A stretch of DNA of 64,000 nucleotides, from the NCBI GenBank assembly GCA_019218365.1, contig JAHUUJ010000001.1:310001-374000 (forward strand). Direction: 5' to 3'. Position 1 is the first letter of the stretch, and every line of letters begins with the position of its first letter. Position numbers and translations under genes: made by a program. The notes beneath the pieces were generated by a model. That model worked only from the letters and a program-made list of their open reading frames with translations. It was not told the origin of the DNA and did not search any database. Positions 1 to 64,000 of this stretch are shown piece by piece. The DNA comes from Actinomycetaceae bacterium TAE3-ERU4 (GTDB taxonomy: Bacteria > Actinomycetota > Actinomycetes > Actinomycetales > Actinomycetaceae).

Positions 1-386
1 GCAACCGCAGCTTCAGCACCTTTATTGGTACCCTTATCGGAAACAACCCGTAAATTAACAGTTTTCCCGCTTAAACCAATACGCCAGCGGGCAACATTTG
101 CACCTTCTCCAAGAAGATTCCATCCCGCACCTTCAGCGGCATCCTCGGTGTAAGAAACAATCACACCAAGCTCAACAGTAGCTGGGGCCGAAGGAATATC
201 CACCCGTAATTCCGTAGATTTAAGTGGTTTACCAACCGGATTCCCCTCAAGTCGATAAAGATTAACCAAAACTATAGCTAACACTACAAAAATAGAAACC
301 AATACCGCCCAAAAACGGTAGTCCTTAAATAAACCCGCTGGCTTTGCTTCAGAACCACGTGACCGAGATACGTTCAATTCCGGCAT
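1..386 (-). CDS. Membrane-anchored protein of unknown function (N-terminal part, cut by window edge)
   Basis: An open frame runs leftward from an ATG at 386 to the window edge, giving about 128 residues. I do not recognise the family. After a short basic cytoplasmic N-terminus there is one clear membrane segment (about residues 26-46, beginning FWAVLVSIFVV). A polar, presumably extracytoplasmic domain follows and continues out of the window. The start lies 2 nt after the stop of the exported coiled-coil protein at 389-3181, so the two are very likely co-transcribed and probably form one envelope complex. The C-terminus is not visible, so a second membrane segment cannot be excluded. Confidence 0.7.
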   Translation of the reverse strand, partial: MPELNVSRSRGSEAKPAGLFKDYRFWAVLVSIFVVLAIVLVNLYRLEGNPVGKPLKSTELRVDIPSAPATVELGVIVSYTEDAAEGAGWNLLGEGANVARWRIGLSGKTVNLRVVSDKGTNKGAEAAV

Positions 387-388
387 CT

Positions 389-3181
389 TCACTTACCTCC
401 ACCAATCCGGAAAGCGAACACATCAATCATGTTCTTCTCATCAAGTGTTACATTCTCATTAAGCGACGGGAACTTAGGAATACTCTCTAGCCGTGCTAAC
501 GAAGCCCTCAAACGCGCTGAGTACAAAAGATAGTCATCCAACGAACCGCGTTGACGCGTCAGATAGGAACTCATATTGGTCGTCGAATCAGATAGCTTTA
601 CATCCGCAGTTACCAACTGAGCACTCGAAGAAGCAATCGTCCCAAGCAGACCACTTCCTCTTTCTCGACCATTACCGATATCAGCCAAAACTCGTGAAAT
701 ATCAGCCGAAAGAAGCTGGGCAGCGCCATCTGAATTTTGTACGGCAGCATCCAGTGTGTTGGTAACTACCTTGTCACTTTCGGCAAGTTTCTTCTCTGCC
801 TCAATCCCCAATGCGGAATTAAGGGCAAGAATCTTTGCCTTAGTGTCATCAATTGTCTTTGCTCCATCAGCTTCCACACCCTGGGCAGATTCTTGCAAAT
901 CCTTTTCCAAATTACCTAAGAGAGACGATGCCGAACCGTCTAGATTCTGCTCAACCTGCTTGGTCTTCTCCGCCATTTTGGCAATAATTTCTTCATTACT
1001 GTCTGTCAGCTTCTTCGCAGTTTCTTCCAAAATTAGGTTCGTGTTTTTCAGTAATTCCAACCTAGCCTCATGGACTTCTTGAACCTTACCGGAAAGTTTC
1101 TCTCCATTTTTCTTAACTACACTCAAAGCCTCGTCCAAAAGAGCAACCTTATCGGCCACGCTATCACGGCTAGCGAGACGTGCTTCCTTTAGACTTTCAA
1201 ATGCTTTTTGTGCATCAGATAAAGAAATATCTACATAGTTAAGATCGCGTTGTAACTCCGAAGGTTGTGCGCCCGCAACAGTAGATGTTTGACGAATCAA
1301 TTCCTGTAAAACATCACGCTGTTGAACAGCCGCAGAATCTGCCGAGGAGGAACTAGCAAATTGTTCTGTACCATCATCTGCCCCAACTTTAGAAGGGCAA
1401 GAAGACGAAGAAAGTTCGCGCAAAATTTTATCTGCACTTTCTTTCTTAATCGTTAGATTTTTGCGTACAACATCCTCACCCTTAGGGATGGTTTGTCCCG
1501 ACTCCACACAAACGATATCTTTAATTACCGTCAGGTGAGAGCTCTGTTTCTCACTTAGCTCAGCAATTTTCCGCATACCAGCGTTCAAATCTTTAATCTG
1601 CTGACGCAAAGAAACAACATTAGTTGCCGAATCAGTCAAAACTTTTTCAAGGTTCTTCTCATCCTCAGGCTTAAAAATATTCAGTCCCCGGTCTTTTTCC
1701 TTCAAAGACTGAACTTTTTCCTCCATCAAAGCAATGTTCTTTTGCAAGTTCCCAGATTCTTGCAACGCCAAGTCTGTAGGCTCACTCGACAAAGAACCTA
1801 AAACATCCTTACCAGCAGACTTAAGCTTCTCAACGACTTCATTCATCGAAACCCGGCTTGCCAAGATTCCACACGTCAACGATTCGTTATTTTGACATTG
1901 TTCAACGGTGGGATTTTCCGGGCCTAAAGAATCAAGAATCTTCTGGCGCAATGATTCTCGACAATCCGAACTAGCCTTTGAGTAGGCACGCAAACGCTCA
2001 GACAGCGAAGAAACCACTCCAAATACACCATTAAATTTTTCTTTTTCTTTATCCTTATCAAGCTTAATCAAACACGTACTACCGTCGATTTGCGCCTGCG
2101 GTGCGGAAATTGAAGTGTCACCTAATAGGGCATTCATCTTCTGCGTAGTTAATAACAGCTCACCAATCACGCTAGAACTAGTAGTCTGCAACTGCGCAGA
2201 AAGGGACGAGTTAAGACTCTTCAACAACGAGGAAAGATCACGTGCAGAAGAAACGATATGGTCATTGGACATCGTTAAATCGTTAATTGTCTTAACCCCG
2301 ATAGTTTTAGCGGAACTGTCCAACATCCGACGCGCATTACCGAGGGCGCTACCAGACTCGGCCAGTACGTCACCAACCTGACTCAAAACCGCAATCGTCC
2401 GGGTAATTGCTTTAGAATCTTCATTTCCATTTACGGAAGTCGCACGCTTAACGATTCCCTTATAGGTAGCATCTGTCACGAAGCCCGGTTGCACAGAAAT
2501 ATCAAACTCGGGAACTTGGAAGTCTTTAGTATCTACTACCAAACTAAAAGTGGAAGAAGAAGGCAGTAACGGCGGAGCCAAGATAGCAGCCCACTGCACT
2601 GTAGATTCGCCCTTTTCCCCCTGGGAAACAACACCGTTAGTCAACGGTTTATTTAGCTCTTTATTTAATAAAATCTGCGAGGGTGCAATGTTCTTTAACT
2701 TAGTTGAAGCAACTACAGTCAGGGGTACACCCACCAGTTCTTGACGCGAGATACTCTGTCCATTTGAATCAAAAGAAACCTGTTGCGGACGAGAAGTAGT
2801 GTTCTGCAAAGTAACATCAATGCGCACTCGACCAGAAACGCCTTTGAGACTATTAATGTCACTGCCGACTTTATCCTCGTAAGTGTATGCGGTAAGCACG
2901 CGCACAGGAAGGGAGGGTGCTACCGCCGAAGGATCGTAATCTTGAGTAGAAATAACTTTTTCTTCAGGACTTTGCCCGTCCTTGAGTGAAGTAGTAGAAC
3001 TTTTCACCTGGGAAATAGTCCCATCGTAAGTAACGTTTACGTTAACTGCATTTACAGCATTAGAAGTATTTCCGGTATCAGCAAAAGTGGGAGCAACAAG
3101 CACTCCTGCAGCAACGGCGGATACAGATAAAAATGCAAGGACGGTCTTAGGCATAGCGAATCTAGGTAGCAGTTTTCTCAT
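389..3181 (-). CDS. Large exported coiled-coil protein, function unknown
   Basis: The protein is about 930 residues. I chose ATG 3181 over an in-frame TTG at 3184; an AAAGG lies about 10 nt upstream. The N-terminus is a signal peptide (basic start, hydrophobic stretch to about residue 33, then polar mature sequence). Residues about 45-240 look like beta-rich extracytoplasmic domains. From about 260 to 900 the sequence is Leu/Lys/Glu/Ser-rich with long helical, coiled-coil character, plus a few cysteines. No C-terminal membrane anchor or LPXTG motif is seen. The topology (export signal plus a very long coiled coil) recalls the extracellular parts of YhgE/Pip or EsaA proteins, but I see no sequence motif that proves this. 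It is followed 2 nt later by a single-pass membrane protein gene. Confidence 0.75.
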   Translation of the reverse strand: MRKLLPRFAMPKTVLAFLSVSAVAAGVLVAPTFADTGNTSNAVNAVNVNVTYDGTISQVKSSTTSLKDGQSPEEKVISTQDYDPSAVAPSLPVRVLTAYTYEDKVGSDINSLKGVSGRVRIDVTLQNTTSRPQQVSFDSNGQSISRQELVGVPLTVVASTKLKNIAPSQILLNKELNKPLTNGVVSQGEKGESTVQWAAILAPPLLPSSSTFSLVVDTKDFQVPEFDISVQPGFVTDATYKGIVKRATSVNGNEDSKAITRTIAVLSQVGDVLAESGSALGNARRMLDSSAKTIGVKTINDLTMSNDHIVSSARDLSSLLKSLNSSLSAQLQTTSSSVIGELLLTTQKMNALLGDTSISAPQAQIDGSTCLIKLDKDKEKEKFNGVFGVVSSLSERLRAYSKASSDCRESLRQKILDSLGPENPTVEQCQNNESLTCGILASRVSMNEVVEKLKSAGKDVLGSLSSEPTDLALQESGNLQKNIALMEEKVQSLKEKDRGLNIFKPEDEKNLEKVLTDSATNVVSLRQQIKDLNAGMRKIAELSEKQSSHLTVIKDIVCVESGQTIPKGEDVVRKNLTIKKESADKILRELSSSSCPSKVGADDGTEQFASSSSADSAAVQQRDVLQELIRQTSTVAGAQPSELQRDLNYVDISLSDAQKAFESLKEARLASRDSVADKVALLDEALSVVKKNGEKLSGKVQEVHEARLELLKNTNLILEETAKKLTDSNEEIIAKMAEKTKQVEQNLDGSASSLLGNLEKDLQESAQGVEADGAKTIDDTKAKILALNSALGIEAEKKLAESDKVVTNTLDAAVQNSDGAAQLLSADISRVLADIGNGRERGSGLLGTIASSSAQLVTADVKLSDSTTNMSSYLTRQRGSLDDYLLYSARLRASLARLESIPKFPSLNENVTLDEKNMIDVFAFRIGGGK

Positions 3182-3228
3182 CAATAAACCTTTATTTGCC
3201 CGCTAACAGTTAAGCAGTGACTACAATC

Positions 3229-3242
3229 TGTAATATATTACA
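3229..3242. promoter_or_regulatory. 14-bp perfect palindrome upstream of the exported protein
   Basis: TGTAATATATTACA reads identically on both strands and lies about 48 bp upstream of the ATG at 3181, in the gap between thiD and the exported coiled-coil gene. The position fits an operator overlapping a promoter; its centre TAATAT/TATATT could itself be a -10 element. The binding protein is unknown, and chance occurrence in AT-rich DNA is possible. Confidence 0.35.
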
Positions 3243-3266
3243 TCATTTGTCACGATATTTAACAGA

Positions 3267-4085
3267 CTAGGGCAAAGTTAAAGCGTTGAATTTTGTGCCC
3301 ATTTGCTGCGGTTTTTCTAGGCTTTGCCGAACAAGGTTACGAGCTTTTTCGACAGCTTCAACCAGTTCGCTACCGTTTGCCAGGTGAGCTGTGATTGCTG
3401 CTGCGAGGGTGCATCCACTTCCGTTTAGAGGTTGTTGACCAATTTTAGGTGCCCGCCATATATACTCACGATTTTCTGTAACTAGGACATCCACAGCATC
3501 ATCGCCGGGAAAACGTAATCCGCCCTTAACTAGTGCTGATTTCCCAGAGGTCTTTTCTGCAAGATTCCAGGCTGCCGCAAGCATTTCTTCGGTTCCCCAA
3601 ATAGATTTTTCAGGTGCTCCAAGTAGTGCCCGTGCTTCTTCTAGATTCGGGGTGACTACAGTGGCAAGAGGAAGTAAAGTCTCGCTTAAAAGTGTTGCTA
3701 CCTCGGCCTTATTAACAGTGACTGCTCCAGCTTTGAAAAACATTACCGGATCTAAAACAAGTGGTGGAGGCGAGGGGAGACAATTTATTTTTTCGCGTAA
3801 GACACCAGCTACTGAATGGAGATTTTCATCGGTTGCCAACAGGCCGACCTTTATTGCCTTTATTCCGCCGGGGGAAGCCGCCAGAAGCGCGGCCCGCAAT
3901 TGATTTTCCACCTGTTTATGGGGAATGGGGAAAATTTCTGATTCACCCCTGGTACCGCGAGAAACAAGGCAGGTTACCGCACCCATTCCGTAAACTCCAA
4001 GGTGTTGCAAAACCCGTAAATCAACAGGAATCCCCCCGGCGCCCGAGGCGGGAAAACCTCCGATAACCAATGCTTTATGTGCCAT
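3267..4085 (-). CDS. thiD: Hydroxymethylpyrimidine/phosphomethylpyrimidine kinase (ThiD family)
   Basis: A ribokinase-fold kinase of about 272 residues, the usual ThiD length. ThiD phosphorylates HMP and HMP-P for thiamine synthesis or salvage in the cytoplasm. Family signatures visible are ASGAGGIPVDLRVLQHLGVYG near the N-terminus (normally SGGAGIQADLKTF), LVLDPVMFFKAG (normally DPVM.AKSG), VVTPNLEEARALLG, and a C-terminal GSGCTLAAAI with the catalytic Asp/Cys region. The N-terminal substrate loop is somewhat divergent, so pyridoxal/pyridoxine kinase activity is an alternative. ATG 4085 is preferred over TTG 4091. No Shine-Dalgarno sequence is visible and a TAGTAAGAT box lies just upstream, so the mRNA may be leaderless. 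No other thiamine gene is adjacent. Confidence 0.82.
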   Translation of the reverse strand: MAHKALVIGGFPASGAGGIPVDLRVLQHLGVYGMGAVTCLVSRGTRGESEIFPIPHKQVENQLRAALLAASPGGIKAIKVGLLATDENLHSVAGVLREKINCLPSPPPLVLDPVMFFKAGAVTVNKAEVATLLSETLLPLATVVTPNLEEARALLGAPEKSIWGTEEMLAAAWNLAEKTSGKSALVKGGLRFPGDDAVDVLVTENREYIWRAPKIGQQPLNGSGCTLAAAITAHLANGSELVEAVEKARNLVRQSLEKPQQMGTKFNALTLP

Positions 4086-4187
4086 GTACAAATCTTACTA
4101 GCTACCCAAACTAGAAGTATTTTGTAAATTCCACAAAATCGAGTGTATAAAAAGCACACCATACCCAAAAAGGGATATTATTCACTC

Positions 4188-5000
4188 ATGAGTTCTAACA
4201 CTTCTAAAGCAGTAATTCTCGCCCGTGGCCTCGGTACTCGTATGCGTGCCGCCGCCGAAGACGCCCAGCTCAGCGCAGAGCAGGCCAAAGCCGCCGACGC
4301 CGGCGTAAAAGGAATGATTGATGTTGGTCGTCCTTTCCTTGATTTCGTAATTAGCGCCCTCGCCGACGCGGGCATTACCGACGTTTGTTTGGTAATTGGC
4401 CCAGAACACGACATGATGCGCGACCACTACGGAAACTTGGATACTTCCCGCGTAAAGATTCACTTTGCCATTCAGGAAGAGCCCTTGGGAACCGCTAATG
4501 CGGTGGCCGCAGTGGAAGAATTTGCAGGACACGATCCATTCTTGGTTATCAACTCTGATAACTACTATTCCGCTAAAGCGCTCAGTGCTCTTGCACAGCA
4601 GGAAACCGCCGCTCTTCTCGGATATGAACGTAACGCTCTAGTAGAAAAATCGAACATTCCCGCTGACCGCATCGCCGCTTTCGCAATTATTGATGTAGCT
4701 GAGGACGGAAACCTAATCGATATTATCGAAAAGCCATCCCCAGAAGTTTTAGAGGCACACCCAGATGCTGGTATTTCCATGAATGCTTTCCGCTTCACAA
4801 GCCCAATTTTCGAGGCTTGCGCGAACATCGAGAAGTCTGTCCGTGGCGAGTATGAACTAGCTGACGCGGTTCGTTACTGCATTGCACATGGAACTAACTT
4901 TGCGGTAGCTCCCGTAGCTGAGGGCGTTTTGGACATGTCACGACGTACTGACATTGCGGCTGTAAAGGAAGCTCTTTCTGGCGTTACCGTCGAGCTATGA
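4188..5000 (+). CDS. Sugar-phosphate nucleotidyltransferase family protein
   Basis: A 270-residue protein with the nucleotidyltransferase fold of the GlmU/RmlA/GalU superfamily. The N-terminal loop AVILARGLGTRMR is the nucleotide-binding G-x-G-T-R-M motif, and QEEPLGTANAV plus FLVINSDNYYS hold the substrate and metal-binding positions. Such enzymes join a sugar-1-phosphate to an NTP. There is no C-terminal left-handed beta-helix, so it is a stand-alone transferase. ATG 4188 is chosen because the motif begins at residue 8 and an AGGGA lies 12 nt upstream; a GTG at 4143 would add a non-conserved tail. Its TGA overlaps the ATG of the GHMP kinase (ATGA), so the pair probably converts a free sugar to sugar-1-P and then NDP-sugar. 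The sugar is unknown. Confidence 0.8.
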   Translation: MSSNTSKAVILARGLGTRMRAAAEDAQLSAEQAKAADAGVKGMIDVGRPFLDFVISALADAGITDVCLVIGPEHDMMRDHYGNLDTSRVKIHFAIQEEPLGTANAVAAVEEFAGHDPFLVINSDNYYSAKALSALAQQETAALLGYERNALVEKSNIPADRIAAFAIIDVAEDGNLIDIIEKPSPEVLEAHPDAGISMNAFRFTSPIFEACANIEKSVRGEYELADAVRYCIAHGTNFAVAPVAEGVLDMSRRTDIAAVKEALSGVTVEL

Positions 5001-6310
5001 GCCAACTTTTAAACGGTTTACCGTCCGATTTTAACTCTCCCTTAAAAGAGGAAGTAAAGGACGGGGCATTACCTCTGCCCGCCTCTGCAGTAACTTGGTT
5101 TGTTCCGGGACGAATTGAAGTTTTTGGTAAACATACCGACTATGCGGGGGGACGTTCCCTACTAGCTGCAGCAACTAACGGCATTACTTTTGTTGCCCGC
5201 GCCAATTCCGAGCAGGTAGTTAGAGTAGCTTCGGATGCTGTCAAGGACAGGGTCGAGCTTCCGTTGCAAGAACAGATTGACGGTTATGAAGGTGGTCATT
5301 GGGCCGGGTATGCGGCAGCTACCGTTTCCCGGCTGGTAAAGAATTTTGGTTCCCAAGTACGCGGTGCTGATATTACGATTACTTCTAATTTGCCGTTAGC
5401 TTCGGGAATGAGCTCTTCTTCCGCAATGGTAGTTGGTTTAGCCCGTTGTTTACTCGATATTTCGGGTATTGAATCTAGCGCCGCTTTCCGTAGCCAGATT
5501 GACGGGCCGGAAAATTTCGCGGCCTATCTTGCCTGTATCGAAAACGGCATGAGCTTTGGCGAACTTGCGGGACATCGTGGGGTTGGTACTTTCGGTGGAT
5601 CGGAAGACCACACTTCCATGTTGTGCGCCGAAGCCGATTCCCTGGTGCAATATTCCTTCTGTCCGGTGCGACGTGAAAAGATTGTTCCTTTCCCGGCTGA
5701 CTACAGTTTTGTGGTAGCTGTTTCGGGAGTTTTAGCGGAAAAAACCGGTGCCGCTCGGGAAGCATATAACCAGGTTTCGGCCTCGGCCCGGGAAATTCTT
5801 GCCGAATGGAATAAGCAGCAGGGACGCGATGATCTTTTCCTTGCTGATGCGGTTGCTTCGGGCACTGACGCGGTTGAAAAAATCCGTTCTTTCCTCCCGG
5901 AAGGTTCATATAAACGAAACCGTTTTGAACAGTTTCTGACCGAGTCTTTTGAACTGGTTCCCGCGGCTGCAGATGCTTTATCTGAAGGTGATTTAGAAAC
6001 TTTCGCCAAAGTTGCCTATCTTTCGCAGAGTTGGGCAGATCAGGCTTTGGGAAATCAGGTTCCTCAGACACGAGAATTGGTTTCTTTAGCTCGTTCCTTG
6101 GGAGCTTGCGGGGCAAGTGCATTCGGCGCGGGCTTTGGCGGTTCTGTATGGGCTTTGGTTCCTACTGCACAGGCTGTGGATTTTGCAGCTTCTTGGCGTT
6201 CTGCCTATGTTGCAGCTTTCCCGCAGATGAGCGAGCGGGCGCAGATGGTAATTACTCGTCCGGGTGGTCGCGCTCAGCGCTTAGCCCTGGAGTATAGTGC
6301 TGATTTCTGA
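4997..6310 (+). CDS. Galactokinase-like GHMP sugar kinase
   Basis: A 437-residue GHMP-superfamily kinase. All three family motifs are present: PGRIEVFGKHTDYAGGRSL (motif 1), LPLASGMSSSSAMVVGLA (ATP-binding motif 2, about residue 134), and GASAFGAGFGGSVWAL (motif 3, near the C-terminus). It resembles GalK, but motif 1 reads GKHTDY where classical galactokinases have GEHTDYNGG, so the substrate may not be galactose. It overlaps the preceding nucleotidyltransferase by 4 nt. The pair makes biochemical sense as a two-step salvage route producing an NDP-sugar. No galT/galE or uptake system is next to it. The 215-residue antisense frame over its middle is a shadow. Confidence 0.8.
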   Translation: MSQLLNGLPSDFNSPLKEEVKDGALPLPASAVTWFVPGRIEVFGKHTDYAGGRSLLAAATNGITFVARANSEQVVRVASDAVKDRVELPLQEQIDGYEGGHWAGYAAATVSRLVKNFGSQVRGADITITSNLPLASGMSSSSAMVVGLARCLLDISGIESSAAFRSQIDGPENFAAYLACIENGMSFGELAGHRGVGTFGGSEDHTSMLCAEADSLVQYSFCPVRREKIVPFPADYSFVVAVSGVLAEKTGAAREAYNQVSASAREILAEWNKQQGRDDLFLADAVASGTDAVEKIRSFLPEGSYKRNRFEQFLTESFELVPAAADALSEGDLETFAKVAYLSQSWADQALGNQVPQTRELVSLARSLGACGASAFGAGFGGSVWALVPTAQAVDFAASWRSAYVAAFPQMSERAQMVITRPGGRAQRLALEYSADF

Positions 6311-6323
6311 TTGCAGTTTTTGT

Positions 6324-6357
6324 TAAAACCGGTCTTGGTTCTACAAGGCCGGTTTTA
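6324..6357. terminator. Bidirectional terminator between GHMP kinase and dnaB
   Basis: A 13-bp stem (AAAACCGG core, one G-U pair) with an 8-nt loop lies between two convergent genes. T-rich sequence follows it on the plus strand (TTTTATTTTT), and the minus strand reads into TTTTGTTAA-type AT sequence, so it can serve both genes. Confidence 0.8.
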
Positions 6358-6360
6358 TTT

Positions 6361-7710
6361 TTAGAAACCGCCGGGAGCTACGGGATCCTTTGCTTTGTTG
6401 ACGAAGCGTGAATAGTGACCTTGGAAGGCTACGGAAACAACTCTTGTTTCACCATTACGGTGTTTGGCTACGTTAATGTCGGCGACGCCGGGACGGTCTT
6501 CTTTGTTGTAGTAATCAGGTCGATGCAAAAGCATGATGACATCCGCGTCCTGTTCCAATGATCCGGATTCACGTAGATCGGCAATCATTGGTTTACGGTC
6601 ATTTCGTTGTTCTGGACCACGGTTTAGCTGAGCAGCCGCAATTACTGGAATCTGGAGTTCTTTAGCGAGTAGTTTTAGAGCACGGGAGAACTCGGAAACT
6701 TCTTGCTGTCGTGATTCAACGCGTTTTCCAGACGAAAGCAACTGTAGGTAGTCAATGGCAAGGATTTTTAAATCATGCTGTTGCTTTAGGCGACGTGCTT
6801 TAGAACGAATTTCCGCCATGCTCATATTGGGTGAATCGTCAATATAGAGTGGTGCGTTAATAAGCCGATCCATGTTTGGCCAGATTTTTTCCCAATCCTG
6901 GGGTTCTAGGTTTCCCTTGTTGATTTTAGATAGCATTACCGAGGTTTCTGCGGCCAACATACGTCGAGCAATTTCATCGCGGGACATTTCGAGACTAAAG
7001 ATTGCGGCGGCTTGTCCGTGATGAATGGCCGCCGATCGGCAAAAGTCTAGCGCAAGAGTGGATTTACCCATGGCGGGACGTCCCGCCACGATAATCATCT
7101 GTCCCCCGTGCAATCCGTTTGTGAGTTCATCTAGGTCAGCGAATCCGGTGGGCACACCGCCAGTTCTTTCGGAACCATCACTTTCTTCGAGGCGAGTTAC
7201 GGTGTCGGGAAGGATATCCCCAATTGGGGCGTAATCATCTTTTCGGGAGTTTTCAGAAACAGCGAGAATCTCACGCTGTGCGTCATCTACTAGAGCTTCT
7301 ACTTCACCCCCATCATCGGCGTATCCAAGTTGGACGATACGGGTTCCCGCTTCAACCAAACGACGAAGGATTGCGCGTTCACGCACGATATTTGCGTAGT
7401 ATGCTGCCGAAGCGGCTGTTGGAACAGTAGAGATTAGGGTGTGTAGGTAGGTTTGTCCACCGATTTGAGTTAGTTTTCCGCGTGTGGATAGTTCTGCCGA
7501 GGTGGTGATTGCATCAACTTCGATACCGCGGCTAAACATATCGAGGATAGCCTGGTAGATAATTCCATTGTTAGGCTGGTAAAAGTCATTGGCGGTTAAG
7601 ATGGCTTCGACATTGGCAATTGCGTCTTTGCTGAGCATCATTGCCCCGAGGACAGACATTTCCGCTTCGAGGTTTTGTGGTGGTACTCGTTCGTATTCGA
7701 ATTCGCTCAT
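6361..7710 (-). CDS. dnaB: Replicative DNA helicase DnaB
   Basis: A 449-residue hexameric 5'-3' helicase of normal length that unwinds DNA at the replication fork. The N-terminal DnaB domain begins PPQNLEAEMSVLGAMM. The RecA-like C-terminal ATPase carries Walker A GRPAMGKST, Walker B (LKILAIDYLQLL) and the conserved ESGSLEQDADVIMLLHR region. No intein interrupts it. ATG 7710 has AAGGGTGC just upstream. The gene is monocistronic here and ends at the shared terminator. The upstream intergenic region holds several DnaA-box-like motifs. Confidence 0.97.
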   Translation of the reverse strand: MSEFEYERVPPQNLEAEMSVLGAMMLSKDAIANVEAILTANDFYQPNNGIIYQAILDMFSRGIEVDAITTSAELSTRGKLTQIGGQTYLHTLISTVPTAASAAYYANIVRERAILRRLVEAGTRIVQLGYADDGGEVEALVDDAQREILAVSENSRKDDYAPIGDILPDTVTRLEESDGSERTGGVPTGFADLDELTNGLHGGQMIIVAGRPAMGKSTLALDFCRSAAIHHGQAAAIFSLEMSRDEIARRMLAAETSVMLSKINKGNLEPQDWEKIWPNMDRLINAPLYIDDSPNMSMAEIRSKARRLKQQHDLKILAIDYLQLLSSGKRVESRQQEVSEFSRALKLLAKELQIPVIAAAQLNRGPEQRNDRKPMIADLRESGSLEQDADVIMLLHRPDYYNKEDRPGVADINVAKHRNGETRVVSVAFQGHYSRFVNKAKDPVAPGGF

Positions 7711-8067
7711 TTTGCACCCTTTTCTTAGCCTAGAACTCTCTGATTATTCCACGGGTTTACGCAACTGTCACGGTTATTTTTGGAGTCTATTGTGGAACTC
7801 TTGTGGATATTGTTTACCTTCTGTTAACAATCCTTCATTTCTTGTGGATATCTTGTTTGTTCATAAGGGTGGGCTATTTTTCTTCTCTCCTGGCCTGAAT
7901 AAGATAAATGGCTTATTTATAAGCAAAAGTAGTTTCCACAGCTTATCCCCAACCTGTGGATTTATTTTAGTGGTCTATTTTTGTGGATTTTTTCTTGTTT
8001 CCTTTATTTACCTTCAGGAGTATTCTAGGATTTCTTATCGTCTAGGAAATTTGCGGAGCAATTAGTT
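7711..8067. promoter_or_regulatory. dnaB-MATE intergenic region with clustered DnaA-box-like 9-mers
   Basis: This 357-bp divergent promoter region holds six TGTGGA-type hexamers at 7791, 7802, 7843, 7933 (as TTTCCACA), 7955 and 7982. The best, TGTGGATAT (twice), match the E. coli-type DnaA box TGTGGATAA at 8 of 9 bases; TGTGGATTT (twice) match at 7 of 9. The density is much higher than expected by chance, but no perfect box is present. It must also hold the promoters of dnaB (leftward) and the MATE gene (rightward). Confidence 0.5.
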
Positions 8068-9414
8068 ATGAGTGATGCTGCCACCAGTCCCGAGGTAACT
8101 CCAGCTTCTTCCACCCGTGAGGTGGATAAGCAGATTTTGTCTCTGGCGCTACCGGCTTTCGCGGCACTAATTGCAGAACCCCTGATGGTTTTAGCTGACT
8201 CGGCAATGGTGGGGCATTTAGGTAAGGATTCACTCGCCGGTTTAGCTTTGGGTTCAACTATTGTTTCGACAATTATTTATCTTTTTATTTTTCTGGCTTA
8301 CACAACAACAGCTTCGGCTTCTCGTGCCCTGGGATCAGGAAACCAGGCACTAGCGGTTAGGAAAGGGCTTGATGGAACTTGGTTTGCGGCGCTAGTGGGA
8401 ATCATTTTAGGGCCTGCTACCTGGCTATTGGCTCCGTTCTTAGTTTCTGCTTTTAATCCAACCGAGGCGGTTTCTCTGGCTGCTACTTCGTATGTGCGAG
8501 CTTCGGCGCCAGGAATTACCGCTATGTTCGTAGTACTGGCAACAACGGGAGCCTTACGGGGATTACTAGACACTAAGACACCCATGTTGGTTTCCATCTC
8601 TGGTTCTATTTTTAACGTTTTTGCGAATGCGTTTTTAATTTACGGATTGGAATTAGGAATTGTAGGTTCTGGTCTAGGAACCTCCATTTCACAATGGTTG
8701 ATGGCTCTAGTATTAGTCTTTATCGTGGCGCGTAGCGCCCGTGCCCAAAAGGTTAGTTTATCCCCCTCGTTGGCGGGTGCTAAATCCGTCGGGCTTGCTG
8801 GAGCTCCACTAATGGTCCGGACAGTAAACTTGCGCCTATCCTTTATTCTGACAACCTGGGCAGCAACTCGGGTGGGAGCCGGCGCGTTAGCCGGCCACCA
8901 AATCATTATTAGCATTTGGGATTTAGGGTCATATGCAATGGACGCGCTGGCAATAGCTTCACAAGCCTTGATTGGGCACGGCCTGGGAACGGGCGAAAAG
9001 GAACGTGTACGCACAGTTCTACGTCGTTGCTTGCGATGGGGAATTTGGATTGGATTGGCTGTAGGCCTTATTTTTTCGAGTCTTTCTTTCTTCCTTCCGC
9101 GTTTGTTTACGAGTGATCCAACGGTAATTTCTGCCGCTAGTATCGCTTTGATTATCGCCGGATTAGGACTTCCGTTAGCAGGGTATGTGTTTATTCTGGA
9201 TGGCGTTTTAATCGGAGCTGACAGGGCAAAGTATCTAGCGGGTGCCTCAGTGGTTAATCTATTGGCCTATCTACCATTTTGTTTACTTACTGGTTTCTTT
9301 GGTTACAAATTGGGGCAAACTTGGGGGTTGGCGAGTATTTGGCTTGCGTTCACTTTTATTTTCACAGCCGCCAGAGCGCTAACAAACCGTTTTGGTGCGC
9401 GAGATTTGATGTAA
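8068..9414 (+). CDS. MATE family efflux transporter (DinF-like)
   Basis: A 448-residue integral membrane protein of MATE length with about 12 hydrophobic segments in two homologous halves. The N-terminus REVDKQILSLALPAFAALIAEPLMVLADSAMVGHLG is characteristic of the DinF branch. These proteins export drugs or metabolites using a proton or sodium gradient; the substrate cannot be read from sequence. ATG 8068 has GGAG about 9 nt upstream. It is transcribed alone, divergent from dnaB. Confidence 0.9.
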   Translation: MSDAATSPEVTPASSTREVDKQILSLALPAFAALIAEPLMVLADSAMVGHLGKDSLAGLALGSTIVSTIIYLFIFLAYTTTASASRALGSGNQALAVRKGLDGTWFAALVGIILGPATWLLAPFLVSAFNPTEAVSLAATSYVRASAPGITAMFVVLATTGALRGLLDTKTPMLVSISGSIFNVFANAFLIYGLELGIVGSGLGTSISQWLMALVLVFIVARSARAQKVSLSPSLAGAKSVGLAGAPLMVRTVNLRLSFILTTWAATRVGAGALAGHQIIISIWDLGSYAMDALAIASQALIGHGLGTGEKERVRTVLRRCLRWGIWIGLAVGLIFSSLSFFLPRLFTSDPTVISAASIALIIAGLGLPLAGYVFILDGVLIGADRAKYLAGASVVNLLAYLPFCLLTGFFGYKLGQTWGLASIWLAFTFIFTAARALTNRFGARDLM

Positions 9415-9420
9415 AAAGTC

Positions 9421-9447
9421 CCCCCACATTACTTAAAAATGTGGGGG
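9421..9447 (-). terminator. Terminator of kup
   Basis: A perfect 10-bp stem (CCCCCACATT / AATGTGGGGG) with a 7-nt loop. On the minus strand it is followed by GGACTTTTTACATC, giving a U-tract for the leftward kup transcript. The plus strand lacks a clear U-tract after the hairpin, so it may stop the MATE transcript only weakly. Confidence 0.75.
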
Positions 9448-9464
9448 AACCTTTCAGGTTTACC

Positions 9465-11366
9465 TTAAATCGGCACGGTAATTAGGTATTCACAGGAGCT
9501 AGATCCTGGAATATGGAACTTCCGCGAAGGCGATTCCGCAGTCCGAACCATTTCTCCAAATAGTACCGCTGCCGCGTTTCGGCGCTTGGAGTTTTTCGCT
9601 GGAATGAACTTAAAGTGGGTTAGGTTCCATACGGTATCCTTATCCACCAGCTTGGCTCCCTTCGGCCCCAGCAAAGCCCACATATTGCACGAGTCCATGA
9701 ACCCGATACGAATGGTAACCATCTTGGCACCTTCAAGGGTTTCCTCCGCAGTTAGCCTTAAAGGTTCAACCTGTACTCGTTCGGCGTGGGGAATGTGTGC
9801 TACTCGGTCACGAACCACATGAACGAACAGTAGGTTCTCACGAACGACCCCGTTGAACTTAACACTGGCCCGCAACGCGTAGGGCATAATTCCCCGGTAA
9901 CGCTGCAGGTAAACCGCAGTTCCAGGAGTGCGCTTAATGTCTGCCAACAAGTCTTTTATATCGGTAAACAGGTATCCTTCACGCTCAATTAAGGCAACTT
10001 TGGCGAGCTGTGAGTAGCGTCGCCAGAAAATCATTATTGATAGTAAGAATGCCGCTATCAGCAGCGGTAACCAACCACCCGAAACAATCTTTGTAACATT
10101 GGCAGAGAAGAAGATAATCTCAATTCCCCCAAAAACAATCAGGTAGATAACTACTCGCCACAGTGGGGCCTTACGAACTACTCGTAAGTAAATCGCATAA
10201 AGGGCTGAGGTAATCAGGAAAGTCATCGTCACAGCAATACCGTAAGCGGTTGCCAGTCGGGTTGAATCCTCGAACCCGATTACTACCATTAACACCAGCA
10301 CAAAGAGAGTGTAGTTAACTACCGGAACATAAATCTGCCCCTTATCTCGCCGCGAGGTATAAACAGTCGAAAGATTTTGCAAGTATCCCAGACGAGAAGC
10401 CTGTTTGGCGGTAGAAAACGAACCGGAAATAACCGCCTGTGAAGCGATAATTGTTGCGAGGGTAGCCAAAATAATTAGGGGAATACGCAAACTCTGGGGA
10501 GCCATGAAAAAGAAAGGATTTTTCACTGCTTCAGGACGCGAAAGAAGCAAGGCACCCTGCCCGAGGTAGTTTAAAACTAGAGCCGGATAAGCGACAAAAA
10601 ACCAGGCGCGACGAATTGCAGGCGCACCAAAATGCCCCATATCGGCATATAGTGCCTCTACCCCGGTTACCGTTAGAACCACCGCGCCCATCGCAAGGAA
10701 GAAAAGCAGCGGGTTAGAAGTTGCAAAATGAATCGCATAGTGTGGACTTAGAGCAAGAAGAATCTGCGGATGGTGTGCAATATGTGGAATACCTAGTAGC
10801 GCTAAAGAAGAAAACCAAACGAGCATGATTGGACCAAATGTCCCACCTACTTTGCTTGTTCCAAAACGCTGCACAAGGAACAAAGCAGAAAGAATCAATA
10901 CAGCCAAAGGCACCGCGAGATTTTCTAAATTCGGTGCAACAACTTCAAGACCTTCAACTGCAGAAAGTACCGAAATGGCCGGAGTAATTACCGAATCGCC
11001 GAAGAAAACGGTAGCTCCGATAACCCCCGCCGCGATTGCTATACGTTTAGCTTTTATTCCCTTTAGTTTTGCGGCAACAAGATTCGCTAAAACGAGAACG
11101 CCGCCTTCGCCTTCGTCATCTGCCCGCATGACTAAAAGGGCGTATTTCAATGTGACTATTAGGGTTAAAGACCAGAAAATTAAAGAGATTATCCCGTATA
11201 TATTTGCCGTTGAAATGGAAATTTTTCCATCTTCAAGGGCGAAAGCTGTCTGTACCGCATACAGTGGTGAGGTTCCAATATCTCCGAAAACTACACCGAG
11301 AGCGGCAATAGCCATGAGGGTTTTGCGAGCTCCCCCCAGCTCTTTATTTTTTTCCACGTTGAACAA
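9465..11366 (-). CDS. kup: Low-affinity potassium uptake protein Kup
   Basis: A potassium/proton symporter of the KUP/HAK/KT family, about 633 residues (family norm about 620-660). The hallmark GVVFGDIGTSPLYAVQTAF lies in the first membrane helix, about 12 hydrophobic segments follow, and a hydrophilic C-terminal domain of about 150 residues closes the protein. I chose TTG 11366 because AGAGG lies 7 nt upstream; the frame extends to TTG 11393, and GTG 11357 is another option. The gene is probably downstream of the pilus operon but separated by about 70 nt from srtC. No regulatory RNA is seen in front of it. Confidence 0.93.
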   Translation of the reverse strand: MFNVEKNKELGGARKTLMAIAALGVVFGDIGTSPLYAVQTAFALEDGKISISTANIYGIISLIFWSLTLIVTLKYALLVMRADDEGEGGVLVLANLVAAKLKGIKAKRIAIAAGVIGATVFFGDSVITPAISVLSAVEGLEVVAPNLENLAVPLAVLILSALFLVQRFGTSKVGGTFGPIMLVWFSSLALLGIPHIAHHPQILLALSPHYAIHFATSNPLLFFLAMGAVVLTVTGVEALYADMGHFGAPAIRRAWFFVAYPALVLNYLGQGALLLSRPEAVKNPFFFMAPQSLRIPLIILATLATIIASQAVISGSFSTAKQASRLGYLQNLSTVYTSRRDKGQIYVPVVNYTLFVLVLMVVIGFEDSTRLATAYGIAVTMTFLITSALYAIYLRVVRKAPLWRVVIYLIVFGGIEIIFFSANVTKIVSGGWLPLLIAAFLLSIMIFWRRYSQLAKVALIEREGYLFTDIKDLLADIKRTPGTAVYLQRYRGIMPYALRASVKFNGVVRENLLFVHVVRDRVAHIPHAERVQVEPLRLTAEETLEGAKMVTIRIGFMDSCNMWALLGPKGAKLVDKDTVWNLTHFKFIPAKNSKRRNAAAVLFGEMVRTAESPSRKFHIPGSSSCEYLITVPI

Positions 11367-11437
11367 ATCTATACCTCTTTTAAGAGTTAGCAAATGGAAT
11401 TTAAGAGCTGAAGGGAGATTCTCACTTCAGATGATTT

Positions 11438-12322
11438 TTATTCTTCGCTAGTGTCTGCTTCCTTTTTCCCACGCCGCGTGTAGAAAAGGAACCAGAGACT
11501 AAATAGTGTTCCAGCTATTGCGGCAGTGGTCATTAGAATCATCCAATAAGGAATCTGTAGGATTCTTTGCCACCAGGTCTTTTCTGGAGCAACTTTCGCA
11601 AGAACTTCTGGAGGAGGAAGTTCAGTACGTTCTGCGGTCACCAGTAAACGATGGGTATTTACACCGTAGGGAGTACAGGTAATCAAGGTAATTAAATCTT
11701 TACCTGGAACCGCACCGAGACTCTCGGTCTCATGCGGTAAAACAACTCGTTTACCAGTTACCCGATAGGCAAAAGTTTCCCCGGAAACCATCAAGGTTAT
11801 AAGGTCTCCATTTTGGAGCTTTGGAAGATTATCAAAAAGCGTGGCCGTTCCGAGAGCAGAATGGCCAGTTAACACTGCATGAGTGCCTACTCCACCAACA
11901 GGTAGGGAGGAACCAAATAAGTGTCCTACTCCCATAGCTAAAACTCGTGTGGAAGTTCCGTGATAGATGGGCAGGTCGACGTCTATCTTCCCGATTTTAA
12001 GACGACCGATTTCGCTGGTTACCGCAAGTTCTTTTATATAAGCCTGGTACTCGGGAGAATTCGGTGTTACCCGATTTAGCCAGGGGTCAAGAATTGGGTG
12101 AGCAACGATATGGTCGTTATATTTCCGGGCTTTGTCGATGCTTTCCGCCAACAAATCAGGCCCGGCCTTTGCTACTTCAAGGTCGTATTGCGCAGCAATC
12201 TGGCGCTGCCGGGCATCATTTACGTTAGTTGCGATAACCGGGTAGATCATCACTAACGCGCCCAGCAGCACCAGAATTGCGGGTGCAAAATTTGTCAGCT
12301 TACGCCAAATTGTCTTACGCAC
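11438..12322 (-). CDS. srtC: Class C sortase (pilus-polymerising)
   Basis: A 294-residue transpeptidase that joins pilin subunits through lysine-LPXTG isopeptide bonds. The catalytic Cys is residue 216 in TLITCTPYGVNTHR, whose Arg is the second catalytic residue; the catalytic His is in LTGHSALG. A DPWLNRV segment matches the N-terminal lid (DPW/DPF) found only in pilin-specific class C sortases. There is a membrane segment at each end, giving outward-facing topology. It directly follows the shaft pilin gene (about 20 nt), as expected for a tip-shaft-sortase operon. The start is GTG 12322. Confidence 0.94.
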   Translation of the reverse strand: MRKTIWRKLTNFAPAILVLLGALVMIYPVIATNVNDARQRQIAAQYDLEVAKAGPDLLAESIDKARKYNDHIVAHPILDPWLNRVTPNSPEYQAYIKELAVTSEIGRLKIGKIDVDLPIYHGTSTRVLAMGVGHLFGSSLPVGGVGTHAVLTGHSALGTATLFDNLPKLQNGDLITLMVSGETFAYRVTGKRVVLPHETESLGAVPGKDLITLITCTPYGVNTHRLLVTAERTELPPPEVLAKVAPEKTWWQRILQIPYWMILMTTAAIAGTLFSLWFLFYTRRGKKEADTSEE

Positions 12323-12341
12323 TCTTTAGTTTGTTCGACGA

Positions 12342-14081
12342 TTAGGCGTTTTCGCTGTTCTTGCGGCGACGCTTAACAGCAACAAGTGCGCCACCAGCCA
12401 TTAGCAAACCACCTGCGGTAGCCGCGAGGGTAATACCGGTTCCACCGGTAACGGGCAGACGGAATCCGCCGTTCTTGGGAACGTTCTTGATAGTTACCGG
12501 AAGAGTTGCGCTAGTGGTGCCGTTCATGGTCTTAGTTGTAACCAAGAAAGGAATAGGTGCAGGTAGAAGTTCGTGGCCTTCGGGGGCAACAGTTTCTACC
12601 AAGCAGTAGGCGTTGTACTCGCCGTATTCCTCTGGCTTAGTTAAGTCAATTGCGCCCTCGTTTTCCTTAGAAGCATTCTTCCAGTCGTTGTAACGCAGAC
12701 CGTCAATCGTGACCTTACCATCGGCAGTAACAAATTCACTCTTGGCTTCACCTTCACCAACCTTCACAGATAGGTTGTCATCTGCCATCTTTTCCACCGC
12801 GAGATCTTTACCGAAAGCACTTTCGGAGTTAATGTTCATCTTTGCAATATTATCGTTAGATACCTTGCACTGACGAACTACGAACTTAGCGCCATCTAGC
12901 TTCTTGTCGTTAACAGTAGAAATCTTGGTGATTTCTACCTTACCGAACTTGGAGATTACCTTGTTGGTGGGAGTTCCGGGAACCGGGGTATCAGGGTCAT
13001 CAGGCTGGTTATCCTTATCCCAGGGGGTAGCCGGTTCGTTCGGAATTAGGGTAGCCTGGTTCTCGATTAGGCCATCCTCACCGATTTCGGTAACGGTGGC
13101 ACTAATCTGTACCTGGACCTTAGTGTCTGGAGTTCCGTTACGACGTGCCTCAGCAATCTTGGCGCGGCCTACTTCGGTGAATTCAATGGTGACATAGGTT
13201 TTCTCATCAGAAGTGTTCTTAAAGCTACCGATTTCATAATCGGTACCCTTTACTAAATCAGCACTTCCACCAACCAGCTTGACGACAGTTTCCCCATCTT
13301 CGTACTTTAAGCGCTTGTCCAAAGGATCGACAATCTGGTAGTTTTTAAGCTTTTCTACCTTCGGGATTTCCGCGTCAATGGTGAAGGTCAGCTTCTGTCC
13401 TACGGTAATTGTCTTATCATCTTCCACTTTCTTTTCGGCAGTGGTGATGGCGTTCTTCGGGTAGGTGTTTACATCATAAACCCAACGATTACGTAGCTGA
13501 GTGTTGGTCAACGGCAGGGTAATGAAGAAAGGAGCCGCGGGGGTAATCCCACCCTTCTTATCAGAACTTGAGCCAGCCAAGTCTTCTTCTACGTAGTACA
13601 AACCTAGGGGAAGGTCAGAGAAAGTAGCTACGCCATTAGCGGTTTCCATTTCCTTCTCATTATCGAAAGAAAGGGCTGCAGCTACTTCCTCGGCAGACTG
13701 AGCAGGCATCTTGGCCTGAAGTTCAGCTACTTTCTGCCATCCAGCCATCGTCTTTAGATCAATGTCGGTAACACGCTTAATCTTAAACTTGATACCATCA
13801 AGCTTTTCCAAAGCATCTAGTTTATCTGCTTTAAGTTCCATACCATCAGCAGGCAAACCAGTTGCATCTTCCGGAAGCTTGAACTTGTGAATGGAAAGAC
13901 TTGCTTTACCATCCTTGGTTGCGTCAATAGTAGAAAGTGCTGAGCTATCAACAGTAGTTACCGAGTCAGCATAGTTTTCGTCAGCGTTGGCGATAGCCGG
14001 AGTGGCTAGACCAAGGCAAAGTGCCGCTACTGCGGTCAACGCGAATGCGTTTGTGGTGCGTTTGGAACCACGAATTTTCAT
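12342..14081 (-). CDS. Major fimbrial shaft pilin, LPXTG-anchored
   Basis: A 579-residue secreted pilin of the FimA/FimP/SpaA type. In order: signal peptide (about 1-33), a pilin motif WVYDVNTYPKN at 200-210 whose Lys209 is the expected acceptor for polymerisation, isopeptide-bond-type Ig-like domains, an E-box YCLVETVAPEG with Glu near 496, the sorting signal LPVTG at 542-546, a hydrophobic segment and a basic tail. ATG 14081 has AAGGAGAG upstream. It lies between the tip gene and srtC in one leftward operon. Length and motif order match Actinomyces fimbrial shafts. Confidence 0.93.
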   Translation of the reverse strand: MKIRGSKRTTNAFALTAVAALCLGLATPAIANADENYADSVTTVDSSALSTIDATKDGKASLSIHKFKLPEDATGLPADGMELKADKLDALEKLDGIKFKIKRVTDIDLKTMAGWQKVAELQAKMPAQSAEEVAAALSFDNEKEMETANGVATFSDLPLGLYYVEEDLAGSSSDKKGGITPAAPFFITLPLTNTQLRNRWVYDVNTYPKNAITTAEKKVEDDKTITVGQKLTFTIDAEIPKVEKLKNYQIVDPLDKRLKYEDGETVVKLVGGSADLVKGTDYEIGSFKNTSDEKTYVTIEFTEVGRAKIAEARRNGTPDTKVQVQISATVTEIGEDGLIENQATLIPNEPATPWDKDNQPDDPDTPVPGTPTNKVISKFGKVEITKISTVNDKKLDGAKFVVRQCKVSNDNIAKMNINSESAFGKDLAVEKMADDNLSVKVGEGEAKSEFVTADGKVTIDGLRYNDWKNASKENEGAIDLTKPEEYGEYNAYCLVETVAPEGHELLPAPIPFLVTTKTMNGTTSATLPVTIKNVPKNGGFRLPVTGGTGITLAATAGGLLMAGGALVAVKRRRKNSENA

Positions 14082-14169
14082 TATCTCTCCTTGTTTACAT
14101 TGCCCGAAGGCACTGCCCCTAAGCTTTCCGGCTCAGGAAATCTTATTGTTCTGCCTCTTAAGGCCGCTT

Positions 14170-16311
14170 TTAGTTAATTTTGTTTTGTCTGGTACGTCGG
14201 GAAATAAGCACTCCCAATCCAGCAAGGATGAACCCGCCAAGGGCGTATGGCATCCACCCTTCTCCTCCGGATTCAGGTAGCACTCCCACTTCAGTGTCTT
14301 TAACGGTAATTTCAAAATCACCGGTTTTACTCACCACGAGGGATGCTTGTTCACCTTCTCCCTGTCCTGCCAAGTTCAGGCCAGTGGGAGTAAGTTCAAA
14401 TTTCACCGGAACTGGCAAAAGTTGGTGCCCAAAGGGAGCAACTGTTTCTACCAACCAGTAAGTTTTTTCGCTCTCAACGGGGATGGACTTAAATACACCC
14501 GTAGTATCACCAGTAAGTATTGCGTCAGGAATAGGCTTTGCACCTTCCGCTGATGGATCAGTGTCATAAAGCGCAAACTTAGCCCCGTCTAAAGGACCCA
14601 TAGTTCCAATTTTGCGGATGGTAATTTCCTTGCTTGGGGGAACTGGCTTTTCGTAGCGAATCTTATTCTCTACGTTAAATTCAACAGCCTGTCCTGCCTG
14701 GCTAACGACTAGCTCCTCAGAAGGGTTAATTACCGGAGTTTCCCAATGGTAATCCTCGCTCTTTAACCATTCCTTATCTAAGTCACCTTCGTTAATCGTA
14801 CAGCTTGCCCCAACTGGGATTTTCTCTACCTCAGAAAATTCTCCTGCTTTCACAGTAATTTCCCCAGACATCTTCACGTCTGTCGGCAAAGTGGTTTTAT
14901 CCCCCTCGGGCATCTTGCAGGTGTAGCTAAAGTTGAAGCTCTGTTCCGGGTTCTTCAAACCATCTTTATCACCGGTTACGGTCTTATTGATTTTTAATTT
15001 CCCGTAGCGTTTATCAGCTGGTGCTTCAAGGTAGTTATAGAAGGTGCAAGTATAATTCTGATCCGCGGCAGTTGCCGCTAGACCAAGGTCATCAAGGTTA
15101 ATCGTCCCGGCTTCCAAATCAACAGAACCGGCAGGCAATTCCATTTCACGACCACGACTATCGGCGCACTTAATACTTTCGAGTTTCCATTTTTCCCCGT
15201 TTTGCCCATCCGGAGGTAGGGTTTCGTGAACATTCACATCGCCCAGCTCGACCATGTAGGTAATTTCATCACGAGCGCCAGCAATTGCTTTGCCTTCTTC
15301 ATTCCAGTTACTTGGTCGTAGATTGAAATTAGAAGAAGGATGGTTAATTCCAGAAACATCAAAGTTAACCGCAGGAATCGTGTAGTTATCGGAGACTCCT
15401 GGCCCGTGTTTTACGACCTTAGCAATTTTTACCTTACGTTCTTGGTTAAACGAGGCATAGATACACGAGTTAGTAGCCCGGCCCTCACTGGTAATAAACT
15501 TAGTTTTCTTTTCGGTAAGCTGCGGGTTAGCCGGACAACCTTCAGAGCCTTCTTTGATAAATCCCCAAATATTTAGGTAGTACCGTACCCCGTTAATGTC
15601 ATAGTGAATCTGACGTGAGAAATCTTTTTGAATTGTCAAAATATCATCTGCACAGTCTTCCTGATCGGAATCAACTTTGAAATAGCAACTATTTGGGGTT
15701 TCCTGCTGTTCCCAAGGAAAAGAATCAATTTTACCGTTAACGGAAATTTGGAATTCACCATTAATTCGATAATCGCTTCCGCCAGGAGCGTTAAGTGGAT
15801 TATTACTGTGGCGGATACGCCCAATGTAAAAAGTTTCCCCTACCCGTACGGAACCGGGGTTATGGGGTTGGACTCCAATAGCAGACTGATCAGAAATACT
15901 CATATCCCGCGGACAGCCTCCCCACCCACCGGGAACACCATGGGAAATATATGACCATTCGTTAGTATTTTGTCCCGGTCGGACATCAACCCAGCTCTCC
16001 TTAGAAGAAGACCAGGTTTCCCACCAACCGTACTTAGTTGTAATCGTGCTGTAATCAGTTCCCAAACCTGCGAATGTGCAATTGTTAATTTTTACACGCC
16101 TGCCTTGATAATTGATTACGCTTGTACTGGGATTAGACATTGCCATCCCAATGCTACTTATCTGCAGCTCCGGAGACGGAACAGGAGCCGCCTGTGAGAT
16201 TGGCGCCTCCAGCCCGGGAATCTGAACCGCCAAAGGTGCTGCACAAATCCCAAACCCCAGCGCCAGCGCCAGAATTCGCCGTGCACGACGGTTAAGACCA
16301 AACTGTTTCAC
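14170..16311 (-). CDS. Fimbrial tip/minor pilin, LPXTG-like anchored
   Basis: A 713-residue secreted surface protein and the first gene of the pilus operon. It has a signal peptide (about 1-42), a large unrecognised N-terminal region with several cysteines that is the likely adhesive part, a DUF5979-like region (residues about 440-540), a SpaA/Cna-B-like domain with E-box YWLVETVAPFG, and the sorting signal LPESG at 678-682 followed by a membrane segment and RRTRQNK tail. Position and architecture match FimB/FimQ-type tip pilins. The start is GTG 16311 with AGGAAG upstream. The receptor cannot be predicted from what is visible. Confidence 0.85.
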   Translation of the reverse strand: MKQFGLNRRARRILALALGFGICAAPLAVQIPGLEAPISQAAPVPSPELQISSIGMAMSNPSTSVINYQGRRVKINNCTFAGLGTDYSTITTKYGWWETWSSSKESWVDVRPGQNTNEWSYISHGVPGGWGGCPRDMSISDQSAIGVQPHNPGSVRVGETFYIGRIRHSNNPLNAPGGSDYRINGEFQISVNGKIDSFPWEQQETPNSCYFKVDSDQEDCADDILTIQKDFSRQIHYDINGVRYYLNIWGFIKEGSEGCPANPQLTEKKTKFITSEGRATNSCIYASFNQERKVKIAKVVKHGPGVSDNYTIPAVNFDVSGINHPSSNFNLRPSNWNEEGKAIAGARDEITYMVELGDVNVHETLPPDGQNGEKWKLESIKCADSRGREMELPAGSVDLEAGTINLDDLGLAATAADQNYTCTFYNYLEAPADKRYGKLKINKTVTGDKDGLKNPEQSFNFSYTCKMPEGDKTTLPTDVKMSGEITVKAGEFSEVEKIPVGASCTINEGDLDKEWLKSEDYHWETPVINPSEELVVSQAGQAVEFNVENKIRYEKPVPPSKEITIRKIGTMGPLDGAKFALYDTDPSAEGAKPIPDAILTGDTTGVFKSIPVESEKTYWLVETVAPFGHQLLPVPVKFELTPTGLNLAGQGEGEQASLVVSKTGDFEITVKDTEVGVLPESGGEGWMPYALGGFILAGLGVLISRRTRQNKIN

Positions 16312-16799
16312 TTACTTCTTCCTGCCTTACAGTTGACGTTTTTTCAACTTTTTTCGCAATTTATATAGCGTTTCTACAATGGGACAAAGGCCCTTTATCT
16401 AAGCACAGGAAAGAGTAGCAGTGACATTCGTCTGTCATTTTTGCCAAACCATAAAGATGATCAATTTTGTTACATTTTTGTTATTTTTGCCATCTATTCT
16501 GTGAGTTTAGACTCACCATTTTTGCATTAATTTGAATTTTCTTTACGAATAAAAACGTTTTACTTCTTTTTTATTTTTTTTCATGAAAACGATATCAATG
16601 CTGATTTTCAGCCATTTTTTCCCTCATTTTTTTACACAAAAAAGAAAAATTGACACCTTACAAGCGTCTATTTTTGCGGTTTGTCTTTTACTTACAGAAG
16701 GCGGTAGTATCCATTTTTCAAGCCTTATTCAGGAAATGGTGCTTTACCATCTCCTAACTCATTTACCTATTTTTTAAGAACAACGTTGGAGGATTGCTC
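16312..16799. promoter_or_regulatory. AT-rich divergent region between pilus operon and LacI gene
   Basis: About 490 bp, strongly T-rich on the plus strand, with no convincing gene (a 64-codon frame at 16583-16777 has no SD and low-complexity content). It contains an inverted repeat GTGAGT-TTAG-ACTCAC at 16501-16516 and a CG-centred palindrome AAAACGTTTT at 16552-16561, the general shape of a LacI-family operator. It must hold the pilus promoter and the regulator promoter. Whether the adjacent LacI protein binds here is inference. Confidence 0.4.
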
Positions 16800-17861
16800 G
16801 TGTGTGAACGCAAAATTAGAGAATCCGAGCCTATTTACAGTAAGAAGCTCAGCATGAAAGCCTCCCCTAAACGTGCCACTATCGCCGACGTTGCCCGCGA
16901 AGCAGGAGTTTCAATTACTACGATTTCACGTGTATTAAATAATCGCGGACCAATCAGTGAAACAACTCGGGAAGCAGTGCAAAATGCGATGCAACGACTT
17001 GGATATCGCCCCAATTCAGTAGCACGCTCCCTACGCACAAGTCGCACTAACACTATTGCGATTATTTTCCCTTCGCTATGCGACCCCTACTACTTAGACC
17101 TAATGAGTGCCGTTGAATGCGAATTGGTGCGTAACGGAATGCAGGCGCAGATTTACAACTGCTGTGTGAACAAGTACAACGATGACCAAATTGTTGACTC
17201 TCTTTTAGCTTCACGTGTTGACGGGGTAATTCTCGGTGCACCAATTGAGTACTTTCCCAATTTTCCCTTAGGTAATATCCCCCTGGTAACCGTAGCTCAA
17301 CCTAGAGAAATCCCCGGAATTCCAAACATTAAAGCTGACAATACCGAATCTGGTGCACGTGCCGCTAATCATTTTGCTGCCACTAATTGTAAGCGAGCAG
17401 TTCTACTGGCTCCAGAAGGCACTAAAATGGATCCACGCCGCAAAGGATTTCGAATTGGCGCTAACCTAGCTGGCTTAGAGGTCAATGGAATTGAAATTGA
17501 CCACGGATTGGAAACTTCCCAATTAGGGAAAGAAATCGCCGATGCTCTCGATAATGAATACGAGGTCGCACCTTTCCAAGGGATTTTCACAATTAACGAT
17601 TTCTTTGCTCCGCATATAATCAACTGGAGCCAATCACGTGGAATGAAAACCCCAGAAGACATGCAGATAATCGGTTTCGATGGTTCCTCTTTTGCCCTGC
17701 GACTTCTTCCTGACCTCAGTACTTTCCGGCAGCCTTTTGAAGAACTAGCTCGTCTTTCTGTCGAGGTTCTCGGAAAGATAATCGCAGAAGAAGAAATCAA
17801 ACAAATTGAGGCTCCGGCGGCAACCTTCATTAAACGCCACACTACTTTGCCTGTCAGCTAG
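16800..17861 (+). CDS. LacI-family transcriptional regulator
   Basis: About 353 residues. The N-terminal helix-turn-helix and hinge are clear (ATIADVAREAGVSITTISRVL, then GYRPNSVARSL), followed by a periplasmic-binding-protein-like effector domain. GTG 16800 is chosen because GGAGG lies 7 nt upstream; this leaves an unusual tail of about 22 residues before the HTH. ATG 16854 would remove most of that tail but lacks an SD. No sugar transporter or hydrolase gene is adjacent, so its regulon cannot be inferred from context. The divergent pilus operon is the only neighbour with a shared promoter region. Confidence 0.9.
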   Translation: MCERKIRESEPIYSKKLSMKASPKRATIADVAREAGVSITTISRVLNNRGPISETTREAVQNAMQRLGYRPNSVARSLRTSRTNTIAIIFPSLCDPYYLDLMSAVECELVRNGMQAQIYNCCVNKYNDDQIVDSLLASRVDGVILGAPIEYFPNFPLGNIPLVTVAQPREIPGIPNIKADNTESGARAANHFAATNCKRAVLLAPEGTKMDPRRKGFRIGANLAGLEVNGIEIDHGLETSQLGKEIADALDNEYEVAPFQGIFTINDFFAPHIINWSQSRGMKTPEDMQIIGFDGSSFALRLLPDLSTFRQPFEELARLSVEVLGKIIAEEEIKQIEAPAATFIKRHTTLPVS

Positions 17862-17866
17862 CTACA

Positions 17867-17910
17867 GATACAACTTACCCCGTCTTGAAAAAGACGGGGT
17901 AAGTTGTATC
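17867..17910 (+). terminator. 20-bp perfect stem-loop after LacI gene
   Basis: A perfect 20-bp inverted repeat around a GAAA tetraloop (core ACCCCGTCTT / AAGACGGGGT) starts 6 nt after the LacI stop. The position fits a transcription terminator, although CCCC rather than a U-tract follows. Confidence 0.65.
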
Positions 17911-18041
17911 CCCTTCCCAAACATCAGGAAATGAAGACTCGTTATCAATCTATTTACCGACAAATGCACTTCTAGCGCTCTTGAATCCAAAATATATGAG
18001 AATGGTAGGCAACGGGAAGTACGCCTCTTAGAAACCCGTAT

Positions 18042-18087
18042 AATATTTAAGGCCACCCTCATTTAAATGAGGGTGGCCTTAAATATT
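18042..18087. terminator. 46-bp perfect palindrome, probable bidirectional terminator
   Basis: A perfect loopless 46-bp palindrome (core GGCCACCCTCATTT and its complement) lies between the LacI gene and the convergent metS. TATTTTT follows on the plus strand. Because it is fully symmetric it could act on transcripts from either side. Its GGCCACCC core recurs in the hairpin at 28621-28652. Confidence 0.65.
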
Positions 18088-18098
18088 TTTAGAGGATT

Positions 18099-18302
18099 TT
18101 ACTTTCGGTGCATATTTTTCGCCTCGGCCGCAGCCTGACGAGCAACGTCTTCACCCTCAGTTTCAACAGCAGAGATAAATAGCTCCACGTCCTCAGACAG
18201 TGGGGGAACAGGCTTAAACCTTAGACTCCAAGTCCAATAAACCAATCCTCCCCAGATGATTGAAATCGAGATAACCATCATTACGATTGCTTCTGTTGTC
18301 AT
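18099..18302 (-). CDS. metS: MetS-like small subunit of NSS amino-acid importer
   Basis: A 67-residue protein with one N-terminal membrane segment (TTEAIVMMVISISIIWGGLVYW) and a polar, acidic cytoplasmic tail. It has the form of the methionine/alanine importer small subunit known with Corynebacterium MetP. Its ATG overlaps the TGA of the transporter gene (ATGA), so the two are translationally coupled. It ends just before the palindromic terminator. Confidence 0.85.
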   Translation of the reverse strand: MTTEAIVMMVISISIIWGGLVYWTWSLRFKPVPPLSEDVELFISAVETEGEDVARQAAAEAKNMHRK

Positions 18303-20047
18303 TTTAGTTCACCCTCCGGCTTGGCAGATACATTTGTTGTTTTGCCGAATTCGTAACCGTATTCGAACTCGTCATCGTCTTCTAGAACACCAGCACGCTT
18401 GCCGGCAGAAGGAAGAATACTCAAGCGCGAGTCATTCTTAATAACCCGTCCGTATTTATCGCGCTTACGGTGAGGTAGGGGCATTACGGTAAAGTCGTCT
18501 ACATCCTGGTTCCAGAAGGTCACGGTAAGTATGTAAGCCAGCACGAAGCACAGGATTAGTGAACCCCATCCAAAGCCGACTGTGTACCAAGTCGGATATT
18601 CCCCATATCCACCAGAAATTAGCGAAGCAGTGTTCTTAATGAACATAACTGTCAAGGTAGCAGGAACCACGAAACCAACCATAAGGTCCCACCACTTCCC
18701 AATTCGCACGTTGGAAAGAGCGTTAAGGTGACGACGCAAACGTGACAAGCGCGGATGCAAAACCGTAACGAGGATTGAAGTAGAGATAGCGCAGATTACG
18801 ACACCAATTTCGTTGATGTACTTATCAACAATATCTAGGGTGTTAAGACCTGACTCGGAAGCGAACAAGACCAACGAAATGACCGCAGCGGCTAATCCTA
18901 CAATGATTGCAGCACGGGACTTGCTCCATCCAAATTTATCCTGGAATCCACCTGAAACAACCTGTAGAAGCGAAAGCATGGATGTCAATCCAGCTAAAAC
19001 TAGCGAGAAGAAGAAGAAGAAACCAAAAATTGGTCCTCCGGGCATCATCGAGATAATTGTGGGGAACGAGATGAAGGAAAGAACCACACCGGTTATTCCT
19101 TTCAGTTCACCAACTTGCACACCCTGCTGATGTGCCATAAATCCAAGGGCCCCAAACACTCCAATACCAGCGAGAAGCTCAAATGAAGAGTTAGCAAACG
19201 CAGCAACAAAACCGGTTCCGTTCAGGTTAGTACGGCGCGGTAGGTAGGAAGCATAGGTAACCATGATTCCAAAGGCAATGGAAAGCGAATAGAAAATCTG
19301 ACTAAACGCTGCAATCCAGACGCTATCATCAAGCAAGGCTTCCCAGCGTGGGGTAAAGAAAGCGTTAAGACCATCAATTGCACCAGGAAGTGTGATAGAC
19401 CGTATTACTACAGCTCCAAAAAGAAGAACTAAAACGGGAATAAAGATTTTGTTAGCACGTTCAAGCCCTTTTTGGATACCGAGCGCAAGAATAAAAATTG
19501 TCAGCGCCCATATTGCAAGTAGGGGAAGGAAAACACCCCAAACAGGATTAAAGGAGAAGGAGTCAGCCGAAGCTGGATTTCCTCCTCCAAGGAAGTCTTT
19601 AATTAAGAAAGTACCTGGGTCATCTCCCCAAGCAAGCGTAAAGGAAAAGAATGCATAGCGAGCCGCCCAGGCAATAATAACCGCGTAATAAGTCAAAATT
19701 ACGAAGGAAACAGCTACCTTAAACCAACCGAGGATTTCCGCTCGCTTATGAATACGGCGAAATACAGTTGGTGCAGCACCGCGCAAACGGTGTCCGAGAG
19801 AGTAATCCAAAAGGAGGTAAGCAACACCAGCAGCCAGCAGCGCGACAATGTACGGGATTAGAAATGCGCCACCACCGTTAGTGTAGGCTACACCGGGGAA
19901 ACGCCAAATGTTTCCTAGACCAATTGCAGAACCTACCGCAGCCAGAAGGAATCCGGTCTGCGAAGACCATGTTTCTCTGTCGTTGTTATTCTTTCTCTGA
20001 TTTGGGGCAAACGCTTTCGCATCTGCCGCCGGTGTTGAAGTGCTCAT
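18299..20047 (-). CDS. metP: NSS-family sodium-dependent amino-acid transporter (MetP-like)
   Basis: A 582-residue transporter of the neurotransmitter:sodium symporter family. The signature GSAIGLGNIWRFPGVAYTNGG marks TM1 with its unwound substrate/sodium site, and about 11-12 hydrophobic segments follow. The cytoplasmic C-terminal tail of about 60 residues ends acidic and polar. The likely role is sodium-driven uptake of methionine/alanine or related neutral amino acids together with the 67-aa subunit. ATG 20047 has GGGAG upstream. A paralogous pair lies at 45256-46976 with a different promoter region. Confidence 0.88.
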   Translation of the reverse strand: MSTSTPAADAKAFAPNQRKNNNDRETWSSQTGFLLAAVGSAIGLGNIWRFPGVAYTNGGGAFLIPYIVALLAAGVAYLLLDYSLGHRLRGAAPTVFRRIHKRAEILGWFKVAVSFVILTYYAVIIAWAARYAFFSFTLAWGDDPGTFLIKDFLGGGNPASADSFSFNPVWGVFLPLLAIWALTIFILALGIQKGLERANKIFIPVLVLLFGAVVIRSITLPGAIDGLNAFFTPRWEALLDDSVWIAAFSQIFYSLSIAFGIMVTYASYLPRRTNLNGTGFVAAFANSSFELLAGIGVFGALGFMAHQQGVQVGELKGITGVVLSFISFPTIISMMPGGPIFGFFFFFSLVLAGLTSMLSLLQVVSGGFQDKFGWSKSRAAIIVGLAAAVISLVLFASESGLNTLDIVDKYINEIGVVICAISTSILVTVLHPRLSRLRRHLNALSNVRIGKWWDLMVGFVVPATLTVMFIKNTASLISGGYGEYPTWYTVGFGWGSLILCFVLAYILTVTFWNQDVDDFTVMPLPHRKRDKYGRVIKNDSRLSILPSAGKRAGVLEDDDEFEYGYEFGKTTNVSAKPEGELK

Positions 20048-20128
20048 TGCGACTCCCGTAATTGTTCGTACATTGCAAGAGTCAGTTTACCAATACTTTA
20101 CTATTTTTACTTTACGTCAATTTGTGAT

Positions 20129-20542
20129 TTAAATTTCATTATCGTCGATAATGTCATCGAGATAACCTCGCTGCGCCTCCAAAAACCTGTCGAGTTCTCG
20201 CCGTTCTTTCTTAGTAGGCCTTCCACTACCTCGCGGGCGCATTAAAGGCGGTGGCATTCGCAACCATTGCGGACGTGGCTCAGAAACATCCTCGTAACAT
20301 TCTTGGGCCACGGGAGCACTAGAACGCTTAAATAACAATTTCTTAACAATTAAAATGCGATCAAAGCCCTGGAAACGGTAACGTACCTCGTCCCCAATTT
20401 TTACTTTCTGCGCAGGCTTTACCGTCTCTCCATTGATTCTCACATGCCCGCCTCTACACTCAGCAGTCGCTAAAGAACGGGTTTTTATTTGACGTACCGC
20501 CCAAAGCCACACATCTATACGCACACTTCCTGCATCATCCAT
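20129..20542 (-). CDS. S4-domain RNA-binding protein (Hsp15-like)
   Basis: A 137-residue cytoplasmic protein. An S4 RNA-binding domain occupies residues about 6-65 (VRIDVWLWAVRQIKTRS... GGHVRINGETVKPAQKVKIGDEVR), matching HslR/Hsp15, which recycles stalled 50S subunits carrying nascent peptide. A basic C-terminal tail follows. It lies about 80 nt upstream of metP1 on the same strand; a functional link is not evident. Confidence 0.88.
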   Translation of the reverse strand: MDDAGSVRIDVWLWAVRQIKTRSLATAECRGGHVRINGETVKPAQKVKIGDEVRYRFQGFDRILIVKKLLFKRSSAPVAQECYEDVSEPRPQWLRMPPPLMRPRGSGRPTKKERRELDRFLEAQRGYLDDIIDDNEI

Positions 20543-20838
20543 AACCGTATCTTAACAATTAAAAAGAAAGACGAAAGATTACCTATCCCAGCTATAAGAA
20601 CAAAAACTAGCGCATAAAAAGAGATTGAATATCCGTTTGCAGATTAAAAAAGTGAGGTATAGGATAAGCGACATGATGACTGAACTCTTCTCCTAGATAG
20701 CGCTTTCGACCGCACGGCTAGTAAGACCTAGCCAGCATTTTTCTGCGCGAAAGCTGCTTTTGTTAGTTGCACATTTTTACGTGCCCAAATCCCTTATGTT
20801 CAGTTTCTATTTTGGAATTAAAAATCTTAGGAATTTGT
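20543..20838. promoter_or_regulatory. Divergent region before the ABC exporter genes
   Basis: A 296-bp region between the leftward S4 gene and the rightward ABC genes. It includes a perfect hairpin GGCTAG-TAAGAC-CTAGCC around 20718-20735, nested in a longer imperfect GCTTTCG/CGAAAGC pairing. No coding frame is credible. Function unknown; it may be a 5'-UTR structure of the ABC transcript. Confidence 0.3.
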
Positions 20839-22911
20839 ATGTTCCCCTCTAAAACAGACGAAAAAAACTCTCAAAAATACACGCTTAATGCCTCTTTACC
20901 GGATAAACAGCCCGAGGATAAACCAAACCCAGAGACTTCCCACGCTTATGCTTACCAGGCAGAAAAATTAGGGATTATCCCGCCTCCCACCAGTCGGCAA
21001 CCTCGATGGGGAAAATTTTTCCGTATGCCACTAGGAAACCCTCGCTCTAGAGCAACCACACCCTGGCAGGTATTTTGGGAAACTTTCCTTTTACTCAAAT
21101 GGCGTCTACTAACCCTGTTTCTCACCGTCCTAATACAGACCTTATCTAGTTTGGCTCTACCGATTGGAATTGGTTGGGCCATCAACGAGGTAATTAAAAA
21201 CGGCGTCGGAATCAGCCTTACTTTCCCCCTCTTAGCACTCTTGGGGATTTTGGTTATTCACTCTTTTAGTTACGGAATAAATCAGCTTTTCTATTTCGTT
21301 GCCGAGGACGCGGCTGCAGTTGATGCACTCACTTCATCATCTCTTCGTTCTTTGATTAACGGCACCGCCATCTCGAAAGAAATAGAACCTGGAGACATCG
21401 TCCAAACCTGCGGCACAGATACCTATACCTTAGGCGTTTGCTATCAGTTCATTCCCCAGTTAGCAGCAAATATTTTAGTTGCTCTGCTGGCTTCCTGGTA
21501 CATGCTTGCCTCATCACTTACGTTGGGGCTGGTGGTGTTGATTGGGATTCCAATTTCAATTTTTAGCACTACCTCACTCAGTCGTCCCTTGGAAAACCGC
21601 TTGGAAAAAAACCGTGAGGATCAGGGAAAACTCACGACTATTGCAAACGATGCGGTACGTGGTCTGCGTATTTTACGCGGGCTGGGCGGACACGAAGAAT
21701 TTGCCAAACAATACAACCGGCAATCCGAACTAGTTAAACAAAGCGGAAGTGAAATTGGGGCGGTATCTGCACTCATCTACACTTTCACCGGATCTTTTCC
21801 GGTAATCCTCAACGCAATATTGTTGGGGGTAGGGGCAAATCTTATTTTTCAAGGCAGTTTGAGCGCAGGAACCCTGGTGGCTTTCTTTGGAATAACCGGA
21901 CGTTTTTCCGAACTGCTTAATTCACTTGGAAATGCAATTCATTTCTATGCGCGTGGAAAGGTAGCCGCACGGCGTATAGCCAAGATTAATTCTGTAGCCT
22001 TAGCGCTTGATACCAACTCAAACAATGAGGAACAAAAAATCCCAAACTTTAATGATTGCACTCTAAAAGACAGCACTTCGGGGATAGAATTCACACCCGG
22101 GAAAATTACCATTCTGGTTTGTCAGTTCCCCGATGTGTCTGCGGAAATCGCCACCCGGCTAGCTCGACTAAATGACAAATCGGAAGTTTTGGCCGAGGGC
22201 GTTGATCTACGGAGCTTGCCGTTGAGTGAGGTACGTTCTGGGATTGTCTATTCTCACGGATCTGCCGGCCTGTTTGCCGGTTCCCTCCGTGAAGCACTGC
22301 TCGGACCAAAAGCCCGGCCACGTAAAACTTTTGATCTGAAAACAGTCTTGACCTGGGAAGCCATTAACCGTTCTGCTCTATCTGAAAACGCCCGCTTCCC
22401 CGATGAACAAGATAGGAATCTAGATGAATTTCTAAACAAAGCACTTATAGATGCGGTCTGTACCGATGTGCGTGATTCCCTGCCAGAAAAACTAGATGGA
22501 GAAATTGCCGAAAGCGGTCGTAATCTTTCTGGCGGTCAGCGCCAACGTGTTTCGCTGGCGCGCGCCCTCGCCCAGAATGCACCTATTTTGGTGTTGGTTG
22601 AGCCAACTTCGGCGGTAGATGCCAATACCGAAGCGGCTATTGGTTTTAGGCTGGCCGAGCGGAGACACGGGAAAACTACCATCATTACTAGCGCCAGTCC
22701 CCTACTGCTGCACTACAGTGATGAGGTTATTTTCCTTTCCGCGCAAGGACAGGAAATTGTGCGCGGTACACATGCACACCTGCTGGAAACTACACCGGAA
22801 TATCGGGCGATAGTCGAACGAGATTTTGACGAGGCTGATTCTGCCGTAGAAAAACCCGCTAAACATAACATTGAAACGCCCGCTATTAACAAAGCGGAGG
22901 AAACGCGATGA
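20839..22911 (+). CDS. ABC exporter half-transporter with degenerate nucleotide-binding domain (pair 1, subunit A)
   Basis: About 690 residues: polar N-terminus, six-helix ABC exporter membrane domain (about 90-390), then an ATPase domain. The ATPase is unusual. The P-loop region near residues 418-440 (PGKITILVCQFPD) has no GxxGxGKS/T. The Walker B Asp is replaced by Val next to Glu588 (LVLVEPTSA). Q-loop Gln and H-loop His are missing (TSAS in place of IAHR). The signature LSGGQRQR at 563-570 is perfect. It should therefore complete, but not itself form, an active ATP site with its partner, whose gene overlaps by 4 nt. ATG 20839 with AGGA upstream is chosen over an upstream TTG/ATG frame. 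The substrate is unknown. Confidence 0.88.
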   Translation: MFPSKTDEKNSQKYTLNASLPDKQPEDKPNPETSHAYAYQAEKLGIIPPPTSRQPRWGKFFRMPLGNPRSRATTPWQVFWETFLLLKWRLLTLFLTVLIQTLSSLALPIGIGWAINEVIKNGVGISLTFPLLALLGILVIHSFSYGINQLFYFVAEDAAAVDALTSSSLRSLINGTAISKEIEPGDIVQTCGTDTYTLGVCYQFIPQLAANILVALLASWYMLASSLTLGLVVLIGIPISIFSTTSLSRPLENRLEKNREDQGKLTTIANDAVRGLRILRGLGGHEEFAKQYNRQSELVKQSGSEIGAVSALIYTFTGSFPVILNAILLGVGANLIFQGSLSAGTLVAFFGITGRFSELLNSLGNAIHFYARGKVAARRIAKINSVALALDTNSNNEEQKIPNFNDCTLKDSTSGIEFTPGKITILVCQFPDVSAEIATRLARLNDKSEVLAEGVDLRSLPLSEVRSGIVYSHGSAGLFAGSLREALLGPKARPRKTFDLKTVLTWEAINRSALSENARFPDEQDRNLDEFLNKALIDAVCTDVRDSLPEKLDGEIAESGRNLSGGQRQRVSLARALAQNAPILVLVEPTSAVDANTEAAIGFRLAERRHGKTTIITSASPLLLHYSDEVIFLSAQGQEIVRGTHAHLLETTPEYRAIVERDFDEADSAVEKPAKHNIETPAINKAEETR

Positions 22912-24638
22912 AACTACCTATCTCCTCAAATAAACAAGTGTGGATTGAGCTTTCACGCCTTGCCAAAAAATTCCAGGGACTACTTGCCCTGACTACCGTC
23001 TTACAGCTCGTAGCGGCACTTAGCGCCGTAATTATTCCAACTGTAATTGGACATCTTCTGGATGCAATTAGCGTTGGGACAACTGCTACCCACGTAAGAA
23101 ACACCCTGTGGCTATTGGCCGGAATTGTAGTTTTTCAGACTGTCTTTACCTACTTGGCAAACTATTTTTCAGTTATATTGGGAGAAAGAGTTTTCCAAAA
23201 GCTTCGCGATCAGCTTGTTAATCGCCTAATCCACATGCCGCTATCAACTGTCGAAGCGGCCGGAACCGGTGATATGCTCGGTCGCGTTACCCGCGACATT
23301 AACCGAGTTCAGTTCCTAGTGCGTAAGGGACTGGGTTCGATTATCTCGATTACCTTAACAATTATTTCCACTTATGTAATCGCGTTTTGGGTTAGCCCAA
23401 TTCTGGCTGTTTTGCTGTTACTTTCTCTTCCGCCACTGGTTTTACTGTGTCGCTGGTATTTTCCACGAGCAGTACCGGCGTACCGGACAGAAAGCGCGAA
23501 CTTCGCCCAGATTTCAGGATTAATTTCAGAAAATATTAGCGAGGCCAATACGATTGAATCATTGGGAATGGTACGTTTGCGTCGCAAACAGCTACTTTCT
23601 CAGGTTGGTAATCAGTGGATACTTGCACGCTATACCGCCTGGTTACGTACGTTCTTACTAGGGGGAACACGCATAATTTTACTTTCCCCAATTTTGTTGG
23701 TGGTTTTAATTGGTGGTTACCTCTATTCGCGCGCAATTGTTAGCGTAGGGCAAATTTCTACTATCGCAATGTACGTTTTTATGTTGAGCACACCGCTTGA
23801 TGAAGCAACTTTCTGGATTGATGTTACCCAGACTTCCAAGGCAGCCTTGGCACGTATTTTTGGGGTTAACGAGGTAAAACCTGACCGTTTCCCACGCGGT
23901 CTACACCCGCAGGGTTCGGATTGGTCACTACAAGATGTACGTTTTGCCTACGGTAGTGGAAAGGACGTTCTAAAAGGGATTGATTTAGAGATTAAGCGTG
24001 GTGAACGCTTGGCTATTGTGGGGACTTCCGGTGCTGGTAAATCAACGCTGGCGCGCCTATTAGCTGGTTTTGACGGACCAACCGCAGGTCATGTGCGAGT
24101 CGGTGGAGTGGATATGCTGGAAATGACCGAGCCCGTACTACATCGGCAAGTTGCTCTAATCACTCAAGAAAACCATGTTTTTGTCGGTACTTTAGCGCAG
24201 AATCTCCGTCTGGTAGCGCCGCAGGCTACCGAGGAAGAACTATGGGAATCACTCCGCATTGTGGGGGCAACTTGGGCAAATAACCTAGCCGATGGTCTGG
24301 AAACTAAACTCGGTGGCAGCGACTTGCAACTCAATGACGCACAAGCACAGCAGCTCGCCCTCGCAAGAGTAGTTTTAATGGACCCGCACACGCTTATCTT
24401 GGACGAAGCTACCTCGATGATGGATCCAACTTCAGCGCGTGACCTAGAACGAGCTCTGGCGAGGGTACTGGAGGGACGTACGGTAATCATGATTGCACAC
24501 CGTTTATTTACCGCCCGTGATGCAGACCGAATCTGCGTCATGGAAAAGGGAAAAATTGCTGAGTTAGGTTCCCATGAGGAACTGTTGGCCGAGGGGGGAA
24601 GCTACGCTGAGCTGTGGCATGCCTGGAGTAGTGAATAA
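22908..24638 (+). CDS. ABC exporter half-transporter with catalytic nucleotide-binding domain (pair 1, subunit B)
   Basis: A 576-residue half-transporter: membrane domain (about 20-310), then an ATPase with intact Walker A GTSGAGKST, Q-loop (LITQEN), Walker B TLILDEATSMMDP and H-loop IAHR. The ABC signature, however, is LNDAQAQQLALAR rather than LSGGQxxR. This is the exact complement of subunit A: the heterodimer would have one complete ATP site (B's Walker motifs with A's LSGGQ) and one with neither a P-loop nor a signature. Its ATG overlaps the stop of subunit A. Family role: multidrug, lipid or peptide export; the substrate cannot be told. Confidence 0.9.
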   Translation: MKLPISSNKQVWIELSRLAKKFQGLLALTTVLQLVAALSAVIIPTVIGHLLDAISVGTTATHVRNTLWLLAGIVVFQTVFTYLANYFSVILGERVFQKLRDQLVNRLIHMPLSTVEAAGTGDMLGRVTRDINRVQFLVRKGLGSIISITLTIISTYVIAFWVSPILAVLLLLSLPPLVLLCRWYFPRAVPAYRTESANFAQISGLISENISEANTIESLGMVRLRRKQLLSQVGNQWILARYTAWLRTFLLGGTRIILLSPILLVVLIGGYLYSRAIVSVGQISTIAMYVFMLSTPLDEATFWIDVTQTSKAALARIFGVNEVKPDRFPRGLHPQGSDWSLQDVRFAYGSGKDVLKGIDLEIKRGERLAIVGTSGAGKSTLARLLAGFDGPTAGHVRVGGVDMLEMTEPVLHRQVALITQENHVFVGTLAQNLRLVAPQATEEELWESLRIVGATWANNLADGLETKLGGSDLQLNDAQAQQLALARVVLMDPHTLILDEATSMMDPTSARDLERALARVLEGRTVIMIAHRLFTARDADRICVMEKGKIAELGSHEELLAEGGSYAELWHAWSSE

Positions 24639-24643
24639 CCTAA

Positions 24644-24668
24644 CGGGAGGAATTTTATTTTCCTCCCG
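24644..24668 (+). terminator. Intercistronic hairpin between ABC pairs 1 and 2
   Basis: A 9-bp stem (CGGGAGGAA / TTCCTCCCG) with a 7-nt AT loop follows the stop of pair 1. There is no U-tract, so it may attenuate or protect mRNA rather than fully terminate. The next gene has its own strong GGGAGG ribosome site 6 nt before its ATG. Confidence 0.4.
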
Positions 24669-24703
24669 AAAGTTCCAACTCGCCTACTTAAGGGAGGCAT
24701 AGA

Positions 24704-26665
24704 ATGAAAAGCGTGACTCGTGAAATTCCCAAGATTACCGCCCCACCGCATTCTAACTATCTTAAGCAAGCGAAACTAATTGGTGAACAAGTTCCCCCGG
24801 TAATTAAGGAACCGCGTTTTCTTCCGCCTTTGTTAGACGCTCCTCGCGGGGATGATGATTTGGGGCAAGATAGCAAAACAATCATTAAATCTGTACTTAG
24901 AGAGCATCGGGTTTATTTGTGGCTATCTTTAATCACCTCAACGGGGATGCGTTTAAGCGGAATGGCTCTGCCGATTATCATCGGAAAAATTATTGATTCA
25001 GGGATTGAACGAGGAATGGGAACTCACCTACTTCCCTGGACAACAGCCTTGATTGTGGCAATTTTACTGATGGGTATTTTCTGGGCAATTGACCAGATTG
25101 GTAACGTGCTAATTGCCTTCCGTACCGAGTCATACGTTATCCGTTCTGTTGCCCAAAGTGCGATTAGCAAAGGTAGTGCCCTAACGCGACGGACGGGAAC
25201 GGGAAATATTTTGACGGTTGTGACTGATGACAGTAGTGCCTTTGGTTCTTTCACACTATTTTTACCGGCATTAGTTGCTTCTGTGATTACGATTTTAGTG
25301 GCCGGGTGGGTAATGATTACTTCATCGCTACCCTTGGGGTTGCTCGTTATAATCGGTATGCCATTGGCAGTTTTCTTGGTTTCCGCGTTAGCGAAGCCGA
25401 TGAAAAACCGGAGTTTATCTGCCTCTAATGCACGGGCCGGACTAAACACTATCGCCAACGATGCGGTTTTAGGATTACGTGTCTTACGTGGTGTTGGCGG
25501 GGAATCTATGTACGCAGAAAATTACTGCAAAACTTCGGCTGAGGTGCGCAAAAAAGGAATTGCGGTAGTTCCAATCAGTGCCAGTATGGCAGCTTTACGT
25601 GTGGCGGTTCCGGCGCTTTTCCAGACCGCAATTATCGCGCTGGGAGCATGGCTGGTTTTTAACGGAAGAATGTCTGCGGGAACGCTATTAGCTTTCTTTG
25701 GGATGACTACCTATCTGCAGTCTGCAACGAACACGATTGTCAGCGCGGCCACGACTATCGTTAATGCCGCAGTTTCTTCGCGCCGAACGGCAAATATCAT
25801 GTCTGTTTCCCCCGATTTTGATGATTCTAACTTGGAGGGGATAAACGTTTCCGACACGATTTTTGCCGAGGGTGAGTTTATAGATTCAGGCTCTGGTCTA
25901 CGGGTTAGCCCCCACGAGCTAACTGCACTGGTCGGCCCCAATGCGGATATTCTCAATAAGATTTGTGAAGATTTGGCGTTTTTACGTCCAGATTCACAGG
26001 TAACTTTGGGTTCTTACGCACTGGCGGAGTTACCGTTACGGCAGGTTCGTAAGGGCGTGCTTTATTCACATGGTGAAGGTGGCCTATTCGCCGGTTCCCT
26101 CCGCGAGACTCTTTTAGGGCCAGACGCTAAACCGGCACCGCCGCTTTCCGCCGAGGAAGTAATGGCTCAGTATGCGATTTTGCAATCCCCGCGTGAAGAT
26201 GAAACTTCTCTACCGGATTTTCAGGATACCTCACGGGACGAAGCCTTAATTTCGGGGCTTCATACCGCACGCTGCGAAGATGTTTGGCAGGCAATGGGAA
26301 CGAGCTTGGATGGGGAGATACTCGAAAAAGGACGTAACCTTTCGGGTGGCCAACGCCAACGTCTAGTTTTGGCGCGCGCCCTCGTTCAATCTAGCCCTGC
26401 ATTGATCTTGGTTGAACCAACCTCGGCTTTAGACGCAAATACTGAAGCGTCAATTGGGGAAAATCTTGTCCGTGCGCGCGAGGGAAAAACTACCGTCGTT
26501 GTCACCGCTTCCCCGCTGTTGCTTCGTCATGCACACCGAGTAGTAATTTTTAATGAAAATGGTCAGGTAATCGGGGAAGGAAAACACGCTTCACTGATGG
26601 ATTACGCGAATAGTTCAGATGCGGCACAACTCTACCGACAAATAGTCACCCGCCATGAAGGATAG
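24704..26665 (+). CDS. ABC exporter half-transporter with degenerate nucleotide-binding domain (pair 2, subunit A)
   Basis: A 653-residue paralogue of the gene at 20839. The N-terminal extension, six membrane segments and ATPase domain are laid out the same way. The P-loop is lost (LVGPNADILNKI), Walker B reads LILVEPTSALD with Val for Asp, the H-loop reads TASP for AHR, and LSGGQRQR is intact. Shared loss of the same residues shows that the asymmetry predates the duplication of the pair. ATG 24704 has GGGAGG 6 nt upstream. The partner gene follows after a 144-nt gap rather than an overlap. Confidence 0.88.
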   Translation: MKSVTREIPKITAPPHSNYLKQAKLIGEQVPPVIKEPRFLPPLLDAPRGDDDLGQDSKTIIKSVLREHRVYLWLSLITSTGMRLSGMALPIIIGKIIDSGIERGMGTHLLPWTTALIVAILLMGIFWAIDQIGNVLIAFRTESYVIRSVAQSAISKGSALTRRTGTGNILTVVTDDSSAFGSFTLFLPALVASVITILVAGWVMITSSLPLGLLVIIGMPLAVFLVSALAKPMKNRSLSASNARAGLNTIANDAVLGLRVLRGVGGESMYAENYCKTSAEVRKKGIAVVPISASMAALRVAVPALFQTAIIALGAWLVFNGRMSAGTLLAFFGMTTYLQSATNTIVSAATTIVNAAVSSRRTANIMSVSPDFDDSNLEGINVSDTIFAEGEFIDSGSGLRVSPHELTALVGPNADILNKICEDLAFLRPDSQVTLGSYALAELPLRQVRKGVLYSHGEGGLFAGSLRETLLGPDAKPAPPLSAEEVMAQYAILQSPREDETSLPDFQDTSRDEALISGLHTARCEDVWQAMGTSLDGEILEKGRNLSGGQRQRLVLARALVQSSPALILVEPTSALDANTEASIGENLVRAREGKTTVVVTASPLLLRHAHRVVIFNENGQVIGEGKHASLMDYANSSDAAQLYRQIVTRHEG

Positions 26666-26809
26666 GAACTGGTCAGTGTTAACTTGTCCCAAAAACTATT
26701 CTTTTAACTATCCCCAGCTTGAGATAACAGCTATAAGTCAGAGTAAATCGGCCAAAAACGGCGATAAAATTATTCCTATTGACGAGCGAATTACCGGAGA
26801 AAAGCACGC

Positions 26810-28543
26810 ATGAAACTACCTGTGGCCTCCAATCGAGAAACCGGGAAACTCCTGGTTGAACTCGCTAAGAAAAACAAAATACAAGTTTGGGGAACTTTCA
26901 CCCTCCATCTACTAGCTACTGTCACCGCTACCCTCCTTCCTTGGATTACCGGAAAAACCCTAGACTGGATTAGCGCCGGAACCACCGCGCGGGTTGTTTC
27001 CTGGGCGATAACCGTAATGGTGTTCCTCGTGATAATCCGTATCATGGCAACTTTTGCCGCCGAATATTTTGCGGGTGTGCTTGGGGAAAACATTTATCAA
27101 CAATTGCGCGATAAAGTCATTACCGAAGTAACTCACCTGCCGCTGTCAACCGTTGAACGAGCCGGATCAGGTGATCTTCTTGGACGTGTCACCTATGATG
27201 TGCGTCGGATTCAAAACATAATCACAAATGGCTTCTCGCCAATTTTGCAGGTGGTAATGACCCTGAGCGTAACCTACCTGGCGGCGGTAATTACAATTCC
27301 GTCAGTTGGGTGGATTATCTTGCTTCCCGCCCCCTTCGTGTTCCTAATAATGCGCTGGTTTTTCAAGCGTGTTAGCCCGCTAATTCAATCAAATGCGGCG
27401 ATAGTTTCCCAAGTTTCTGGGCAAGTTTCAGAAAATGCTGCCGCCGCTAGGACTATCGAGGCTCAGGGTATGGTTCCACTTCGACGCGGGCATATTGCCC
27501 AGACGGTAAGAAGCATGTGGAACTTGCAGTTAACCGTAGGTCTAACGCGTTCAGTGGGCATGAGTCTACTAAATATTTTGTTAATGCTGCCCCTTCTTCT
27601 AGCGATTATCGCCGGGGCAATAATGATTCCCCGTGGAATCACCACCATCGGGGCTATCACCACCCTAACTATGTACACGCTACAGGTACGCGCACCTTTT
27701 ACCTCGGCAATGTACTGGGTAACAAACGCCCAGGTTGCTTGGGCGTCCCTACGTCGCATCGCCGGGGCGGGTCTTGTTCCACCCGACCGCCAACCCACGG
27801 AAAAGAAACCTGTCGGACGCACCCTCGAACTAAAAAATGTTAGTTTTTCCTATATTCCCGGTAAGCCCGTACTAGATAATATCAATCTGGTTATAAACCC
27901 CGGCGAAACAATAGCGGTTGTAGGTACTTCTGGAGCTGGAAAATCTACCATGGCGCGACTAATTGCTGGAATTGACACACCCAGCGCCGGAACCGTACAG
28001 ATAGGCGGAGTCAGTGTCACGGAAATGACCGAGGATACTCTCCACTCCCAAGTTGCCCTTGTCACCCAGGAACACCACGTTTTTTCTGCCACTTTACGGG
28101 AAAATCTAAAGCTGGCTAACCCCGCGGCTACCGATTTTGAGCTGTACTCTGCACTAAAAGATGTAAACGCAACCTGGGCAGATGAACTGCCTGCCGGATT
28201 AGATAGCTTGCTTGGCTCCACCGGGGTTGTGCTTACCTCCGCACAGGCGCAACAGCTAGCCCTGGCTAGACTCGTGTTGATGAACCCGCATACGCTTATT
28301 TTGGACGAAGCGACATCGATGATGGATCCCAGCAATGCTAACCAGCTTGAGCGCACACTTGGGCACGTCCTGGAGGGACGAACCGTAGTGATGATTGCTC
28401 ACCGGCTATTTACTGCCCGTCACGCTGACCGAATCTGCGTTATGGAAGGCGGAAAAATTGCCGAACTGGGCACTCATGATGAACTTTTAGCCGAGGGAGG
28501 CCTGTATTCTCATCTGTGGAACGCTTGGCAAAATGCGGCCTAG
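26810..28543 (+). CDS. ABC exporter half-transporter with catalytic nucleotide-binding domain (pair 2, subunit B)
   Basis: A 577-residue paralogue of the gene at 22908, similar even in its opening residues (MKLPVASNRETGK versus MKLPISSNKQVW). Walker A GTSGAGKST, Q-loop (LVTQEHHV), Walker B TLILDEATSMMDP and H-loop IAHR are intact; the signature is again replaced (LTSAQAQQLALAR). ATG 26810 has CGGAG about 10 nt upstream. The 144-nt gap before it could hold its own promoter. It is expected to pair with the 24704-26665 product, though cross-pairing with the other exporter is possible. Confidence 0.9.
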   Translation: MKLPVASNRETGKLLVELAKKNKIQVWGTFTLHLLATVTATLLPWITGKTLDWISAGTTARVVSWAITVMVFLVIIRIMATFAAEYFAGVLGENIYQQLRDKVITEVTHLPLSTVERAGSGDLLGRVTYDVRRIQNIITNGFSPILQVVMTLSVTYLAAVITIPSVGWIILLPAPFVFLIMRWFFKRVSPLIQSNAAIVSQVSGQVSENAAAARTIEAQGMVPLRRGHIAQTVRSMWNLQLTVGLTRSVGMSLLNILLMLPLLLAIIAGAIMIPRGITTIGAITTLTMYTLQVRAPFTSAMYWVTNAQVAWASLRRIAGAGLVPPDRQPTEKKPVGRTLELKNVSFSYIPGKPVLDNINLVINPGETIAVVGTSGAGKSTMARLIAGIDTPSAGTVQIGGVSVTEMTEDTLHSQVALVTQEHHVFSATLRENLKLANPAATDFELYSALKDVNATWADELPAGLDSLLGSTGVVLTSAQAQQLALARLVLMNPHTLILDEATSMMDPSNANQLERTLGHVLEGRTVVMIAHRLFTARHADRICVMEGGKIAELGTHDELLAEGGLYSHLWNAWQNAA

Positions 28544-28620
28544 CTTCCTTTTTTTCGAGGTTTAAGTTACTTAATTAGGCATCCTATTTAGATGTTTTAG
28601 CGGGAATATTTTTCGTATTT

Positions 28621-28652
28621 TTTAGGGCCACCCCATTTGGGGTGGCCCTAAA
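28621..28652. terminator. Stem-loop between ABC pair 2 and nrdE
   Basis: A perfect 14-bp stem (TTTAGGGCCACCCC / GGGGTGGCCCTAAA) with loop ATTT, extendable by further T-A pairs, between convergent genes. Its symmetry suggests it serves both. The GGCCACCC core is shared with the palindrome at 18042-18087. Confidence 0.7.
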
Positions 28653-28672
28653 AAATTAAAATAAATGCTTTG

Positions 28673-30829
28673 TTAGAGCATGCAAGAAACGCAGCCTTCT
28701 ACCTCGGTTCCCGAAAGAGCCATCTGACGTAAACGAATGTAGTAGAGAGTCTTGATTCCCTTACGCCATGCGTAAATCTGTGCCTTGTTCAGGTCACGGG
28801 TAGAAATGTTATCTGGGAAGAACAGCGTTAAGGATAGTCCCTGATCGACGTGCTGTGTGGCCACGGCGTACGTGTCGATAATCTTTTCGGGGCCGATTTC
28901 GTAAGCGTCCTTGTAGTACTCAATGTTGTCGTTAGTCAGGAAGGGAGCCGGGTAGTAAACACGACCAATCTTTCCTTCTTTGCGAATTTCAATCTTCGAA
29001 GCAATCGGGTGGATTGAGGAAGTCGAGTTGTTGATGTAGGAGATAGACCCGGTCGGTGGAATAGCCTGTAGGTTCTGGTTGTACATCCCGTACTCGTGAA
29101 CATCGGCAGCGAGCTGCTGCCAATCTTGCGCGGTGGGGATTTCCACGCCAAAACGTTCAAACATTTCACGGACGGTGTCGGTTTCCGGGGTCCAGTCTCC
29201 TTCAATGTACTTTTTGAAGTATTCGCCAGTGTAGTAGGCAGAACGCTCAAAGCCTTCGAAAGATTCTCCACGTTCACGCGCAATCTTATTTGAAGCCTTA
29301 ATGCAGTGGTAGGCAATGGTGTAGAAGTACATGTTGGTGAAGTCCAAGGCTTCTTGCGAACCGTACTGAATTCGTTCCCGGGCGAGGAAACCGTGTAGGT
29401 TCATCTGCCCTAAACCAATCGCGTGGCTCATGGCGTTACCGCGGGCGATAGAAGGAACTGCCTGAATGTTTGATTGGTCAGAAACGGCGGTGAGGGCGCG
29501 GATAGCGATTTCTACCGACTGTTCCAGGTTTCCCCCGTCCATTGCCGTAGCAATGTTCATAGAGCCTAGGTTGCAAGAAATGTCCTTACCGATTTCTTCG
29601 TAAGTTAGATCCTCGTTAAATTTCGAAGCAGTCGAAACTTGGAGGATTTCACTGCAAAGGTTAGACATGGTGATACGTCCATCAATCGGGTTAGCCCGGT
29701 TTACAGTGTCCTCAAAGACAATGTAGGGGTATCCCGATTCGAACTGAATTTCCGCGAGAGTTTGGAAGAACTTACGCGCCTTAATCTTCTTCTTGCGAAT
29801 CTTTCCGTTGTCTACCATCTCGTGGTACTTTTCGGATACGGAAATGTCGCTGAAAGGAACCCCGTAAACGCGTTCTACGTCGTAGGGGCTGAACAGGTAC
29901 ATGTCCTCGTTCTTCTTAGCTAACTCGAAAGTAATATCGGGAATGACCACGCCCAAAGATAGGGACTTAATACGGATTTTTTCGTCCGCGTTTTCGCGTT
30001 TGGTGTCCAAGAAACCCATAATGTCAGGGTGGTGGGCGTGCAGGTAAACCGCACCGGCACCCTGGCGAGCACCAAGCTGGTTTGCGTAAGAGAAAGAGTC
30101 TTCCAGCAGCTTCATTACGGGAATAATTCCCGAGGATTGGTTTTCAATCTTCTTAATTGGGGCACCTGATTCACGCAGGTTGGTCAAAGATAGCGCCACT
30201 CCACCGCCGCGCTTGGAAAGCTGTAACGCGGCGTTAATTCCACGAGAGATTGATTCCATGTTGTCCTCAATGCGGACGAGGAAGCAGGAAATTAATTCAC
30301 CACGCTGAGCTTTTCCAGCGTTCAAGAAAGTCGGGGTAGCGGGCTGGAAACGACCGGCCATAATTTCATCTACCAGCAGCTCTGCCAGTTTGTTATCCCC
30401 CGAGGCAAGCTTTAGGGCAACCATGCAGACTCGGTCTTCAAAGCGTTCTAGGTAGCGCTTACCATCAAAGGTTTTCAGTGTGTAGGAGGTGTAGTACTTG
30501 AAAGCACCCAAGAAAGTTTTGAAACGGAACTTTTTTGCGTAAGCGCGCTTGAAAAGTTCCTTCACGAACGCAAAGTCGTACTGTTCTAAAACCTCTGGCT
30601 CGTAATACTTTTCTTCAATCAGGTAGTCAAGCTTTTCCTGCAGGTTATGGAAGAAAACCGTATTTTGGTTTACGTGCTGGAGGAAGTACTGACGGGCAGC
30701 TTTCTTGTCCGCCTCAAACTGAATCTTCCCTTCGGCGTCATAGAGGTTAAGCTGAGCGTTTAGGGCGTGATAGTCCAAATCTGCCGAACGAACCGGCTCT
30801 AGTCCTGTGTCTGTGAGGTTTTCTGCCAA
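28673..30829 (-). CDS. nrdE: Class Ib ribonucleotide reductase, alpha subunit NrdE
   Basis: A 718-residue catalytic subunit reducing ribonucleoside diphosphates to deoxy forms. The large-subunit core is clear ([62 protein letters not shown]), and the C-terminal redox pair CVSC sits at the tail, where NrdH glutaredoxin acts. There is no N-terminal ATP-cone, as expected for class Ib. It overlaps the end of nrdI by 31 nt, so nrdH-nrdI-nrdE form one leftward operon. The gene ends at the 28621 terminator; the usual next gene nrdF (radical-bearing beta subunit) is not present here. Confidence 0.97.
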
Positions 30830-31218
30830 AACTCTGTTAATCCTTCTTGAACTTTACGAACGTCCTCGGGGGTTCCCAATAGTTCGAAATTGTACATATT
30901 AGGCACACCGACTTTAGCAGAAATAATTTTCCCGGCCAGGCAATATCCTTCACCAAAATTTGTATTTCCGCCGGTAATTACGCCCCGACAAAGGCGGCGG
31001 TTGTGCTCGTCGTTTAGAAATTTAATTACCTGTTTGGGAACAGCCCCGTTAATTTTCCCACCACCGTAGGTAGGAACAACCAAAACGTAAGGCTCATCAA
31101 CCCGAAGCGGCTCCTCGGTACGGCGCAGAGGAATACGTTTAGACGGCATTCCCAAACGCTGTACAAAACGATGAGTGTTTCCTGTTGCTGACGAGAAGTA
31201 AACTATCTGCCCCAGCAT
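30799..31218 (-). CDS. nrdI: Flavodoxin-like NrdI
   Basis: A 139-residue flavoprotein that supplies the oxidant for assembling the Mn(III)2-tyrosyl radical cofactor of NrdF. The N-terminal FMN phosphate loop ([13 protein letters not shown]) and [14 protein letters not shown] are typical. ATG 31218 is chosen over TTG 31221: AGAGGA lies 6 nt upstream. It sits 11 nt after nrdH and overlaps nrdE by 31 nt. Confidence 0.95.
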
Positions 31219-31229
31219 CAAGATTCCTC

Positions 31230-31475
31230 TCAGCCGTTAACGACAGCTGCCTGGCTCACAACCCGCTTAATCATATCGGGACGGAAACCAGCCCAGTTCA
31301 AGTCACCAGCAACAACTACAGGGGCTTGCGCGTGTCCGAGGGAACGAACGTAATCGAGAGCTTTCTCGTCCTGCGAAAGATCAACCACAGTGTACTGTGC
31401 ACCCTGCTTGTCCAGAGCGCGGTAAGTGGCGGTGCACTGAACGCAATTGGGCTTCGAGTAAACAGTAATAGTCAT
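31230..31475 (-). CDS. nrdH: Glutaredoxin-like NrdH
   Basis: An 81-residue redox protein that donates electrons to NrdE. The CVQC active site is at residues about 11-14 in [14 protein letters not shown], and the family tail WAGFRPDMI is present. ATG 31475 has AAGGAG 10 nt upstream, so the longer frame starting at 31502 is rejected. First gene of the nrdHIE operon; two NrdR boxes lie about 105-155 bp upstream. Confidence 0.95.
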
Positions 31476-31580
31476 TTGTGGAGTCTCCTTCACTAGTATC
31501 AAGATTAAACGCGCCCAACGGCCAATATCCTGAAAATATTTGGGTTACAGTTCGGCGCCACATAACGCCTAACGCAGTAG

Positions 31581-31628
31581 ACACTACACCTTGTGGTAGC
31601 CCTTTTCCACCACCACCATATGTCGTGT
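31581..31628 (-). promoter_or_regulatory. Tandem NrdR boxes upstream of nrdHIE
   Basis: Two 16-mers, ACACTACACCTTGTGG (31581-31596) and CCACCATATGTCGTGT (31613-31628), each match about 12 of 16 positions of the NrdR consensus ACACWATATATWGTGT. Their centres are 32 bp apart, about three helical turns, the spacing typical of NrdR box pairs. NrdR represses ribonucleotide reductase operons when dATP is high. nrdR itself is not in this window. Confidence 0.8.
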
Positions 31629-31652
31629 CATATAACTTATTTCCCTCATATC

Positions 31653-31826
31653 TGTGAGTAACTTGTGGACAACTTTTGGGGATAAGTTACATGCGTGTAA
31701 TTTGATTAAAGCGCCAACTATAGACATTTCGCGGCAATCGCCTTTTTCACCCTCCAGATGAGTGAGGGAAAAACGATTTCCTACCCTGTGGATAACCTTT
31801 ATGAGCGATTATCCACATGTGCAAAA
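31653..31826. promoter_or_regulatory. DnaA-box cluster upstream of nrdHIE
   Basis: Boxes: TGTGGACAA at 31664-31672 (the Streptomyces-type consensus in reverse), TGTGGATAA at 31787-31795 and TTATCCACA at 31809-31817 (both perfect E. coli-type boxes in opposite orientation, 13 bp apart). Weaker matches are TGTGAGTAA at 31653 and TGTGCAAAA at 31818. They lie between the end of sdaA and the NrdR boxes. DnaA control of ribonucleotide reductase is known in E. coli; here it is inferred. The remaining sequence of this 390-bp gap (31476-31865) holds no credible gene. Confidence 0.65.
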
Positions 31827-31865
31827 CCATCCCCAAAATAGGAAAAATTGTGACACATTACACTG

Positions 31866-33635
31866 TTAACATTCGACGACGTTAACTGCTAAACCACCCA
31901 TTGAAGTTTCCTTATATTTACTCATCATGTCCCGGCCTGTTTGCCGCATGGTTTCGATTACCGCATCAAGCGAAACCGTATGCCTACCATCACCCCACAT
32001 GGCCATTCGAGCAGCATTAATCGCCTTCACAGCCGCAATCGCATTTCGTTCAATGCAGGGAACCTGCACCAACCCACCTACCGGGTCACAGGTCAGACCA
32101 AGATTATGCTCCATTGCAATTTCTGCCGCGTTTTCTACCTGATGAGGAGTGCCCCCTAAAGCCTGAGCTAATCCAGCCGCCGCCATAGAAGAAGCAGAGC
32201 CAACTTCTCCCTGACACCCCACCTCGGCCCCGGCAATCGAAGCATTAGTCTTGATGAGAGAACCGACTGCCGTGGCAGCAAGAAGAAAATCGCGAATAGC
32301 TTCAACATTTACATGTCCACGGCAATCTGCTCGTTTCACTCGCGCAGTAGTATCTTCACGATTCGCACAGGAAGTAGCCGTAGAGGTTGGCGCATCAGGA
32401 ACGGCCCCCAAAGATTCCACACCCTCCGCAGGAGCCGAAGCAACCACCTCAGAGCTTTCCCGCGCCTGCGGGGTGCAAGCAGCGCATTCCGGGTCATCAC
32501 AAAATACTCGCCCCTCGGGACAGAAGTATTCCAAATAGCACAGCACTGCCGGAATTACCCCGGCCGCACCATTCGTTGGTGCAGTTACTACACGATGCCC
32601 GGCAGCATTTTCCTCATTTACCGCTAACGCATAGAGGTTAACCCAATCCATCGCCCGCATCGGGTCATCAGCCGTTGCTGCCCAGCGCAACCCGGCACTA
32701 TGCTTGCCCATCCGGCGCGAAAGTCTATCAGCCATATAGGAAGCTCGACGGCGTACATTTAATCCTCCGGGCAGCGTCCCCTCGGCATTACATCCTGAAT
32801 CGACGCATTCACTCATAGTCTGATGCACGTAATCCAAATACGCATTAACTTCTTCTTCACTGCGAGCCGAACATTCGTTAGCTCGTACCACCTCGGCAAT
32901 AGAGAGGGAATTATCGCTACAGTGCGCAATTAGTTCGCGCGCGGTCGAAAACGGGTAGGGAGCCGGTTTCCTAGCATTTTCTACCGCCGCGGCCGTACCG
33001 ATTCCTTCTACCTGCGGATTTTGTACATCATCATTTACCTGCGCCATTACGAATCCGCCGCCAACCGAATAATAAGTACGGCGCATGAGCACACCCTCGT
33101 CATCAACCACCCCGTAAGGCGGAGCGGGGCAAATGCGCGCGGTAATCGTCAGCGCGTTAACGTGATAGGGCAAAACTACCGAAGGCAAAAAACGCATATC
33201 GGTATCGAAGTTATAAGCCACCTCCAGACCTTCTCCGAGCGGAAGGCGGCCGGTTAGACGAATCTGGTCGAATAGTGAATTAACCACCTGCGAAGGAACC
33301 GTCTGCGGATCATAACCACCAAGCCCTAAAAGTGCCGCACGGTCGGTCGAGTGCCCACGCCCGGTTGCCCCCAAGGAACCAAATAAATCAACGGTTAAAT
33401 GGGTTGGAACAACCCCCTCTCGCTCCACTAATTGGTGGAGTTCTTGGGAAAAAGCAAAGCCTGCCCGCATGGGGCCTACCGTGTGCGAAGAAGACGGTCC
33501 GATACCCACTCTAAACATATCGAAGACAGACAGGGGTCGAGTTTGCTCATCTACAGTAGTTTCACCCGCAATCAGGTCAGCGGGTAACGCAAATTGGCTA
33601 GTGTTCATTTCCATCTTTCTATTGGAACACACCAA
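31866..33635 (-). CDS. sdaA: L-serine ammonia-lyase, single-chain type, with Cys-rich insertion
   Basis: An iron-sulfur L-serine dehydratase converting serine to pyruvate and ammonia. The beta domain ([24 protein letters not shown]) and alpha domain ([37 protein letters not shown]) are in one chain. The usual length is about 455 residues; this one has up to 589 because about 75 residues are inserted (nt about 32305-32530) between [13 protein letters not shown] and [12 protein letters not shown]. The insert begins with a C-x6-C-x4-C-x2-C group and then a low-complexity acidic/Ala-Ser stretch. Cluster-ligand cysteines outside it appear intact. GTG 33635, ATG 33614 and ATG 33608 are all possible starts; none has a good SD. 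Confidence 0.92.
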
Positions 33636-33692
33636 GGCAAATTGAAGCCTGCCTAAAGCCCCAAAACCCTCGGGGCGGCTACACTCTTATAC

Positions 33693-34517
33693 ATGAATGA
33701 AACACAATGGCACACACCCACCGCCCCAACTTCGGTAGACGCTGTTGTCGTCTGCGCCATGCCCGAGGAAGTAAAACCTTTCCTTGAATTAAATGATATC
33801 GCCTTGAGTGGTCGCGAATTAGATCCCACAAACCCCGATTTTTGTTTCGGCAGGGCACGCGGATGGGCAATGCGTACCGCAGACTTTTCCGCACTAGTAG
33901 TCGAGTGTGGAATTGGTCTAGCTAATGCCGCTGCAGCTTCAGCTATGTTCCTACACCTGAGCGGAGCTGGTCTGTTAATTTCTGCCGGAAGCGCGGGTGG
34001 ACTGGGTAAAGACATTGAGGTGGGGGACGTAGTAGTTTCCTCGCTTACTCGTTACGGCCAGGTAGACGCAACCGCTTTTGGTTATAAACCCGGCCAGGTT
34101 CCAGGGGAACCGGAAGTTTTTACCAGCCCACAGGCAATTGTTTCTCTCGCGGAAAAGGCCGGCGCTAAGGTCGGAGAAGTAATTTCAAACGATACTTTCG
34201 TAATGTCGCATAACGTGAACCAGTTCCGCGACCGTTTTCCCGCGGCTTTAGCTACCGATATGGAATCTGCCGCACATGCCCAAACAGCTTTGCATTTCGG
34301 GGCACGTTTTGTGGCCATTCGTGGTATTTCCGATCTTTGCGGGCCGCGCGCAGATCAGGAAAATCACCTTGATGCAGAGCGAGTTTCAGCAGCCTCGGCA
34401 GAAGTTACTCAGGTGGTTATCTCCGCTTTTGCCACAGCTTTAGAAGTGGCTCGCCAAGCGCAATGCCATAACAGTGAAAACGTGTCTGAAGATTCTCCGG
34501 AAAAGGAAACAAAGTAG
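33693..34517 (+). CDS. mtnN: 5'-methylthioadenosine/S-adenosylhomocysteine nucleosidase family
   Basis: A 274-residue nucleoside phosphorylase-fold enzyme. Core motifs are VVVCAMPEEVKPF, CGIGLANAAAA, ISAGSAGGLGKDIEVGDVVV, ATDMESAAHAQ (ribose-binding Glu) and AIRGISDLCG (catalytic Asp). MTA/SAH nucleosidase cleaves adenine from these by-products of methylation and polyamine synthesis. It is longer than the usual 230 residues because of N- and C-terminal tails. It is divergent from sdaA, with a 57-bp gap and a TACACT box about 10 nt before the ATG, so it may be leaderless. The ADP-ribosylglycohydrolase gene follows after 1 nt. Confidence 0.88.
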   Translation: MNETQWHTPTAPTSVDAVVVCAMPEEVKPFLELNDIALSGRELDPTNPDFCFGRARGWAMRTADFSALVVECGIGLANAAAASAMFLHLSGAGLLISAGSAGGLGKDIEVGDVVVSSLTRYGQVDATAFGYKPGQVPGEPEVFTSPQAIVSLAEKAGAKVGEVISNDTFVMSHNVNQFRDRFPAALATDMESAAHAQTALHFGARFVAIRGISDLCGPRADQENHLDAERVSAASAEVTQVVISAFATALEVARQAQCHNSENVSEDSPEKETK

Positions 34518-34518
34518 C

Positions 34519-35724
34519 TTGAGCGCTTCTTCTTGTTCACTCCCTACGCCACAGGTAATTTTGCCGCGGGCGGCAGGGGCGATTGTAGGTCTGGCTTGCG
34601 GGGATACCCTGGGGGTTCCCCACGAATTGGCGCCGGCACCTACCGCCGATCAGCCTCTGTCGATGAGCGGCGGTGGTCTGGGCCCTTACGCGCCGGGGGA
34701 ATGGTCAGATGAGACTCAGCTTGCGGTTTGCCTTCTAGAGGTCACGGCAGCAGGTGGGGACATGCGCTCTAAAATTGCCCTGGATACCTTTGCGCGCAGA
34801 CTTTTTGCCTGGTCTTGCGGGAGTGCCGGAAAGCCTCGCGATATGGGGGTTTTCACCTCTCAGGTTCTCTTTGCCGCACACGAGTTAGAGCGTCCCGAGA
34901 ACGCTTGGAAGTTAGGTTCTCAGGCAAAAAAATTGGGAATAGACCCGGAGGAAAGTTTATCTCCTTCGGAGCGTCTGGCTTTGGCTGCGCTTTCACAACG
35001 GCAACTCTCGCGTCGCCTTCCCGCGGCTGACACTCTCTCCCTCGCCCCTGTAATGGCACTGTTTTTCCTTAACGATGCACCGGCTTGTTCGAGTACCTGC
35101 CGAGAGTTGGGACTAATGCTTACAGCCGACCCGATGGTTAGTGACGGGTTAGCTTTTTTGGCTGAAGTCATTCGCCACGCAATAGTTTCTCCTTCCACGG
35201 GGGTATGGCATGAACGGATTGATTTCCGGAGTGCTATAGAGGCGGTAAGTTCCCCAGAACGTAAACGTTGGTCGCAGATTGTCGAGGAATCATTGGCGCG
35301 GTTCTTCCAGCCTCCACGTGATAACGGGTATGTGCAGGCTGCACTCAGCGCGGCAATTTGCGCAGTTTATGATGCGCGATGGGAATCTTCACGAGTTACC
35401 CGCCAAGATGCCTTTCAGATTGGGGTCGAAGCTGCGGTACGTATTGGTGGGGATACTGATACGGTTGCGGGTTTGACCGGCGCTATTCTCGGTAGTGCGG
35501 GGGGAATTGAGAGCATTCCGGGAAGTTGGATTAAAACAATTCACGGTTGGCCGGGTTTGGATGCCGAGGGTCTTTGCGACCTCGCCCAGGCCACCGCTTT
35601 AGTAGGTTTATCCGGCGGTGGGCTAGAAGGCGCACAACGGGCGATGGACGCTCTGGTGGCAATTAAAACGGCACCTCGTTTAGAAAAAACTACTTTTGTT
35701 TCCAATTCTTCGCCAGAACTTTGA
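34519..35724 (+). CDS. ADP-ribosylglycohydrolase family protein
   Basis: About 401 residues, DraG/ARH fold, hydrolysing ADP-ribose linkages with two Mg ions. Visible motifs: AGAIVGLACGDTLGVPHE near the start, WSDETQLAVCL (first metal site) and RIGGDTDTVAGLTGAILG (second metal site). The first site reads DET where most members have TDDT, replacing one Asp ligand by Glu. TTG 34519 is chosen because the domain begins soon after it and AAAGGAAA lies upstream; GTG 34474 would overlap the nucleosidase gene. It forms a two-gene operon with the nucleosidase. The target (protein, nucleic acid or free nucleotide) is unknown. Confidence 0.82.
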   Translation: MSASSCSLPTPQVILPRAAGAIVGLACGDTLGVPHELAPAPTADQPLSMSGGGLGPYAPGEWSDETQLAVCLLEVTAAGGDMRSKIALDTFARRLFAWSCGSAGKPRDMGVFTSQVLFAAHELERPENAWKLGSQAKKLGIDPEESLSPSERLALAALSQRQLSRRLPAADTLSLAPVMALFFLNDAPACSSTCRELGLMLTADPMVSDGLAFLAEVIRHAIVSPSTGVWHERIDFRSAIEAVSSPERKRWSQIVEESLARFFQPPRDNGYVQAALSAAICAVYDARWESSRVTRQDAFQIGVEAAVRIGGDTDTVAGLTGAILGSAGGIESIPGSWIKTIHGWPGLDAEGLCDLAQATALVGLSGGGLEGAQRAMDALVAIKTAPRLEKTTFVSNSSPEL

Positions 35725-35833
35725 TTTCCTTGAAATATAAATATTTTGATGTTAGTTTTAGCGCATTTCACTCCGGCCCTTAGTTTCAAGTTGCTTTATT
35801 ACCCGATGGACGTTTATTCTTTTTGAGCATCAA

Positions 35834-35917
35834 GCGCGAGTGGCGGAATAGGCAGACGCGCACGGTTCAGGTCCGTGTGCCCGAAAGGGCGTGGGGGTTC
35901 AACTCCCCCCTCGCGCA
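35834..35917 (+). tRNA. tRNA-Leu (CAG)
   Basis: A complete class II tRNA: acceptor GCGCGAG paired with CTCGCGC and discriminator A, anticodon stem CACGG/CCGTG with loop TTCAGGT (anticodon CAG), long variable arm (GCCCGAAAGGGC), and T-arm GGGGGTTCAACTCCCCC. CCA is not encoded. A terminator follows. Confidence 0.97.
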
Positions 35918-35931
35918 CGTTTGAAAAGTAG

Positions 35932-35961
35932 AGTGCCGCAGTGGTTTTCCATTGCGGCACT
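35932..35961 (+). terminator. Terminator of tRNA-Leu
   Basis: A 13-bp stem (AGTGCCGCAGTGG / CCATTGCGGCACT, one G-U pair) with loop TTTT, followed by TGTTCTTTTC. It lies 14 nt after the tRNA. Confidence 0.85.
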
Positions 35962-36229
35962 TGTTCTTTTCAAGGTTTGTAATTGTTTACATTGCACGTT
36001 TATGCACTGCGCCATGCGTGAAACCGGGAGGTTAAGGCCGAAAATAGTAGGAATTACCTATCCTTAAAGCTAGGATTGTAGTAATTCAGTATCTTCTGGT
36101 AAGTTTTCAACTTATTAGTTTTAGCAAAACGTTTTTGTTTTGCACTAAAAAGTAGATGGACTTACCGGTATGAAAGAACCTAACCCGCTACTTGAGGGTA
36201 GTGGACTAACTGGAAGGAGGCTCCCCTAG
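35962..36229 (+). promoter_or_regulatory. Leader/promoter region of the fhaA-pknB cluster
   Basis: A 268-bp region upstream of the cell-division kinase cluster. It contains a hairpin GCAAAAC-GTTTTT-GTTTTGC (36124-36143) and ends with a very strong AAGGAGG (36214-36220) 9 nt before the fhaA ATG. No gene is visible. A promoter is required here, but I cannot place -35/-10 boxes with confidence. Confidence 0.45.
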
Positions 36230-36934
36230 ATGGGTATCTTTGATCGCGTCGAACGCGTAGTCGAGGACTCTGTAAACGGAGCATTCTCTAAAGTTTTCCG
36301 TTCTACTTTGAAGCCAGTTGACCTGACTGCTTCTATCAATCGGGCAATGGATGACGGAATCCAAGAGTTTGAAGCTAACCGAATTATTTGCCCAAATGAT
36401 TTTACGGTTCATCTTTCTATCGAAGATTTTGATCGTTTCCAAAAATCTGGTCTTCAGGTAATGGCACAGGAGTTAGCGCAAGCAGCTTTGTCCCATGCGG
36501 AGTCTGAGCAGTACGTTTTAGCTGGAAAAATAAACGTTACTTTGGAAGAAGATAGCTCGCTCCGACCCGGCGAGGTAAAAACTAACGCCTGTGCAGTTAA
36601 TTCAGCAGTTGCTCCCGCTTTTGATCACGCTGCATCTACTTCCCACCCGCTACTGCAGGTGGGCGAAACCCTGTGGCGTCTAATTGACGACATTACGGTG
36701 ATTGGCCGTGGACAAGAAGCCGACATTGTAATTGACGATTCTTCAGTTTCACGCAAACATGCGGAAATTAGGATTACTCCCGGAGCCGTATTACTAACGG
36801 ACCTTTCTTCCACTAATGGAACTTTTGTTGAGGGTCATCGCATTACTGCTTGCCAGCTGGTTGATGGAAATGAGATTACGCTTGGCCGAACTAGCGTTAG
36901 TTTCTGGTCTTCCGAAGAGGAAGATGGTCAGTGA
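36230..36934 (+). CDS. fhaA: FhaA: DUF3662 and FHA domain protein
   Basis: A 234-residue cytoplasmic protein. The N-terminal DUF3662/FhaA domain (GIFDRVERVVEDSVNGAFSKVFRS) spans about 1-110, and a C-terminal FHA domain (IGRGQEADIVIDDSSVSRKHAEI, SSTNGTFVEG) about 140-225, separated by a short linker. Mycobacterial FhaA is about twice as long; here the linker is very short. FHA domains bind phosphothreonine on kinase targets; in mycobacteria FhaA associates with MviN/peptidoglycan regulation. First gene of the fhaA-fhaB-pstP-rodA-pbpA-pknA-pknB operon. Confidence 0.94.
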   Translation: MGIFDRVERVVEDSVNGAFSKVFRSTLKPVDLTASINRAMDDGIQEFEANRIICPNDFTVHLSIEDFDRFQKSGLQVMAQELAQAALSHAESEQYVLAGKINVTLEEDSSLRPGEVKTNACAVNSAVAPAFDHAASTSHPLLQVGETLWRLIDDITVIGRGQEADIVIDDSSVSRKHAEIRITPGAVLLTDLSSTNGTFVEGHRITACQLVDGNEITLGRTSVSFWSSEEEDGQ

Positions 36935-37473
36935 ACAACGAACTTCTTTTCACAGTTTTCCGTTTCAGCTACCTAATTTTATTGTGGCTGATGGTTTTGG
37001 TTGCCCTCACAGTTTTACGCCGCGATATTTTCGGCACAATGGTTACTCCACGAGGACGTGGAAGAGCAGCGCGCAAAGCTGAGCATAATCGCCAAAAAAC
37101 GGCTTCTAAACCAGCGAAAGCTGAGTCTTCTTCTGCAGTACTTCCGGGAATGCCAGGCAGTTTCCCCGTTCCGGAGGCAGAAGGCCCCCTTCGCTTGATT
37201 GTCACGGGTGGACCGTTAGCAGGAACGTCTCTTCCGCTGGGGTCAGCCCCGGTGGTGATTGGTCGCTCCCCCTCATGCACGCTCGTTTTAGATGACAATT
37301 ACGCATCCGGACGACACGCGCGTTTATTCCCCGATAAACATTCTTGGTGGTTGGAAGATTTAGATTCTACCAACGGTACTTTTATGGATGATGAACGAGT
37401 AGTACAGGCTCGCCCTTTACAGCCGGGTATTCGTTTCCGGGTTGGGCAAACTACCATGGAAATTGGTAGGTAA
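36931..37473 (+). CDS. fhaB: FhaB/FipA: membrane-anchored FHA protein
   Basis: 180 residues: one N-terminal membrane segment (FRFSYLILLWLMVLVALTVL), a basic linker, and an FHA domain (VIGRSPSCTLVLDDNYASGRHARL, DLDSTNGTFMDDERV). In mycobacteria FhaB/FipA links PknA/PknB phosphorylation to FtsZ/FtsQ and division. The GTG start overlaps the TGA of fhaA (GTGA), indicating translational coupling; pstP follows after 2 nt. Confidence 0.95.
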   Translation: MNNELLFTVFRFSYLILLWLMVLVALTVLRRDIFGTMVTPRGRGRAARKAEHNRQKTASKPAKAESSSAVLPGMPGSFPVPEAEGPLRLIVTGGPLAGTSLPLGSAPVVIGRSPSCTLVLDDNYASGRHARLFPDKHSWWLEDLDSTNGTFMDDERVVQARPLQPGIRFRVGQTTMEIGR

Positions 37474-37475
37474 TT

Positions 37476-38849
37476 ATGTCTGTTGAAATTCGTTATGCGG
37501 CTTTATCGGATGTTGGTTTGGTTCGTAAGAACAACCAAGATTCTGGTTACGCAGGTCAACATTTGCTGGTTTTAGCAGATGGAATGGGCGGGCCGGCAGG
37601 TGGCGATATTGCCTCTAGTGTGGCAGTTGCACACTTAGCTCCCCTCGACCAGGATTCCTACCCCGCGGAAGAACTACTTCCCGCTTTAACAAAAGCGCTT
37701 AACGATGCTCATGACGAATTGATTTCCCGTTCGCGCCGCGACCCAGACCTTGAAGGAATGGGAACAACCTGTATAGCAATTTTGCGTTCCAGTAACAAAA
37801 TGGCAATGTTGCACATCGGTGATTCACGCGCCTTTCGCTTACGTGACGGTCAACTCACTCAGGTAACAAAAGATCATTCTTTCGTGCAGTATCTGGTAGA
37901 TACTGGCCAAATCAGTCCTGAAGAAGCTCAAAATCATCCGCAAAAAAATGTAGTTTTGCGAGTTTTGGGTGATCAGGATGAACCGCTTTTGCCGGACGAG
38001 TCTTTACGTGAGGCAATTGTTGGTGACCGATGGCTGCTTTGTTCTGACGGACTTTCTGGGGTTGTCAGTACCGAGACCATTAACGAGGTAATGACAAGTA
38101 CTCCTAATTTGGAAGAGTGTGCACAAAAGCTGGTTCACTTGGCCTTGCGCGCCGGAGGGCCGGACAACATAACAGTTGTTCTTTTTGACGTTATTTCTTC
38201 TTCTGCCGATATTTTACAAAGTGAACCGCAAGTAGTTGGTGCCGCTGCGACCGACCGTTTAGCCAAGAGCGCGGCAACCGGGTTTTCTTCCGCCCGAGCT
38301 GCTGCTTTAGGTGCCAGCACTGATTCTGTCGCTCCCTCCGATGAGGATAAGGATACAGATTTAGAGACTTCTTCTCGCCGTGGCCGTAAAATCGCGAAAT
38401 GGGTTGGTTCTTTCCTCTTCTTACTTGCCCTAGTCGGTGGAGTCTTTGCCGGATATAGCTGGAGCCAATCCCAGTATTATGCGATTGCCGAGGGTGATGC
38501 GATTGTGATTTACCAAGGTATTCCTCAATCCCTCGGCCCGATTTCTCTATCTCACCCGGTAAGTGTGAAAAAGTATAAGGTTTCCGACCTCTCTCCTGCT
38601 CTGCGCACTCGCCTAGAAACTCCGGTAACTCGATCTTCACGTCAAGCACTCGACACCTACCTTGATTCTTTGGTGACCGAAGATGGGTGGCGTCGACTGA
38701 ATGAGGATTCCCCACAAGTTATTTTGCCGGGACAAACTCCCTCAGTTCCCCCTACAGCTTCTTCTCCGGAAGCGGTGCCCCAGTTACCAGGGTTGTCAGT
38801 TTCACCTACTCCGTCTGCGCCAAAAGGTCCAGATACTCCAAATAAGTAA
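37476..38849 (+). CDS. pstP: PP2C-family Ser/Thr phosphatase PstP
   Basis: 457 residues. The N-terminal PP2C catalytic domain (about 1-240) has the metal-site motifs NNQDSGYAG, LADGMGGPAGGD, HIGDSRAFRL and GGPDNITVVLFD. A linker, one membrane segment (about residues 306-328), and an extracellular region with a Pro/Ser-rich tail follow. It reverses phosphorylation by PknA/PknB. Its place in the operon matches other actinobacteria. Confidence 0.96.
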   Translation: MSVEIRYAALSDVGLVRKNNQDSGYAGQHLLVLADGMGGPAGGDIASSVAVAHLAPLDQDSYPAEELLPALTKALNDAHDELISRSRRDPDLEGMGTTCIAILRSSNKMAMLHIGDSRAFRLRDGQLTQVTKDHSFVQYLVDTGQISPEEAQNHPQKNVVLRVLGDQDEPLLPDESLREAIVGDRWLLCSDGLSGVVSTETINEVMTSTPNLEECAQKLVHLALRAGGPDNITVVLFDVISSSADILQSEPQVVGAAATDRLAKSAATGFSSARAAALGASTDSVAPSDEDKDTDLETSSRRGRKIAKWVGSFLFLLALVGGVFAGYSWSQSQYYAIAEGDAIVIYQGIPQSLGPISLSHPVSVKKYKVSDLSPALRTRLETPVTRSSRQALDTYLDSLVTEDGWRRLNEDSPQVILPGQTPSVPPTASSPEAVPQLPGLSVSPTPSAPKGPDTPNK

Positions 38850-38858
38850 GGAGGGGCA

Positions 38859-40268
38859 GTGGCTACAGTTTCAGTTAAAACTGCTCGTCCGGGACGCTGG
38901 TCCGAGCTTGTCTTAATGCTTTTTGCTGTTTCTTTGGGAATTGGCGGTTATGCGCTAACCATCTTTAATCGTGGTGGTGACCTGCCCCAAAACTTTATAT
39001 TCCATATTGTTGCGCTAATTTTAGTGGCAGTTTTAGCTACTTTGATTGTGCGTTGGCTTGCACCTTACGCCGACCCGGTCATTTTGCCGGTCGCGGTGGC
39101 ACTAAACAGTTTGGGGCTGGCGATGATTTATCGCATAGATCAGTCTTATATAGCTAAAGGTGGTTCTTCACTTCGCTTGGTAATCGGTGCCAGACAGCTA
39201 ATTTGGACTGCTCTGGGTCTTAGCGTAATGCTGGCAATTTTGTATTTCTTGCCGTCCCATCGCCGCTTGCGTTCCACTCCAATGCTGTGGATGCTCCTTT
39301 CTCTTCTGCTACTAATTTCACCAATTATTCCCGGTCTTGGTAAGCGCATTAACGGAGCTCGTATCTGGGTTGGTTTAGGGCCTTTCCATTTTCAGCCGGC
39401 CGAGTTGGTAAAGGTAACTTTGGCGATTGCTTTTGCCGCTTATTTAGTTGCTTATCGCGATCGTCTGGTGCTGGGGGGAAAGAAGATTTTTGGGTTGCGT
39501 CTGCCGCGCGCAAAGGATTTAGGCCCCCTTTTGCTAATTTGGATAATGTCCTTGGGGGTTTTGGTTTTACAACGCGATCTGGGAACTTCGTTACTTTTCT
39601 TTGGTCTATTTGTTTCTATGCTTTATGTAGCGACAGACCGGATTTCTTGGATTGTTCTGGGAATGAGCATGTTTGCGGTTGGCGCAGTTGCCGCTAAGAG
39701 TCTTTTTGCTCATGTTCAGTACCGTTTTGACGTATGGTTACACACTTTTGATCCCGAAATATATAGTCGTCGTTACGGCGGATCTTGGCAGCTAGCTCAA
39801 GCTCAGTTCGGAATGGCTTTTGGGGGCCTTTTTGGAACTGGATGGGGTAAGGGCTACCCACAGGAAGTTTACGCCGCTAACTCAGACATGATTTTAGCTT
39901 CTTTGTCTGAAGAATTAGGGCTTACCGGACTATTTGCGATTTTGGTTCTCTATCTAATTTTGGTGGAACGAGGTTTCCGCGCGGCAGTTTCTATTCGTGA
40001 CGGATTCGGAAAGCTTTTGGCCACCGGTTTAGCCTTTTCAATTGCATTGCAACTGTTCGTGGTCGGCGGAGGTATTTTCCGCATTATTCCGCTTACTGGC
40101 CTGACTGCTCCATTTATGGCCGCGGGCGGTTCTTCGCTAGTTTCTTCTTGGATTTTGGTGGCTTTGCTGTTGCGCGTTTCTGATGCGGCTCGGCGTCCAG
40201 CTTCCGATCCGTCTACCGCCTTGGAAACTGTGAAGGAGGGGAGTTTGGGTGAATCCGCAGATTCGTAA
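38859..40268 (+). CDS. rodA: SEDS peptidoglycan polymerase RodA/FtsW family
   Basis: A 469-residue polytopic glycosyltransferase with about 10-12 membrane segments. Conserved SEDS residues are in GKRINGARIWVGLGPFHFQPAEL and the C-terminal GLTAPFMAAGGSSL region. It polymerises lipid II with its paired class B PBP, which is encoded next and overlaps by 20 nt. The GTG 38859 start has GGAGGGG upstream. Confidence 0.95.
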   Translation: MATVSVKTARPGRWSELVLMLFAVSLGIGGYALTIFNRGGDLPQNFIFHIVALILVAVLATLIVRWLAPYADPVILPVAVALNSLGLAMIYRIDQSYIAKGGSSLRLVIGARQLIWTALGLSVMLAILYFLPSHRRLRSTPMLWMLLSLLLLISPIIPGLGKRINGARIWVGLGPFHFQPAELVKVTLAIAFAAYLVAYRDRLVLGGKKIFGLRLPRAKDLGPLLLIWIMSLGVLVLQRDLGTSLLFFGLFVSMLYVATDRISWIVLGMSMFAVGAVAAKSLFAHVQYRFDVWLHTFDPEIYSRRYGGSWQLAQAQFGMAFGGLFGTGWGKGYPQEVYAANSDMILASLSEELGLTGLFAILVLYLILVERGFRAAVSIRDGFGKLLATGLAFSIALQLFVVGGGIFRIIPLTGLTAPFMAAGGSSLVSSWILVALLLRVSDAARRPASDPSTALETVKEGSLGESADS

Positions 40269-41691
40269 ACTGATGGGCGCTTTGGCGCTAATGCTTCTTT
40301 CTCTTTTCGTGGCGGCTAGCTATATTCAGTACTGGCGTGCCCCGGCTCTGGTGGCAGATGCGCGTAATGCACGACCGATTTACGAGTCGTGGAAACGCGA
40401 TCGAGGCCCGATTATTGTGGCTGGTAAAGAAATTGCTCTTTCTAAAAAGGTGGAGGGTAACGTCCAGTACCAGCGCGAGTATCCCTTGGGGCCCGAGTAC
40501 GCCTCAATTACTGGGTATGCGGCAGTTAAGTTGCATGTTTATTCCGGTTTGGAGGCTGCTGCCTCGGCAGATTTGGACGGTACTTCTAATTCTTTGTGGA
40601 CTCAACGGATACAGGATTTGCTGACTGGTTCACAGCCGCGCGGTGGTGCACTGATACTTACTATTGACCCGAAGATGCAAAAGGCCGCTTATGATTCTTT
40701 ACAGGGGCGAACCGGTGCGGCGGTTGTAATTGATCGTGGAACGGGTGAGATTAAGGCTCTGGTTTCAACCCCAACTTTTAATCCCAATGATATTGTTCAA
40801 GCCAATGCGAAAAAGGGACGTAAAGACCTTTCCGAACTTCAAGATGATCCGCGTCGTCCTTTGACTAATCGGGTAATTTCAGGAGACCGTTACCCGCCGG
40901 GATCGGTTTTTAAGATTATTGTGGCTGCAACTGCTTTGGAAAGGGGCATTGTAAACCTTGATTCTGTGGTCGAGGCACCGCGAGAATTGAAACTGCCGGG
41001 AACCAATCACACGATTAAGAATTATGGTGGTGAGGCCTGCGGTAACGGCCACCCAAAGTTTTCTTTTGCTTTCGCCCATTCTTGTAATACGCCTTTTGCG
41101 AAGTTGGGTATGGATCTTGGTTGGGATGCGCTTTCGGCTCAGGCGAAGAAGTTTGGTTTTGAGACAGATATTTCTATCCCGATGATGGTTACTCCCTCGG
41201 TTTTCCCTCAAACAGATGGTAAAGCACAGTTAGCGCAAGCCTCTATTGGCCAGTTGAATGTGCAGATTACACCTTTGGAAGCGGCAATGGTCTCGGCGGC
41301 AGTTGCAAACGACGGAAAACTGATGAAACCATTTTTGATTGAATCTACTGCCAATCGTGACCTGGTAGTGCAAAAAACTACTGAACCGCAAATGATTTCC
41401 CAGGCTGTCAGCCCGGAAGTTGCAAAGAAATTGCGTTCGTTAATGACCGACGTGGTAGTGGAGGGAACTGGAAAGCCCGCCTCAATTAAGGGTATTCAGG
41501 TTGCCGGAAAGACCGGAACGGCCGAAACCGGTCGAAATGGGTCACACGCATGGTTCACGGGTTTCGCTCCGGCAGATAACCCGAAGTATGCAATTGCGGT
41601 GGTTTTAGAAGCCGGTAACGGCGAGTATCTTACAGGTGGCCCAGATGCGGGCCCAATTGCCGCCCGGATTTTGAAAGCGGGTTTGCAGTGA
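40249..41691 (+). CDS. pbpA: Class B penicillin-binding protein PbpA
   Basis: A 480-residue transpeptidase with one N-terminal membrane anchor (about 8-25). The catalytic motifs are SVFK (Ser219-Lys222), SCN (278-280) and KTG (421-423), all intact. It crosslinks the glycan made by RodA. GTG 40249 has GGAGGGGAG upstream and lies within the end of rodA; the stop overlaps the pknA start. Confidence 0.96.
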   Translation: MNPQIRKLMGALALMLLSLFVAASYIQYWRAPALVADARNARPIYESWKRDRGPIIVAGKEIALSKKVEGNVQYQREYPLGPEYASITGYAAVKLHVYSGLEAAASADLDGTSNSLWTQRIQDLLTGSQPRGGALILTIDPKMQKAAYDSLQGRTGAAVVIDRGTGEIKALVSTPTFNPNDIVQANAKKGRKDLSELQDDPRRPLTNRVISGDRYPPGSVFKIIVAATALERGIVNLDSVVEAPRELKLPGTNHTIKNYGGEACGNGHPKFSFAFAHSCNTPFAKLGMDLGWDALSAQAKKFGFETDISIPMMVTPSVFPQTDGKAQLAQASIGQLNVQITPLEAAMVSAAVANDGKLMKPFLIESTANRDLVVQKTTEPQMISQAVSPEVAKKLRSLMTDVVVEGTGKPASIKGIQVAGKTGTAETGRNGSHAWFTGFAPADNPKYAIAVVLEAGNGEYLTGGPDAGPIAARILKAGLQ

Positions 41692-43175
41692 AGATTTATG
41701 AGGGTGCGGTTTTTGGTAACCGTTACAAGCTGACTTCTCGAATTGCACTGGGTGGAATGGGTGAAGTCTGGCGTGCCGTAGATACGCTTACCGATACCGA
41801 GTGCGCAATTAAGGTTTTGCGTGACGATTTGGTGGGCGATAAGCACTTTTTAGATCGTTTAGAGATAGAAGCAGCTAACGCCCGGCGCATGTCGCATCAG
41901 AACTTGGCGGCGGTGCTAGATTCCGGGCAGGATGGTTCAACTGGCTGGCTTGTAATGGAACTAGTTTCGGGTCGTCCTCTGACCGATTATTTGGATGATG
42001 GGCGCACTTTGTCCGAGGTTCAGCTTTTACCTATCTTGTACCAATGCGCTTTAGCGCTGACCGCCGTTCATACCGCGAACGTGGTTCACCGGGATGTTAA
42101 ACCAGGAAATATTTTGATTGCCGATGACGGGTTGGTAAAGCTCACTGATTTTGGTATTTCCCGTTTCGAGTCGCAGGTTGATTTAACCGCAGCGGGAATG
42201 GTTATGGGGACTGCCCAGTATCTTCCACCGGAGCAGGCTAAGGGTCAGCCGGCAACGGCCTTGGGTGATATTTACAGCTTAGGAATTATTGCTTACGAGG
42301 CTTTGGCTGGAAAGCGTCCTTTTACCGGCACTACACAGGTTGATATCGCAATCGCCCACGTGAATCAAAAAGTTCCCCCACTTCCTGATTCTGTTCCTCC
42401 GCTCGTACGAACGTTGATTATGTCAATGTTGCAAAAGAAACCGGTTAACCGCCCCCCGGATGCGGCTTCTTTTGCTCGCCAGGTTGCTTATGTGGCTCGT
42501 CAGTTGGAAATTTCTATAGATCCGTGTCCGCTGGGTGATCCTCCACCAGCTCCGGCCGCGCAGGTAGAGCCTACCGCTTGCGTGCCGGTAATTGAACCAA
42601 AGGTTAGTGAAGAGTCTCTTTCCTCGGTTCCACCGGTGTCCTCCTCTGCGGCTGCAAACTCGACAGAGATTCCTTTGCCTCCACCGGCTCAAGTTACGCC
42701 AGTAGTCCCTGCACCCCCTCCAGCCCCGGTACCATCTCCTCCTCCGGTACCCGAGGTGCCCAACCCGTCTTCTTCCCCCGCTCCCGTAGCTGCACCGCTC
42801 TTGTCTGAAGATGAATTGGAGGGAGAGGCGGACAATAATTCCGTCCCCTCTTCCTCGGTTTGGGCAGATACCCCAAAGAGTTTTACCGAAATTATCACCC
42901 CTTCTTCCGAGAAATCTTCTGAGTCTCTCGAAGATACTGATTTTTCTCCAAAACACCTGCCTTCTAGGCAAGGTTGGAAAGAGTGGATAGGGCTAGAGAA
43001 GGGCTCTTCATATTTGCTAGTGCGAGACGCTCCCGTATCGTTGCTTGTAGCGTTACTGCTGGTCTTACTGGTAGTTTCATTCTTAATACAGATTATTTTT
43101 GTTAGTGCTGGCACTGTGTCAGCGGCTCCCCTGCTGGAAGGATCATCATGGTTGATTCAAGTTCTCGTCGTTTAG
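41688..43175 (+). CDS. pknA: Ser/Thr protein kinase PknA
   Basis: 495 residues. The kinase domain (about 10-270) has the Gly-loop ALGGMGEV, catalytic Lys in AIKVLR, HRDVKPGN and DFG (LTDFGISRF). A Pro/Ser/Glu-rich linker of about 150 residues and one membrane segment near the C-terminus (about 450-475) follow, with a very short outside tail; there are no PASTA repeats. It regulates growth and division targets including FHA proteins. GTG 41688 overlaps the pbpA stop; its 3' end overlaps pknB by 28 nt. Confidence 0.95.
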   Translation: MKIYEGAVFGNRYKLTSRIALGGMGEVWRAVDTLTDTECAIKVLRDDLVGDKHFLDRLEIEAANARRMSHQNLAAVLDSGQDGSTGWLVMELVSGRPLTDYLDDGRTLSEVQLLPILYQCALALTAVHTANVVHRDVKPGNILIADDGLVKLTDFGISRFESQVDLTAAGMVMGTAQYLPPEQAKGQPATALGDIYSLGIIAYEALAGKRPFTGTTQVDIAIAHVNQKVPPLPDSVPPLVRTLIMSMLQKKPVNRPPDAASFARQVAYVARQLEISIDPCPLGDPPPAPAAQVEPTACVPVIEPKVSEESLSSVPPVSSSAAANSTEIPLPPPAQVTPVVPAPPPAPVPSPPPVPEVPNPSSSPAPVAAPLLSEDELEGEADNNSVPSSSVWADTPKSFTEIITPSSEKSSESLEDTDFSPKHLPSRQGWKEWIGLEKGSSYLLVRDAPVSLLVALLLVLLVVSFLIQIIFVSAGTVSAAPLLEGSSWLIQVLVV

Positions 43176-44989
43176 CGGGAAGGTATGAGCTTCGCGGTTT
43201 GATAGGTCGCGGAGGGATGGCCGAGGTACGGCTGGGTTATGACACGCGTCTTTCGCGAGTGGTGGCCATTAAGATGCTGCGTACTGACTTGGCTCGTGAC
43301 CCAATTTTCCAGGAGCGTTTTCGTCGCGAGGCGCAGTCAGCGGCTTCTTTGAATCACCCGGCAATTGTAGCGGTCTATGACACTGGCGAAGAGTTAATCG
43401 ACACCCCTGATGGTAAATCGGTTTCTGTTCCTTACATCGTGATGGAATACGTGGAGGGTCATACCGTTCGCGATTTGCTCCAAAGTGGGGAACCCGTCCA
43501 GATTGACGAGGCGGTAGAGATTGTTTCTGGGGTTTTGTCAGCTTTGGAATACTCTCACCACGAGGGTCTGGTTCACCGGGATATTAAGCCGGGAAATATT
43601 ATGTTGACCAATACTGGCAAGGTAAAGGTCATGGACTTTGGGATTGCGCGTGCGTTGTCTGATTCTCAGGCGACAATGACGCAAACTGACGCGGTGGTTG
43701 GAACCGCCCAGTATCTTTCTCCCGAACAGGCGCAGGGACAAAGCGTAGACGCACGTTCTGATTTGTATTCAACCGGTTGTGTACTATTTGAGCTACTCAC
43801 TGGCCGTCCGCCCTTTAAGGCTGATTCTGCCGTTGCAGTAGCCTACCAGCACGTTTCCGAACCGCCACCCACTCCCTCGTCTATCGCTTCGGATATTCCC
43901 GCCGGGTTAGACAGGGTAGTTTTGCGCTCTTTAGCCAAGCGTCCTGATGATCGCTATAGCTCTGCGGCGCAAATGCGAGCTGATTTGATTAAAGGTGCTG
44001 CCGGAGGCGAGGTTGCGCCAGTTCCTGCAACTGCTTTGATTTCTCCGCGTCGGGTTGATCCGAGTACGCAAACGACTACTTTGCCTCCTCTGCCACCGCA
44101 AACGGCAACTGCACAAATGCCTTTAACTAGGGCACAGGCGCAAAATGCTTCTTCTGTCCTGCCGCCGCCTCCGCAGCCGAAGGAGGAAAGCGCTTCTCGA
44201 ATCTGGATACTTTGGATTGCGCTAGCTCTGCTTTTGGTTATTGGGGGAATGGTTGCAATTGTTTGGGCAAATAGCTCATCGCCCGCCACTCCCCAAACTC
44301 CCGAAACGGTTGAGGTTGTTTCCGTCACCGTCCCGGATTTAACCGGTAAAACGCAGGGTGATGCACGTAAGACACTACGCGATTTGGGCTTACAGATGCG
44401 GATTGAACCAGAGAAAAAAGAATCTGATTCAGTTCCGGCTGACGCGGTTATTTCTTCCAATCCGGCCTCGGGAAGCAAGGTTGAAAAGGGAGGCACTGTA
44501 ACAGTCACGCTTTCGAAGGGCCCGAAAGAAATTGACTTGCCTAATCTTACGGGTCAGACAATGGATGATGCTTCCACCCAGTTAAAGGCTCTAGGAATTA
44601 ACACATCGGTTAAGACCGTAGATGATTCACAGGTCGAAAAGGGACGCGTTGTAAAGACTGAACCTGAGGCCGGAACCAAGGTTAAATCGGGAGATTCAGT
44701 GGTCTTGCTGGTGGCTTCGGGCTATGTTTCCATTCCGGCTGATTTGGTCGGTCAACCCATTGGTAAGGTAACTTCACAGCTTCAACAGCTCGGACTTTCG
44801 GTTTCGTCAGAAGAAGTTATTAATGATACTTCCGAGCCAGGTACAGTCCTTTCGGTTAACCCGGTAGGTTCCGTGCAGATTCGTTCCGAGGTTCATCTAA
44901 CTGTCGCGAAGGCACCGCAACCGACTGAACCTCCGACGGAAGAACCCCAGGTTCCTCCGAGCAAACCTAAGACTCCGGAAAAACCCTAG
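43148..44989 (+). CDS. pknB: Ser/Thr protein kinase PknB with three PASTA domains
   Basis: 613 residues. Kinase domain (about 10-275): GRGGMAEV, AIKMLR, HRDIKPGN, DFG (VMDFGIARAL). Then a juxtamembrane linker, one membrane segment (about 352-374), and three extracellular PASTA repeats (starting near VPDLTGKTQGD, LPNLTGQTMDD and IPADLVGQPIG) that sense muropeptides or lipid II, ending in a Pro-rich tail. Mycobacterial PknB has four PASTA units. It is the last gene of the cluster; a strong terminator follows. Confidence 0.96.
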   Translation: MVDSSSRRLAGRYELRGLIGRGGMAEVRLGYDTRLSRVVAIKMLRTDLARDPIFQERFRREAQSAASLNHPAIVAVYDTGEELIDTPDGKSVSVPYIVMEYVEGHTVRDLLQSGEPVQIDEAVEIVSGVLSALEYSHHEGLVHRDIKPGNIMLTNTGKVKVMDFGIARALSDSQATMTQTDAVVGTAQYLSPEQAQGQSVDARSDLYSTGCVLFELLTGRPPFKADSAVAVAYQHVSEPPPTPSSIASDIPAGLDRVVLRSLAKRPDDRYSSAAQMRADLIKGAAGGEVAPVPATALISPRRVDPSTQTTTLPPLPPQTATAQMPLTRAQAQNASSVLPPPPQPKEESASRIWILWIALALLLVIGGMVAIVWANSSSPATPQTPETVEVVSVTVPDLTGKTQGDARKTLRDLGLQMRIEPEKKESDSVPADAVISSNPASGSKVEKGGTVTVTLSKGPKEIDLPNLTGQTMDDASTQLKALGINTSVKTVDDSQVEKGRVVKTEPEAGTKVKSGDSVVLLVASGYVSIPADLVGQPIGKVTSQLQQLGLSVSSEEVINDTSEPGTVLSVNPVGSVQIRSEVHLTVAKAPQPTEPPTEEPQVPPSKPKTPEKP

Positions 44990-45000
44990 TTAAATACTTG

Positions 45001-45051
45001 ACCTGGCTTCCAGATAAAGAGGAAATCTATCCTTGAATCTGGAAGCCAGGT
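45001..45051 (+). terminator. Terminator of the fhaA-pknB operon
   Basis: A perfect 15-bp stem (ACCTGGCTTCCAGAT / ATCTGGAAGCCAGGT) with a 21-nt loop, followed by TTTTATATTTATTTT, starting 12 nt after the pknB stop. Confidence 0.88.
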
Positions 45052-45142
45052 TTTTATATTTATTTTGATAACTCTAAATATTGCATTTATATTTTCTAAG
45101 ATTTATGATTCTCCTGTGTTCGCAATGATTGAGATTATTAAC

Positions 45143-45224
45143 GGGTGCGCAGGCTAGAATAGCCGCGAACCCGCAGTCTTGCGCACCCACCCCTTCACTT
45201 TAATTTGTAAGTGGAGGGTTTTTT
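45143..45224 (+). promoter_or_regulatory. Structured leader with intrinsic terminator upstream of second NSS transporter
   Basis: A 9-bp closing stem (GGGTGCGCA 45143-45151 with TGCGCACCC 45180-45188) encloses two small hairpins (GGCTA-GAA-TAGCC 45152-45164 and GCG-AACC-CGC 45165-45174), forming a three-way junction. Two nt later an intrinsic terminator follows (CCCTTCACTT 45191-45200 with AAGTGGAGGG 45209-45218, one G-U pair, then TTTTTT), 32 nt before the transporter ATG. This aptamer-plus-terminator layout is that of a riboswitch or attenuator. I cannot match it to a known class. Confidence 0.55.
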
Positions 45225-45255
45225 GTTACCCTTTTTCGATTCCTTGAAGGTAAAA

Positions 45256-46833
45256 ATGTCTAAATCCCCAACAAGAGAAGTCTGGTCTTCACGTACAGTA
45301 TTTTTAGCCGCTGCTATCGGTTCAGCTATTGGTCTGGGAAATATTTGGCGGTTCCCTTACATTGCTTACAAAAACGGGGGTGGATCTTTTTTAATTCCAT
45401 ATATTGTCGCCCTGGTAACGGGTGGAGTTGCAATGTTGTTTTTCGACTATGCCATCGGCCACCGTTTCCGGGCTGCGCCCCCGTTAGCTTTCGCTCGTAT
45501 CTCTCGGTTTGCTGAACCGTTGGGGTGGGTACAAACATTAATTACATTCTTTATTGCCGTGTACTACATGGCAGTTTTAGCCTGGGCTGCTTTCTACACT
45601 TTCTTCGCTTTTACTACCGCGTGGGGTGATGATCCAGATACTTTCTTTATGCAAAGTTTCTTACAGGCAGATACTAAATCAGTACATACAGGAACTTTTC
45701 TTCCTGGGTTAACTCTAGTTTTAGCTCTCATTTGGGTGGTTTTACTGTTAGTAATGTCTTTCGGTGTAGAAAATGGTGTAGGGCTAGTTTCTAAGTTTGC
45801 AGTTCCTACACTGGTAGTTTTGTTCCTGATAATTACAGTACGGGCGTTGATGCTACCTGGTTCAAGCGAGGGGTTAAACGCACTTTTCACCCCGGATTGG
45901 GCAGCTTTAACAGACCCGCAAGTGTGGATGGCTGGGTATGGCCAAATTTTCTATTCTCTTGCTGTCGGTTTTGGAATTATGCTTACTCAAGCTTCTTATC
46001 TTAAGCGTCGTACAGATATCACAACTACCGCTTGGACGGTTGCTTTCGCTAACTCTATGTTTGAAGTTTTCGCGGGTATCGCAGTTTTCTCGGCACTTGG
46101 CTTTATGGTTCACCAAAGCGGTTTGCCGATTGAGAAAGTTGTTACCTCGGGAGTCGGATTGGCGTTTATCGCATTTCCAAAGATTATTTCCACTATGCCC
46201 GGTGGAGCATTCTTCGGGGTTTTGTTTTTCGGTTCGTTATTCCTTGCTGGATTTACCTCGATGTTTTCAATTATTGAGGTGCCCATTTCTTCCTGCATGG
46301 ATAAGTTTGGCTGGTCCCGCCGTAAGGCAGTAGTGCTGGTCGGTGCAAGCGCTGGTTTCCTATCACTACTTTTACTTCCAACAACCACTGGTTTGGCCGC
46401 ATTAGACATCATGGATTCTTACATCAACATTTTCGGAATTGTGCTTGTCTCGCTGGTAACTCTTTTAACGGTTGGTTGGGGATTAAAGATGTTCCCGGTT
46501 CTTTCCCGGCACTTGGATGCGATTTCCACGATTCGTACACGCGGATGGTGGATTGTCGCAGTAGGTGTTTTAACACCAACAATTTTGTTGTTGACGTTTA
46601 TTGGACAGGTATATTCTTTGTTTAATCCACCGGCAGAAGGTGGCTATTCGAATCCACAGCTTTTGGTTTATGGATGGCTAGTTTCTCTACTTATCTACCT
46701 TGGTGCGCTGGCGTTAACCTATGCTCCTTGGAAGAAAGGCGTTGATTTCCAGGCGCCAAAGGAATTCACTTTTGATTCAGAAAATCCGCAAGCAGCACTT
46801 GTTCTAGAGACCAAAGAAGGGGAAGTACTATGA
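45256..46833 (+). CDS. Second NSS-family sodium-dependent amino-acid transporter (MetP-like)
   Basis: 525 residues from ATG 45256 (GAAGG 6 nt upstream); the frame extends to 45211, but that would begin inside the leader terminator. TM1 signature GSAIGLGNIWRFPYIAYKNGGG, about 11-12 membrane segments, short C-terminal tail. It is a paralogue of the 18299-20047 protein, also with a small partner gene overlapping its stop. Likely sodium-driven uptake of a neutral amino acid. Expression is probably controlled by the structured leader in front. Confidence 0.9.
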   Translation: MSKSPTREVWSSRTVFLAAAIGSAIGLGNIWRFPYIAYKNGGGSFLIPYIVALVTGGVAMLFFDYAIGHRFRAAPPLAFARISRFAEPLGWVQTLITFFIAVYYMAVLAWAAFYTFFAFTTAWGDDPDTFFMQSFLQADTKSVHTGTFLPGLTLVLALIWVVLLLVMSFGVENGVGLVSKFAVPTLVVLFLIITVRALMLPGSSEGLNALFTPDWAALTDPQVWMAGYGQIFYSLAVGFGIMLTQASYLKRRTDITTTAWTVAFANSMFEVFAGIAVFSALGFMVHQSGLPIEKVVTSGVGLAFIAFPKIISTMPGGAFFGVLFFGSLFLAGFTSMFSIIEVPISSCMDKFGWSRRKAVVLVGASAGFLSLLLLPTTTGLAALDIMDSYINIFGIVLVSLVTLLTVGWGLKMFPVLSRHLDAISTIRTRGWWIVAVGVLTPTILLLTFIGQVYSLFNPPAEGGYSNPQLLVYGWLVSLLIYLGALALTYAPWKKGVDFQAPKEFTFDSENPQAALVLETKEGEVL

Positions 46834-46976
46834 GTTTTTCAGCACTTGTAATGATGGTGGTTTATCTTTCGGTAATTAGCGGTGGTCTGCTTACCGGGGT
46901 GGCGATTATGGCAACTCATCGGGACGAGGAAGCCGGATGCCTTCCTCCTGAAAAAATGGAGTTGGGCGAAGAATAG
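46830..46976 (+). CDS. MetS-like small subunit (48 aa) of second NSS transporter
   Basis: A 48-residue frame starting at the ATG that overlaps the transporter TGA (ATGA) and ending TAG 46974-46976. It has one membrane segment (SALVMMVVYLSVISGGLLTGVAIM) and an acidic tail ending GEE. Size, topology and coupling match MetS-type subunits. It is shorter than its counterpart at 18099 (67 aa). Confidence 0.85.
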   Translation: MSFSALVMMVVYLSVISGGLLTGVAIMATHRDEEAGCLPPEKMELGEE

Positions 46977-46990
46977 AGGTTTTCTAGTTC

Positions 46991-47149
46991 TTAACTAACG
47001 GTATTTCCAGTCAGGTTAAAGTAGTCGTTAATCCAAGGGTATCCCCAAAGGAATAGGGCTAGTGTAATTAGATAAAGTAAGAATACGCATTCAATTACGC
47101 GCAGCCAGACTGGGCCGGGTAGAACTCGACGAAAAAACCATGAATACAT
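46991..47149 (-). CDS. Small membrane protein (52 aa) downstream of sortase E
   Basis: The frame begins at the ATG directly after the sortase stop (TAG-ATG, no gap) and encodes 52 residues. It starts MYSWFFRRVLPGPVWLRV and has one membrane segment (VIECVFLLYLITLALFLWGY), ending WINDYFNLTGNTVS. I recall similar small LPGP-containing membrane proteins next to class E sortases in other actinobacteria; their function is unknown. Abutting genes indicate one operon with the sortase and the DUF881 gene. Confidence 0.75.
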   Translation of the reverse strand: MYSWFFRRVLPGPVWLRVIECVFLLYLITLALFLWGYPWINDYFNLTGNTVS

Positions 47150-47932
47150 CTAGTTGAGCTCCTTTGTAATTTCCACTGGGATGCCGCTTTTACGCGGCAC
47201 CCAGTGGTCAAATTCTAGGTGTTGAATGTAGCGGTGCGAGTTTCCCCATTCAGGATCGCAAGTTGTCATTGTCATGAAACGTTTTTCTGGAATAGCTTTC
47301 CAGTTTCCGGGAACGGGAGCGATAACGTCTGTTTTATTGGGTAGTACAATTTGGTGATTTGTTGCCTTGTAAACGATGAAAGCATCTTTGGTTTCCACCA
47401 CAACGGGGTCTCCTGGCTTAATGTTGTGAATGAGCCGGAAAGAGTTTCCGTAGGAGCGTCTATGCGCGGCGACGGAAAAGTTTCCGATTTCACCGGGCAT
47501 GGCAGTGTCGTATTTTCCCGCATAGTGTCCAGCAAATGCCTGATCTAAAACCCACTGTTCGGTACTTTCAGCAACGGGAATTTGCATCATCTGCCACCGT
47601 GGAACGTACATGGTTGCAAAAACTTCACCAGTTTTTACTTTGTCTACTTTAGGTGGTGCATCATAGCGCAAATCCGTGGAAATGTTCTTTGGAGCAGCAG
47701 GTAGTGACTGCTCGAATACCGCTACTTGCTGATCACGGGTTGCCTCAACTTCTAGAGTTGTCCAAAACAGCTGCCAAACCGCAAACATTCCGACTAGGAA
47801 TGAAGCGGTTATTAACAGTTCTCCGATTAAACCGAGGAAGGTAAGGAATCCCCAGTGGAGTGTCGACCAGAAAGAATGTTTCTTTTTCTCTGGCTGTTTT
47901 GAGGCACGTAATTCGGTGCGGGTTAAGGTCAT
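47150..47932 (-). CDS. Class E sortase
   Basis: 260 residues: a cytoplasmic basic N-terminus, one membrane segment (about 27-52), and a sortase beta-barrel with catalytic Cys225 in TMTTCDPEWGNSHR, the following Arg, and a catalytic His in FSVAAHRRSYG. The TTCDP form marks class E housekeeping sortases of actinobacteria, which usually act on LAXTG-type signals. ATG 47932 has AAAAGGG upstream. It lies 12 nt after the DUF881 gene. Confidence 0.93.
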   Translation of the reverse strand: MTLTRTELRASKQPEKKKHSFWSTLHWGFLTFLGLIGELLITASFLVGMFAVWQLFWTTLEVEATRDQQVAVFEQSLPAAPKNISTDLRYDAPPKVDKVKTGEVFATMYVPRWQMMQIPVAESTEQWVLDQAFAGHYAGKYDTAMPGEIGNFSVAAHRRSYGNSFRLIHNIKPGDPVVVETKDAFIVYKATNHQIVLPNKTDVIAPVPGNWKAIPEKRFMTMTTCDPEWGNSHRYIQHLEFDHWVPRKSGIPVEITKELN

Positions 47933-47944
47933 GTTTGCCCTTTT

Positions 47945-48715
47945 CTATTTCCTGCTGCTATCTAGGGTACTTATCTCAGAAGCCGCCGGTATTTTTAGGT
48001 TAATTTCCTTGCTAACGCTGTACCCCAGTCCCCTTAGGGCAACATATTGGCGATAGATTTCCATACTGTTGTCCTCGTCAATTGCTTTTTGGAGCTGCTC
48101 GGGATTGCCGATTGCTGAGATTATAAACGGGGGTGAGTGTACTAGACCATCAACATATATTACGTTACCGACACAGCGTACTTTGCTGGAGAAGGTAATC
48201 CGATGGCCTTGTACGCTCATCGCTTCGGCTCCCCCGGCCCATAGGGCATTCATAACGCTTTCGATATCTTGTTGGTGTACTACGTAGTCGTTTAAGTTTA
48301 CGTTTTTGTCCGAGGGCGGGTTTGCGGCATCGCTTAGTTCAACCGTTAATCCCGGACCGGTAACACTTTTAGTGCCAGCGAGAATCTGCGCCGCTTTGGA
48401 TATTTTGGGTTGCTTGGTTTGCACCGAGTCTAGTAGTTGTTGGATTTCCTGACGGATTCTTTCGTTAGTGGTGCGGGTATTTAGGGCTGATTGCTCTTCA
48501 TTACGAATCAATCCTTTTAGGTCGGTGGCTTGTCGTCCACCTCCAAAGTTTGCAGCGGAGACTCCTAAGAGTGTTCCCGCTACTACTGTGGTAGCAACGG
48601 TCAGGAAATATAGTTTTGAACGCTTAGTTCGCATGGAGGCTCTATTCGCACGTAAATGACGCCTAATTCGAGTGGGTTTGCCCGATGTTTTTTGGGATCG
48701 AGTTTTATCCGTCAT
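47945..48715 (-). CDS. DUF881 family membrane protein
   Basis: 256 residues: basic cytoplasmic N-terminus, one membrane segment (about 34-56), a coiled-coil stretch (about 70-105), then the DUF881 domain (VTGPGLTVELSDA, GGAEAMSVQGHRIT, VGNVIYVDG, PPFIISAIG). Homologues sit next to crgA and sortase in most actinobacteria (Rv0012 position in M. tuberculosis); biochemical function unknown. Divergent from crgA. Confidence 0.92.
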   Translation of the reverse strand: MTDKTRSQKTSGKPTRIRRHLRANRASMRTKRSKLYFLTVATTVVAGTLLGVSAANFGGGRQATDLKGLIRNEEQSALNTRTTNERIRQEIQQLLDSVQTKQPKISKAAQILAGTKSVTGPGLTVELSDAANPPSDKNVNLNDYVVHQQDIESVMNALWAGGAEAMSVQGHRITFSSKVRCVGNVIYVDGLVHSPPFIISAIGNPEQLQKAIDEDNSMEIYRQYVALRGLGYSVSKEINLKIPAASEISTLDSSRK

Positions 48716-48867
48716 TTTGAATTGTGCCTCCTTTCCGCGAAATTAGCTATTACCTGTTGATAGTATTTATCTGTTATTTAGTTTGTCATGGTTTAGTGCG
48801 ATGTGGGAACTTACTTTTGTGAGTTTCGATTTTCGGAGCTTTTCCGTCTCGATATCTAGGAGTAAAC

Positions 48868-49146
48868 ATGCCTAAAAGCCGTAAGCGTAAGATAAACGGC
48901 AAGCCGGTTTCACGCGCCCCTGAGCGTAGTACGGATTTGCCAGAAGACCCTAATGCGCACATTAAGATGTCCCCTGCTTGGTGGGCACCTGTTTTCGTGT
49001 CACTAGCATTGATTGGTCTGGTTTGGTTAGTGGTTTATTACCTGACCGGTGCGCAGTACCCAATTCCGGGGATTTTGCACTGGAATATGGCAATTGCTCT
49101 AGGGTTCATGATGTCTGGTTTCATCATGGTGCTTTATTGGCGTTAA
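48868..49146 (+). CDS. crgA: Cell division protein CrgA
   Basis: A 92-residue protein with a basic N-terminus, two membrane helices (about 40-62 and 72-91) and the family motif NPAWW-like MSPAWWAPVFVSL. CrgA recruits FtsI/FtsQ and tunes septation and septal peptidoglycan synthesis. AGGAG lies upstream of ATG 48868. A terminator follows. Confidence 0.96.
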   Translation: MPKSRKRKINGKPVSRAPERSTDLPEDPNAHIKMSPAWWAPVFVSLALIGLVWLVVYYLTGAQYPIPGILHWNMAIALGFMMSGFIMVLYWR

Positions 49147-49160
49147 CTTTAAGTAGTTAT

Positions 49161-49196
49161 ATTTTTGGGGCGAACCAGTCGGTTCGCCCCAAAAAT
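49161..49196. terminator. Bidirectional terminator after crgA
   Basis: A perfect 16-bp stem (core TTGGGGCGAACC / GGTTCGCCCCAA) with loop AGTC between convergent genes; AAAAATTTTG follows on the plus strand and a T-rich stretch lies on the minus strand side. Confidence 0.82.
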
Positions 49197-49227
49197 TTTG
49201 CTTTAGTTTAGCATCAGGAAAGATTGC

Positions 49228-49974
49228 TTACTTGTCTAGCTTTTCCTCAACGGCATCCTTTACCTCAGATACCTTTTCGGCTGCTTTATCAGCAAGTTCT
49301 TCTGCCTTGTCGCCAGCTTTTTCGGCTGCGTCTTGCAGTGCTTCCTTAGGGTCTTTTAGGTCCATGTTGGCAACTGCTTCTTCGGCAGCTTCCTCAGCTT
49401 CAGCGGCTTCTTTAGCGAAGTCGATTTCCTTAGTCTTAGCGTCTAGGTCTGCCCAGTATTCTTCGGCCCAGGGGTCTTCTACCGGCTGGCTACGACGCCA
49501 AAGTACGTAACCAACTGCGCTGCAAGCGGCAACGCCGAGGCTCAGTAGTAGGGTCTTGAGTATTGGACGGCTCTTCTTGGTGGGTTCGCTCAGCGCTTTG
49601 GTGGTTGCGGAAGCTACCTTTTCAGCGCGGGTACGAAGCGGAGCGTCGCTCTGTGCAGCGGCGGCGGCATCGGCCATTGCGCGCTGGACACGGGGGAGGT
49701 AGTCCTCAACGAGTTTTTCGTGTGCGGCATCCACGCGGGGGCGGACGGCCTCAGAAGCAGCTTCAATCTTGGGAGCTGCAACCTTCACGGTTTCACGCCA
49801 GGCCTTTTCTAGCTGAGGGGCGGCCCAGTCACGGGTCTGACCGGCTAGTTCGGTAGCTTTGTCCGAAACCTGGGAGGCAAAACTCGAAAGGTTTTCGGTG
49901 AGGGCATCTGTATCTACAGACTTCGCGGCTTCAATTAGCTTTTCGCTCTTGCTTTTGAGTAGGTTCTTCAGCAT
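49228..49974 (-). CDS. Alanine/lysine-rich helical membrane protein, function unknown
   Basis: 248 residues from ATG 49974, chosen because AAAGGAG lies 8 nt upstream; the longer frame from 50052 is rejected. Residues about 1-140 are amphipathic and apolipoprotein-like. One membrane segment (TLLLSLGVAACSAVGYVLW) lies at about 148-166. The C-terminal third is an Ala/Glu/Lys coiled-coil tail (AEKAGDKAEELADKAAEKV). Similar proteins occur next to ppiA in other actinobacteria. Function not known; possibly a stress or envelope protein. Convergent with crgA and divergent from ppiA. Confidence 0.8.
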   Translation of the reverse strand: MLKNLLKSKSEKLIEAAKSVDTDALTENLSSFASQVSDKATELAGQTRDWAAPQLEKAWRETVKVAAPKIEAASEAVRPRVDAAHEKLVEDYLPRVQRAMADAAAAAQSDAPLRTRAEKVASATTKALSEPTKKSRPILKTLLLSLGVAACSAVGYVLWRRSQPVEDPWAEEYWADLDAKTKEIDFAKEAAEAEEAAEEAVANMDLKDPKEALQDAAEKAGDKAEELADKAAEKVSEVKDAVEEKLDK

Positions 49975-50105
49975 GTGATAACTCCTTTGCGGAATCAGCC
50001 GTCGTCGACTGATATACCTTCCTATTGTGCTATGAAAATGTTCGCTTTGCATGATTATCGGTGTTTTTTAAGGCAAATTTCGCCTTCAGATGGGATTATG
50101 GGGGT

Positions 50106-50615
50106 ATGAAAGCTACATTACACACAAATTTTGGCGATATTAACCTCGAATTGTTTAACAACCACGCTCCGGTGACGGTAAAGAACTTCACCGAGTTGGC
50201 TCAGGGTCAGCGCGAGTGGACCCACCCTCAGTCGGGAGAAAAAACCACTGCTCCACTTTACGATGGGGTAATTTTCCACCGCGTAATTGATGGCTTCATG
50301 ATTCAGGGTGGAGATCCCCTCGGTGTTGGTGTTGGTGGCCCCGGATACCGTTTTGAAGATGAGTTCCACCCGGAGCTTTCTTTCTCCGAGCCCTACCTGC
50401 TAGCAATGGCTAATGCCGGTCCGAACACCAACGGTTCTCAGTTCTTTATTACCGTAGTTCCCACCCCGCACCTGAACCGTCGTCACACCATTTTTGGTAA
50501 GGTCGCTGACGAAGAGTCTAAGCAGGTTGTGGACAAGATTGCTAAAACTGCAACCGATATGCGTGACCGTCCGCTTGAAGATGTAGTTATCGAATCTGTC
50601 ACCGTTTCTGAATAA
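50106..50615 (+). CDS. ppiA: Cyclophilin-type peptidyl-prolyl isomerase
   Basis: A 169-residue cytoplasmic cyclophilin. Active-site segments are FHRVIDGFMIQGGDPLGVG and LAMANAGPNTNGSQFFIT. It catalyses proline cis/trans isomerisation. ATG 50106 is preferred over the frame start at 50061: the domain begins at once (MKATLHTNFGDI) and GGGGG is just upstream. The stop overlaps the rhomboid start (TAATG). Confidence 0.95.
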   Translation: MKATLHTNFGDINLELFNNHAPVTVKNFTELAQGQREWTHPQSGEKTTAPLYDGVIFHRVIDGFMIQGGDPLGVGVGGPGYRFEDEFHPELSFSEPYLLAMANAGPNTNGSQFFITVVPTPHLNRRHTIFGKVADEESKQVVDKIAKTATDMRDRPLEDVVIESVTVSE

Positions 50616-51361
50616 TGGGTTCTTACTATAACGAATCTTTTGCGAAGCCGTCTTCTTCCCCATGGGGAGCGAGGGCGGCTTCGCCCTTGTGGGGACGTTA
50701 CTTTGCTTCTTCACCGGCTACTTTCACAATCATGGGAATCTGTATCCTACTGGCTATTCCCTACCTCTTTTTTCCACGTTTTAATAACTATTTAGCTGTA
50801 GCTGCCGGACTTTCCTATGTTGAACCATGGCGTTTATTGAGCGCGGCATTTGCCCATTATGGAACCGGACATTTGATTTTGAATATGTGGATGCTTTTTT
50901 TGCTCGGTCCACCCTTAGAACGCAGTCTGGGGTCTTGGAGATTTGTCTGGCTCTATCTTTTCGCTGCACTGGGATCATCGGTTTTTGTAGAGACTCTACA
51001 GGTCTATTCATTTGTGGAAGTTAGCTACACAGCCGGGGCTTCGGGCGCGCTATTCGGATTATTTGCCGCATTAGCCGTTTTGCATAAAAGAATGCAAACC
51101 AATTTACGAATGGTTCTATTGCTACTTGGCATCAACTTTGCCTACGGGCTGATATTTCCCGGCATTTCCTGGGAAGGACACCTGGGTGGGGCTATCTTTG
51201 GAGGACTTTTTGCCGCCGTAGTTTTACTTGGCTCACCTTTACCCGGAAGTTCTCGGGAAGTTTCACTGAAAAAAGCTTTATGGCAAGTCCCTTTAGCAAT
51301 GTTATTAACAGCCGGACTAATAGTTATCCACTTTTGGATTTATTCAAACCTTATTTTTTGA
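50615..51361 (+). CDS. Rhomboid-family intramembrane serine protease
   Basis: 248 residues with six to seven membrane segments. The catalytic Ser is in GASGALFG and the catalytic His in WEGHLGG; the conserved HILNM-like helix reads GHLILNMWMLFLLG. Rhomboids cleave membrane protein substrates within the bilayer; the substrate is unknown. The ATG overlaps the ppiA TAA, so the two are coupled. Confidence 0.93.
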   Translation: MGSYYNESFAKPSSSPWGARAASPLWGRYFASSPATFTIMGICILLAIPYLFFPRFNNYLAVAAGLSYVEPWRLLSAAFAHYGTGHLILNMWMLFLLGPPLERSLGSWRFVWLYLFAALGSSVFVETLQVYSFVEVSYTAGASGALFGLFAALAVLHKRMQTNLRMVLLLLGINFAYGLIFPGISWEGHLGGAIFGGLFAAVVLLGSPLPGSSREVSLKKALWQVPLAMLLTAGLIVIHFWIYSNLIF

Positions 51362-51896
51362 GCTGAACACAAATTACATTTTTTGTGATTTCTAAATAAA
51401 AATAAAAAATTACATCTCTGTAATTCTCCACAGATGTGAACAACCCTGTGGATAACTTTATTTTCTTTATTCACAGCTGTGGACAACCCTGCGCATAACT
51501 ATTTTTGATATTTTTTCTAACCAACTTTCCAACCTAGGATTAAAGTCCCGATAGAATTTTTTTGCTTTTTTTAAGCCACTTTTTTAATATCCCAAATTAC
51601 TAAAAAGTTTTAGCTGAAAATAGAAAAAATTTTTTCTTTTTTTATCTTTTGTAAAAAATGCTTTTCCGCTAAATCACTAATCTTTACATAAAAAATAGTG
51701 AAACCGTTTAACATGTCTGACGACTTTGAGTGTTTAATTTAAAACAAAATATTTTCTATCCAGACAGACCGAGAATAAAAAAATTCGTTTAACAAAACTT
51801 TTTTAACGTCTAGACAAATTGAATTTATTCTGCATAAATTGTGTACACGAACACACTTTAAGAGCCTGTTCGTTGATTTAACTGCAAGGAGGCAGA
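51362..51896. promoter_or_regulatory. AT-rich intergenic region with dense DnaA-box cluster
   Basis: 535 bp without a gene. Six DnaA-box-like 9-mers lie within 75 bp: TTCTCCACA 51424, TGTGAACAA 51435, TGTGGATAA 51447 (perfect), TTATTCACA 51467 (fits TTATNCACA), TGTGGACAA 51478 (Streptomyces consensus reversed) and TGCGCATAA 51490. A very AT-rich stretch of about 200 bp with A and T runs follows (51500-51720). This is the arrangement of an origin or DnaA-loading site, although oriC is expected about 13 kb or more to the right near dnaA. The fdrA promoter and a GTGTACAC palindrome (51841-51848) are at its right end; the fdrA ribosome site AAGGAGG is at 51886-51892. Confidence 0.65.
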
Positions 51897-53414
51897 ATGA
51901 AGATAAAGGCTATTGTGAAACCCAATGCCTACGCAGACTCTATGGTCCTGATGGCCCTATCCACTAAGGTAAATGAACTACCAATGGTGGAAAAGGCAAT
52001 GGTGGGAATGGGCACAAACCTGAATAAACAGGTGATATCAGAAGTTGGCTTATCAACTCCTGAAATTGAGAAAGCCACTCCCCGTGACCAAATCATCGTT
52101 GTTAAATGTGAAACAGATGAACTGTGTGATCAGGCCCTGGAAATGGTTGAAGAACTCCGAAACCAAGGTCCAGTTTCTGACGCTGAAACCACTTACGCTA
52201 CGGCACATGCCGCTTTCGATGCTGATGAAGACTCTTCTTTAGTAGTTATTTCGGTACCTGGTGAATATGCTGCTGCAGAAGCCAAAAAGGCACTAGAAGC
52301 AGGGAAGAACGTAATGCTCTTCTCGGATAACGTTACCGTTGAGGATGAACTTGATCTAAAGACTTACGCCCATGAAAACGATTTGCTCGTAATGGGTCCT
52401 GACTGCGGAACCGCAATCATCAACGGCGTTGGTCTATGCTTCGCTAACGAAGTTAAATCCGGTCCAATTGGGGTAGTTGGAGCTAGCGGTACTGGAAGTC
52501 AGGAAGTATCGGTTCAAATTGATGCTCTTGGTTCGGGAATCAGCCAGCTAATCGGTGTAGGTGGACGTGATCTTTCAGAAAAGATCGGTGGCATCATGAT
52601 GCTTGACGGCCTAGCAATGCTAGATGCAGACCCTGACACCTCGGTTATTATCCTGCTTTCCAAGCCGCCGGCACCGAGTATTGCCGAACGGGTTTTGGAA
52701 GAAGCGGGAAAGACCGAAACCCCAGTCGTGGTATGTTTTATCGGAGCTGAATCTCCCGCCAATCTACCGGAAAATATCACTTTCGTTTCCAACACTCGTG
52801 ATGCGGCAGTAGCTGCGGTAGCCGCCGCTACCGGCACCAAACCCGAAACCGGAGTGGACTACAAGTTAGATACCACGGCTATTAAATCGGGTTGGGGCGA
52901 AAAGCAACACACCATTCACGGTCTGTTCTGTGGTGGAACCGTCTGTGATGAGGTCTTCCACGCTCTACGTCATGATCTTGAAAGTGTCGGATCAAATGTT
53001 GCCAAGGATCCAAACCTTCGTCCAGGAGCCGGGGACTTTAAGCACCTCCTCATTGACCTCGGTGATGACGAATACACTCAAGGCCGCCCCCACCCAATGA
53101 TTGATCCAACGTTGCGCAACAACGAGATTCTCAAGGTTGGGGAAAACCCTGAAGTAGCTCTACTTTTGCTTGACTTCGAACTCGGTTACGGTTCACACCC
53201 AGACCCGGTTGGGGCCACGATTGAAAGTATTACAAAAGCGCGTGCCACCGCTAAGGAAGATGGTCGTGAATTAACGGTAGTGGCCTACGTTCTAGGCACT
53301 GACCAAGATCCGCAAGATAAAGAAACCCAGGTCGCTAAGTTACGTGAAAACGGAGTGCTTGTCGTAGACAGTGCTGTTGACTTGGCAACCGTTGCCCTAG
53401 AAATTATCCGCTAA
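51897..53414 (+). CDS. fdrA: FdrA, acyl-CoA synthetase-like subunit of carbamoyltransferase
   Basis: A 505-residue FdrA-family protein (E. coli FdrA about 555), related to succinyl-CoA synthetase alpha. The CoA-binding-like region is LVMGPDCGTAIINGVGLCFAN with GVVGASGTGSQEVSVQID, and a second ligase-like domain follows (VVVCFIGAESPANLP). In E. coli FdrA acts with the DUF1116 and DUF2877 proteins as oxamate carbamoyltransferase in allantoin degradation. ATG 51897 has AAGGAGG 4 nt upstream. First gene of a four-gene operon. Confidence 0.9.
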   Translation: MKIKAIVKPNAYADSMVLMALSTKVNELPMVEKAMVGMGTNLNKQVISEVGLSTPEIEKATPRDQIIVVKCETDELCDQALEMVEELRNQGPVSDAETTYATAHAAFDADEDSSLVVISVPGEYAAAEAKKALEAGKNVMLFSDNVTVEDELDLKTYAHENDLLVMGPDCGTAIINGVGLCFANEVKSGPIGVVGASGTGSQEVSVQIDALGSGISQLIGVGGRDLSEKIGGIMMLDGLAMLDADPDTSVIILLSKPPAPSIAERVLEEAGKTETPVVVCFIGAESPANLPENITFVSNTRDAAVAAVAAATGTKPETGVDYKLDTTAIKSGWGEKQHTIHGLFCGGTVCDEVFHALRHDLESVGSNVAKDPNLRPGAGDFKHLLIDLGDDEYTQGRPHPMIDPTLRNNEILKVGENPEVALLLLDFELGYGSHPDPVGATIESITKARATAKEDGRELTVVAYVLGTDQDPQDKETQVAKLRENGVLVVDSAVDLATVALEIIR

Positions 53415-53436
53415 CGCCAAAAGACAAGGAAGTATT

Positions 53437-54864
53437 ATGGCAAACAACCTTTTTAGCAAGAAGAAGATGAGCGTCGTTAACGTAGGTCTTTCCTCGTTCG
53501 CAGACGATGTTAAGCAGCAGGATGCAGAAGCAGCACAGGTAGCTTGGAAGCCCCCACGTGACTACGCTCCCGAAGTAATCGAAGCCTTGAAGAAACTACA
53601 GCGTCCCGAGGTTGCAGAAAAGATTAAGAAGGCTAACGAGGAAGTAGTACAGCGAATTATTGACGCGCACCCCGTACTCGTTGGTTTTGGCAAGGCAATT
53701 GATGTAGTTCCCGGAATGACCCGAAACACCATTTTGCACGCTGGTCCGCCAATTGAGTGGAAGGACATGTGTGGGGCAATGCGCGGTGCTGTTACCGGAG
53801 CAATCGTTTTTGAAGGTCTAGCTAAGGACATCGCAGAAGCTGAGGAAGTTGCCGCTAACGGTGGCGTTATCTTCTCCCCCTGCCACGAACACAACTGTGT
53901 TGGTTCAATGGCCGGTGTTACCTCCGCATCCATGTACATGCACATCGTTAAGAATAAGGTTCACGGAAACGTCGCTTACACAAACCTATCTGAGCAGTTA
54001 GCAAAGATTTTGCGTATGGGTGCGAACGACCAGTCGGTAATTGACCGCCTTATTTGGATGCGTGACGTTTTTGGTCCGATGCTGGCACAGGCCATGGAAA
54101 TGGCGGGGGAAATCGACCTTCGTTCGATGTTGGCACAAGCCCTCCAGATGGGCGACGAGGACCACAACCGTAACATTGCCGGTACTTTGCTGCTATTCCA
54201 AGCACTAGCTCCCTACATGTTGCAGACGGACTTCACTACCGAGCAGAAGAAGGAAGTTTTCGAGTTTATCCAGTCCAGTGACTACTTCTCCGGCCCGACC
54301 TGGATGGCTGTCTCGAAGTGTGCTTTGGACGCTGGGCATGGAGTGCCCAACAGTACTATCGTCACCACCATGTGCCGTAACGGTACAGAATTTGGTATTC
54401 GTGCTGCCGGTTTCGAAGGCTTCCGCTGGTTCACCGGTCCCGCCGGAATTGTTAAGGGCCCGATGATGGCTGGATACAAGCCTGAAGACTCTGGCCGCGA
54501 CATTGGTGACTCTGCCATTACTGAAACTTACGGTATTGGTGGTTTCGCGATGGCAGCTGCTCCCGCGATTGTCCCGCTAGTTGGTGGAACCGTTGAGGAA
54601 GCGCTCAACTACTCCAAGGACATGTTGGCAATTACTACCACGGTTAACCCGAACCTAACTATCCCGGTTCTAAACTTCCGTGGTATTTGCACCGGTATCG
54701 ACATCGTCAAGGTTATTGACACCGGTATGCTCCCGATTATTAACACCGCTATTGCCCACAAGGACGCGGGAATCGGTATGATCGGAACCGGTCTAGTTAA
54801 CCCCCCATTCGAAGTCTTCGAAAAGGCAATTGTTGCCCTTGCTGAAGAAATTGTTGGAGAGTAA
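53437..54864 (+). CDS. DUF1116 family protein (YlbE/AllG-like)
   Basis: A 475-residue protein. The N-terminus (SVVNVGLSSFADDVKQQ, then VAWKPP) and the core (ATGAIVFEGLA-like GAVTGAIVFEGLA, FSPCHEHNCVGSMAGVTSASM) match DUF1116, the large subunit partner of FdrA. Cys and His in SPCHEHNCVG are conserved-looking and probably catalytic or structural. Gap to fdrA is 22 nt and to the next gene 3 nt. The likely role is part of an FdrA-type carbamoyltransferase. Confidence 0.9.
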   Translation: MANNLFSKKKMSVVNVGLSSFADDVKQQDAEAAQVAWKPPRDYAPEVIEALKKLQRPEVAEKIKKANEEVVQRIIDAHPVLVGFGKAIDVVPGMTRNTILHAGPPIEWKDMCGAMRGAVTGAIVFEGLAKDIAEAEEVAANGGVIFSPCHEHNCVGSMAGVTSASMYMHIVKNKVHGNVAYTNLSEQLAKILRMGANDQSVIDRLIWMRDVFGPMLAQAMEMAGEIDLRSMLAQALQMGDEDHNRNIAGTLLLFQALAPYMLQTDFTTEQKKEVFEFIQSSDYFSGPTWMAVSKCALDAGHGVPNSTIVTTMCRNGTEFGIRAAGFEGFRWFTGPAGIVKGPMMAGYKPEDSGRDIGDSAITETYGIGGFAMAAAPAIVPLVGGTVEEALNYSKDMLAITTTVNPNLTIPVLNFRGICTGIDIVKVIDTGMLPIINTAIAHKDAGIGMIGTGLVNPPFEVFEKAIVALAEEIVGE

Positions 54865-54867
54865 CTA

Positions 54868-55773
54868 ATGGTTGTTGCCCGCGCCCTCGTTGCCGATACA
54901 AGCTGGAACTATCAGCTTGGTTCCGAGGGTGCGGGCGCACCCCTCACTCCCGTAATGAAAAAAGCACGAGTGGTTAATTCTTTTAATCATTCAATGTCTT
55001 TTCAATTGGAGGGTCAGCGGCCACAGTTATGGACCATAGTAACGGCACAGAAACCTCCCTCACCAGCCACCCTAATTTGCGATTTACCGCAGCTACCTCA
55101 TTTAGAAGTGGGCTCTGAGATACTAATTTCATCCCAGGGTTTAGAGCATGAACTACTGAATATTAAGTTTGCAGGTTGTAAATTTCTAAGTTGTCAGATT
55201 GCTCCAACTCATTCTTCAATCCCAGATATAGAACTGCTTACCTGGGCTTTAAGCCAGTGGAAAAAATTAACTCCACGGGGATCTTTTAGAAAACGGGAAA
55301 GATGTTCCGAGGTAGATTTACATATCCATCAAAAACTAGTTTGCGGTGCCAACCAATTTCTGGTGGGCATTACATCCTCAGAAAATACGGAAAATCTTAG
55401 AGAAGTAACAAAAAACTTTCTCGGTTTAGGAGCTGGGCTAACTCCTTCAGGGGATGATTTCATCGTTGGAGTCTTAGCTGTGCTAAGCGCAACTGGGCAA
55501 AAATCAGAAGCTAGAAAGATTATTTGTCAGGCTGTTAGAGAAAATCTCACTAACACTACTGAAGTAAGCCAACAGTTTCTCGAAGCAGCTTTGCAAGGTC
55601 GTTTTAACCACGCAGTCGCTCAAGTTGTTTACACGCTTATCGATGAAGATATGGAGAGCGCTAAAGCGGCTATCGAGGAGCTTCTAAAACACGGTAGCAC
55701 TTCTGGTGGAGATACTCTTTTAGGAATACTCGCTGCCATCGCTTCCCTTTGCCAACCCCCGCTACATTTTTAA
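54868..55773 (+). CDS. DUF2877 family protein (YlbF/AllH-like)
   Basis: A 301-residue protein with the family motif GLGAGLTPSGDDFIVGVLAVL at about residue 188 and a second glycine-rich motif near the end (HGSTSGGDTLLGILAAI). It is the third component seen with FdrA and DUF1116 in oxamate carbamoyltransferase clusters. It lies 3 nt after the DUF1116 gene. Its first 30 codons repeat the phrase Gly-Ala-Gly-rich but carry no signal peptide. Confidence 0.88.
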   Translation: MVVARALVADTSWNYQLGSEGAGAPLTPVMKKARVVNSFNHSMSFQLEGQRPQLWTIVTAQKPPSPATLICDLPQLPHLEVGSEILISSQGLEHELLNIKFAGCKFLSCQIAPTHSSIPDIELLTWALSQWKKLTPRGSFRKRERCSEVDLHIHQKLVCGANQFLVGITSSENTENLREVTKNFLGLGAGLTPSGDDFIVGVLAVLSATGQKSEARKIICQAVRENLTNTTEVSQQFLEAALQGRFNHAVAQVVYTLIDEDMESAKAAIEELLKHGSTSGGDTLLGILAAIASLCQPPLHF

Positions 55774-55788
55774 CTTTAAGGAACTTAC

Positions 55789-56265
55789 ATGAAAAAAAAT
55801 TCACTTATTGCAGCCCTGTTCATCGGGTTACTCTGTGGAGCTTGGGCAGGTCTAGCTCCTTTAGTGAACCTGTCCATCTGGGCTGGGTTTGCAAGTTGCA
55901 CTGCTTACTTTGCCAGCGGCAAGCATAAGCTTCCCGGCCTTGGTATCACAGTACTAACTAACTTGGTTGGGGTTGGTACTGCCTGGGCTATGATTCAACT
56001 CAGTGGCCTCATTGGTATGGCCGAGTTGGGGGTTGGGATTTCTGTAGGTGCAGTAGTTGTTCTTATCGTTTTGATGGGAGATGTACCCTATTTGAGTTTC
56101 GTTCCCGGTATTTTTGTCGGTTGCTACTCCACTTTTGCCATCAACGCAGACTACAAGCTACTGATTCCTTCTCTAGTTGTTGGAGCAATCTTAGGTATGC
56201 TCTGTGATTGGGGTGCAGAAATCACCGTAAACGCAATTGGTGACAAGGAACCTGTCACTAATTAA
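55789..56265 (+). CDS. DUF1097 family membrane protein
   Basis: 158 residues with about five to six membrane segments (starting SLIAALFIGLLCGAWAGLAPL) and short loops, matching DUF1097. Function is not established; as the last gene of the fdrA operon (15 nt after DUF2877) it is a candidate transporter or channel for the substrate or product of the carbamoyltransferase. A strong terminator follows. Confidence 0.82.
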   Translation: MKKNSLIAALFIGLLCGAWAGLAPLVNLSIWAGFASCTAYFASGKHKLPGLGITVLTNLVGVGTAWAMIQLSGLIGMAELGVGISVGAVVVLIVLMGDVPYLSFVPGIFVGCYSTFAINADYKLLIPSLVVGAILGMLCDWGAEITVNAIGDKEPVTN

Positions 56266-56272
56266 CAAATAT

Positions 56273-56318
56273 CATGTTAATGGGGGCAAGTAGAAACTTA
56301 CTTGCCCCCATTAACATG
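56273..56318. terminator. 20-bp perfect terminator between DUF1097 and lipoprotein gene
   Basis: A perfect 20-bp stem (core ATGGGGGCAAGTA / TACTTGCCCCCAT) with loop GAAACT between convergent genes, 7 nt after the DUF1097 stop. The surrounding sequence is AT-rich on both sides. Confidence 0.82.
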
Positions 56319-56336
56319 TTCATAACTTATTTATAT

Positions 56337-56801
56337 CTACTTACTAAATTGCCGGTAGGCATTGCGCAAGTCCTCAGTCTTAATCTTGAGGGTGCTAATT
56401 AGTTTTTTCAGCTCTTTACCCTTTGCCTTAACCTGATCGGCGGGTAGAGAATCAAGATTTTCTTTAACTGAAGAAAGCTGTTTAAGGACTTTTTCTACCT
56501 CAGCAATAGCTCTAGAACCTTTTTCAGATTTCGCAAATTTAGAATAAGCCTGTGAATTAGCAATATTTTCCTTAGTGGAAGAAACTATTTTTTCTAGTTC
56601 TGATTTGGCTTTATCAATAGAAAAGTTCTGAAAAATCTTGTCCGCAGCACTACTGGCTTTATTTTTTAACTCGGAAAGTTTTGCGGTTTCATTTTTAATC
56701 TCTGCGGAAGTAATCCCATGAGAACACCCCGAAGTCCCCAAAACTGAAAAAAGAATCGTTGCACAGATAATTCGCACCCTACGTTTTTGCGAAATATTCA
56801 T
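56337..56801 (-). CDS. Putative helical lipoprotein, function unknown
   Basis: 154 residues. A basic N-terminus and hydrophobic stretch end at VLGTSGC (Cys26), a plausible but non-ideal lipobox. The mature part is almost entirely helical and Lys/Glu/Ser-rich (for example SELEKIVSSTKENIANS), a probable coiled coil. I do not recognise the family. Low-complexity helical content makes function prediction unsafe. Confidence 0.7.
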   Translation of the reverse strand: MNISQKRRVRIICATILFSVLGTSGCSHGITSAEIKNETAKLSELKNKASSAADKIFQNFSIDKAKSELEKIVSSTKENIANSQAYSKFAKSEKGSRAIAEVEKVLKQLSSVKENLDSLPADQVKAKGKELKKLISTLKIKTEDLRNAYRQFSK

Positions 56802-56893
56802 ACTTCTTCACACTCCACTAAGTAACCAGGAAATAGAAGACCCCTAAGGCTAATCATATATGAGACAAGAAACTTTCCCAGATATTAAAAAAT

Positions 56894-56923
56894 AAACCCG
56901 CTTTCTTTCTAGAAAGCGGGTTT
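56894..56923 (-). terminator. Terminator after tRNA-Ala
   Basis: A 13-bp stem (AAACCCGCTTTCT / AGAAAGCGGGTTT) with loop TTCT, followed on the minus strand by TTTATTTTTTAAT. It ends the leftward gyrA/tRNA transcript. Confidence 0.88.
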
Positions 56924-56929
56924 TAATTG

Positions 56930-57002
56930 TGGAGCCTACGGGACTCGAACCCGTAACCCCCTGCTTGCAAAGCAGGTGCGCTACCAATTGCGCCAAGGCC
57001 CC
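56930..57002 (-). tRNA. tRNA-Ala (TGC)
   Basis: 73 nt: acceptor GGGGCCT/AGGCTCC plus discriminator A, anticodon stem CCTGC/GCAGG with loop TTTGCAA (anticodon TGC), and T-loop GGTTCGAGTCC. CCA is not encoded. It follows tRNA-Ile as in most actinobacterial gyrA regions. Confidence 0.97.
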
Positions 57003-57011
57003 GAATGGGGT

Positions 57012-57134
57012 TTAGAGCTCCGGCTTATGCCAGACCTCGCGGAAAAGACCTAAGTCTTGCCACATAATTAACGCTAGCACAGAAACTAAAGAAACCAGCC
57101 CCACCCCAAAGATGGTTCCGAGAGTCTTTTTCAT
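57012..57134 (-). CDS. 40-aa single-pass membrane protein between tRNA-Ile and tRNA-Ala
   Basis: An ORF of 40 codons with GAGGGAG about 7 nt before its ATG (57134). The product begins MKKTLGTIFGVGLVSLVSVL, has one membrane segment, and ends WQDLGLFREVWHKPEL. Size, position beside gyrA and the tRNAs, and the aromatic C-terminus recall the DLW-39 family of tiny actinobacterial proteins, but the match is only by form. Function unknown. Confidence 0.65.
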   Translation of the reverse strand: MKKTLGTIFGVGLVSLVSVLALIMWQDLGLFREVWHKPEL

Positions 57135-57161
57135 CTCCGTACTCCCTCAATACGTTAACCG

Positions 57162-57235
57162 TGGGCCTAGCTGGACTCGAACCAGCGACCTCTTCCTTAT
57201 CAGGGAAGCGCTCTAACCGACTGAGCTATAGGCCC
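57162..57235 (-). tRNA. tRNA-Ile (GAT)
   Basis: 74 nt: acceptor GGGCCTA/TAGGCCC plus A, D-arm AGCTCAGTCGGTTAGAGC, anticodon loop CTGATAA (anticodon GAT), and T-arm GCTGGTTCGAGTCCAGC. CCA is not encoded. It lies between the DUF3566 gene and the 40-aa gene. Confidence 0.97.
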
Positions 57236-57340
57236 GTGACCGGTACCTTCGGCACCTAACCACTGTGCAACAGCACTAGAAGATAGTAACCCACCCAACG
57301 CACAGGAGCAAACCAAAAATGCGCTGGGTGACGTACTACA

Positions 57341-57721
57341 CTACTCGTCAATAAGCTGAACCGTTACCCCACCTACAAGGCGCACAATTACGTTATAAAG
57401 CAGGGCACCCAAAGTAGACATCACAGTCAACAGCAAAGAGTTAATTACCGCAATTACCGCAGCCAAAGCGACAGCCTTACCAAAACGCATATACTCCAGC
57501 AGAGCCGAGAGCTTACCAGAAGCGTCCAGGCTATCCGCCAAGGTCATAATGCTCGCAAAGACATGCATCCCATTAAGCACCGGCCACAGCAGCATAATCG
57601 CCACTATAAAGGCAAATCCAAACGCTACAGACAGCAGAAAAGAAATCCGCAATACCGACATCGGATCGACCTTTTCTACGGTCATCCGGTAACGGCGTGG
57701 GGTGTCATTTTCAGTCGCCAT
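57341..57721 (-). CDS. DUF3566 transmembrane protein
   Basis: 126 residues with two to three membrane segments and the family opening RRYRMTVEKVDPMSVLRISFLLS. It is the conserved gene after gyrA in actinobacteria (Rv0007 position, where a long N-terminal extension is common; here that extension is nearly absent). Function is not established. GAGGAG lies inside the end of gyrA, 5 nt gap. Confidence 0.93.
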   Translation of the reverse strand: MATENDTPRRYRMTVEKVDPMSVLRISFLLSVAFGFAFIVAIMLLWPVLNGMHVFASIMTLADSLDASGKLSALLEYMRFGKAVALAAVIAVINSLLLTVMSTLGALLYNVIVRLVGGVTVQLIDE

Positions 57722-57726
57722 GCTGA

Positions 57727-60336
57727 TTACTCCTCAACTTTATCAACGACGGGTGGGATAGAAGCTGAATCACCCTGAGTTTCCGGGGAAGATTCCCCCT
57801 CAGCGCTTTGTTCCGTCTCAGCTTCGACTTCCAAATCACGCTCAACATTGCGTGCCACAGCAATTACACGGTCATCCTTATCCAGGCGAACAAAGGTCAC
57901 ACCCTGAGTTGAACGACCCGTAGGGGTAACATCATCAACGGCAGAGCGAACAATCTTACCGCCTTCCATAATTGAAAGAACCTCGTCGCCGGAAACAACC
58001 ACCAAGGCTCCAACCAATTCACCGCGATCTTCAACAATCTTTGCAACCTTAATACCGAAACCACCACGTCCCTGAACACGGTACTGATCAAGGTTGGTTC
58101 GCTTAGCAAACCCACCTTCGGTGACAGTGAACAAATCGGCATCCTCGGTAGCAACAACCATCGACAACAGCGAGTCTTCGGTACGGAACTTCATACCGCG
58201 CACACCCGAGGTTGCGCGACCCATCGGCCGCAAAGTATCGTCATTAGCTTCGAAACGGATAGACATACCGTGACGCGATACCAGTAGTAGGTGCGAGTCT
58301 TCATTAGCCAAAACTGCCGAAACTAGCTCGTCAGGTTTGCCTTCCTCGTCCTCACGTAGGTTAATTGCAATCAAACCGGCACTGCGTGGAGAATCGTACT
58401 CGGAAAGACGAGTCTTCTTTACCAAACCGGACTTCGTTGCCAAAACCAGGTAGTCAGCCTGCTCATAATCGCGCAAAGCCATCACCTGAGCAATAGTTTC
58501 ATTCGGTTGGAATGCCAACACGTTAGCTACGTGCTGACCCTTTGCATCACGACCACCCTCGGGAAGTTCATAGGCCTTGACACGGTAAACCCGCCCCAAG
58601 TTAGTGAAGAACAACAACCAGTGGTGAGTGGTAGTGGCAAAGAAATGCTCCACCACATCATCGTCTCGCAGCGAGGCCCCACGCACACCCTTACCGCCGC
58701 GCTTTTGGCTCCGGTAGTTATCTGTACGAGTACGCTTGACGTAACCACCGTGCGTAATGGTGACGACTACATCTTCTTCGGGGATAAGGTCTTCTTCGCT
58801 CATCTCACCATCGAAAGGTAGGATTACGGAACGACGCTCATCACCGTACTTATCAACAACCGCGGCCAGTTCCGTCGAAATAATTTCACGCTTGCGCTCT
58901 TCACGGTTAAGAATGTCTTGGTAGTCCTCTACCTTAGCTTCCAACTCATCGTGCTCGTCAACAATCTTTTGACGTTCCAGAGCGGCCAAACGACGTAGCT
59001 GCATTGCCAAAATTGCGTCCGCCTGAACAGCATCAATCTCAAGCAAATCAATTAGGCCATTCTTAGCGTCTTCAGTTGTGGGAGAACGACGAATCAACGC
59101 GATTACCTGATCGAGCATATCCAATGCCTTAAGGTAACCAATCAAAATGTGTAGTCGTTCTTGTGCCTTACGTAGACGGAAACGAGTACGACGCGAGATA
59201 ACGTCAATCTGGTGATCAACCCAGTGGCGGATAAAGCCATCAAGCGAAAGAGTGCGCGGTACTCCATCAACCAAAGCCAGCATGTTAGCCGGGAAGGAAT
59301 CCTGTAGCTGAGTACGCTTGTAAAGGTTGTTCAAAACTACCTTAGCTACCGCATCACGCTTGAGCACAATAATTAAACGCTGACCACTACGGTCCGAAGA
59401 CTCGTCACGTATATCGGCAATACCGGCAATCTGCCCATCCTTAACCAACTGGGCAATCTTTGTTGCCAAGTTATCGGGGTTAACCTGATAGGGCAGTTCC
59501 GTTACAACTAGGCACTGTCGTCCATTAATTTCCTCAACGTTAACAATTGCGCGCTGCACAATCGAACCACGTCCGGTCCGGTAGGCATCCTCAATTCCAC
59601 GACGACCCAAAATGGTAGCTGCAGTGGGGAAGTCCGGACCTTTAATGCGCTCAATTAGCGCATCCAAAAGCTCGGTTCGAGAAGCATCCGGGTGCTCTAG
59701 GAACCACTGAACACCAGCGGCAACCTCACGTAGGTTATGCGGCGGAATACGTGTTGCCATACCGACCGCAATACCCTCTGAACCATTAACCAAAAGGTTG
59801 GGGAAACGAGCCGGCAAAACTGACGGTTCCTGGGTGTGACCATCGTAGTTATCAACAAAATCTACGGTGTCTTCGTCAATATCGCGAACCATTTCCATGG
59901 CCAGCGGAGCCATTTTACACTCGGTATAACGCGGAGCCGCAGGACCGAGGTTACCGGGCGAACCGAAGTTACCCTGACCGGCAATTAGCGGATAGCGCAG
60001 CGACCAAGGCTGGACCAAACGCGCCAAAGCATCATAAACCGCGCTGTCACCGTGTGGGTGGTAGTGACCCATTACGTCACCGACGACACGCATACACTTA
60101 GAGAACGAGGACGAGGGACGGTAACCACCATCGTACATCGCGTACAAGATACGGCGGTGAACCGGTTTTAGACCGTCCCTTACCTCTGGTAAAGCACGAC
60201 CCACAATAACGGACATGGCATAGTCCAAATAGGACTTTTGCATTTCCGATTCAAGCTCAACCGGGTCAATTCGCCCGTGGTTAAACTCTTTGAGTTCTGT
60301 TACGTCAATCTGTTCGTCGTTATCGAATTCGCTCAA
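57727..60336 (-). CDS. gyrA: DNA gyrase subunit A
   Basis: An 869-residue type II topoisomerase breakage-reunion subunit. The catalytic Tyr137 is in AAPRYTE. The quinolone region reads HGDSAVYD with Ser98 and Asp102 (E. coli Ser83 and Asp87 equivalents), the wild-type, susceptible-type residues. The C-terminal beta-pinwheel includes the GyrA-box segment QKRGGKG. It follows gyrB by 21 nt on the same strand. Confidence 0.98.
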
Positions 60337-60357
60337 CTTAATTCCCCTACCTAACGA

Positions 60358-62367
60358 TCAGATGTCCAAGAAACGCACATCGGTGGCGTTACGCTGAATA
60401 AAACTACGACGGGACTCGACGTCCTCGCCCATAAGAACCGAGAAAATCTCGTCTGCGGCGGCGGCTTCACCAAGCTCAACTCGCTTCAACACGCGACATT
60501 CTGGATCCATTGTGGTTTCCCAAAGCTCTTGGGAGTTCATCTCACCAAGACCCTTGTATCGCTGTACGCCGCTATCCTTTTGGAGGCGGTGACCAGCGGC
60601 CAAACCAGCTTCTACACGCAAGTCACGTTCCTTGTCAGAGAATACGAACTCGTGCGGCGCATTGGTCCACTTCAGACGGTAAAGCGGCGGTTGCGCAAGA
60701 TAGACGTGACCGCGTTCAACCAGTGGACGCATATAACGGAAGAGCAGTGTCAAAAGCAAAGTATTGATGTGCTGACCGTCAACATCGGCGTCGGCCATGA
60801 CCACAATCTTGTGATAGCGCAGTTTCGCCATGTCAAACTCTTCACCAACACCGCAACCAAAAGCGGTAATTAGCGACTGAATCGTTTCCGAAGAAAGTGC
60901 CCGATCCAAACGAGCCTTTTCAACATTTAGAATCTTTCCGCGAATGGGCAAAATAGCCTGGTGCTTAGGATCACGGCCACCAACTGCAGAACCACCCGCA
61001 GAGTCACCCTCAACGATGAAGATTTCACATTCTTCGGGCTTACGGGAAGTACAATCCTTCAACTTACCCGGCATTGATGCTGATTCCAGGGCGGATTTAC
61101 GACGTGTTGCTTCACGTGCTTTACGTGCCGCTAGACGAGCCGCAGATGCCTGCTGGGCCTTGCTAATAATCGACTTTGCGTCCGCCGGGTGAGAATCGAG
61201 CCAGTCACCCAATTGGGTGTAAACAGTCTGGTGAACAAAAGTACGAGCTTCGGTGTTACCCAGTTTAGTTTTGGTCTGACCCTCGAACTGAGGTTCGGAT
61301 AGCTTAACGGAAATAACTGCTGTCAGACCTTCACGAATATCATCACCGGTGAGATTAGCGTCTTTTTCCTTAAGTAGGTTTTTCTCACGGGCGTACTTAT
61401 TGACTAAGGTGGTCAGTGCGGTACGGAAACCTTCTTCGTGAGTTCCACCTTCAATGGTGTTAATCGTATTGGCGTAGGTGTGAACTGATTCGGAGTAAGC
61501 CGAAGTCCACTGCATTGCGATTTCTACGCTAATTGAACGTTCACCGACTACATCCTCAGCTTCAAAGTCGATAATGTCGTGAAGAGTTTCGACCTTCTTT
61601 GCCGAATTTAGGTACTTAACGTAGTCGCGTAACCCATCTTCATAGTAGAAAGTGACTACCCGGTGTTGCGGTTTTTCTTCAGTGGAATCTTCGTCCCCAG
61701 AGACTTCGTCACCCTCCATCGTCTGGTTCGGACGCTCATCGCTGAGAGTAATCTTTAGACCCTTATTCAAAAATGCCATCTGCTGGAAACGCTGGCGCAA
61801 AGTCTCAAAGGAATATTCCGTGGTTTCAAAAATTTCCGGATCAGCCCAGAAAGTCTGGGTAGTACCGGTTTCTTCTGTAGCCTCACCTTTAATGAGTTCA
61901 GTGTCTGGGCGACCGCCCTCGACGAAAGTCTGTCGCCAGGTAAATCCCTGACGCTTAACTTCGGTTTCAACCCGCTTAGATAGTGCGTTAACAACAGAAA
62001 TACCCACACCGTGCAAACCACCGGAAACGGCATAACCGCCGCCACCGAACTTACCACCGGCGTGAAGAATCGTCATTACTACCTCAACAGTAGGACGTCC
62101 CTCAGTGGGGTGCATATCTACGGGAATACCACGACCATTATCGGAAACGCGAACCCCACCATCGGCCTGTAAAGTGACCTCGATATGGTCACAATAGCCA
62201 GCCAAGGCTTCATCTACCGCGTTATCAACGACCTCATAAACCAGGTGGTGTAAACCGCGCTCTCCAGTTGAACCGATGTACATACCTGGGCGCTTACGAA
62301 CGGCTTCGAGTCCTTCAAGGACTGTAATATCGTTCGCGCCATATTCACGTTCTAATGCTTCCGACAC
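60358..62367 (-). CDS. gyrB: DNA gyrase subunit B
   Basis: A 669-residue ATPase subunit. The GHKL ATP site includes [26 protein letters not shown] and [15 protein letters not shown]; the TOPRIM domain has [33 protein letters not shown] and the DADVDGQHI metal site. A GTG start at 62367 with AAGGAG 8 nt upstream is used. The length is normal for actinobacteria, with no intein. Confidence 0.98.
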
Positions 62368-62409
62368 GAAAGCTGCTCCTTAATTTCTAACCTGAACTTA
62401 ATAAAGCAC

Positions 62410-62427
62410 GGGACCCCATTGGGTCCC
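62410..62427 (-). other. Hairpin in the dciA-gyrB gap
   Basis: A perfect 7-bp GC-rich stem (GGGACCC / GGGTCCC) with loop CATT lies 43 nt upstream of gyrB. There is no following U-tract on the minus strand, so it is more likely an mRNA processing or attenuation structure than a terminator. The 155-bp gap probably also holds a gyrB promoter (a TAGAAT box near 62455). Confidence 0.35.
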
Positions 62428-62522
62428 TCAGGCAGTCAATATATCCTCTACCATTCTACCCTAAAATTCGGTTAAAAACTGCCCTAAAACGTTCTATGGG
62501 GCATATAAAGCCTGAAACCCCC

Positions 62523-63098
62523 TTATCCGTAGGTGTCCCTAGGGCCACGACCACGAACGGAGAGAGGGCCTTTTTTCCAACTAACGTTATTCGGGCCGAC
62601 CACAATCACCTGAGATAATCCCAGAGCCTGAGCGTCAATGGTCTTCATTAACTGCGGCAACAGTAGGCGCAACTGATTCTTCCAGGCCGTTGAGTCCGCA
62701 CGAATTACGAGCTTATTTTCTTCCATTGATTCAATCCTGGTGTGCGCACCAATGTTGGGGCCAACAATGTTTCCCCAGTTTTGGCGCAATCGTGCACGCC
62801 CTAATTCTTGTTGATGTTCAGCGGTAAACTTAGAAAAACCTTCGCGCATACTTACCGGATCGCGAGCACTGCGCCCAGGTCCGGTAGTAGTTCGCGGAAA
62901 ACCCGGCCCAATACTGTAACCAGACTCGCGCGAGTCTTGATTCCAACTTCCCGAAAACATTCCATCCGAAGAAACCACAGAACGTTTGGAATCAAAAACA
63001 TTCATCGGAAGGCTGATATCACCCGCAGAAAAAGCCTGTTCGCGGGCACGTAAAAAAATTTTCCGCGGTAAATCGGAAGAATTATTTTCTTCACTCAT
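62523..63098 (-). CDS. dciA: DciA (DUF721) helicase-loading factor
   Basis: A 191-residue protein with the DUF721/DciA domain in its C-terminal half (NWGNIVGPNIGAHTRIESME, then VIRADSTAWKNQLRLLLPQL, QVIVVGPNNVSWKKGP). DciA is the ancestral loader/partner of DnaB; dnaB is present at 6361-7710. The N-terminal 90 residues are basic and probably disordered. ATG 63098 with GGTGA upstream is preferred to TTG 63104. It overlaps the end of recF by 8 nt. Confidence 0.92.
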   Translation of the reverse strand: MSEENNSSDLPRKIFLRAREQAFSAGDISLPMNVFDSKRSVVSSDGMFSGSWNQDSRESGYSIGPGFPRTTTGPGRSARDPVSMREGFSKFTAEHQQELGRARLRQNWGNIVGPNIGAHTRIESMEENKLVIRADSTAWKNQLRLLLPQLMKTIDAQALGLSQVIVVGPNNVSWKKGPLSVRGRGPRDTYG

Positions 63099-64000
63099 CA
63101 GCAATCACCCCGGAATTAGATTCTGGCACTTGCGTAATGACTGTTCCTTCTGTCTCATCACGCACAACCTGATAGTAGTGAGCCTGAGTAAAATCTGGTA
63201 AATCTTCCGCCACGGCAACTGTAATTAAAACCTGCTGTGCAGAGGCAACTAACTCGGCCAAAGCCTGACGTCGACGCGCATCTAACTCGGCAAATACATC
63301 ATCTAAAATCAATACCGGACGATCTGAAATTTCTTCACTATCCCCACCGAGAACATAGTAGGCACCTAGACGTAATGACAGGGCAACCGACCAAGATTCT
63401 CCATGCGAAGCATACCCGCGCACGGGCAAATGATCTAGATACAAATCAAGTTCATCACGATGTGCCCCTACTAGGTTCACTCCCCGAGCAATTTCTTCAC
63501 TCCGGCGAGCGTTCATTGCTTTTTCTAGTCGACAAGCTAATTCTTCTTCAGTTTCTTCGTCCTTTTCGGGCGGAATAATCCTATCGACTGAACGTACATA
63601 AGAACAGGAAAACTCACGTCCATTTTCAGCAATCTTTGTGTGCGCAAAAGCTGCTAGAGGACGTAGCTTAGAAACAAAATCTAAGCGCGCAATAATCAAT
63701 TTTGCAGCTAATAAAGCTAATTTTTCATTCCATACGGAAAGCGTTGAAGCAGCATAATCATCGGGAGCATTACGCAACTGTTTTAGTAGTGCTCCGCGCT
63801 GGCGCAAGACCTTATCATGTTCAGTTTTTAGCGCACCTAAAACTGGGTTTAACTGTGCGAGATAATCATCCAAAAACTTCCGCCGAACACCGGGTTCAGC
63901 TTTCACCAAAGATAAATCTTCCGGTGCGAAAGTAACAGTTTTTAGTTCCCCGCAGAGTTCCCGCGGTCGTACTTGTGAACGATTTATTTTTGCGCGGTTG
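63091..64000 (-). CDS. recF: DNA recombination/repair protein RecF (C-terminal part)
   Basis: The open frame continues to the window edge, so the N-terminus with Walker A lies beyond 64000. The visible part begins NRAKINRSQVRPRELCG and runs through TFAPEDLSLVKAEPGVRRKFLDDYL, GAHRDELDLYL, SHGESWSVALSLRLG (ABC signature-like) and PVLILDDVFAELDARRRQAL (Walker B/D-loop). RecF loads RecA at gaps with RecOR. A Met-less ORF start near 63909 is inside the gene. dnaN and dnaA are expected next. Confidence 0.96.
   Translation of the reverse strand, partial: NRAKINRSQVRPRELCGELKTVTFAPEDLSLVKAEPGVRRKFLDDYLAQLNPVLGALKTEHDKVLRQRGALLKQLRNAPDDYAASTLSVWNEKLALLAAKLIIARLDFVSKLRPLAAFAHTKIAENGREFSCSYVRSVDRIIPPEKDEETEEELACRLEKAMNARRSEEIARGVNLVGAHRDELDLYLDHLPVRGYASHGESWSVALSLRLGAYYVLGGDSEEISDRPVLILDDVFAELDARRRQALAELVASAQQVLITVAVAEDLPDFTQAHYYQVVRDETEGTVITQVPESNSGVIADE

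Follow-up and report, generated by a model that had tools for sequence, protein, structure and literature searches.

The metP locus and its leader

In the window, which is the whole stretch of 64,000 nucleotides analysed here, a gene for an amino-acid:sodium symporter of the NSS (SNF) family is preceded by a folded leader that ends in an intrinsic terminator. The product of this metP-like gene reaches 105.5 bits with NF037979 (cut-off 50), matches PF00209 at E 1.2e-109 and has relatives of solved structure. A small metS-like ORF overlaps metP by 4 nt, including the metP stop codon, and matches NF033494 (E 1.6e-8, 34.1 bits vs. a cut-off of 70) and PF16951 (26.0 bits vs. 26.2). By analogy with Corynebacterium glutamicum, we take metP-metS to be a methionine/alanine importer, with the substrate putative. 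The gene preceding the leader is presumably pknB, judged by eye, and directly after this kinase-like gene lies a hairpin with a T-rich tail (45035-45053, within 45001-45060), apparently a separate terminator of the upstream operon. The leader and the genes behind it comprise the following features:

45081-45109, + strand: promoter-like element TTGCAT, 17 nt, TATGAT, chosen by eye
45116-45157, + strand: probable leaderless upstream open reading frame (uORF), GTG...TAG, 13 codons, MFAMIEIINGCAG, with a C-terminal block conserved in relatives
45134-45145, + strand: conserved block ATTATTAACGGG, AUUAU(U/G)A(G/A)CGGG in relatives, in 12 of 12 leaders
45142-45173, + strand: competing hairpin H1 (segment 1:2), CGGGT/ACCCG, CGC/GCG and GGCTA/TAGCC, from conserved complementarity
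45143-45188, + strand: three-way junction with closing stem P1 (segment 1:3), 45143-45151/45180-45188, from folding and relatives
45152-45156/45160-45164 and 45165-45167/45172-45174, + strand: junction hairpins of 5 bp and 3 bp, from folding
45191-45224, + strand: intrinsic terminator, a 10-bp stem (45191-45218) followed by six T, from folding
45256-46833, + strand: metP-like gene, NSS (SNF) amino-acid:sodium symporter, 525 aa (NF037979, PF00209)
46830-46976, + strand: metS-like small subunit gene, 48 aa (NF033494 and PF16951, both below cut-off)

An earlier note on this DNA had placed a candidate new riboswitch or attenuator at 45143-45224. Reading and folding the sequence reproduces what it described there, namely a three-way junction with a 9-bp closing stem and hairpins of 5 bp and 3 bp, a terminator beginning two bases behind it with T6 at 45219-45224, and a short spacing to the transporter gene, as T6 ends at 45224 and the metP ATG lies at 45256 with 31 nt between. 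The interval is correct and at the same time too narrow, since the unit probably begins at about 45081-45116. The note had also stated that the paralogous transporter lacks such a leader, with which the covariance model R1 agrees, as it matches this genome once, at the metP leader. The paralogous NSS gene (18302-20047, minus strand) is preceded by a 9-codon ORF, MYEQLRESQ (20044-20073, minus strand), whose stop codon overlaps the ATG of the gene (ATGA) and which is possibly translationally coupled to it; the relative L037 does not have this overlap of ORF and gene.

A metP orthologue (E≤1e-150) is present in 10 of 213 genomes of the family, and the same 10 carry the leader: three of the genus of the window (Boudabousia), six of genus g24 (Arcanobacterium), and G196 (Actinomyces vulturis). 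Outside the family, two Dermabacteraceae (L085, L086) with a 78% identical MetP carry it as well. The conservation among relatives that the earlier note had proposed to look for is thus found, with the leader in 12 of the 12 genomes in which this MetP-type transporter was found through a search of the family genomes and a peptide-pattern scan suited to detecting close relatives. MetP of the window shares 78% identity with the Dermabacteraceae proteins but 70-72% with the other Boudabousia copies, which suggests that metP and its leader moved together and were transferred as a unit.

The model R1 was built from six leaders, with L033 and L039, whose loops differ, not included. In the 213 family genomes it finds nine leaders at E≤2.7e-5 and the tenth, from G049 (source of L033), at 0.064 and clear by eye; its best match in any other family genome has E 0.0068. 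It finds one place per leader-bearing family genome, the exceptions being weak antisense self-matches in G073 and G196, and this single place before one gene argues against a dispersed riboswitch. A DNA similarity search in 200 family genomes (E≤1) returned short matches in 99 genomes, among which, apart from the window itself, the match in G196 (E 0.0085) is the leader. No further leader was found among 11 weak R1 matches inspected from searches of 213 family genomes, 296 genomes of the class (E≤0.1) and 396 genomes of the order (E≤0.01); these comprise all 5 matches from the order, 2 of 9 from the class and those in 4 of 36 other genomes of the family, the remainder having a per-genome E of at least 0.013. 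The searches may have passed over divergent leaders, because R1 does not contain L033 and L039 and because the large searches use stricter filters. In G077 (genus g23), at L055 1501-1538, an apparently intergenic P1-like hairpin (CGGGTGCGCAG/CTGCGCACCCG) matches R1 at E 0.0068, a score within chance over 213 genomes, and it has neither the ATTAT block nor a T-run. The gene downstream of it is, as we assume by eye, a sodium:alanine symporter.

The upstream open reading frame and its conserved block

In the window, the -10-like hexamer TATGAT ends 6 nt before the start codon of the uORF, and -10-like hexamers, picked by eye, lie 6-9 nt upstream of this start in 12 of 12 leaders; a program scan of the window preferred another promoter, TTGATA-17-TATATT at 45065-45093. 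Judged from the hexamer, transcription would start at or next to the start codon, and at this distance the uORF looks leaderless and translated. The start codon is ATG in most leaders and GTG in the window and in L041, and the window has an alternative in-frame ATG at 45125. The frame extends over 13-15 codons and ends in the P1/P2 region in all 12 leaders, typically with ...IISGCAG-stop. Detailed analyses were performed with nine leaders, three near copies of the 12 being left out. With GTG read as M, the nine encode MFAMIEIINGCAG (window), MSNANLIISGHARIS, MTYASLLIISGYAG, MTLQDGLIISGCAGL, MLRKSLEIISGCAG, MLGTGLEIISGCAG, MLRKSLEIMSGCAG, MLRKSTEIISGCAG and MFKMVEIMNGCAG, and the peptides of L042, L043 and L086 are, by eye, repeats of those listed. 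In 9 of 9 leaders the start codon precedes the conserved block by 18 or 21 nt with no intervening stop. This distance has been kept despite divergence of the N-terminal codons, and it is mainly from this that we infer translation of the uORF.

In 12 of 12 leaders the stem of the junction overlaps the 3' end of a short ORF whose first codon sits at the probable start of transcription, an arrangement that suggests the ribosome as the sensor. With regard to the two halves of the earlier proposal, the attenuator is upheld by a conserved leader with a terminator before metP in 12 of 12 genomes, whereas the riboswitch is not favoured because of this overlying ORF.

The peptides do not name a signal. 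By eye, Ile-Ile or Ile-Met is all that recurs among the nine and none of them shows a run of a single residue, so that no regulatory codon can be named; sensing of methionine or alanine through codon runs was dismissed, as the nine peptides hold no such runs. The leader lacks the regulatory-codon enrichment of classical leader-peptide attenuators and in this respect falls outside that class. Leaderless cysteine attenuators occur in Actinobacteria, and a Cys lies near the stop codon of the uORF in 10 of 12 leaders (by eye). Cysteine sensing was nevertheless set aside, because this single Cys is replaced by Tyr in L034 and by His in L033, alongside compensation in P1.

All 12 leaders contain the block AUUAU(U/G)A(G/A)CGGG, each with ATT as its first Ile codon. 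Among the Ile codons of the respective metP genes, ATT makes up 24/34 in L032, 7/37 in L033, 10/37 in L034, 10/38 in L039, 8/30 in L040, 20/37 in L041 and 1/33 in L085; multiplied as if independent, the chance of ATT in all seven is about 4 in 100,000, two of the seven being Arcanobacterium and thus not fully independent. AGC is a minor Ser codon too in these metP genes. The sole changes seen in AUUAUUAGC alter amino acids: ATT to ATG in L044, L085 and L086, and AGC to AAC in the window, L085 and L086. In both folds described below, AUUAU is mostly single-stranded, and (G/A)CGGG is paired. The bases of the block thus seem to be constrained by something besides the peptide sequence and beyond codon preference.

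Conservation of a largely unpaired block at the nucleotide level keeps readings alive in which the RNA itself is sensed or bound. An RNA-binding protein could recognise AUUAU(U/G)A(G/A)CGGG or P1 and decide on termination, with translation of the uORF secondary; the conserved unpaired block would suit such a site, but the ORF is kept in all leaders analysed, and we consider this account improbable. A hybrid sensor, in which the block is read both as codons by the leaderless ribosome and as RNA (as a pseudoknot or as a ligand or protein site), is conceivable at a low probability, and it would make expression of the importer depend on translation and on a second signal at once.

Alternative pairings, terminator and proposed mechanism

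The 47-nt junction folds at -26.6 kcal/mol compared with a shuffle mean of -14.1 (sd 2.6; z -4.8; 0 of 200 shuffles as good), and the leader from 45130 to 45260 is also more stable than its shuffles (z -4.9). In an alignment of seven leaders, from which L033 and L039 were excluded because their loops differ, every one of the 91 cells (13 pairs of P1 and P2 in each leader) is paired. The covariation that the earlier note had wanted sought in the stems of the junction is detected in the closing stem P1, to a modest degree: two P1 pairs are changed on both sides in the seven leaders, which is reached by 47 of 500 shuffles. By eye, L033 adds a third P1 change, from U-A to C-G. Moreover, segments 1 and 3 match each other better within a leader than when exchanged between leaders, with 22 of 5000 permutations as good. 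A survey of 36 segment pairs in the seven leaders gave uncorrected Fisher p-values of 4e-10 for 1:3, 2e-8 for the two terminator arms and 1e-5 for 1:2, where the values for 1:2 and 1:3 are optimistic because the folds guided the choice of segment boundaries. Weaker values were obtained for 0:3 (7e-4), for 2:3 (3e-3) and, marginally considering the 36 uncorrected tests, for segment 1 with the stretch after the terminator (0.04).

Segment 1, the 5' arm of P1, has two alternative downstream partners, segment 2 in H1 and segment 3 in P1; as computed, 1:2 and 1:3 are mutually exclusive, both using segment 1, which overlaps the uORF. Folded from its probable 5' end at 45116, the leader of the window has as its minimum a hairpin other than the junction (-44.8 kcal/mol), and the three-way junction appears once the first 15 nt are blocked (-41.6 kcal/mol). 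Folding from the uORF start predicts H1 together with a 0:3 helix as the minimum in eight of nine leaders, L039 preferring P1. In single leaders the p-value for 1:2 pairing ranges from 0.013 to 0.11. No H1 pair is changed on both sides and cognate 1:2 segments pair no better than swapped ones (437 of 5000 permutations), so that the argument for H1 comes from conserved complementarity. The 0:3 pairing is possibly part of the leader fold: cognate 0:3 pairs are better than swapped ones (83 of 5000 permutations as good), and segment-0 shuffles are beaten clearly in L034 (13 of 2000), weakly in L033 (135 of 2000) and not in the other seven leaders.

The predicted choice between the two partners depends on the 5' end. 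With the 5' arm of the terminator just made, 1:2 is favoured in seven of nine leaders when no ribosome is present, and 1:3 has a probability of 0.64-1.00 in nine of nine when nt 1-20 are blocked. Once the terminator loop has been made as well, the predicted switch becomes less distinct: L034 prefers 1:3 without a ribosome (0.53 vs. 0.31) and L044 is split with nt 1-20 blocked (0.42 vs. 0.47).

The same segments could be arranged in a ligand-binding riboswitch lying inside the uORF, in which a metabolite stabilises an H-type pseudoknot. Segment 1 would then be split between two partners, segment 2 taking its first bases (e.g., GCG) and segment 3 the remainder, with P2 inserted and AUUAU single-stranded. 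Both helices can coexist in nine of nine leaders, which is equalled by 0-11 of 500 shuffles in eight leaders and by 83 of 500 in L039, and conservation of AUUAU(U/G)A(G/A)C at the nucleotide level, with AUUAU mostly unpaired in both folds, would fit a binding site. However, the first pseudoknot helix has only 3-4 bp, the start codon that is in frame in all leaders would be needless, and in the 10 family genomes R1 marks one place before one gene, apart from the two antisense self-matches. In addition, the survey of 36 pairs found no helix that would switch the terminator. The earlier note had recognised no known riboswitch class, and likewise Rfam at gathering score gives only tRNAs in the window and in eight loci of relatives; at E≤10, the region 45060-45300 yields five sub-threshold matches, none of them credible. 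We consider the riboswitch unlikely.

The intrinsic terminator sits between the uORF and metP; by eye, each of the 12 leaders has a T-run hairpin at the corresponding position, and in the free and constrained folds from the uORF start the terminator hairpin forms in every state obtained. In the survey of 36 segment pairs in seven leaders, neither arm of the terminator has a partner further upstream that pairs with it better than expected by chance, and a base-pairing antiterminator was set aside because no convincing candidate reached a terminator arm from its 5' side. The probability that segment 1 pairs with the terminator base is 0.49-0.51 in L033 when nt 1-20 are blocked and at most 0.17 in the other eight leaders (0.00 in the window), this being also the most that ACCC/CCCG repeats at the border of P1 and terminator give in those leaders. 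As such pairing is probable only in L033, the antitermination step of the model below is taken over by analogy from C. glutamicum ilvBNC.

Antitermination could also come from a ribosome that continues past the stop codon of the uORF and melts the terminator directly. Beyond this codon the frame contains no further stop up to the T-run in nine of nine leaders and the other frames carry a stop in four and five of nine, but the stretch is short and stop-poor and the lineages are few; the stop codon varies (UGA in L039), and by eye the read-through peptide is conserved no more than the shared RNA gives, which leaves this route quite improbable. Alternatively, the terminator could be an ordinary, unregulated one or the end of a small transcript, with metP expressed by constant leak. 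In the window, the 31 nt from the T-run to the ATG offer little room for a separate promoter, so that some read-through must occur, as leak would have it; two exclusive partners for one segment, together with a uORF kept in three genera and a second family, speak against an unregulated element, which we regard as highly improbable.

The elements established by computation, namely the conserved ORF, the partly covarying P1, the conserved 1:2 complementarity, the terminator and the one-to-one link with metP, are best accounted for by a conserved and clade-restricted attenuator, whose outline would resemble that of leaderless ilvB-type attenuators. We consider it probable that the leader controls metPS by translation-dependent transcription attenuation, on the plan of the leaderless ilvBNC attenuator of C. 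glutamicum. In the proposed mechanism, transcription would begin at or next to the start codon of the leaderless ORF of 13-15 codons, and H1 (1:2) could form first behind RNA polymerase, whereupon the terminator would fold and transcription stop (OFF). If a ribosome paused within the first few codons, it would block the 5' segment 0 while segment 1 stayed free to pair with segment 3; the resulting P1 directly adjoins the foot of the terminator and may destabilise it (ON). Once a ribosome had reached the stop codon, segment 1 would be covered, P1 would not form and the terminator would win. Read-through into metP would accordingly be regulated, with the P1 fold as the presumed ON state.

Comparison with known systems

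Riboswitches of the preQ1-II type are built as an H-type pseudoknot with an inserted hairpin. The pseudoknot considered above for the metP leader would share this outline, although here it is a computed compatibility of two helices and no Rfam match is obtained. In a limited search of the open-licence literature, we found no description of RNA-level control of an NSS-family amino-acid importer. If confirmed, the proposed attenuator would show leaderless leader-peptide attenuation, beyond biosynthesis operons, acting on the uptake of amino acids in Actinomycetaceae, and it would pose the puzzle of an attenuator without regulatory codon runs yet with an RNA block kept at the nucleotide level.

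Two elements of Actinobacteria, as outlined in PMC1262725, share parts of this architecture. In the LEU element before leuA, a uORF overlaps a possible pseudoknot and an alternative hairpin as in the metP leader; there the Shine-Dalgarno box finds its pairing partner in a run of Leu codons, whereas the metP leader has an intrinsic terminator and no Leu run (PMC1262725). The Cys-codon leader peptides before cys genes of Mycobacterium and other Actinobacteria are likewise short ORFs with Cys near the stop codon, from which the metP leader differs by its single, replaceable Cys and by the presence of a terminator (PMC1262725).

The closest likeness is to the ilvBNC attenuator, or ilvB-II motif, of Corynebacterium, which in the accounts of PMC11857589 and PMC10272879 combines a leaderless or near-leaderless peptide with hairpins that share bases and a U-run terminator. 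In C. glutamicum, the start codon of the leader is described as lying one nucleotide from the transcript start, and the antiantiterminator and antiterminator have common bases, with a boundary of three nucleotides common with the terminator (PMC11857589). As far as these accounts describe them, the ilvB leader peptides are rich in Ile/Leu/Val codons and their antiterminator extends into the terminator, two features that are not clear in the metP leader, and the ilvB attenuator precedes biosynthesis genes whereas the metP leader precedes a transporter gene. The two also share their history, as the ilvB-II motif, like the metP leader, was first considered a possible riboswitch (PMC11857589; PMC10272879): a folded leader can pass for a riboswitch when the uORF that overlies it is overlooked.
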